From the NCBI GenBank assembly GCA_030535715.1, contig JAUNRL010000002.1, forward strand, positions 1-27,790: a DNA stretch of 27,790 nt. The letters run 5' to 3'. This document shows, piece by piece, positions 1 to 27,790 of this stretch; within the stretch, counting starts at the first letter, position 1, and each line of letters starts with the position of its first letter. Below the pieces are notes generated by a model. That model was not told the origin of the DNA. It made no database searches and was given only the letters and a program-made list of their open reading frames with translations. This stretch comes from Bacillota bacterium (GTDB lineage Bacteria; Bacillota; Clostridia; Peptostreptococcales; Anaerovoracaceae). The translations under genes were made by a program, and so were the position numbers.

Positions 1-180
1 AACGAAAACAAGCGCCGCTGCCGTGTACGCCAAGGTAAACAACAGAGCGGCGGTCACCGCCGGATATCCCCGCCAGAAATACAGTATCAGCAGCACAAAA
101 GCCCACCCGGCGAAGATCACCCGGTTTGCTGTCTGCCGCCGCTTCAGCCGGCCGGCAATCCGGCGGATGTTTCCCCTCAT
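1..180 (-). CDS. DUF58-type membrane protein, N-terminal part (cut by window edge)
   Basis: The first 60 codons of a gene that runs off the left edge. The visible peptide has a short basic N-terminus (MRGNIRRIAGRLKRRQ) followed by two hydrophobic stretches split by a short FWRGYP turn, the usual start of DUF58 proteins, which have two membrane helices before a von Willebrand factor A-like domain. Its ATG overlaps the TGA of the MoxR gene in an ATGA arrangement, so the two are translationally coupled. MoxR-DUF58 pairs are a well-known conserved neighbourhood, often followed by a transglutaminase-like membrane protein. The DUF58 call rests on the context and the membrane topology only, because the diagnostic C-terminal domain lies outside the window. 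Any other small membrane protein start would look the same. Confidence 0.65.
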   Translation of the reverse strand, partial: MRGNIRRIAGRLKRRQTANRVIFAGWAFVLLILYFWRGYPAVTAALLFTLAYTAAALVFV

Positions 181-1112
181 TGCTTCAGCTGGGGCAGAGG
201 CACATCGTTCAGGATTTCGGCGATGATGCTCTCCTTATCCTTTCCCTGCACCCCCGCCCGGGTATGCAGCATGATCCGGTGTCTGGCCACGTCGGGGAAG
301 ACGGCCCAGATGTCCTGAGGGATCACGAACTCCCTGCCCTGCACATAGGCCCACGCCTGAGCCATGCCCGTCAGGGACAGAGCGCCCCGGGGGCTGATGC
401 CCAGCCGGATCAGGTCGTGCTCCCGGCTTCTGCGGCAAAGGGCGGTGATGTAACCGTAGATTAGGTCGTGAATGAATACCTCCCGGGCCTCGCTGCGCAT
501 AGCCATCACATCCTCCGCCCCGGCTACTCGCGCGATGTTCTGCAGGGGATCCGTCTTCTTGCGGTCCTTCAGAATGTTGATCTCCGCCTCTTCGTCGGGA
601 TACCCGATGGACAACTGGATCATGAAGCGATCCAGCTGTGCCTCGGGGAGCATCTGCGTTCCCGCCGTGCCGATGGGATTCTGTGTGGCGATCACCACGA
701 AGGGCTCAGGCACCTTCCACGTCTTCCCATCCACGGTGATGCTTCCCTCCTGCATGACTTCCAGGAGAGAAGACTGTGTTTTGCTTGATGTCCGGTTGAT
801 TTCGTCCGCCAGCAGGATGTTGCACATGGCCGTACCGGGGCGGTAGACGAACTTTTCGCTCTTCCTGCTGTACACGGTAAAGCCGGTGATATCCGAGGGA
901 ACCACATCCGGCGTGAACTGGACACGGTTAAACTGCAGATCCATGGCCCGGCTGAAGGCGAGGGCCAGCGTCGTTTTGCCGACCCCCGGAATATCCTCCA
1001 GCAGAATGTGCCCGCCGGCAATGATCACCGTCAGGACCTTTCGTATGATTTCCTCTTTTCCCAGAATGGCCTTCCCCGCTTCCGCTTCGATGGCGTAGAT
1101 GATCTCATGCAT
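177..1112 (-). CDS. MoxR family AAA+ ATPase
   Basis: A cytoplasmic AAA+ ATPase of 311 residues, the normal MoxR length. The Walker A motif is DIPGVGKT (residues 40-47) and Walker B is LLADEINR (about 100-107), followed by the family hallmark QSSLLEVMQEG, the sensor-1 stretch VIATQNPIG and PEAQLDRF. The C-terminal half is the helical lid domain. MoxR ATPases are thought to act as chaperones that help assemble or activate partner proteins with von Willebrand A domains, and the coupled DUF58-type gene downstream fits that. An SD-like AAGGAG lies about 11 nt before the ATG. The preceding B12-riboswitch gene stops only 27 bp upstream with no terminator between, so this ATPase may sit in the same cobalamin-responsive transcript. 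The true substrate is unknown. Confidence 0.93.
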   Translation of the reverse strand: MHEIIYAIEAEAGKAILGKEEIIRKVLTVIIAGGHILLEDIPGVGKTTLALAFSRAMDLQFNRVQFTPDVVPSDITGFTVYSRKSEKFVYRPGTAMCNILLADEINRTSSKTQSSLLEVMQEGSITVDGKTWKVPEPFVVIATQNPIGTAGTQMLPEAQLDRFMIQLSIGYPDEEAEINILKDRKKTDPLQNIARVAGAEDVMAMRSEAREVFIHDLIYGYITALCRRSREHDLIRLGISPRGALSLTGMAQAWAYVQGREFVIPQDIWAVFPDVARHRIMLHTRAGVQGKDKESIIAEILNDVPLPQLKQ

Positions 1113-1139
1113 GATGACGGATGCTCCTTTGTGTTGACT

Positions 1140-2762
1140 TTACCGGATTACCTTTACTTTCTTGCCGGCGTTCTTCCCGGTGAAGATCTTCCTGTACTTC
1201 TTCACGTACTTCCTGTTCATCTTCTTGCCGCCGACTTTGACCTTGACGGTCGTGACCGCGGAGCCCTTCAGGGAGCCCCTGACGGCCTTCTTCTTCAGCT
1301 TCTTGGACTTGACCTCCAGGGTGGTCACGTTGCCGTACTTATTGAAAGCGCCCTTGTTGATCTTCCTGACCTTCTTGCCGATAACGAAGGTGGTTACAAA
1401 CGGGGAGGATCCACCTGCACTGGCAACGGCTTTTTCTACCGTTCCGGCACTGATGGTTTTTGCGTTGAGGGTGACAGTTTTAACCGATTTCACCCCGGCC
1501 AGCGGATCGACAACGGTAACAGTACAATGAGGTGCCACGATTTTTCCATCACCATACTCCCCTTCAGCTTTTCCGGTTGCGGAGATTTCGAAGATTCCGG
1601 TCTCGTTGAGAGAAAGGCTGACCGTCCCCTTGTTGTCCATTTTTACTCCGCTGATTCGTGTGAGCCTGCCGTTTTTGTCCATCTTCGCCGCAATGATTTC
1701 CGCGTTCTTCGCACTCTTCAGTGCTTCTGTTTTGCCATTCCAGTTAACCCGCTTAAGATTAAGCTTAAAGCTTTCTCCCATGTTAACGGTAATCTCATCT
1801 TCATTGAAGCAGGTTGCAACATCATTCCAGCCATTCCGGTTCATAAAGTGATCATACCGGTCGCCGTCTTTCAGGGTGGTATGGTAAGCCGAGCCTGCCA
1901 TCGAAAGATCGTTGTTGACAAAGTAAACCTGGTTGTTTGTAGTTACACTGAAGCATTTGGTGATCCATCCACCCGTCCCAATGACAAGATAATCCTTTGC
2001 TGATGTTTTAGAAAAAGCATTGCCGTATTTCTGGGCATGCAGTGTGTACAGTACGTCGGCAACGGTAATCTTATCTCCATTTCCGGCCTCCCGGTCACCC
2101 ATATCTCCATAATTCTCCGCTGCCTTGCTGGATACACGAATTCTCTGCGGAACAACGTCAAACTGATCCGCCGCTGCGAAGTTCCGAACCGCAACCTTAA
2201 TCGTTCCGGTAACCTCTTTTGGTTCAGTAACTTTGACCGTTGCATAGGGAGTCACGAAGTGGTTGTCGAGAGGGTTTTCGCCATACGCACTGACTTCCAG
2301 GGTGTAATCTCCCAGCTGAAGGTCAGTGAATTTGGCATTTCCGTCTCCATCTGCTGTTGCCGTTTGAACGGTTTCACCCTGCTCGTTTTTCATGGCTACT
2401 ACAGCATCTTCCGATTCGAGCAGGCCACCGTTACCCGTCATCTTATCGAAGGCATACGCGGCGTTTACATTAACGGTCAATGATTCTCCCTGAAATGCCT
2501 CATAGGCCATCTGATCCTGATCATCCGCATAGGACACTCCCCCAAAGACCGGCATGAACGCCAACACCATGGCTAGGGAAAGCCCCACTGCCGTGATACG
2601 TTTTCGTAATTGCTTCATAACCTTCTTGCCGATGATGATCGCGGTTACATACCGGCTGGATCCACCTGCAGCGGTCACCGCACTATCCACCGTACCGGCG
2701 CTGATGTTTTCGCATTCGGCGTACCGGATCCCTGGCCTGTACAATAACGTTTCTTTTGTCAT
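1140..2762 (-). CDS. secreted DUF4430-like (transcobalamin C-terminal-like) protein with BspA-type C-terminal module
   Basis: Start taken at the ATG with a strong AAGGAGGTG (540 codons). An alternative ATG at 2618 begins a textbook signal peptide (MKQLRKRITAVGLSLAMVLA, cleavage near SYADD) but has only a close-spaced AAGAAGG. Numbering from that second ATG, residues about 45-130 look like a beta-sandwich. Residues 138-258 resemble DUF4430: a TVADVL-type element, GGWITKC, VYFVNN and LKDGDRYDHF. An Ig-like stretch and a Lys-rich module ending KKVKVIR follow. DUF4430 is related to the C-terminal domain of animal transcobalamin and intrinsic factor, and the gene sits behind a cobalamin riboswitch, so a surface role in corrinoid capture is inferred. 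The first 48 residues after the 2762 ATG contain a second copy of part of the C-terminal module. The DUF4430 call is by pattern and moderate. Confidence 0.75.
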   Translation of the reverse strand: MTKETLLYRPGIRYAECENISAGTVDSAVTAAGGSSRYVTAIIIGKKVMKQLRKRITAVGLSLAMVLAFMPVFGGVSYADDQDQMAYEAFQGESLTVNVNAAYAFDKMTGNGGLLESEDAVVAMKNEQGETVQTATADGDGNAKFTDLQLGDYTLEVSAYGENPLDNHFVTPYATVKVTEPKEVTGTIKVAVRNFAAADQFDVVPQRIRVSSKAAENYGDMGDREAGNGDKITVADVLYTLHAQKYGNAFSKTSAKDYLVIGTGGWITKCFSVTTNNQVYFVNNDLSMAGSAYHTTLKDGDRYDHFMNRNGWNDVATCFNEDEITVNMGESFKLNLKRVNWNGKTEALKSAKNAEIIAAKMDKNGRLTRISGVKMDNKGTVSLSLNETGIFEISATGKAEGEYGDGKIVAPHCTVTVVDPLAGVKSVKTVTLNAKTISAGTVEKAVASAGGSSPFVTTFVIGKKVRKINKGAFNKYGNVTTLEVKSKKLKKKAVRGSLKGSAVTTVKVKVGGKKMNRKYVKKYRKIFTGKNAGKKVKVIR

Positions 2763-2766
2763 AAGA

Positions 2767-2775
2767 CACCTCCTT
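2767..2775 (-). promoter_or_regulatory. strong Shine-Dalgarno deciding the upstream start at 2762
   Basis: On the minus strand AAGGAGGTG lies 4 nt before ATG ACA AAA. It is far stronger than the AAGAAGG that sits 2 nt before the signal-peptide ATG at 2618. It therefore argues that ribosomes begin upstream of the signal peptide. Confidence 0.7.
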
Positions 2776-2805
2776 TTTCTCACCTGCGGTGAGTGAGGAA
2801 CGTAC

Positions 2806-2840
2806 ACAAAAAAACCACAGTCACTTTCGACTGCAGCCCG
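2806..2840 (-). terminator. intrinsic terminator downstream of the cobalamin riboswitch
   Basis: On the minus strand a hairpin of about 8 pairs, with core CAGTC / GACTG and loop GAAAGT, is followed directly by a run of seven T. It lies between the riboswitch core and the SD of the DUF4430 gene, as expected of the expression platform of a transcription-attenuating riboswitch that switches off when B12 is bound. Confidence 0.7.
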
Positions 2841-2899
2841 TTTTCGCCACATCATCAATTTATGCCCGCTCTCTCGCCTCTGTGTTCACCGCACAGATC

Positions 2900-3090
2900 A
2901 AGAACCATATTCCATGCAGGTCTCCTGGCTCATAGATCTTCACCTTCGTTCTCCTTCCCAGCCGGTTGCATCCCTGCGACATGGATGATACTCAGCCAGT
3001 GGATTGCCTTTGCAGTGAACGAGGATTCCCTAAACACAGTGGCGGGACCGCTCAGGCTTCTCTCCTGATTCCCTCTTAGCCCCCAAATCA
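2900..3090 (-). promoter_or_regulatory. cobalamin riboswitch
   Basis: Read on the minus strand, the leader carries the conserved cobalamin riboswitch boxes in the right order. First comes AGGGAATCAGG with its partner GCCTGA, then GCGGTCCCGCCACTGTG, a peripheral arm containing CCACTGG and GGGAAGG, then GAGCCAGGAGACCTGC (the B12 box). The order, spacing (about 180 nt) and box sequences match the class closely. It lies about 30 nt downstream of the predicted transcription start and upstream of an intrinsic terminator. It should reduce expression of the DUF4430 gene, and possibly moxR, when adenosylcobalamin or a related corrinoid is plentiful. Exact ends are approximate. Confidence 0.93.
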
Positions 3091-3127
3091 ATGGAAGAAC
3101 ACGGAATATTTCTATATTGTCGGGAAT

Positions 3128-3156
3128 ATTCTAACCCTTTCTGTTGGTAAAGTCAA
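3128..3156 (-). promoter_or_regulatory. sigma-A promoter for the riboswitch operon
   Basis: On the minus strand TTGACT (3156-3151), a 17-nt spacer and TAGAAT (3133-3128). Transcription would start near 3120, just ahead of the riboswitch. There is also a weak GGAA/TTCC hairpin with six T at about 3163-3184, a possible poor terminator for the preceding TIM-barrel gene. Confidence 0.75.
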
Positions 3157-3196
3157 TTGCACAAAAAATGGAAGTTCTTTTCCCGCTGCGCTCAAC

Positions 3197-3958
3197 TCAC
3201 CGGTCCAGCAGCCAGCGGATGGAGTCGTGGCAGTCGCGGCTTTCGATGGTGAGCGTAGTGTCCGGGGGACAGCAGGCATCCACGGCGCGGAGAACTTCTT
3301 CCATGTCCAGAGTTCCCTCCGTCAGAGGCTGGTGGAGGTCATGAATCCCGTCGTTGTTGTGCAGGTGGAGATGACGGATCCGGGAACCCAGGGTTTCGAT
3401 CCACTCCGGAACGCTTGTCTCTGAGATGGCATTGACATGGCCCACGTCCAGGCAGATCTTCATGCGGGGGTCGTCCACGCCGTCCACGATGTCCAAAAGC
3501 AACGCCGGCTTTTCGTCCATGACGTTTTCCAGAAGGAGCAGAAAATCCTCCGGCTTGTCCTGCAGGAATTCCTGCCAGAAACCGATGGACTCCTTCACCT
3601 GCCAGCGGGGATCAAAGATCAAGGGGATGTAGCCGGTGTGGACGACCATACAGGTAAGACCCAGGGCGAGCATTCCCGCCGCAGCCTGATCAAAGCGAGT
3701 GCGGGTCAGATCCCGGAAGCGGTGATCGAAGGCGGCCGGCGCCAGGTCGGTGAAAGGGCCGTGCACGATTGCCTTTGCCGGGAGGCAGATCCCGCAGCGC
3801 TCAGCCTGCCGGCGCATCCGGGTTAGAGTGTCATCGATTGTCTCCTCGTCCAGCCACCTGGAAATGCAGAACTGATTGAATTCGATCCCGATGCCGTAGA
3901 AGGCGATCTCCTTCGCCGCGTTATGGGAAAAGGTGGACAGAAATATGTCTCGGTTCAT
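3197..3958 (-). CDS. xylose isomerase-like TIM barrel protein (sugar phosphate isomerase/epimerase family)
   Basis: A 253-residue cytoplasmic protein of the AP_endonuc_2 / xylose isomerase-like TIM barrel superfamily (PF01261). Candidate divalent-metal ligands appear in the expected order: H107 in VVHTGY, E144 in LLLLENV, D171 and H174 in KICLDVGH, H198/H200 in RHLHLHNNDG, and E239 in LTIES. The HNNDG..HD..P..EGTLD segment is typical of isomerases/epimerases of this fold, and also occurs in endonuclease IV-like proteins. An AAGGAG SD lies 7 nt before the ATG. It is the last gene of the 10105-3197 run, 62 bp after the SUV3-like helicase. The substrate cannot be told from sequence; a role in sugar or inositol catabolism is not supported by the neighbours. 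Confidence 0.82.
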   Translation of the reverse strand: MNRDIFLSTFSHNAAKEIAFYGIGIEFNQFCISRWLDEETIDDTLTRMRRQAERCGICLPAKAIVHGPFTDLAPAAFDHRFRDLTRTRFDQAAAGMLALGLTCMVVHTGYIPLIFDPRWQVKESIGFWQEFLQDKPEDFLLLLENVMDEKPALLLDIVDGVDDPRMKICLDVGHVNAISETSVPEWIETLGSRIRHLHLHNNDGIHDLHQPLTEGTLDMEEVLRAVDACCPPDTTLTIESRDCHDSIRWLLDR

Positions 3959-4020
3959 TATTGTTCTCCTTTTTGCTGCCTTTGCATTCAGAATGACTGC
4001 CCCCCCAATGGAGGCTGGGG

Positions 4021-5631
4021 TTAACGCCTTCTGCGGCGACGGGAATTTCTTCGTTTATTGCGTTTTCCGCCCTGGCCCGAACCGCGCTTGCCGGAGAAGC
4101 CGCCCTGGCCCGAGCCGCGCTTCCGCCGATGGCCGCCGTAGCAGCGGTCGCAGATGCCCCAGGGCCAGTCGGCGGGCAGGGACCGGCCGCAGCGGGAGCA
4201 GCGGCGGCGCAGGGTACGCTTGTCTTCCAGGAGAAACTGGTTGATCTTATCGCAGAGTTCCTGCTTCTCCTCCATGCGGGGATCCTCAATTCCGATCCGG
4301 CGCAGGAGCTGGTGGCGAACGTCCAGGGCCTTGTACTGCAGCTCGCACCCTTCCAGCGTATCGGTGTCGAATATGGGCACTTCCGGTTCGGCACCGACAC
4401 TGATGGCGATGACGCTCTCCAGCCAGTAGAGGACCAGCCGTTCGTTCTTGATGTCCATGGGACAGGTGATCAGCTCATAGAGCAGCTGACGGGGAAGCTG
4501 GCGAGCGATCTTTTCACCCAGTTCCTTCAGCAGGAACATGGCCTCGGTCATGTCCTCCCGGGAAAAACCGGACACACCCGGAAGCCGCTGCCACTCGTCG
4601 AAGAGCCTCCAGAAAGTGAAATCAGTGTCCACGGCTTCCTTCGGGAAGGGTATGGTGACCACCTGCAGCGGCCTGCCCGTCCTGCGCAGGGCCTCCTCCA
4701 CTGTCTCCGGCTTTTCCATAGCCAGCACCTCACCGCGGTCGTAAATCCCGTAGCGGCCGGCCCGGCCGGCGATCTGCCGGATCTCGCTGCCGTTCAGAAT
4801 CCGGTCGTCCTCTCCGTCGAACTTGGTGACCTCTCGGAAGATGATCCGCCGGATGGGCAGGGAGATGCCCATGCCGATGGCGTCGGTGGAGACGACCACC
4901 GTGTTCTCCCCGGATGCGAACTTACGCACCTCCTCCCGTCGGGATGCGGGAGGCAGAGCGCCGTAGATCACACTGGCTTTCTTGCCCATCTGCTGCAGCT
5001 CGCCGGCGGTCTGCAGGACGGATCTGCGGGAAAAGACAATCACCGCGTCGCCGTCCTTAACTTCATTCATGCTTTCCATCCGGCCGGTGTAAACCAGAGG
5101 TGCCAGCCGCTCATGGCGCTGTATTTCATACTGACCGTCGAAGCCCTCGATAATCCGGCAGATCAGCTGCTCCGCGTCCGGGGAGAGGCAGATGTGCACC
5201 TCGGCCGCGTCCACGAGGAAGATGGTCTTGGTCCAGTTTCCTCCCCGGTGGGGATCCGCGATCATCTGGGCCTCGTCGATAACCGCCACATCGTAGCGCT
5301 TCCGGTAGTCACACAGTTCAATGGTGGAAGCCGTAAGCTGCGCCCCGGGCACCCGGATGAACTCCTCCCCCGTCAGCAGCTCGCACAGCGCGCCGGCGGC
5401 GTTGAGGGTATCAAACATCTCCAGGGCAAGAAGCCGCAGCGGGCCAAGATAAACGCCGATTTTCGCCTTCTTCAGAGCCTGCAGGGCGTCATAGGTTTTG
5501 CCGGAATTGGTCGGGCCCACATGAAGAACGAACCGGCGGTCCAGCCAGCGGGCTTTCTCCTGGTATTCGGCGATATCGAAGTTCTGCAGGAAGGTTACGA
5601 TATCGCTGTTTGCTCTTCTTCCTTTACTCAT
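4021..5631 (-). CDS. SUV3-like superfamily 2 RNA helicase with zinc-binding and Arg/Gly-rich tail
   Basis: 536 residues. The helicase core matches the SUV3/SUPV3L1 branch: Walker A GPTNSGKT (39-46) and LGPLRLLALE, then TGEE, Walker B as VIDEAQMIAD (DEAQ at 119-122), VIYGALPPASR, VVSTDAIGMGISLPI and QIAGRAGRYG. SUV3 is the helicase of the mitochondrial RNA degradosome, and bacterial members are much less studied. After the core comes a four-cysteine motif (C478, C481, C494, C497) and a tail with two GSGQGG repeats ending in a run of arginines, probably an RNA-binding extension. The ATG overlaps the end of the MATE gene by 8 bp, so it is coupled to it. A role in RNA turnover or RNP remodelling is inference. 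Confidence 0.87.
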   Translation of the reverse strand: MSKGRRANSDIVTFLQNFDIAEYQEKARWLDRRFVLHVGPTNSGKTYDALQALKKAKIGVYLGPLRLLALEMFDTLNAAGALCELLTGEEFIRVPGAQLTASTIELCDYRKRYDVAVIDEAQMIADPHRGGNWTKTIFLVDAAEVHICLSPDAEQLICRIIEGFDGQYEIQRHERLAPLVYTGRMESMNEVKDGDAVIVFSRRSVLQTAGELQQMGKKASVIYGALPPASRREEVRKFASGENTVVVSTDAIGMGISLPIRRIIFREVTKFDGEDDRILNGSEIRQIAGRAGRYGIYDRGEVLAMEKPETVEEALRRTGRPLQVVTIPFPKEAVDTDFTFWRLFDEWQRLPGVSGFSREDMTEAMFLLKELGEKIARQLPRQLLYELITCPMDIKNERLVLYWLESVIAISVGAEPEVPIFDTDTLEGCELQYKALDVRHQLLRRIGIEDPRMEEKQELCDKINQFLLEDKRTLRRRCSRCGRSLPADWPWGICDRCYGGHRRKRGSGQGGFSGKRGSGQGGKRNKRRNSRRRRRR

Positions 5632-7018
5632 CGAGTCCCCCGATCATGTTGTTCATCCACTTCCGGCTCAGGTACCGGCGGGTCAGGATCACACCCTTGA
5701 CCACGCCCTCGGTCTTGACGGCCAGCACCGCCAGGTAAACGGGCCAGTGCAGCATCAGCGATGTAATGAACGCCAGGGGCACGCCGATCAGCCAGATGGC
5801 GCTTACCTCGGTGATCATGGCGAACCGGGTATCTCCTCCGCAGCGAAGACACCCGGTAACCTGCACCGCATTGTACACCTCCATGAACAGCGTCGCCGCA
5901 TAAACGACGAGGATCCGCCAGGCATCCGTCTCTCCCTCGACGGTGAAGTCAAACAGCCCGAGGACAGGTCGCCCGAAGAGAACCGTCAGGCCGCCGAGAA
6001 CCAGTCCGACCATAATGCCGATTCTCAGCAAAATCGCCGACATCTTCCAGGCCTCTTCCAACTTCTCTTCGCCCAGCTTCTGGCCCACGAGAATCAGCAC
6101 TGCGTCGCCCACGCTGAAGGCCGCCATGGAGAACAGGCTGTTGATGGTATTGCAGGCCTGTACAGCAGCTCCCGCGGAAATGCTGATTCGGGCAAAAGCC
6201 GCCACATACAGGGCTGTACCCAGTCCCCACATGGTTTCGTTGATGGTCGTCGGCAGGGCGTTTTTCACGATGCACAAAGCCAACCCCCGCTTAAATCCGA
6301 AGAACTCCTGCAGGGGGCCGGCGATCACATTCCGACGGACGAACACCAGATAGAAGATGATGCCGAATTCCACCGTTCGGGAGATCACCGTGGCCAGCGC
6401 CGCGCCGGCGATCCCCATGGCCGGCATCCCAAAAGCACCGTAGATCAGCACGTAATTCATGAAGGTGTTCAAGCACAAGGCGGAGGCGCTTGCGATCAGC
6501 GGCCGCATGGTTTGCTGGGTTGCCCGCAGCGCCACGGTGAAAGCCTGGGTCAGAGGCACCAAGAGGAAGGTGGGCGCCCCGATCCGCACATAGACCGCTC
6601 CGGTTTCGATCACCTCGGGAAAACGGGTGAAGATCTGCAGCAGATACTCCGGAAAAAGCTCCGCCGCCAGAAAGAACGTCAGCCCCACGCCAAAGGCCAC
6701 GCATAAGGTGAAGCCGGTGGTCCTGCGGATGTTGACGTAATCACGCACACCGTAGAACTGGGAAATGAAGGTGGCCGCCCCGCTGGCAAAGCCGAAGACG
6801 AACATCCAGTAAATGAAAAAAATCTGGACCGATACACCCACCGCATTCAGAGGGAGTTCTCCCAGATGTCCGATCATCAGGTTGTCCACCAGATTCAGAC
6901 TGGAGCCGATCAGGCTCTGTGCCGCAATGGGCGCGGCAACGACAGCTACGGTCTTCAGGAATTTCCGCAGCTGCAGATCATTCAGATTTTCGTTTTTTTC
7001 TCCTTGACTTCTGTTCAT
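5624..7018 (-). CDS. MATE family efflux transporter
   Basis: A 464-residue polytopic membrane protein with about 12 hydrophobic segments in two halves, the MATE (MatE, PF01554) layout. Typical sequence is seen in the first half (NLVDNLMIGHLGELPLNAVG, FGFASGAATFISQFYG) and in the repeat-like second half (SAGAAVQACNTINSLFSMAAFSVGDA). Members export cationic drugs or metabolites using sodium or proton gradients. The substrate here is unknown. The chosen ATG lies 41 bp inside the preceding TagO/WecA gene. An SD-like AAGGAG falls a few codons after this ATG, so a start further in cannot be excluded, but no good in-frame ATG follows it. The end overlaps the helicase start. Confidence 0.9.
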   Translation of the reverse strand: MNRSQGEKNENLNDLQLRKFLKTVAVVAAPIAAQSLIGSSLNLVDNLMIGHLGELPLNAVGVSVQIFFIYWMFVFGFASGAATFISQFYGVRDYVNIRRTTGFTLCVAFGVGLTFFLAAELFPEYLLQIFTRFPEVIETGAVYVRIGAPTFLLVPLTQAFTVALRATQQTMRPLIASASALCLNTFMNYVLIYGAFGMPAMGIAGAALATVISRTVEFGIIFYLVFVRRNVIAGPLQEFFGFKRGLALCIVKNALPTTINETMWGLGTALYVAAFARISISAGAAVQACNTINSLFSMAAFSVGDAVLILVGQKLGEEKLEEAWKMSAILLRIGIMVGLVLGGLTVLFGRPVLGLFDFTVEGETDAWRILVVYAATLFMEVYNAVQVTGCLRCGGDTRFAMITEVSAIWLIGVPLAFITSLMLHWPVYLAVLAVKTEGVVKGVILTRRYLSRKWMNNMIGGLDE

Positions 7019-8117
7019 CCCCCAGGTCTTCCCTCAATATTCTCTGTCCCTTCAGCCGGATGTTGTTCTTGCCCGTATCCGTCAGGATGACACCGATAAT
7101 CATGGCTACCACCGCCAGCAGTCCCAGGCACTCGACGAACAGTCCTCTGCTGTAAAGAACCGCGACCACGCCCATGATGCCGCTGACGCTGTACATCAGG
7201 AGCACAGCCCGGCGCTGGCCGAAACCGGCTCGCATGATCTTGTGATGGAGGTGATCCTTGTCTGCCGTTCCGAGGGACTGATGCCGGGAAGTCCGGCGGA
7301 TGATGGCAAGAACGGTGTCAATGATCGGCAGTCCGAGGACCAGCGCCGGCATGAGTACCACCATGATGGTCGCGCTCTTCACGGTTCCGGAAACGGAAAA
7401 GGCCGCGATGGCGAAGCCCAGCAGCTGGGATCCAGAATCTCCCATAAAGATCTTCGCCGGATGAAAATTAAAGGGCAGGAATCCCGCTGCCGAGCCGGCC
7501 ACGGCCATCATGACCATCGTGGGCACTGCGTATCCGTGGATATACGCTACATACGCAATGCAGAGCGCGGAGATGGCTGAAATTCCCGCAGCGAGGCCGT
7601 CCAGTCCGTCGATCAGATTGACGGAATTGGTGATGGCCACCAGCCAGAGGACAGTTACGATATAGTCCACTACCCCGCCCACGATGACGCTGTTGCCAAA
7701 CATGCCGGGATCAATTCCCAGGAAATCTTCCATGAAGGTAATCCGCACGAAGGTGATGCGCACACCAAGAGCGAACACCACCGTTGCGGCCAGAATCTGT
7801 CCACTGAATTTGACCGCCGGTTTCAGGTTTTTCAGATCATCGATCAGTCCGAGTACGAACATGCTCGTGCACCCGATCATGATCGCGGAAACACCTCTGG
7901 CATGAACGGCAAAAAAAGCCAGAGAGACCATCATCCCCAGATAGATGGCCGAGCCGCCGAAACGGGGCATCGGCTTGTTGTGCACTCTGCGGCTATCCTT
8001 TGGTATGTCCATCACGCCGATAATCGGCGCGAACCAGATGGCGAAGGGTGTCGCTGCCGCCGCAACGAGAGCGGCAACGATGAACGGGCCCCACACGATG
8101 GTACTTGTCGCTGTCAA
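6978..8117 (-). CDS. tagO: undecaprenyl-phosphate GlcNAc-1-phosphate transferase (TagO/WecA/RgpG family)
   Basis: A 379-residue integral membrane glycosyl-1-phosphate transferase of the MraY/WecA family. It puts GlcNAc-1-P on undecaprenyl phosphate to start teichoic acid or other wall glycopolymers. Visible motifs are [13 protein letters not shown] (43-55), [11 protein letters not shown] (90-100), NLIDGLDGL (167-175), [15 protein letters not shown] (216-230) and the cytoplasmic HLHHK (289-293). These separate it from MraY proper, which would act on UDP-MurNAc-pentapeptide. About ten membrane helices and a basic, charged C-terminus are present. The ATG overlaps the dCMP deaminase stop by 4 bp. 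No other wall polymer genes lie nearby, so which polymer it primes is unknown. The symbol is a family label. Confidence 0.9.
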
Positions 8118-8575
8118 TCCTTCTCTCCTAACATGACGATCTTCAGACCAGCTTCCTTCAGTATGGATGCCGAAAGCTCATCGGGATAGCCTTCCTTGAC
8201 GACGATCCGCTCGATCCCCGCATTGATGATCATCTTCGCGCAGATGACGCAGGGCTGGTGCGTGATGTAGATTGTGCCGCCTTCGATGCTCTGTCCCAGG
8301 GTTGCCGCCTGAATGATGGCATTCTGCTCTGCGTGAAGCGCCCGGCACAGCTCGTGCTTTTCGCCGGAGGGAATGCCCAGCTGCTCCCTCAAGCACCCTT
8401 CCACACGTTCGGCGCAGTGTTCCAGTCCTCTGGGCGCGCCGTTGTATCCGGTCGCCACGATGTGTTTGTCCTGCACGATCACCGCGCCAACCTGGCGCCT
8501 GAGGCAGGTGGATCGCCTGGCCGTCAGCACGGCAAATTCCATAAAATACTCATCCCAGCCCGGTCTGTTGTCCAT
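8114..8575 (-). CDS. dCMP deaminase (ComEB-type cytidine/deoxycytidylate deaminase)
   Basis: 153 residues, the usual size. The zinc-dependent deaminase signature is complete: HAEQNAI (H81, E83) and the distal PCVICAK (C109, C112). Upstream are RRQVGAVIV and TGYNGAPRG, typical of deoxycytidylate deaminases. The reaction is dCMP to dUMP, feeding thymidylate synthesis. In competent Firmicutes homologues are called ComEB, but no competence genes are nearby apart from the prepilin peptidase two genes upstream. The start lies 26 bp inside truA and the stop shares ATGA with the TagO/WecA-type gene, so translation is coupled on both sides. Confidence 0.93.
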
Positions 8576-9356
8576 AAAAAACCTCCGCTAAATACAGTCC
8601 GTACGGCGGCGCCGTATGGCCCGCCAGTGTCCGGTCTCTTCCCTCCAGAATTTCCGCCATTTCCTCCGGCCGGCGGTTTCCCCGGCCGATCTCCACCAGC
8701 GTTCCGGTGATGATCCGGACCATATTATAGAGGAAACCGTCCCCGCTGACGTCAAAAATGATCTCGTCGCTGCAGCTCTCCACTCCCGCGTATACCCGCG
8801 CATCCGTAATCGTCCGCACCGTCGACTCCCGGGGTGTGCCGCCGGAGGCCTCGAAGCTTTTGAACTCATGGGTGCCGATCAGCATTTTCGCTGCCCGATC
8901 CATGGCGCCCGCATTCAGGTCGTCCTCCACGTGGTAGACATAGCTGCGCCGGAACACATCAATGTCCCGGGACGGCCGAATTCGGTAAAAATACCGCTTG
9001 CCTCTGGCGTCGAAGCGGGCATGAAACTCCTCCGGAACCTCCCGGGCTTCGAGAATCCGCACCGGCGACAGGGCGAAACTCCCTTCCTCTCTGCCGCAGA
9101 GAGCGTTATTCATCACCCGGGCAAGCCGCCCGATGGGAATACGGATATCTGCATGAAAAGAAGCTCTCTGCCCCAGCGCATGAACGCCGGCATCGGTACG
9201 GCTGGTTCCGTTCAGCAGGATTTCCTGGCCGAAAAGCCGAGAAAAGGTCTGCTCCAAATATCTTTGCACCGTCCTCTCCCTCGGCTGTCTCTGCCAGCCG
9301 TGGAAGCCGGAACCGTCGTATGCGATTGTGAGCAGGTAGTTCTTCATCGCCCTCAT
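8550..9356 (-). CDS. truA: tRNA pseudouridine(38-40) synthase TruA
   Basis: 268 residues from this start. The family hallmarks are the N-terminal [16 protein letters not shown] and the catalytic [11 protein letters not shown] with Asp at about residue 55. Later come RYFYRI, SFEASGG and DGFLYNMVR, also typical. TruA converts uridines 38-40 of the anticodon arm to pseudouridine. The start is set at the ATG that overlaps the prepilin peptidase stop as TAATG; an ATG three codons in (9347) fits the family alignment equally well and has GAGGG before it. A longer in-frame extension to 9407 would overlap the previous gene and adds nothing like the family. It is coupled downstream to the dCMP deaminase gene. 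Confidence 0.94.
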
Positions 9357-10105
9357 TATACAATAAACGGCCACACGATGAAAACAGTAAATATCCCGGC
9401 ACCGCACAGATACGGCCCCAGCGGTTTCATCTCATCCCTCCGGTATTTCCTGCGGGCCAGTCCGATGGCCGCCCCGATTCCGCTGGCCAGACAGCCCGCC
9501 GCCAGAGCGATCAGCATACAGCGCAAGCCAAGACACAGACCCATGGCAGCACAGAGCTTCACGTCACCGAATCCCATAACATCCTTATGAAACGTCAGTC
9601 TTCCCAGCAGTGCCACGGCAAGCATGGTGCCTCCCCCGAGGACCAGCCCGCCCAGGGGCTGCCCAATGCTCCCGTATAAAGGCAGCACCCCCAAAGAAGA
9701 AATGGCCAGCATGATCACGAACTGATCCGGAATGATCATGTACTTCAGATCCGCCAGACCGATGATCAGCATTGCCCAGCAGGCGAACAGAGAGGCCAGG
9801 GCGATCTGCCCCTGGCTGATCAGCTGTACCGTCGGCTCCGGAAGGCCCGTGAATCCCGCCAGCGGCCGCTGCACCTGCGCGAACAGCATTCGCAGGCTGA
9901 GACAGGCGAACAGGCCGCAGTAGACCCAGCGCCAGGGCCAACCCTTTACCCGCTGAACCGAACGGTTCTTCAGTCCTTCAGAGGGCTCCTCTCCGTATTC
10001 GCACAGCCAAGAGGCCGGCATGCGGTTGAAGATATAGACGGCCGACAGCCCGGCCAGGGAACCCAGGGCTGCGCCGACAATGAGTTTTACATAAATAATG
10101 GTCAC
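9356..10105 (-). CDS. A24 family prepilin peptidase-like protein
   Basis: A 249-residue, strongly hydrophobic protein of the type IV prepilin peptidase family (A24 aspartic peptidases). The two catalytic aspartates are visible: D119 in ADLKYMIIPD and D181 in the GxGD motif GFGDVKL. The C-terminal KPLGPYL is also characteristic. The N-terminal region, which in full-length PilD/ComC enzymes holds the methyltransferase part with a CxxC...CxxC zinc cluster, has no CxxC pairs and is short, so only peptidase activity is expected. No pilin, pilus ATPase or Tad/Flp genes are in the window, so the substrate must be encoded elsewhere. It is the first gene of the run ending at 3197 and has its own promoter. 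Confidence 0.87.
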   Translation of the reverse strand: MTIIYVKLIVGAALGSLAGLSAVYIFNRMPASWLCEYGEEPSEGLKNRSVQRVKGWPWRWVYCGLFACLSLRMLFAQVQRPLAGFTGLPEPTVQLISQGQIALASLFACWAMLIIGLADLKYMIIPDQFVIMLAISSLGVLPLYGSIGQPLGGLVLGGGTMLAVALLGRLTFHKDVMGFGDVKLCAAMGLCLGLRCMLIALAAGCLASGIGAAIGLARRKYRRDEMKPLGPYLCGAGIFTVFIVWPFIV

Positions 10106-10136
10106 ATCTTCTCCTTTCGGTGATCAACGCGACCAT

Positions 10137-10165
10137 AGTTTACCATATTTTTCCTTCTGTAGCAA
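10137..10165 (-). promoter_or_regulatory. candidate sigma-A promoter for the prepilin peptidase-truA run
   Basis: On the minus strand TTGCTA (10165-10160), a 17-nt spacer, TAAACT (10142-10137), then AAGGAGAAG before the ATG. The match to consensus is moderate (4 of 6 in both boxes), but it is the only candidate in the 63-bp gap. Confidence 0.45.
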
Positions 10166-10168
10166 CCG

Positions 10169-11539
10169 CTATCCCCAGAGTTCCTCGTCGGTGGGCACCG
10201 GGTTGTCGGGCATAAACCGCGCCACACGGGAGACGTTCATCAGGTGGGTGTAGTTCAGGTTCTCGGAGATGCTGTTATGTCCCCAGCTTCCGCAGCCCAG
10301 CGTATTCGTTGGGTTGAGGCCGTTGAAGTAACTGCCGCCAGTACTGTTGGAGCTGCACTGATTGATGACGAACCGGGAGACGCAGAGGGATTCAGCGACC
10401 TTTGCGATGTGCTCTTCACTATCCGTGTGGAAGGAGACGCTGTGGCCCTTTCCGTCCCGCTCCAGATTTTCCGCCGCGATGCGGATAGCATCGTCCAGAT
10501 CCTCATAGGAGTAGGCAGAGATGACCGGGGCCATCTTCTCTCCGCCGAGGGAATCGGTGAGACCGGTGCCGTCCGCTACCGCAACGATCACCTTCGTGTC
10601 TTCGGGAATGGTGATGCCGGCCAGCTCAGCCACTTTCTGACAGGATTGACCCACCGAGTGGCGGTTGGTTTTGCCATCCTCAAAGAGAGCGCCTCGAACC
10701 TTTTCCAGATCTTCTTCGTCGGTGACGACGTAGCCGCCGTTTTTGCGGAACTCCTCCATCACGGCGTCGAAATCCCCCTTCGAACAGATCACACTCTGTT
10801 CCGCAGAGCAGATGATGCCGTTGTCATAGGATCTTCCTTTAATAATCTTCGGAACCGCTTCTCTGTAATCGTAACCCTCGTCGATGATGCACTGAACGTT
10901 GCCCGCGCCCACGCCCAGGGCCGGACGGCCGGAGCTGTAGGCCGCGTTGACCATGCCGGCGCCGCCGGTAGCCACGACCACATCGGCCATGGAGATCAGG
11001 TTCCGGGTGTTCTCCCGGGAGTGCTCATCCAGAATCTGAATCAGGTTCTCCGGCATACTCGCCTCCGCCAGGGCCACGTTGATCATCTCTACGGTCTTCG
11101 TACTGCACTTGGCGGACTTATGGTGCGGTGTGATGATGATCGCGTTGCCGCACTTCAAGGCAAACATGGAGTTGCTCATGGGCGTAACGATGGGGTTGGT
11201 GCAGGGGGTGATGGCCGCCACCACGCCGACGGGCTTGGCCACCCGGGTGATGCCGGTCCTCTCGTCGGTGTCCAGAATACCGCGGGACTTCTTGCCGCAG
11301 AGGTTGTTCCAGACGATGCCGGCCTTCTGCCGGTTCTTGGCGTACTTGTCCTCCACGTTGCCCATACCCGTTTCTTCCACAGCGATCTCCGCCAGATACC
11401 GCGCGTTCTCGTAAACCACCCGGCCGACGGTCTGCACCGCCTTGTCCACCTGCTCCTGGCTCATCTTTTCGAATTCGGCCTGCGCCTTGCGGGCGCGCTC
11501 GATGTATCCGCCGATGTATGCTTTGCTGTCCTGTTCCAT
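10169..11539 (-). CDS. CoA-acylating aldehyde dehydrogenase, SucD-like (succinate semialdehyde dehydrogenase type)
   Basis: 456 residues, single-domain and cytoplasmic. The catalytic cysteine is C244 in DNGIICSAEQSVI. The nucleotide-binding stretch ATGGAGMVNAAYSSGRPA and the C-terminal LGCGSWGHNSISENL are those of CoA-dependent, acylating aldehyde dehydrogenases. From memory the whole length, down to a C-terminal EELWG, runs parallel to Clostridium kluyveri SucD, which reduces succinyl-CoA to succinate semialdehyde. It also resembles the N-terminal half of AdhE and the acetaldehyde dehydrogenases, so acetyl-CoA or butyryl-CoA as substrate is possible. No 4-hydroxybutyrate dehydrogenase or CoA transferase is adjacent. 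It appears to be a single-gene unit with a good promoter. Confidence 0.85.
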   Translation of the reverse strand: MEQDSKAYIGGYIERARKAQAEFEKMSQEQVDKAVQTVGRVVYENARYLAEIAVEETGMGNVEDKYAKNRQKAGIVWNNLCGKKSRGILDTDERTGITRVAKPVGVVAAITPCTNPIVTPMSNSMFALKCGNAIIITPHHKSAKCSTKTVEMINVALAEASMPENLIQILDEHSRENTRNLISMADVVVATGGAGMVNAAYSSGRPALGVGAGNVQCIIDEGYDYREAVPKIIKGRSYDNGIICSAEQSVICSKGDFDAVMEEFRKNGGYVVTDEEDLEKVRGALFEDGKTNRHSVGQSCQKVAELAGITIPEDTKVIVAVADGTGLTDSLGGEKMAPVISAYSYEDLDDAIRIAAENLERDGKGHSVSFHTDSEEHIAKVAESLCVSRFVINQCSSNSTGGSYFNGLNPTNTLGCGSWGHNSISENLNYTHLMNVSRVARFMPDNPVPTDEELWG

Positions 11540-11577
11540 GCTTCGCTCCTGTTCTCTGTTCCCATTGGAGTTGATTT

Positions 11578-11611
11578 AGCAGACGGAACGCCCTGTTTCG
11601 CCTTGTCTGCT
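11578..11611. promoter_or_regulatory. inverted repeat at the aldehyde dehydrogenase transcription start
   Basis: AGCAGAC (11578-11584) and GTCTGCT (11605-11611) are perfect 7-bp arms 20 nt apart. They begin directly after the -10 box and overlap the expected transcription start. This could be an operator or a 5' leader hairpin; nothing tells which. Confidence 0.35.
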
Positions 11612-11612
11612 C

Positions 11613-11641
11613 ATTATATACCCCTGCGGAATGGGTTGCAA
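11613..11641 (-). promoter_or_regulatory. sigma-A promoter for the SucD-like gene
   Basis: On the minus strand TTGCAA (11641-11636), exactly 17 nt, then a perfect TATAAT (11618-11613). Transcription would start near 11606, giving a leader of about 65 nt. An AGGAG-type SD precedes the ATG at 11539. Confidence 0.75.
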
Positions 11642-11678
11642 CACAGGCGTCTGCACGAATATTGTTTCTGTGCCATTT

Positions 11679-11702
11679 GGGCCGGGCTGTCCCGCCCTGC
11701 CC
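11679..11702 (-). terminator. weak GC hairpin after the dus gene
   Basis: On the minus strand GGGC-A-GGGC pairs with GCCC-G-GCCC around a 6-nt loop, immediately after the dus stop. No T run follows, so it is at best a weak or factor-assisted terminator. Confidence 0.3.
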
Positions 11703-11707
11703 CGCGC

Positions 11708-12784
11708 TCATCGCGCATCCGGCGCCAGCAGGCGAAACACCTGCCGCATCTGTTCCGCGTCGGTGATGGTGTTCACCTGCCGGCGAACCCGAGCCGCGCC
11801 GCGCATGCCGCGGGTATACCAACCCGCGTGCTTACGAATTTCCCGGACGGCGACCTGCTCTCCCTTGTCCGCGCAGATCCGGTTAAAGTGACGCAGGAGC
11901 ATGGCGATGCGCTCCCCGTCTGCGGGCGGCGCAGGGCGTTCCTCTCCCCGCCGGAGAGCGCAGGCATCCCGGAAGATCCAAGGATTGCCCAGAGCGCCCC
12001 GGGCGATCATCACGCCGTCGCAGCCGGTTTCCTCCATCATGCGCAGGGCATCGGCACCGCACATCACATCCCCGTTGCCGATAACCGGAATGGAAAGCGC
12101 TTTCTTCACCCGGGCGATGCAGGCCCAGTCTGCTTCTCCTTGGTAATACTGTTCCCGGCTTCTTCCGTGTATGGTTACCGCGGCCGCGCCGGCCGCCTCC
12201 GCCGCCTTCGCCGCTTCCACCGCGACGTCTTCATCCCGGAAAAACCCCCGGCGGATCTTAACGGTGACGGGCCTCGGAAGATGCGGCACCACGGCAGCAG
12301 ACGGCCGGCCGGATGTCCGCTCCTCCGGGATTACCTTTGCCGCTTTTTCTGACGCATCGCACATAGCCGATATGCAATCATACAGCAGATCCAGATTTCT
12401 CAGCAGAGCCGAGCCCTCCCCGTTGCGGACGATCTTCGGCACCGGACAACCGGCGTTCAGATCGAAGAGCACCGGCCGGCGGTCACCGGCGTATCCGGAC
12501 CAGTTCCCCGAAAGTACGCTGACTGCGTGGGCCAGAATCTCCGGATCGCTGCCGAAAAGCTGATAGCCTACCGGGCCTTCCTCTTCCCCGATGGCCAGCA
12601 GAGAACCTGTCTTGCGGTCGCCGTACCACAGGCCCTTGGCGCTGACCATCTCCGTATACGTCAACGAAGCCCCGGCTTGGGAGCAGAGGCTTCGCATGGC
12701 CCGATCCGTAATGCCCGCCAGCGGCGCCAGCAGGAACGGATCCTGAACGGTGAACTCACCGATGTTTAAGTTCGCTTTCTTCAT
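11708..12784 (-). CDS. dusB: tRNA-dihydrouridine synthase (DusB-like)
   Basis: 358 residues of a FMN-dependent TIM-barrel oxidoreductase that reduces specific uridines of tRNA to dihydrouridine. Motifs: [14 protein letters not shown] near the start, the catalytic cysteine C113 in [35 protein letters not shown] sequence (here [18 protein letters not shown]), PVIGNGDV and [15 protein letters not shown]. An insertion of about 30 residues (near 140-170) between NLDLLYDCI and VTVKIRRG is longer than usual. The start overlaps coaX by 29 bp, so the two are co-translated. In many Firmicutes dus also follows coaX or is close to ftsH and tilS, so this pairing is ordinary. Confidence 0.93.
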
Positions 12785-13616
12785 AATCCGCCACCTGTTT
12801 CCGGACGTCTTCCGAGGTCAGAGGCTTTCTCCTGTTCCGGTTTTTCCGGTACAGAATTTCCAGTCCCTCCAGCGTCAGCAGCTTGTCCACGTGGTCGATG
12901 CAGTCGATGCCATTGTCGATGAGATTGGCCAGCCCGCCGGTGGCGATGACGACGGGCTCTCTGCCGGTTTCGCTCATCTGCTTCAGCTCGTCCTTCATCT
13001 TACGGACGATAAAGTCCACCATGCCCATGTGGCCGTACACCAATCCCGACTGCATACTGGTATTGGTGTTGCGGCAGATCACATGGCCCGGCTCCTCCAG
13101 CTCGACTCTGGGCAGCTTCGCGGTTTTTTCAAAGAGGGCGTCGGAGGAAATCTTCAGGCCCGGAGCGATAGTGCCGCCCAGGTATTCGCCCTTCTCCGTC
13201 ACCGCGCAGAAGGTCGTTGCCGTACCCAGATCAATGATGATCAGCGATCCGCCGTACTTCTCCACAGCAGCCGCTGCGTTGACGATCCGATCCGCGCCGA
13301 CCTGTTTGGGATTATCGTACTTGATGATCAGTCCGGTCTTGATGCCCGGACCGATGACAATGGCCTTGCGGCGGAAGTATTTGATGGACAGATGCTGCAG
13401 CGTATACAGAATCGACGGCACGACGGTAGCGATGATCACGTCGCTTACGTCCTCGATGTTCAGCTCCTGATACTGAAACAGCTGGTTGATGATCATGCCG
13501 TATTCGTCGGCGCTCTTACGAATATCCGTCTCCAGCCTCCAGTTGGTGATCAGTTTTCCGTCCCTGAATACGCCCAGAACGATATTGGTGTTTCCTACAT
13601 CAAAGGCAAGTAACAT
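12756..13616 (-). CDS. coaX: type III pantothenate kinase CoaX
   Basis: 286 residues, slightly longer than the usual 255-260. CoaX phosphorylates pantothenate, the first step of coenzyme A synthesis. It belongs to the ASKHA fold and is insensitive to CoA feedback. The phosphate-binding motifs are visible: the N-terminal [40 protein letters not shown] and [17 protein letters not shown] is the adenosine-side motif. The C-terminal 25 residues, charged and Lys/Arg-rich, form a short extension beyond the core. GGAGAGG precedes the ATG. No clear promoter was found in the 120-bp gap after the decarboxylase operon terminator. Confidence 0.95.
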
Positions 13617-13680
13617 GGTATGGTGTTCCTCTCCGGCTCATCCGCTGCTCTTCTACAGTCGAATTGCCTTTACCCTTTCA

Positions 13681-13716
13681 AAGAAAAGGGCGGCAAAATA
13701 ACCGCCCCTGTTTTTT
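13681..13716. terminator. intrinsic terminator, usable in both directions, closing the decarboxylase operon
   Basis: GGGCGG (13688-13693) and CCGCCC (13702-13707) form a hairpin with an 8-nt A/T loop. On the minus strand it is followed by TTTTCTT, on the plus strand by six T. It separates the biotin carrier gene from coaX. Confidence 0.75.
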
Positions 13717-13739
13717 CCGAGTTTCCCCGTCCGTGCTCT

Positions 13740-14120
13740 TTAGTTGAACGTCATCAGCGTGTCGCCGGAGTTGACGGACGCGCCCTTGACCACCGAGATG
13801 GAGGCAACGATTCCGTCTGCCGGAGCCGAAATCTCATTTTCCATCTTCATGGCTTCCAGAATCAGGACAACCTGGCCGGCCGTCACTGCCGCGCCCTCGG
13901 AAACCTTAATGTCCAGAATCGTTCCGGGCATCGGTGCAGTCAGCGCGCCGCCACCGCCGGCCGGAGCTGCCGCCGGCTTCGCTGCCGGTGCAGGCGCTGC
14001 GACCGGAGCCGGGGCTGCCGGTCTCGCTGCCGCTGCCGGTGTGGGCGCTGCCGCGCCGCCGGCCTCTTCAACTTCTACTGCATAAGTGGTTCCGTTTACG
14101 GTAATGTTATACTTTTTCAT
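13740..14120 (-). CDS. biotin carrier subunit of a sodium-pump type acyl-CoA decarboxylase
   Basis: 126 residues in three parts: a short N-terminal beta segment (KKYNITVNGTTYAVEVEE), an Ala/Pro-rich hinge (about 22-57), and a C-terminal biotinyl domain with the modification site EAMKME (Lys92). This is the layout of methylmalonyl-CoA, glutaconyl-CoA or oxaloacetate decarboxylase biotin subunits (MmdC/GcdC type). The biotin is charged with CO2 by the carboxyltransferase encoded two genes upstream and would normally be decarboxylated by a membrane beta subunit, pumping sodium. It follows the OadG-like gene by 52 bp and is the last gene before the terminator, so the expected beta subunit gene is not in this operon. 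Confidence 0.92.
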   Translation of the reverse strand: MKKYNITVNGTTYAVEVEEAGGAAAPTPAAAARPAAPAPVAAPAPAAKPAAAPAGGGGALTAPMPGTILDIKVSEGAAVTAGQVVLILEAMKMENEISAPADGIVASISVVKGASVNSGDTLMTFN

Positions 14121-14172
14121 GGTATTTGCTTCCTTTCGATATTTGGATGATTAACCCTTCTTCGGAGTTATT

Positions 14173-14580
14173 CTACAGTTTCATTTTTCTGGTTGCCATG
14201 CGCGCTTCGTTGGCGGCGTTCGCCCACGGAGTCAGGTTTCCCGACAGACGCGTGATCCTGCGAACCACAAGGTTGTCCGGATCCGCCCCCTCACTCGCCG
14301 CAATGGCCGCCGCAATCACCGCGATCAGACTGTCGTCCGCCGCTGCCGGCTCTGCCGGTGTGGGAGCTGCCGCAGGAGTCGCCTGCTTGTGATGATCCGC
14401 CGCGCCCAGAACCTTACCCATAATGACGATGAAGATCCAGATCAGGATCAGGACGGTAAAGGTGATGCCCAGACCCATGATCATGGTTACCGTCGAACCC
14501 AGCATCTTCTCGCCGAAGGACAGGCTGTGTATCGTCGTCGGATCCTTGAAGATATCCATCAAGCTTTCATTGCCAGTCAT
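14173..14580 (-). CDS. OadG-like (sodium pump decarboxylase gamma/delta) membrane subunit
   Basis: 135 residues with one strong membrane helix (about 32-58, MIMGLGITFTVLILIWIFIVIM), an Ala/Pro linker, then a small cytoplasmic part ending ITRLSGNLTPWANAA. This matches the OadG/MmdD family, small subunits that tether the carboxyltransferase and biotin carrier to the membrane beta subunit of sodium-pumping decarboxylases. The C-terminal AVIAAAIAA segment is usual in MmdD proteins. It lies 12 bp after the carboxyltransferase gene and before the biotin carrier gene, the canonical mmdA-mmdD-mmdC order. A GAGGTGACG SD lies close before the ATG. Confidence 0.88.
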   Translation of the reverse strand: MTGNESLMDIFKDPTTIHSLSFGEKMLGSTVTMIMGLGITFTVLILIWIFIVIMGKVLGAADHHKQATPAAAPTPAEPAAADDSLIAVIAAAIAASEGADPDNLVVRRITRLSGNLTPWANAANEARMATRKMKL

Positions 14581-14592
14581 TCACGTCACCTC

Positions 14593-16140
14593 CTAGAGTG
14601 GAATGTTGCCGTGCTTCTTCGCCGGCAGCAGTTCCTTCTTGGTGGCCAGCATGTCGTAAGCGCTGATGATCCGCTTTCTCGCCGTTGCCGGTTCGATGAC
14701 GTCATCGACGTAGCCCAGACTTGCCGCGTAATACGGATTGTTGAACTGCTCTTCGTACTCCGCGATCCGTTTCGCTCTGACCTCATCCGGATTGTCCGCA
14801 GCCTTGATCTCCTTCTTGACGGAGGAAATGATGTTGACCGCGCCGGATGCGCCCATCACCGCGATCTGCGCCGACGGCCAGGCCAGAACCATGTCGGATC
14901 CCAGTTCCTTGTTGCACATGCCGATGTAAGCTCCGCCGTAGGCCTTCCGCAGGATCATGGTAACCTTCGGAACGGTCGCCTCACAGTACGCGTAGAGAAT
15001 CTTCGCGCCGTGGCGGATGATGCCGCCGTACTCCTGATTGGTTCCCGGAAGGAATCCCGGAACATCCTCAATGGTCAGCAGCGGAATATTGAACGCATCG
15101 CACCGGCGGATGAATCTGGCCGCTTTGTCGGAAGCATTGATGTCCAGACATCCCGCGCCGACAGCCGGCTGGTTAGCGATGACGCCAACGGTGGAACCGC
15201 CCATCCGGATGAAGCAGGTAACGATGTTCCTGGCATACATGGGCATCACGTCATAGATCTGTCCGTTATCCGCCAGACCCCTGACGATGTCGTACATGTC
15301 ATATCCCTTGTTCGGATTTTCCGGAATGATGTCATTGAATTCCGGAATCAATCGGTTCACATCATCGGTGCACTCGTAAACCGGCGGCGTCTCCATGTTG
15401 TTGGAGGGCAGATAGGTCAGCAGTTCTCTGACCTGCTTCAGCGTATCCTCATCATCGACGCCCATGAAGTGAGCCACACCGCTGATGGTGTTGTGGGTTC
15501 TCGCTCCGCCCAGCTGCTCCGAGGTGACTTCCTCGCCGGTAACCGTCTTGATGACGTTGGGGCCGGTGATGAACATCTGGGAAGTCTGGTCAACCATGAA
15601 AATGAAGTCCGTGATGGCTGGAGAGTAAACCGCTCCGCCTGCACAGGGCCCCATGATGACCGAGATCTGAGGAATGACGCCGGAGGAAATTGTATTATTG
15701 TGGAAAATCTTCGCAAATCCGGAGAGAGCCGCAACACCTTCTTCAACCCGAGCTCCGCCGGAATCCTGAAGACCGATGATAGGCGCGCCCATCTTCAGCG
15801 CCATGCCCTGTACCTTGACGATCTTCTCCGCGTGATACTCGCCGAGGGAACCGCCGCTGACGGTAAAGTCCTGCGCGAAAGCGAACACCAGTCTTCCGTC
15901 AATCTGTCCATATCCGGTTACCACGCCGTCGCTGGTCAGTTCCTTCTCGCCCATGCCGTAGAAGTGGCACCGATGTTTAACAAAGGTATCGATCTCAACG
16001 AAACTATCCTTGTCGAACAGAATGTCCAGCCGTTCTCTGGCGGTCAGCTTTCCCCTGGCATGCTGCGCTTCGATCCTTTTCTCTCCTCCGCCAAGCAGAT
16101 TCTTCCGTTTCCGTTCGCGGAGATCCTCAAGCTTATTCAT
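14593..16140 (-). CDS. mmdA: acyl-CoA carboxyltransferase subunit, methylmalonyl-CoA decarboxylase alpha (propionyl-CoA carboxylase beta-like)
   Basis: 515 residues, the usual length of MmdA/PccB. The N-terminal half begins with KRIEAQHARGKLTARERLDIL and carries GLQDSGGARVEEGV and the oxyanion-hole stretch GPCAGGAVYSPAITDF. The C-terminal half has PGFLPGTNQEYGG, KAYGGAYIGM and GASGAVNII. It transfers CO2 between methylmalonyl-CoA (or a similar acyl-CoA) and biotin on the carrier protein. With OadG-like and biotin subunits downstream, the decarboxylase reading (methylmalonyl-CoA to propionyl-CoA) is favoured over a carboxylase, and no biotin carboxylase gene is present. Substrate specificity is inferred. 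AAGGAGG lies 8-9 nt before the ATG. Confidence 0.9.
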   Translation of the reverse strand: MNKLEDLRERKRKNLLGGGEKRIEAQHARGKLTARERLDILFDKDSFVEIDTFVKHRCHFYGMGEKELTSDGVVTGYGQIDGRLVFAFAQDFTVSGGSLGEYHAEKIVKVQGMALKMGAPIIGLQDSGGARVEEGVAALSGFAKIFHNNTISSGVIPQISVIMGPCAGGAVYSPAITDFIFMVDQTSQMFITGPNVIKTVTGEEVTSEQLGGARTHNTISGVAHFMGVDDEDTLKQVRELLTYLPSNNMETPPVYECTDDVNRLIPEFNDIIPENPNKGYDMYDIVRGLADNGQIYDVMPMYARNIVTCFIRMGGSTVGVIANQPAVGAGCLDINASDKAARFIRRCDAFNIPLLTIEDVPGFLPGTNQEYGGIIRHGAKILYAYCEATVPKVTMILRKAYGGAYIGMCNKELGSDMVLAWPSAQIAVMGASGAVNIISSVKKEIKAADNPDEVRAKRIAEYEEQFNNPYYAASLGYVDDVIEPATARKRIISAYDMLATKKELLPAKKHGNIPL

Positions 16141-16165
16141 CTATGTTTCCTCCTTACTCAATAAA

Positions 16166-16205
16166 ACAAAAGCAACCCATTTTCTGTTCGTTCGGTAGCT
16201 TTTGT
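16166..16205 (-). promoter_or_regulatory. leader hairpin before mmdA (possible attenuator)
   Basis: ACAAAAGC (16166-16173) and GCTTTTGT (16198-16205) are perfect 8-bp arms; three more pairs form inside after one mismatch. On the minus strand the second arm runs straight into TTTATTGAG and then the SD. It may be an attenuator-like terminator in the roughly 95-nt leader, though the loop is long. Confidence 0.35.
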
Positions 16206-16240
16206 CGTTCTCTGCAGGTACCGCCTACGATACCGTTTTC

Positions 16241-16269
16241 ATAATAAACTACAGGTTTTTCTTTTTCAA
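16241..16269 (-). promoter_or_regulatory. sigma-A promoter for the mmdA operon
   Basis: On the minus strand TTGAAA (16269-16264), a 17-nt spacer and TATTAT (16246-16241), about 100 nt upstream of the mmdA ATG. Confidence 0.7.
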
Positions 16270-16279
16270 TGGCTTTTTT

Positions 16280-16302
16280 CGTGTATACATTATATTTACA
16301 CG
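16280..16302. promoter_or_regulatory. imperfect palindrome upstream of the mmdA promoter (possible operator)
   Basis: CGTGTA and TACACG arms enclose an AT-rich centre in a 23-bp element that ends about 10 bp upstream of the -35 box. This is the size and place of a transcription factor site. No regulator gene is adjacent, so the factor is unknown. Confidence 0.35.
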
Positions 16303-16344
16303 GTTTTCAGCCATTCTCCGGTTCGTTGTTTCGGTTTGCGGCTG

Positions 16345-16372
16345 ATCCCCGGCGGCCGCAGCCGCCGGGGAT
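16345..16372. terminator. perfect 12-bp GC-rich hairpin after the small secreted protein gene
   Basis: ATCCCCGGCGGC (16345-16356) is exactly complementary to GCCGCCGGGGAT (16361-16372) with a 4-nt loop. It begins 8 bp after the stop codon of the 16380 gene. No T run follows on the minus strand, so it is a stable 3' hairpin rather than a classic intrinsic terminator. Confidence 0.45.
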
Positions 16373-16379
16373 TTCCGGT

Positions 16380-16883
16380 TTACTTTTTTTCCTTAATGGT
16401 CGACAGATCCAGCTGATTGATCACGACCTTTTTCTTGGCATCGCCGTCCTGCGGCGGCGCAATGGCGTAAAACAGCGAATACTCACCCTGCACCGCGGTA
16501 ACCTCCCGGATAAGGGGATCGCCGTAAGCCGTAAGCGTCACTCTGTACTGGCCCTTTTTCCCTTTGTCGTATGTGATGCAGTTGACTCCTTTCCTGATGG
16601 TCACGTTCTTCGTGATGGACGGGTTCGGTTTGTCTTTATCCGCAGCTGCCTTGTCAATCTTCTCCAGCGTCAGCGTAAACTCTGCCTCCGCTTCCGACAG
16701 GACATAGATGTTGATTTTGACCGTCTGAGGCGCGGCCTGCGTCGCCTTGGTTGCCGCCGCCCTTGTTGTCGCTTTCGTCTCCGTCTTCGTCACGCTATAC
16801 GCATTCTGTACTGCGAAGGCAACTCCGGCAAAGACCAGAATCGTTACGACCGCAATCATTCGTTTCACCGCTGTGGTCATCAT
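16380..16883 (-). CDS. small secreted or membrane-anchored protein of unknown function
   Basis: I do not recognise this 167-residue protein. It has a basic start followed by one hydrophobic stretch (about 9-26, MIAVVTILVFAGVAFA), which is either a signal peptide or an N-terminal anchor. Next is a Thr/Ala/Lys-rich linker (about 30-53) and a compact beta-rich domain with alternating hydrophobic residues (VKINIYVLS, FTLTLEKI, QYRVTLTAYG, YSLFYAI). No cysteines, sorting motif or catalytic signature is seen. It has its own near-consensus promoter and an AAAAGGAGAG SD, so it should be well expressed. Two ATGs stand in tandem at the start; either may be used. It is flanked by the glyA terminator and a stable 3' hairpin, so it is a single-gene unit. 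Confidence 0.8.
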   Translation of the reverse strand: MMTTAVKRMIAVVTILVFAGVAFAVQNAYSVTKTETKATTRAAATKATQAAPQTVKINIYVLSEAEAEFTLTLEKIDKAAADKDKPNPSITKNVTIRKGVNCITYDKGKKGQYRVTLTAYGDPLIREVTAVQGEYSLFYAIAPPQDGDAKKKVVINQLDLSTIKEKK

Positions 16884-16956
16884 ATCCGCTCTCCTTTTCT
16901 TTTTTAATCGCCCAGTGACCCCTTCTCACCGCATTTCTTTCTTTATATATAGTAGA

Positions 16957-16985
16957 ATTGTATCACTATCTGCCAACTATGTCAA
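16957..16985 (-). promoter_or_regulatory. near-consensus sigma-A promoter for the 16380 gene
   Basis: On the minus strand a perfect TTGACA (16985-16980), a 17-nt spacer and TACAAT (16962-16957). It is the best promoter match in the window and lies about 45 bp beyond the glyA terminator. Confidence 0.85.
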
Positions 16986-17030
16986 ATATTTCCACGGAGG
17001 CGAGGCGGCTCCGGCAGCGCGGGAAACGCG

Positions 17031-17057
17031 AAAAAAAGACCTCTCTGAAGAGAGGCC
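17031..17057 (-). terminator. intrinsic terminator of glyA
   Basis: On the minus strand GGCCTCTC-TTCA-GAGAGGTC (17057-17038) is followed by seven T (17037-17031). It closes the unit that runs from the carboxypeptidase gene to glyA. Confidence 0.9.
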
Positions 17058-17081
17058 TCAACCTGCATATTGCCGGTATCA

Positions 17082-18332
17082 TCAGTAGGGGAATTTCCGG
17101 TGGAGGGGATACTTGTCGGTCAGGCTCTTTACGATTGCCTTTGCCTCCTCCATCTTTTCCAGAGACTCCGTATTGTCGATAACCAGCGCGATAGCGTCGG
17201 TCACCAGCTTCACATCGTCCTCTTTGAATCCGCGGCTGGTCATGGCCGGGGTACCCATCCGCAGACCGGAGGTCACGAAGGGCTTCTCCGGATCGTTGGG
17301 GATGGAGTTCTTGTTGGTCGTAATGTTGGCGTCGTCCAGCAGCTTCTCGGCCACCTTGCCGGTGACGCCCTTATTCAGCAGCTTGACCAGAATCAGATGG
17401 TTATCCGTTCCGCCGGAAACCAGATCGAAATCATGAGCGGTCATACCGGCAGCCAGCGCCTGCGCATTGTCAACGACCTGCTGCTGATACTCTGTAAAGG
17501 AGGATTCCATGGCTTCTTTCAGGCAGACAGCCTTGGCCGCGATGATGTGCATTAGCGGTCCGCCCTGCAGTCCCGGGAAGATGGCGGAGTTGATCTGCTT
17601 CTTGTACTCTTCGGTGCAGAGGATCAGGCCGCCTCTGGGCCCCCGCAGAGTCTTGTGGGTCGTCGTGGTGACGACGTCTGCATAGGGAACCGGGTTCTGG
17701 TGCAGGCCAGTCGCAACCAGTCCGGCGATATGCGCCATGTCCACCATGAAGATGGCGCCGACCTCATCGGCAATCTCCTTGAACAGTTTGAAATCGATGG
17801 CTCTGGGATAGGCGGAGGCGCCGGCTACGATCAGCTTCGGCTGATGTTTCTTTGCCTTTTCGCGAACGTCATCGTAGTCAATCCGTTCATCCTCACCCAG
17901 GCCGTAGGCTACGAAGTTATAGGATTTTCCGGAGATGTTGACCGGGGATCCGTGGGACAGGTGTCCGCCGTTGGACAGATCCATGCCCAGAACCGTGTCG
18001 CCGTAGTTGAGTACGGCCTGATAGACCGCTGTGTTGGCGTTGGCGCCGGAATGAGCCTGTACATTGGCGTGGTCCGCGCCGAAGAGCTTGCAGGCTCTGT
18101 CGATGGCCAGCTGCTCAACCTCATCGACGAATTCGCAGCCGCCGTAATATCTTCTGCCAGGATATCCTTCGGCGTACTTGTTGGTCAGTGCGCTTCCCGC
18201 AGCTTCCATGATTTCATAGTTGACAAAGTTCTCCGACGCAATCATCTCGATCTTCGTTTCCTGCCGGTTGATCTCTCTTTTGATTGCCGCAGCCACTTCC
18301 GGGTCTGCCTTGTCCAGATAATTGAAATACAT
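17082..18332 (-). CDS. glyA: serine hydroxymethyltransferase GlyA
   Basis: 416 residues, full length. A PLP enzyme interconverting serine and glycine with tetrahydrofolate, the main source of one-carbon units. Hallmarks: EMIASENFV near residue 30-37, [17 protein letters not shown] (51-67), [22 protein letters not shown] (D198, H201) and the PLP-lysine in [14 protein letters not shown] (Lys227). AAGGAGTGGAGT directly precedes the ATG. It lies 42 bp after the PucR-family regulator gene and ends 25 bp before a strong terminator. Being behind a PucR-type regulator suggests a link to purine or glycine catabolism, but that is inference. Confidence 0.97.
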
Positions 18333-18374
18333 ACTCCACTCCTTATGATATATCCCTTGCGATAATTGCGTACA

Positions 18375-19943
18375 TTATGATACAGCGCGTTCCAGTCGCT
18401 TCAGCGCCAGCGCCATGGTCAGTCCGGGAATGATCCGGTTGCCCGTGATCTCCACGCCGAGCATTTCGTTGATCCTGCGCAACCGGTACTGTACGGTATT
18501 GACATGAATGTTCATGAACTCGGCGGTCCTGCCGCTGTTCATTCCCGCATCCAGAACGAAGGTCTCCAGGGTATCCAGCAACTGCTTTCCCTTATGCTTG
18601 CCGGCTTCCTTGAAGGGTTCCAGAAGCTCCACATAATTCTTTTTGATGAACCCGCCCTGGATCTGGATGTTGATGCAATTGGAGACCAAGGTCAGCTCGT
18701 ACTTGGTGAAGACGCGCTTGTAGGGGAACACATTCTGCACAAAGGACCAGCTTTCGTTGATCAGCTTGTAGGCATCGCCTGCACCCTCGATCCCGTTGAC
18801 GCCCGTAACGTGAAAGAGCCTTGCCCGCCGCTGTTCCTTCAGCTGATTAAAGAACTCAACGCATTCACTCTGCTGGCTGATCCCCGCCTCCTCGTCTCCC
18901 ATATTCAAAATCATGCCGTAGGTCTCGTCGTTTTCCGCGATTTTGAGGATCTCCAGATCCGTCCGTTTCTCAAAATCCGAAAACTGCTGACTCTCCGTCT
19001 CCTTGTCGGTGCCTTTGGAAAAGAAGACGCAGAGGATATCCTTTCCATCGATTTTGGCCTCCTCCTGCAGGGTATAGGCCAGGCTTTTGTTGCCCCGGAT
19101 CAGCGCCCGGATAAACTCGGAACGGGCATCCCGCTCCGGTGTATACTTCCACATACCCATAGCCAGGCGGATGATTTCCGCCAGCTTGGTGATCTCGCCC
19201 ACCGTATAGGAGTCCTCGTTGTCCACGATGAACATATAATATTTTTCACTGCCGATGCTGACCGGGCCCCAGTAGGTCAGCACGCCGTTGACGTCAATCA
19301 GGGTGTAGACCCGGGAATCGCCCTCCACATCGTGTTCCCGGCCCAGACGGATCGCGTCTTGAATCGTTGCCTGATGGCGGGTCTCGATGGTCAGCACCGG
19401 ATTGAAGTCCTCGCTGAGCAGGATCAGCTGAAAGTCGTTGTTGATGGCAGCTTCCCTGACAGCGGACTGAAAGTTGCTGTGCTTATCGAAGTTCAGCAAA
19501 TGAAAAATCGTGTTGCTGATCAGACTGTTGCGAAAATTGTCACCGTAAAGTACCCGATCCATGACGGCTGTGATGGCCGCGTCGTAGCCGGACTGCCCGG
19601 GCAGCTCAATCAGCGGCAGTTTCGCCGCCCTGGCTGTCTGGACAAGAAGATCCACCGTCGGCTTCGGTCTCCGTTCCTTCGGACAGATAACCATGGCGGC
19701 ACAGCCCGTTTCCGCCGCCGCGCGGATCAGGGCGCACTGGTTCTCCGTATTCCCCCGGTTTCCTGCGAAGCTGGTCAGGAAAACCCTTCCCGAATCCGCC
19801 GGCTGATCCTCCAGTTCCTTCTCCGTCTCCGCGTCCATCACAGAGACAGACCGGACTTCGTTGCTCAGAAACGCCTCTCCCGCCAGCACCTTCGCGTTCT
19901 GGAAGGCATCCAGACGCAGGCAGTCTTCTACGGTTACTTTCAC
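18375..19943 (-). CDS. PucR/CdaR family transcriptional regulator
   Basis: 522 residues in the PucR layout. An N-terminal PucR-like region (about 1-125, starting VTVEDCLRLDAFQNAKVLAG, a common opening of the family) is followed by a GGDEF-like CdaR middle region. The C-terminal helix-turn-helix is of the PucR_HTH_30 type, with the signature MNIHVNTVQYRLRRINEMLG near residues 475-495. Family members activate purine, glucarate or amino acid utilisation genes in response to metabolites. Its ATG overlaps the ftsH stop as ATGA, so it is translated with ftsH, and glyA follows 42 bp downstream. Which ligand it senses and whether it controls glyA are not visible in the sequence. Confidence 0.88.
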   Translation of the reverse strand: MKVTVEDCLRLDAFQNAKVLAGEAFLSNEVRSVSVMDAETEKELEDQPADSGRVFLTSFAGNRGNTENQCALIRAAAETGCAAMVICPKERRPKPTVDLLVQTARAAKLPLIELPGQSGYDAAITAVMDRVLYGDNFRNSLISNTIFHLLNFDKHSNFQSAVREAAINNDFQLILLSEDFNPVLTIETRHQATIQDAIRLGREHDVEGDSRVYTLIDVNGVLTYWGPVSIGSEKYYMFIVDNEDSYTVGEITKLAEIIRLAMGMWKYTPERDARSEFIRALIRGNKSLAYTLQEEAKIDGKDILCVFFSKGTDKETESQQFSDFEKRTDLEILKIAENDETYGMILNMGDEEAGISQQSECVEFFNQLKEQRRARLFHVTGVNGIEGAGDAYKLINESWSFVQNVFPYKRVFTKYELTLVSNCINIQIQGGFIKKNYVELLEPFKEAGKHKGKQLLDTLETFVLDAGMNSGRTAEFMNIHVNTVQYRLRRINEMLGVEITGNRIIPGLTMALALKRLERAVS

Positions 19944-22213
19944 TTCTGCTCCGTCCCCTCTCCGTCTTCCACGGCGACAGGAGGTTCTGCATCATCCTGT
20001 TTCTCAAGAATCACCCGCGGCGAAACATCCGGCTCCGACTCAACGACTTCGATCTTCGCATCGGGAATACTCCCGGTCTCCGCGACGGGAGCATCCTCCG
20101 CCTGCCCTTCCGGGCTCTCCGCCCCCGGAACGTCCTCCGGTTTTCTATCGCGCACCACCGGCCGTGCCTTCCTGGTCATATCGTCGTAGGTCATGACCTT
20201 CGGCTTGAATCGAGCATTCTTGCCCTGTCTGCGGATGGTCTCCTCCAGATCGTCCAGTTTCTTCCGTTCCTCTTCCTCGGCCCTGGCTCTGGCCTGATCC
20301 GCCTCAGCCTTACGGCGCGCGTTGGCCTGACGGGACTCTTCTTTATTCATGACCTCCCGCTTCTCCATTTTGCTTTTTAGTTCCTCGCCCAGCTGCTCCG
20401 GTGTCTTCACACCGTCAAACAGCTGCAGGAACTGGTCTCTATCCAGAGTTTCGACGGCAAGCAGGCCCCGAGCCACATTCTGCAGCTGCTCCATGTGCTC
20501 CTGCAGAATCTTTGTCGCGGCATCGTAAGCTTCTTCGATGATGTTCTTGACCTCTTCGTCGATTTCCGAAGCTGTCTCTTCGGAATAGTTCTTCCGAGTA
20601 GAGAAATCCTTGCCCAGGAAGACCTCGTCGGAGGAGCTGTAATTGACCGGGCCCAGTTTCTCGCTGAACCCGTATTTGGTAACCATTTCCTTGGCAATGT
20701 CCGTCGCCCTCTGGATATCGTTGCTGGCTCCCGTACTGATGTCGTCCAGAGTCAGCTGTTCGGCCACCCGGCCGCCCAGCAGATGGATGATCTGCTCGCG
20801 CATGACTTCCTTCGTGCCGTAGCTCTTATCCTCTTCCGGCAGAACCATGGTAAAGCCTCCGGCCATACCTCTGGGGATGATGGTGATCTGGTGCACCGGG
20901 TCGGTTCTGGGCAGGCAGTGGGCAGTCACCGCGTGACCCGCCTCGTGAAAGGCCGTGAGTTTCCGTTCTTCCTCATTGATGACGCGGCTTCTCTTCTCCG
21001 GTCCGGCGATAACCTTGGTGATCGCCTCTTCGATTTCATCCATCCGGATCCTGATGCCGTTTCGTCTGGCCGCCAGAAGGGCCGCTTCATTGAGCATATT
21101 CTCGATATCTGCCGGGGTAAATCCCGGAGTCCGTCTGGCCAGCACCTTCAGATCAACGCTTTCATCCAACGGCTTGTTCCGGGAATGCACCTCGAATAGC
21201 TCCTCTCTTCCGATGATATCCGGAATGCCGATGACGATCTGCCGGTCAAAGCGTCCCGGCCGCAGCAGCGCCGGATCCAGAACGTCCGGCCGGTTGGTGG
21301 CCGCCAGAATGATGATGCCGGAGTTTTCCGCAAATCCGTCCATTTCCACCAGCAGCTGGTTCAGGGTCTGCTCCCGTTCATCATGGCCGCCGCCCAGTCC
21401 TGCGCCTCTCTTGCGACCGACCGCGTCGATCTCATCGATAAACACGATACAGGGCGCGTTCTTCTTGGCCTGGTCGAACATGTCACGGACACGGGATGCA
21501 CCGACGCCGACGAACATCTCCACGAAATCCGATCCGCTGATGGCAAAAAAAGGCACGCCGGCTTCGCCCGCCGTCGCCTTGGAAATATACGTTTTACCGG
21601 TACCCGGGGGGCCGACCAGAAGCATCCCCTTGGGGATCCGGGCGCCCAGGCTGTTGTAGCGGGCCGGATGCCGCAGAAAGTCAACGATTTCCTTGAGTTC
21701 CTGCTTCTCTTCCTTCAGTCCGGCGACCTCCTTGAAGGTGATCTGCTTCTGATCCCCCTTCTGCAGTTTAGCCCGGCTCTTGCCGAAGGACATGGCCTTG
21801 CCCCCGCCATTGCTCTGCTGCATGATGAACCAGAACAGGAACACCATGAGTCCGACCATGATCAGGGTGGGCAGCAGATTGATCCAGATGGATTCCTTTT
21901 TGGGCGCAGGACTCTTCAGCTTCAGCTTGCCCTCGTTGACCTGCGGCATGACGTACTGGTCGTAGATGTAGTCCAGATCCACTAGGCTGGACACATAGGC
22001 ATAGACCTTGGTTCCGTCGTTCAGATCGGCGGTCAGCCTGGTGTCCTCCACCACGAGGGTCTCCACGCCGCCGGATTTCAGGTAGCCGATCATGGTGGAT
22101 TCCTTGACTTCCTTGATCTCCGGCTGCGTATCCAGATTAAAAAACCACAGGAATCCGACGATCAGACCGACCAGAACGATCCATATGGTTAAACTCTTGC
22201 GTTTTCTGTTCAA
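19940..22213 (-). CDS. ftsH: ATP-dependent zinc metalloprotease FtsH with long charged C-terminal tail
   Basis: 757 residues from a TTG start at 22213. The TTG is preceded by GGAGG 10 nt away and gives the usual FtsH opening: a short basic stretch, then the first helix ([18 protein letters not shown]). An external domain and a second helix (near [19 protein letters not shown]) follow. The AAA domain has Walker A GPPGTGKT (201-208), Walker [12 protein letters not shown] and the arginine-finger region. The peptidase site is HEAGH (423-427). FtsH degrades membrane and regulatory proteins. The C-terminal tail after about residue 615 is some 140 residues of Glu/Arg/Ala-rich, likely coiled coil and then acidic, low-complexity sequence, much longer than usual. 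tilS lies upstream as in many Firmicutes, but the hpt gene often found between them is absent. Confidence 0.95.
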
Positions 22214-22223
22214 TCTCTTTTTT

Positions 22224-22228
22224 CCTCC
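22224..22228 (-). promoter_or_regulatory. Shine-Dalgarno that supports the TTG start of ftsH
   Basis: GGAGG on the minus strand lies 10 nt before the TTG at 22213. The upstream ATG at 22261 has no SD, and the codons between would encode a hydrophilic leader that FtsH proteins lack. Confidence 0.65.
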
Positions 22229-22235
22229 GCTTTTG

Positions 22236-22256
22236 TGCGCATCAACAAAATGCACA
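22236..22256 (-). promoter_or_regulatory. small hairpin in the ftsH leader
   Basis: On the minus strand GTGTGCAT and ATGCGCAC pair over 8 positions (one G-U) around a 7-nt loop, just before the ftsH SD. It could tune ftsH translation within the long transcript, or be chance. Confidence 0.3.
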
Positions 22257-22279
22257 CACATTCTACCATGCTGACCCGG

Positions 22280-23398
22280 TTATTTCAACGCGGAGGGTAT
22301 GGTTTTTTGTGAGGGTTTCATGAAGATTGCCTTCCCGCGGGCGACGGTCAGCCGGTAGCCCCGTGGAAATTCCACCGTCTTCGGCGCCTGCTTCTTCGCG
22401 ATGATCTCATCGGCTGCCCGGAGCCGCTCTTCGGTGACGTCGCTTTTGAGACCAATTTCCTGAAATGCCCGGAGAACGATCCGGCGACGGAGGGACTCGG
22501 GCTGCTCCGCCAGGAGCTGCCGGTCGAGGACGACCTGCTGACAATCCGGCCCAGACGGTCCTGCGGCCTGCGGGTTCTCTGCCATACCGGCGTCCGCATC
22601 ATCTCCGTCCACGCGCATCCCCGCGAACCGCCGCTCCGTCTCTTCCCAGAGATATGCCCTGTCCGCCGTGGCGATACGGCCCAGACGGTTCAGACTTTCC
22701 ACGATGTTTTCATTGATGGTCTCCAGCATCGGCAGGATCTCCAGACGGATCCGGTTGCGGGTATAGATGGGCTGCGCATTGGTATGGTCCAAAACGGGAT
22801 GCAGATTCTGCTCCCGGCAGTAAACCTCGATTTCTTCTCTGGTCACGTCCAGCAGCGGCCGGATCACCGGAAACCCCCGTTCATATCGCCGATAGGCGAT
22901 GCCTGCCAGTCCGTCGGTTCCTGTTCCCCGGATCACGCGGTGCAGGATGGTCTCCGCCTGATCATTGGCGTTCTGCGCCACGGCGATAATTACGTTTCCG
23001 CGAATCTCTCCGGCCACCTGCACGAAGGCGTCGTAGCGGGCTTTCCGCCCCGCCTCCTCACAGGTCTGTCCCAGTTTTTCCGCCATCTTCCGGCAATCCA
23101 CAATAAAAGAACGACAGGGCCGACCCGCCTGAACGGCGATCTTCTCCGCATAGGCCTGATCCCGCTCCGCGTCTTCCGGCCTCATCCGGTGATTGATGTG
23201 CACCGGATGAACGTGCAGCTCCATCCGGCCGGCCAGCCGCTGCAGAACGTGGAACAGACACACCGAATCCGGGCCTCCGGAAAGACCCAGAACGATGTGA
23301 TCCCCACGGTGAAGCAGATCGTGTCGTTCTATGGTTTGTCGTACGATATCAAACAGCATGTCGTTATCCGCGGTCGGGATTGCCTTTTTATCGGGCAT
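22280..23398 (-). CDS. tilS: tRNA(Ile)-lysidine synthetase TilS
   Basis: 372 residues from this start. The N-type ATP pyrophosphatase P-loop is LGLSGGPDSV (near 38-46), followed by VHINHRMRPEDAERDQ, the usual TilS H-N-H-x-R segment, and NANDQAETILHRVIRGTG. After that comes the NRIRLEILPML signature. TilS adds lysine to cytidine 34 of the AUA-reading tRNA-Ile. The C-terminal part is shorter and ends with a small beta domain (VEFPRGYRLTVARGKAIFM). The start is uncertain. ATG at 23398 overlaps the CHAP gene by 11 bp; ATG at 23413 or 23359 is possible; all lack a strong SD, which suggests coupling to the upstream gene. Confidence 0.92.
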   Translation of the reverse strand: MPDKKAIPTADNDMLFDIVRQTIERHDLLHRGDHIVLGLSGGPDSVCLFHVLQRLAGRMELHVHPVHINHRMRPEDAERDQAYAEKIAVQAGRPCRSFIVDCRKMAEKLGQTCEEAGRKARYDAFVQVAGEIRGNVIIAVAQNANDQAETILHRVIRGTGTDGLAGIAYRRYERGFPVIRPLLDVTREEIEVYCREQNLHPVLDHTNAQPIYTRNRIRLEILPMLETINENIVESLNRLGRIATADRAYLWEETERRFAGMRVDGDDADAGMAENPQAAGPSGPDCQQVVLDRQLLAEQPESLRRRIVLRAFQEIGLKSDVTEERLRAADEIIAKKQAPKTVEFPRGYRLTVARGKAIFMKPSQKTIPSALK

Positions 23399-24773
23399 AA
23401 TTCGGCCGGGCATATCCGCGGATATAGCCCCAGCCCACCGGGATTGTCCGCCGTCCGACGCTGTCCCGATAGTTGCCTTCAATAGTGACAATCTTCCCGT
23501 TGGCTACCGAATCCACAATACCGATGTGGGATGCGGAATTGTCGTTGGGCTGCTTCGCTTTGCTCCAGGCAAAGACGATGATGTCTCCGACTCTGGGCGT
23601 GATTGTCCCATCCTCAATCCAGATTCCCTTGTCTTTGAAAACCGCAACATGGCTGGGCACGCCGCACTCCAGTCCAACCGCCCCCGCGTTGCCCGATTTC
23701 AGCGCTGCCGCGGAAATGCAGGCATCGCACCAGGCATCCGAATACCGCATCCTGTAGTTTCTTGGATGGGGCAGATAAGAATTGTAAATGTCAATAATTT
23801 CCCGGTGCTTCTTGTTGACTTCACTGTATCCGACCCAACCGCGCATGACCGTCAGCATCTGTGTCACCGTGCCGCCCTGAATGACGCGCACGCTCACACT
23901 GACCACGTTGCCCGGCGCCGTCTTCACCCAGATCGTCGCCGTTCCCGGATTCCTCGCCGTTATGGCGCCGCCGGCATCCACGCTCGCCACATTCGGATTA
24001 GACGAGCTGTACCGCAGCCAGGTGTTGTAAGTCTTCTTCGGGAACTTCACCAAAATGCCCAGCTTCGACCCCTTATAGAGAGCATCGAGCTGCTTGCGAT
24101 TGTTGATGATCACGTTATAGGCATTCTTTTTCTTGCTTCTGGTCGTGACACCGCTGGCCCACTGCGCCGTATTCCTGCTGACGCGGATCACTTTACCCTT
24201 TCTGTACGGGATAATGGTGTAGGTGTATCGCTTGTTTTTCTTTTTTGCCTTTTTGTCGACATAGGAGGTGGCGCTTTTTTTCAGCCGCTTGATCTCCTTG
24301 TATTGGGTAGCGAGTCCATCCTTGCGCAGGAGAATGTAGCCGTCAAAATTCATGTTAGCCGGCCGCTTCCAGGTCAGCCTGATGCTGCGTTTCTTTCCCT
24401 TCATCCTGAAGTCGTTCGGAATGGACGCATCGCTGAGCCAGTTCATCCGGTTCACCGGATTCTTAAAGGTCAGATCCAGTCCGGAAATCATCAGACGGTT
24501 GACCGGCGGCTGATATTTCGTTGTCGGTTTCGTGGTCGGCTTCGCCGTGGTCGGCATCGGCCGACTCGATTTCACGTCCTGTACCTGCACGTCCCGGGCA
24601 TTCTGCATCTGCCCGTCCCGGTTCTGCTCTCCAGAGGCTGCCGCAGCCGCCCCCTCCGCCTGTGCCGGGCCCGTCGGTTCCGCAAAGGCAACTCCGCCCG
24701 GAATCGCCGTCACGCAGAGAGCTGCCGACAGGATCAGCGCCAGAATTATTTTTCTCATGTTACTGGTGTTCAT
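23388..24773 (-). CDS. secreted CHAP-domain peptidoglycan amidase/endopeptidase with FnIII-like and Ig-like (Big_2) modules
   Basis: 461 residues from the ATG that overlaps the carboxypeptidase stop as ATGA. MRKIILALILSAALCVTAIPG at the start is a signal peptide (cleavage near AFA-EP). Then follow a Pro/Thr-rich linker, an FnIII-like module (about 125-200, RLTWKRPANMNFDGYILLRK) and a bacterial Ig-like module (about 215-298, SSSNPNVASVDAGGAITARNPG). The C-terminal CHAP domain has Cys349 in WCDACIS, His416 in SHIGIVDSV and Glu432 in TIEGN. CHAP enzymes cleave peptidoglycan amide or cross-bridge bonds. The Lys/Arg-rich modules suggest binding to the wall or its acidic polymers. It is coupled to a carboxypeptidase gene upstream, so a joint wall-remodelling role is plausible. 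Confidence 0.87.
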   Translation of the reverse strand: MNTSNMRKIILALILSAALCVTAIPGGVAFAEPTGPAQAEGAAAAASGEQNRDGQMQNARDVQVQDVKSSRPMPTTAKPTTKPTTKYQPPVNRLMISGLDLTFKNPVNRMNWLSDASIPNDFRMKGKKRSIRLTWKRPANMNFDGYILLRKDGLATQYKEIKRLKKSATSYVDKKAKKKNKRYTYTIIPYRKGKVIRVSRNTAQWASGVTTRSKKKNAYNVIINNRKQLDALYKGSKLGILVKFPKKTYNTWLRYSSSNPNVASVDAGGAITARNPGTATIWVKTAPGNVVSVSVRVIQGGTVTQMLTVMRGWVGYSEVNKKHREIIDIYNSYLPHPRNYRMRYSDAWCDACISAAALKSGNAGAVGLECGVPSHVAVFKDKGIWIEDGTITPRVGDIIVFAWSKAKQPNDNSASHIGIVDSVANGKIVTIEGNYRDSVGRRTIPVGWGYIRGYARPNYAR

Positions 24774-25975
24774 TTGGCCGGCACCTGCTTTACTAACACC
24801 TTGCCCGCGTTGGTGTCCACCAGGTGGTTGGATACCTGCGTCAGTTTCTTCACGTCCTTCCAGAGCTGATTTGCCGAGGGTTCTCCCATGATAACGGAAA
24901 TGTAGAGCCTTCCCTTGTAGTACCACGCGTTGGTGAAGCAGCGCCCGGCCGGCGGGTTGTATCCCGTTTTGATGCCGATGGAGCCCAGCTGACCCAGAAT
25001 CAGATTCCCCGCATAGTTGTACGTTACGCTGTATTTGATTTTCTTTTTCTTCGTAGTGAAACTGTAATTTTTCGTTTTGGCTACCTGGCGCAGGAATTCG
25101 GTCTTCGGATTGGTCATGAATTCCCTGCCGATCAGAGCCTGGTCAAAAGCGGTAGACAGGGCATTGCCATACCAGTCGCCGAAAGCGTACTTGTATGTAC
25201 TGTCCGCTGCGCCGATGGCGACTGCCTTATTGCGCATCAGGTTTTTGAACGCTTCCTGACTTCCGCTCACGGCAACCGCCGAAGCCGCCGCAGCATCATT
25301 GGCCGACGGCAGCATAGCGCAGTACATCAGATCCTTCACGGTAACCACATCGCCTTCCTTCAGGCCCATGCCGCCGCTCATTTTTCTGGCCGCGGTCGCC
25401 TCATGGTTGATCGCGACCCGGTCGTTCAGGCCCTTATGCTCCGCCAGCAGGATCATGGTCATCATCTTGGTCATGGACGCAATCTTGCGCCTGGCGATGG
25501 CGTTATCCGCATAGACGCACTGGCCGCTTCTGGCATCCATAACCACGGCAGCCTTGCCTTTGGTCAGCTTGTCCTTGATCGAAACATTGACGCTTTTGCC
25601 CTTGAGGCTTTTCCTCGCTCCATTGGCCTTTATCTTTACCGTCGCCGCCGGCGCGCTGACGCGCCAGGCCGAACTGCCATAGGCCTTCCATACGCCCGGA
25701 TAGGTGATGGTTATTCTCGCTGTTTTCTTGTTGGGAGTCCGATAGATCGCTTTGACCTCCCATCGCTTCTGATAGGGATTGTAGACGCTCAGGGTAACCT
25801 GCCTGCCGTAAGCGGGGGAGACCTTAATGGTGTCCTTCAGCGTTTTCGTGTACGCTTTACTGTACCTTGTCTGGACACCCTTGATCGTTGTCTTTGATCC
25901 GCCGGCCGCAAAAGCCGATGTGCCGGATGCAAGAATCATCATCGCCGCAATCATTGCAATGACTACTCTTTTCAT
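24770..25975 (-). CDS. secreted D-alanyl-D-alanine carboxypeptidase (peptidase S11)
   Basis: 401 residues from the ATG at 25975, which follows GGAAGGA by 8 nt. A signal peptide (MKRVVIAMIAAMMILASGTS, cleavage near AFA-AG) is followed by a Lys-rich beta domain (about 30-135) and then the S11 domain. All three catalytic motifs are present: SMTK (167-170), SAN (224-226) and KTG (336-338). The enzyme trims the terminal D-Ala of peptidoglycan pentapeptides. The beta domain precedes the catalytic domain, the reverse of the common DacA/PBP5 order, and no C-terminal amphipathic anchor is visible. The start codon and SD lie inside one arm of a perfect inverted repeat. It heads the unit of CHAP amidase, tilS, ftsH, pucR-like and glyA. 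Confidence 0.92.
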   Translation of the reverse strand: MKRVVIAMIAAMMILASGTSAFAAGGSKTTIKGVQTRYSKAYTKTLKDTIKVSPAYGRQVTLSVYNPYQKRWEVKAIYRTPNKKTARITITYPGVWKAYGSSAWRVSAPAATVKIKANGARKSLKGKSVNVSIKDKLTKGKAAVVMDARSGQCVYADNAIARRKIASMTKMMTMILLAEHKGLNDRVAINHEATAARKMSGGMGLKEGDVVTVKDLMYCAMLPSANDAAAASAVAVSGSQEAFKNLMRNKAVAIGAADSTYKYAFGDWYGNALSTAFDQALIGREFMTNPKTEFLRQVAKTKNYSFTTKKKKIKYSVTYNYAGNLILGQLGSIGIKTGYNPPAGRCFTNAWYYKGRLYISVIMGEPSANQLWKDVKKLTQVSNHLVDTNAGKVLVKQVPAK

Positions 25976-25976
25976 G

Positions 25977-26057
25977 TTACCATTCCTTCCGAAAAACCCA
26001 CTATCCATGCCCGGAAACCCGGGACTAAATTGTAACACTTTTCGGAAGGAATGGTAA
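25977..26057. repeat. perfect 19-bp inverted repeat bracketing the carboxypeptidase promoter and SD
   Basis: TTACCATTCCTTCCGAAAA (25977-25995) and its exact reverse complement (26039-26057) are 43 bp apart. The inner arm contains the SD and ends just before the ATG at 25975. The outer arm overlaps the predicted -35 box. In between lies a small CCCGG/CCGGG hairpin. Its effect (looped operator or SD-masking RNA stem) is discussed in the findings. Confidence 0.9.
26029..26057 (-). promoter_or_regulatory. candidate sigma-A promoter for the carboxypeptidase-to-glyA unit
   Basis: On the minus strand TTACCA (26057-26052), a 17-nt spacer and TACAAT (26034-26029). The -10 is good and the -35 is moderate; the -35 coincides with the outer arm of the 19-bp inverted repeat. 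Confidence 0.5.
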
Positions 26058-26082
26058 TTTTTTTCATTGAAAATTTTGGAAT

Positions 26083-26532
26083 TTATAGGATTTTTCGGCT
26101 GTCCAGAAGGATCGTCACGGGTCCGTCGTTGCAAATATCCACCATCATGTGGGTCTGGAACACCCCCTCCCCAACATAGAGGCCCCGGTTTCGCATGATT
26201 TCCACGACCTTTTGGTAAAGGGCATTCGCCTCCCGAGGCCGGGCCGCCCGAATGAAACTGGGACGGCGCCCCTTACGGGCATCCGCAAGGAGCGTAAACT
26301 GCGAAACCGCAAGGATTTCCCCGCCGACATCCAGGACGGACAGGTTCAGTTTATCCTCCTCATCTTCAAAGATCCGGAGATTCACCACCTTTTCGGCAAT
26401 GTATTCGGCGTCCTTTTCCGTATCGCCGTCTTCCACACCGATGAGCACCATCAGGCCTTTGCCGATGCTCCCTTTGACCTCGCCATCCACGGCCACGCTG
26501 CTTCTGCTGACCTTCTGCACGACTGCTCTCAT
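26083..26532 (-). CDS. dtd: D-aminoacyl-tRNA deacylase (Dtd)
   Basis: 149 residues, exactly the family size. Dtd hydrolyses D-amino acids (and glycine from tRNA-Ala) mis-attached to tRNA. Motifs: [17 protein letters not shown] at the start, [20 protein letters not shown] (77-84), and the Gly-cisPro active-site stretch as NDGPVTI (135-141). GGAGGAG lies 4-5 nt before this ATG. The frame stays open further upstream through the tRNA-Leu gene and repeats, but that part is not protein coding. RelA/SpoT, a frequent neighbour of dtd, is absent; the gene instead stands between tRNA-Leu and the carboxypeptidase gene. Confidence 0.95.
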
Positions 26533-26604
26533 GCGTCTCCTCCTCATGTGACATACGTTCGATGTTCCTCCGTCTGCAGGCGGGTTTCCTCCGTCGGCAA
26601 ACAC

Positions 26605-26632
26605 GGGGACAGCACCCGCGGATGCTGTCCCC
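26605..26632 (-). terminator. hairpin downstream of tRNA-Leu
   Basis: GGGGACAGCA and TGCTGTCCCC are perfect 10-bp arms around an 8-nt loop, about 35 bp beyond the tRNA 3' end. The following GTGTTTG is poor in T, so termination would be partial; reading on into dtd is possible. Confidence 0.45.
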
Positions 26633-26667
26633 CTCTGCTGTGTCCGCAACTCCGCGGTATTCTGCAA

Positions 26668-26750
26668 TGGTGCGCCTGACAGGACTCGAACCTGCATGCT
26701 TTCGCACTGGAACCTAAATCCAGCGTGTCTGCCAGTTCCACCACAGGCGC
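26668..26750 (-). tRNA. tRNA-Leu (anticodon UAG), CCA encoded
   Basis: A full minus-strand cloverleaf. The acceptor GCGCCTG pairs with CAGGCGC, followed by discriminator A and a genomic CCA. The D-arm region is TGGTGGAACTGGCAGACACGC, typical of leucine tRNAs. The anticodon stem CTGGA/TCCAG encloses loop TTTAGGT, so the anticodon is TAG. A variable arm and a T-loop TTCGAGT follow. Its first bases are shared with the 87-bp tandem repeat on the 5' side. Confidence 0.95.
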
Positions 26751-26926
26751 ACGCTACCCCGCGAACGGAGTGAGCGGTTGGTACGTGCTCTGCTGAAAGT
26801 GCAGGAGCCTCGCTCCGTGGCACTTTGTCGTAGGCGCACGCTACCCCGCGAACGGAGTGAGCGGTTGGTACGTGCCCTGCTGAAAGTGCAGGAGCTTTGC
26901 TCCGTGGCACTTTATCGCAGGCGCAC
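26745..26926. repeat. 87-bp tandem repeat, two copies plus an 8-bp third start
   Basis: Units begin with AGGCGCAC at 26745, 26832 and 26919, each exactly 87 bp apart. The two full units differ at only a few positions. On the minus strand each contains a hairpin in which AAAGTGC and GGAGC pair with GCTCC and GCACTTT. The loop bases differ (AAA or GAG) while the stem is kept. The first unit starts inside the 5' end of tRNA-Leu, so the array lies directly upstream of that gene. This fills most of the gap between the tRNA genes; no gene is seen in it. Confidence 0.92.
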
Positions 26927-26932
26927 ATTTTG

Positions 26933-26958
26933 AAAAAAGGATCGCATCGCTGCGATCC
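26933..26958 (-). terminator. intrinsic terminator of the former tRNA-Glu gene
   Basis: On the minus strand GGATCGCA-GCGA-TGCGATCC is followed by six T. It lies 5 nt beyond the CCA of the tRNA-Glu remnant, in the place expected for the terminator of the intact gene. Confidence 0.88.
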
Positions 26959-26963
26959 TCTGA

Positions 26964-27008
26964 TGGTGATCCTACCGGGAATCGAACTCGGGTTACCGCC
27001 GTGAAAGG
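26964..27008 (-). pseudogene. 3' remnant of tRNA-Glu (UUC), probable attachment site of an integrated element
   Basis: 45 nt on the minus strand match the 3' part of a tRNA-Glu: CCTTTCAC (anticodon loop with TTC), the 3' half of the anticodon stem GGCGG, TAAC, a T-arm with TTCGATT, and TAGGATC-A-CCA. The 5' half is missing; sequence before the loop (TAGAAATT on the minus strand) cannot form the anticodon stem. The T-stem has an A-C mismatch (CCGAG against CCCGG), which fits a non-functional copy. Breaks in the anticodon loop are typical of tyrosine recombinase attachment sites. Confidence 0.85.
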
Positions 27009-27013
27009 AATTT

Positions 27014-27373
27014 CTAGATTGTGTAAATTTCAATATCTTTCGCGTTTCCTTCCACCACAGCTGTGGGTTTTCCAGGATTATTATCCACCATCCACGTTTC
27101 CTTCGTCCCCTTCAGGAACGTCCCAACGACACTCGCTATACCCGATAAGGAAACAACGCCACCTACCATAGCCGTAAAATCTCCAGGATGGAGATGTATT
27201 ATCCAAACTCCAGCCACAATAGCTATCGTTGAAATAAATGTTGCAGCAATTATTCCAAGTAGACTATCCCTTGAATCTGCTTTTACATGCTCGTTGTGTA
27301 TCTTTCTTCTTCTATACTGTCTTTGGATTATCCTTTTTTTCGTACTTCCCCTCTGTTGGTTCTTCTTTCTAAT
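27014..27373 (-). CDS. small two-helix membrane protein of unknown function (start uncertain)
   Basis: I do not recognise it. The frame is open from 27373 to the TAG at 27014. It reads as a Lys/Arg/Gln-rich N-terminus, a first hydrophobic segment ([20 protein letters not shown]), a short HLHPGD turn, a second hydrophobic segment ([21 protein letters not shown]) and a polar tail. No ATG is available. The only GTG (27217) would cut off most of the first helix, so translation probably begins further up at a rare start or by coupling to the previous gene, whose stop overlaps here. It lies at the end of the putative element, next to the attachment remnant. It might be a partner of the upstream protein, but nothing proves it. 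Confidence 0.45.
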
Positions 27374-27790
27374 TTATCAATTTGAGCATTTTTCTCTTAT
27401 CGTCTTCATAGTATTGCTCCAGATCTATTGAGGGCTGCGTCAGTTCAATATATCTTGTGAGGATCCACGGGAAATCGGCAAACTCATTCTTCTTCCCGGT
27501 ATCATCGTACGCTCCTGCAACCGTCTCGATTCTTTCTTCTCCGTTTTCTTCGCTCACAAAGACCGTATTACAGTTAAACCTGTCAGGCTTCACCTTTTCG
27601 TATCCGTAGGCTACCACTTCACCGGCATCCTCAAGCCCGATGGAGGGAGTATTGTCTATTACATAATAACGCTTCCCATCCCTATCAACATCTTCTCCGA
27701 CAACTACGATATGATGCTGAGGTAACATCTGCCCTCTCTTAAGGGTCAAATCTGTATAATCCTTGCTACTGTCCCCACATATCTCCCAGT
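27369..27790 (-). CDS. C-terminal part of an unrecognised cargo protein (cut by window edge)
   Basis: The frame is open to the right edge, so this is the 3' end of a longer gene of which about 140 codons are seen. It is a soluble-looking, acidic sequence. The stretch HHIVVVGEDVDRDGKRYYVI, followed by DNTP, has the His...Asp/Asn spacing of papain-like or transglutaminase-like folds (a strand with His, then a strand ending in YYVIDN), but the family cannot be named. The tail ([17 protein letters not shown]) is helical and charged. A TTG at 27749 could be a start, but upstream codons continue in the same style (a Cys in WEICGD), so a larger protein is likely. Its stop overlaps the following small membrane protein frame. 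Confidence 0.55.
   Translation of the reverse strand, partial: WEICGDSSKDYTDLTLKRGQMLPQHHIVVVGEDVDRDGKRYYVIDNTPSIGLEDAGEVVAYGYEKVKPDRFNCNTVFVSEENGEERIETVAGAYDDTGKKNEFADFPWILTRYIELTQPSIDLEQYYEDDKRKMLKLIN

Follow-up and report, generated by a model that had tools for sequence, protein, structure and literature searches.

The window (the whole 27,790-nucleotide stretch of DNA analysed here) begins with a cobalamin riboswitch, a secreted surface protein and a MoxR-DUF58 pair on one strand, which raises the question of what such a pair does in a B12 setting. MoxR-DUF58 modules are widespread, but to our knowledge they have no settled substrate; as far as we know, the capture of corrinoids at the surface of Gram-positive gut bacteria and their hand-over to an importer are little understood as well. 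A literature search found no description of a cobalamin riboswitch-MoxR coupling. The reading that we favor, with moderate confidence, is that the window holds the head of a riboswitch-controlled operon for corrinoid capture and import, served by a MoxR-DUF58 remodelling machine.

The head of the proposed operon and its fused leader

The features on which this reading is based are as follows.

3197..3958, minus strand: CbiR-like protein (AP endonuclease 2/xylose-isomerase-like TIM barrel), encoded upstream of, and co-directional with, the riboswitch
3128..3156, minus strand: promoter TTGACT-17-TAGAAT, 10 of 12 consensus matches, kept in L085
2898..3119, minus strand: cobalamin riboswitch aptamer (RF00174, 108.4 bits, E = 1.4e-26)
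2812..2839, minus strand: intrinsic terminator of the riboswitch, stem and U run, kept in L085
2619..2762, minus strand: in-frame leader of 48 aa, apparently the first residues of surf1 plus a remnant of the surf2 C-terminal domain
1140..2618, minus strand: secreted surface protein P0001, 492 aa, ATG at 2618 and stop at 1140
1854..2141, minus strand: DUF4430-like domain of P0001 (residues 160-255), defined by an iterated profile
1143..1493, minus strand: Lys-rich C-terminal domain of P0001, common to other surface proteins of the genus
177..1112, minus strand: MoxR AAA+ ATPase, 311 aa (Pfam AAA_3 and AAA_lid_2)
1..180, minus strand: N-terminal 60 residues of a DUF58 protein, truncated where the contig ends

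The earlier note had read a promoter, a cobalamin riboswitch and a terminator ahead of the surface gene, and all three are borne out. The covariance-model match to the riboswitch, one of three in the source genome, spans the full model (1-189) and lies far above the gathering cut-off of 31.5 bits. The promoter is the sole minus-strand promoter-like match within 1..3400, and its counterpart TTGACA-17-TAGAAT is the sole plus-strand match over 18.6 kb in L085, the orthologous locus of a related genome (G003); overall, the scan found no more promoters than in shuffles (2 against a mean of 2.2). The terminator likewise has a counterpart at the equivalent place in L085 (2760-2787); the terminator scan as a whole was not above shuffles (4 against a mean of 3.9), and in a fold of 2755-2900 the hairpin is present in the centroid and only partly in the minimum-energy structure. 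The conservation of promoter and terminator indirectly supports the view that this riboswitch may bind a corrinoid and control the genes downstream. The protein upstream of it is a candidate cobamide-remodelling enzyme: its best NCBIfam match is CbiR (NF041277, E = 1.4e-13), although the score of 51 bits falls short of the 105-bit cut-off, it matches Pfam AP_endonuc_2 at E = 5.1e-22, and homologs are found within or beside six B12 loci (L039, L040, L042, L052, L092 and L093).

Downstream, moxR follows P0001 after 27 bp, and the terminator scan detected no minus-strand terminator-like site in this gap, as had been claimed. Both MoxR domains exceed the Pfam cut-offs (AAA_3, 1.7e-55, 186.9 bits; AAA_lid_2, 1.1e-21, 76.8 bits). 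The DUF58-type gene proposed earlier is indeed coupled to moxR, by a 4-nt overlap; the 60 residues in the window have no Pfam DUF58 match, and the domain is recognised in the full-length G003 ortholog only (L039 13917-15038; PF01882, 24.1 bits against a cut-off of 23.4). Contig C212, from the same genome as the window, carries a near-identical start of a DUF58 protein.

P0001 consists of a signal-peptide-like N-terminus (judged by eye, in agreement with the secreted protein proposed before), a prealbumin-like region with Pfam matches below cut-off, the DUF4430-like domain, an Ig-like region (by eye) and the Lys-rich C-terminal domain. Its G003 ortholog, surf3, is 77% identical. The protein may carry an N-terminal extension of 48 aa, because its frame stays open upstream as far as position 2762, where an ATG is preceded by a Shine-Dalgarno sequence. 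When compared with L039, window positions 3171-2723 align to 5414-5860, the start of surf1, positions 2730-2620 align to 10566-10677, the end of surf2 (73%), and positions from 2618 on align to the start of surf3. The leader thus appears to be what is left of two surface genes, both present in G003 and missing from the window's contig; this fusion, unlike the arrangement in G003, could be an assembly fault of the contig, which belongs to a metagenome-assembled genome (MAG).

The DUF4430 domain that the earlier note had assigned to P0001 is weakly supported. P0001 itself has no match to Pfam DUF4430 (PF14478) at E ≤ 1, and the hints come at the level of the family, in which 3 of 13 members match DUF4430 at E ≤ 1 (best 0.006) and hhalign gives E = 0.0024, with a probability of only 12% over 29 columns. 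The iterated profile covers 10 proteins from 10 fetched loci, the window included. Clear DUF4430 proteins stand elsewhere in the orthologous locus, separate from the P0001-type gene, and a domain over the Pfam cut-off is encoded at L006:9027-9635 (62.7 bits, E = 4.6e-17).

The orthologous locus and the recurrence of the coupling

The G003 locus extends over ~22 kb, is co-directional and opens with the gene order of the window: RS-surf1-surf2-surf3-MoxR-DUF58-TGase-LpX-SmallY-surf4-DUF4430-EcfT-EcfA-EcfS, where RS is the riboswitch. DUF58, Transglut_core, DUF4430, the ECF S component, CbiQ and ABC_tran are supported by Pfam or by the genome search, and the part from DUF58 onward is found on contig C212. 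No terminator-like site lies between surf3 and moxR in this locus. Such sites do occur inside its genes, however, which counts against our reading; in all, nine were found on the plus strand and 26 on both strands (shuffle mean 16).

Is the coupling general? In the genus, 8 of 24 MoxR matches lie in same-strand loci with a riboswitch and/or DUF4430; the other 16 have neither on their contig, which counts against our reading. The Lys-rich domain, which has matches in other proteins of several genomes of the genus, also occurs in four genomes without a MoxR match (G004, G017, G020 and G030), a further point against it. In the order sample, a cobalamin riboswitch lies near moxR in 17 of 75 MoxR loci, always on the same strand, upstream of moxR in 10 and only downstream in 7; an Rfam cut-off is reached in 16 of these loci. 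The remaining 58 have no riboswitch in the stretch, which is shorter than 10 kb in nine cases. All nine MoxR loci of the family as sampled in the order set are linked, with the genus represented by G000 alone. Altogether, the order loci contain 22 riboswitch matches in 1.31 Mb, against ~1.6 expected at the genus density. At least 11 loci of the order sample have a same-strand Pfam DUF4430 match no more than 5 kb from moxR, and our own DUF4430 profile has matches in only 5 of the 75. A second form, RS-DUF4430-x-x-x-MoxR-DUF58-BatA-VWA-LpX, is found in two other families (domains scanned in L100 only), and in family f4 the cobalamin riboswitch loci contain a Peripla_BP_2 ABC transporter. When the B12 label is mapped on the MoxR tree, well-supported branches require a minimum of four changes, whereas shuffled labels require 20.1.

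These data bear on the idea that the adjacency of B12 switch and MoxR reflects chance, hitch-hiking or an assembly artefact without functional link. The window does come from a MAG with 5.55% contamination, its leader is fused, and most MoxR genes are unlinked; but G003 keeps the surf3-MoxR-DUF58 order with an identical 27-bp gap, and the coupling recurs in four families (f1, f4, f6 and f11) and three MoxR clades. This recurrence largely refutes the idea, which we consider very improbable. The tie of MoxR-DUF58 to a cobalamin switch is strongly supported, since it recurs in other genera and families and since the riboswitch directly precedes moxR in five loci (G006, where 132 bp separate its end from the moxR match, G148, G163, G137:C22 and G137:C16). 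MoxR is not obligatory for B12 loci, because it is absent from the stretch in nine fetched loci of the genus that have EcfT with DUF4430/LpX (L041, L049, L051, L052, L057, L059, L092, L093 and L094).

A more serious alternative, though still an unlikely one, is that MoxR-DUF58-TGase is a general envelope-assembly module that matures any large surface protein and stands in a B12 operon only because large surface proteins are encoded there. Two reports (PMC6803598, PMC8430577) describe a precedent, the Bifidobacterium PFNA operon pkb2-fn3-aaa-atp-duf58-tgm, in which the gene of a surface FN3 protein precedes those of MoxR, DUF58 and a transglutaminase-like protein of polytopic type; some surface proteins of the present loci bear fn3 and Ig-like domains, and the genus has unlinked copies of the module. 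But no surface gene lies between riboswitch and moxR in the five loci named above, linked MoxR genes in the order sample are often accompanied by LpX and DUF4430, and only one MoxR copy is linked in each of five multi-MoxR genomes (G083, G149, G057, G126 and G138; both copies are linked in G137). The present loci also differ from PFNA in having LpX, DUF4430 and an ECF transporter, and inspection of the listed ORFs by eye revealed no kinase comparable to pkb2; the words "riboswitch" and "cobalamin" have 0 occurrences in PMC8430577.

Transcobalamin-like parts and a transglutaminase-like protein

LpX, the putative alpha-toroid lipoprotein of the locus, is present in 14 of the 75 order MoxR loci, 9 of which contributed to its profile. 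The profile is of the toroid type: one of the 14 members matches Pfam Cobalamin_bind (PF01122, 5.9e-5), and the others match related toroid families or nothing. DUF4430 is related to the beta-domain of transcobalamin. The loci appear to contain both an alpha-toroid and a DUF4430-type beta-domain, the two parts of eukaryotic transcobalamin and intrinsic factor, but here separate genes encode them in most cases, the products are anchored in the membrane, and sequence similarity is marginal (PDB matches to transcobalamin at E = 0.36 for LpX and 0.22 for DUF4430, not significant alone). LpX and DUF4430 are fused in one polypeptide in L049, L052 and L092, and also in L094 at 2e-4.

The transglutaminase-like gene of the window's genome is on contig C212, outside the window. 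We aligned 14 such proteins selected from those detected in the loci, 10 B12-linked and 4 not, and placed the catalytic Cys column through the match of the G003 protein to the TgpA structure 6g49 (6.5e-9). The column is occupied by Asp in 12 and Ser in 2 proteins; His is kept in 13, and the third residue of the triad is Glu in 12, Asp in one and Asn in one. In four of the proteins, those of G003 and G000 included, a Cys stands immediately ahead of this column. The protein thus probably has no catalytic Cys, and the consistent replacement is evidence against a cross-linking role. We take PA2875 and PA2874 of Pseudomonas aeruginosa to be MoxR and DUF58. They are co-transcribed with PA2873, which encodes the transglutaminase-like membrane protein TgpA at the end of the cluster; TgpA is reported to keep its Cys-His-Asp triad and to be active in assays (PMC3507681), whereas the 14 proteins here have Asp or Ser at the Cys column.

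A proposed route for corrinoids

Because the coupling recurs in related bacteria, the data suggest that a MoxR-DUF58 machine aids B12 uptake in Gram-positive bacteria, and the B12-uptake setting proposed earlier is supported, as is the placing of a cobalamin switch ahead of the whole unit. In this uncultured gut bacterium, low B12 probably turns on an operon that joins putative B12-trapping surface proteins with MoxR-DUF58. At low intracellular cobalamin, the leader would read through its terminator to give one transcript. The surface proteins, the membrane-anchored DUF4430 proteins and LpX, which resemble the beta- and alpha-domains of transcobalamin, respectively, would jointly hold corrinoids at the cell surface, and the ECF transporter (CbiQ-type T, double ATPase and S component) would import them. 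MoxR, DUF58 and the transglutaminase-like protein may form a remodelling machine of the AAA+/VWA type that spans the membrane and, instead of cross-linking the tight binder at the surface, loads, opens or resets it. CbbQ-CbbO-type Rubisco activases, MoxR and VWA machines that release a ligand from the protein to which it is tightly bound, offer an analogy only, as they are soluble and unrelated to B12. Known cobalamin-riboswitch ECF or BtuFCD uptake operons share the RF00174 leader and the ECF T/A/S components, or the Peripla_BP_2 ABC transporter in f4; what is added here is MoxR, DUF58 and a transglutaminase-like or BatA/VWA partner.

MoxR-VWA pairs insert metals, as is reported for NorQD (PMC13036017, PMC9976466), and MoxR-DUF58 could by the same token be a chelatase-like AAA+/VWA pair, comparable to CobS-CobT or NorQ-NorD, with cobalt or the corrin ring as its substrate. 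MoxR is remotely similar to subunits of Mg- and cobalt-chelatases (TIGR02442, 1.7e-6; TIGR02031, 6.3e-9; both well below their cut-offs), but no CobN-like large subunit was recognised by inspection of the ORF maps, a CbiK-like chelatase lies behind another riboswitch of the source genome, and the neighbors are mainly secreted or membrane proteins. We regard this explanation as quite improbable. The capture-and-import reading can be carried further, as a speculative extension: the riboswitch-induced MoxR-VWA pair, with a dead transglutaminase or BatA/VWA, might act in Gram-positive bacteria as an ATP-driven device that spans the membrane, opens a transcobalamin-like trap made of split parts, and releases the corrinoid to an ECF or ABC importer. 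Release of B12 from BtuB is TonB-driven, and such a device would be the functional counterpart of TonB-BtuB in cells without an outer membrane.

If the module and transcobalamin-like proteins are jointly controlled by a cobalamin riboswitch in several families, the handling of corrinoids would become a concrete and testable substrate for MoxR machines. If true, the B12 regulon would acquire an energy-using step at the cell surface, and the transcobalamin-like halves, split or fused depending on the species, would bear on the origin of the B12 carriers of animals.

Head of the predicted operon in the window

Covariance-model search of the window places a cobalamin riboswitch, as the earlier note had claimed, at the head of the minus-strand genes that end at the contig boundary. 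The genome in which it lies comprises 1.23 Mb in 221 contigs (completeness 90.15%, contamination 5.55%).

Features at the head of the predicted operon
3156-3128 (-), promoter TTGACT-17-TAGAAT, motif scan
3119-2898 (-), cobalamin riboswitch, RF00174, 108.4 bits, E 1.4e-26
2839-2812 (-), terminator, terminator scan
2762 (-), Shine-Dalgarno sequence and ATG, upstream in-frame start
2618 (-), ATG of P0001, secreted protein of 492 aa
1112-177 (-), moxR, 27 bp after P0001
Overlapping moxR by 4 nt (-), DUF58 protein, first 60 residues, truncated at the contig end

Taken whole, the promoter and terminator scans of the window are not above shuffles, so the weight rests on conservation in L085, the orthologous locus of the relative G003. 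There the promoter TTGACA-17-TAGAAT is the sole plus-strand match in 18.6 kb, and the terminator position matches that of the window; the promoter and terminator described in the earlier note as flanking the riboswitch are found in the window and kept in L085. The note's observation that moxR follows without an intervening terminator agrees with the scan, which gave no minus-strand terminator-like site at 1140-1112, the gap between P0001 and moxR; nor did it give a second minus-strand promoter-like site in 1..3400. Eight more plus-strand terminator-like sites occur in L085, all intragenic and none between moxR and surf3, the surface gene before it. Two near-identical, non-equal copies of the DUF58 gene start are present in the assembly, at window 1-180 and at 2-180 of L006 (contig C212), and they are perhaps strain variants within the MAG.

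Full locus in a relative and the trimmed window copy

In G003 (JAFRHG010000029.1, a MAG from goat jejunum), the locus runs on a single strand for about 22 kb from riboswitch to S component. Three surface genes, surf1, surf2 and surf3, separate the riboswitch from moxR, and surf3 is the orthologue of P0001 (77% identity).

Genes after surf3 in G003, in order
MoxR
DUF58 protein, PF01882
Transglutaminase-like membrane protein, Transglut_core 5.8e-22
LpX, lipoprotein with toroid-type repeat
SmallY, with a DUF4430 match at its C-terminal end
surf4, with beta-propeller, cadherin-like and fn3 domains
DUF4430 protein
CbiQ-type T component
Double ABC ATPase
ECF S component, followed by ATP synthase genes

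Contig C212 of the window's genome also carries the part from DUF58 onward, and this copy (L006) was the one used in the domain scans of the S component, the DUF4430 protein, LpX and surf4. At L006 4159-5340 the SmallY frame, intact in G003, is broken before the DUF4430 end, which sits in another frame, reflecting either an error or decay.

The window aligns to separate parts of the G003 surface genes: 3171-2723 to the riboswitch and initial codons of surf1, 2730-2620 to part of the surf2 C-terminal domain (73%), and 2618 onward to the surf3 start. Because the reading frame is uninterrupted downstream of ATG 2762, the predicted protein may be surf3 extended by a 48-aa leader ahead of its signal peptide. 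This fused leader results from either a true deletion or an assembly fault.

Other genes of the same genome may also relate to B12. At window 13740-16140 (-) lie genes that, by eye, we take to resemble a biotin-dependent decarboxylase (carboxyltransferase, small membrane subunit and biotin carrier); it perhaps acts on methylmalonyl-CoA, which would suit a B12 need. A further cobalamin riboswitch on contig C62 (L007 2779-3270) heads a CbiK-like chelatase, truncated by the contig end and with a lipoprotein-type N-terminus by eye. Upstream of the window riboswitch, a gene at 3197-3958 (-) has CbiR as its best NCBIfam family (1.4e-13, under the cut-off), and its homologues lie within or next to B12 loci in several relatives. 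CbiR is described in PMC7733943 as a member of the AP endonuclease 2 superfamily that remodels cobamides.

Recurrence of the linkage in the genus and the order

A search of the genus gave 24 MoxR matches, from 20 of 49 genomes. Eight of these have a Pfam DUF4430 match, a cobalamin riboswitch or both within about 12 kb on the same strand, one of the eight (G013:C71) being a fragment of about 80 residues; the other 16 have neither on the contig. Five of the eight linked loci have the riboswitch on the contig, upstream in every case, and in G006 132 bp separate its end from the moxR match. G068 carries a diverged MoxR-DUF58-transglutaminase module inside a co-directional locus of ~24 kb with riboswitch, surface proteins, LpX, DUF4430 and ECF genes. 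Most MoxR genes are unlinked to B12, and MoxR is absent from the stretch in nine mapped B12 loci of the genus; the MoxR module is therefore not obligatory. An AU test on 22 of the 24 matches, excluding the G013:C71 fragment and G065:C6, does not reject one common origin for the B12-linked MoxR genes of the genus (p 0.058). In G010 (L065 1367-4913), the region between moxR and a DUF4430 surface gene encodes a fused NifH-NifD-like protein (CfbC 2.9e-91, under the cut-off) and another nitrogenase-like protein.

The order sample of 118 genomes yielded 75 MoxR matches, and all 75 loci (the window and L095-L168) were examined. A riboswitch is present in the stretch in 17, on the moxR strand in 17/17, upstream in 10 and downstream only in 7; 9 of the 58 stretches without a riboswitch match are shorter than 10 kb. 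Sixteen of the 17 reach an Rfam cut-off, and L097 has a partial match to R1 only. R1, our home-made riboswitch search model, is sequence-only, without base pairs, and its training set comprised 21 riboswitches, of which 15 came from loci later searched; it replaced a hand-made motif detector that recovered 10 of 22 Rfam-confirmed riboswitches and zero extra. L097, L098, L109, L133 and L145 are outside its training set, and Rfam confirmed the R1 matches in L109 (three), L133 and L145, not that in L097. The Rfam scan covered 19 of the 75 loci, the rest being searched with R1 only. In five loci (G006, G148, G163, G137:C22 and G137:C16), the riboswitch lies immediately before moxR, at about 70 to 165 bp.

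Altogether, 22 riboswitches were found in the 1.31 Mb searched, versus 1.6 expected at the genus density (1.23 per Mb) or 5.3 at 4 per Mb, with loci counted as independent though relatives are not. The window's family is riboswitch-linked in 9/9 cases in the order sample, where the window's genome alone stands for its genus (8/24 in the genus itself). LpX occurs in 14 of the 75 loci, 9 of which had entered its profile. Our home-made DUF4430 profile matches in 5/75 loci, and among the Pfam matches listed DUF4430 lies at most 5 kb from moxR in at least 11. In a MoxR tree of 80 rows (the 75 order loci and five linked genus loci, unlinked genus loci being absent), the B12 label needs at least 4 changes on well-supported branches versus 20.1 with shuffled labels; L105 lacks a riboswitch and is counted as linked through its LpX and DUF4430, and gains are indistinguishable from losses. 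Five genomes (G083, G149, G057, G126 and G138) have several MoxR matches each, of which only one per genome is linked, and in G137 both are linked.

The linked locus takes three forms. Form I, in the window's family, has MoxR-DUF58-transglutaminase, usually accompanied by LpX, DUF4430 and ECF genes. Form II (families f6 and f11; L099-L105, domains scanned in L100 only) has the order riboswitch, DUF4430, three unknown genes, MoxR, DUF58, BatA, VWA and LpX, with a riboswitch in the stretch in 6/7 loci, downstream in L104. In Form III (family f4; L133 and L145), the neighbours of MoxR-DUF58 are a riboswitch and an ABC transporter whose binding protein is of the Peripla_BP_2 type; BtuF is one among several families that it matches. 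By eye, a NifH-like start lies near the Form II locus L099, and L098 has an AdoCbl-type riboswitch at 16860-16991 downstream of its MoxR module (50.9 bits, cut-off 50). Strong RF00174 riboswitches lie downstream of the module at L133 7036-7210 and L145 6927-7102; that of L133 heads a Peripla_BP_2-type ABC transporter, as does that of L145 by eye.

Putative function of the locus

The DUF4430 segment that the earlier note saw in P0001 is retained only as a likeness. P0001 has no Pfam DUF4430 match at E<=1, and Pfam, NCBIfam and PDB sequence searches gave none of significance. The PDB search with the domain returned 3u7z, a DUF4430 structure, at E 0.23, ranked below unrelated chains. Iterated profile search with residues 131-275 recovers the domain from 10 proteins of 10 fetched loci, the window included; P0001 similarity or riboswitches had guided the fetching, and the B12 context of these loci is therefore in part a product of selection. 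DUF4430 matches at E<=1 were obtained in 3 of 13 such domains (best 0.006), and a single comparison of the P0001-domain profile with an anchored-DUF4430 profile gave E 0.0024 (probability 12%, 29 columns). We read the domain as a divergent DUF4430-like domain rather than a family member.

DUF4430 is related to the transcobalamin beta-domain, and the DUF4430 profile matches a transcobalamin-2 fragment at E 0.22 only. LpX matches toroids of the squalene-cyclase type, and 1 of 14 members has a Pfam Cobalamin_bind match (5.9e-5). In four relatives LpX and DUF4430 lie within one polypeptide, the DUF4430 of L094 at 2e-4 only. Two more short proteins carrying both labels were set aside as chance. The toroid, the transcobalamin relation and the fused polypeptides suggest that LpX and DUF4430 may be the two halves of a split corrinoid binder, for which the ECF transporter would act as importer.

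A cross-linking role, in which the transglutaminase-like protein would use the Lys-rich C-terminal domain as its amine donor, was considered and rejected as the main model for two reasons. The catalytic Cys column, fixed on the TgpA structure 6g49, is Asp (12) or Ser (2) in all 14 proteins aligned, whether linked or not, and the Lys-rich domain is also found in genomes without a MoxR match. In 4/14 a Cys lies one position before the column, where an alignment shift is possible. Given the Asp or Ser in this column, the protein is probably a structural part.

The components of the locus are already known. A surface protein with the MoxR-DUF58-transglutaminase order found here is described for the PFNA arrangement of bifidobacteria in PMC6803598 and PMC8430577. 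Consistent with the earlier note, which knew of no description of a MoxR system coupled to a B12 switch, none was found among the literature matches listed, in a search that covered non-subscription papers using these gene names.

All functional claims for the locus come from gene order and sequence. MoxR-VWA machines free rubisco of inhibitors. They also insert metals, as in NorQD (PMC13036017 and PMC9976466). In view of these two activities, the hypothetical mechanism that we prefer is that MoxR-DUF58 would provide an ATP-driven loading or release step acting on the surface binder.
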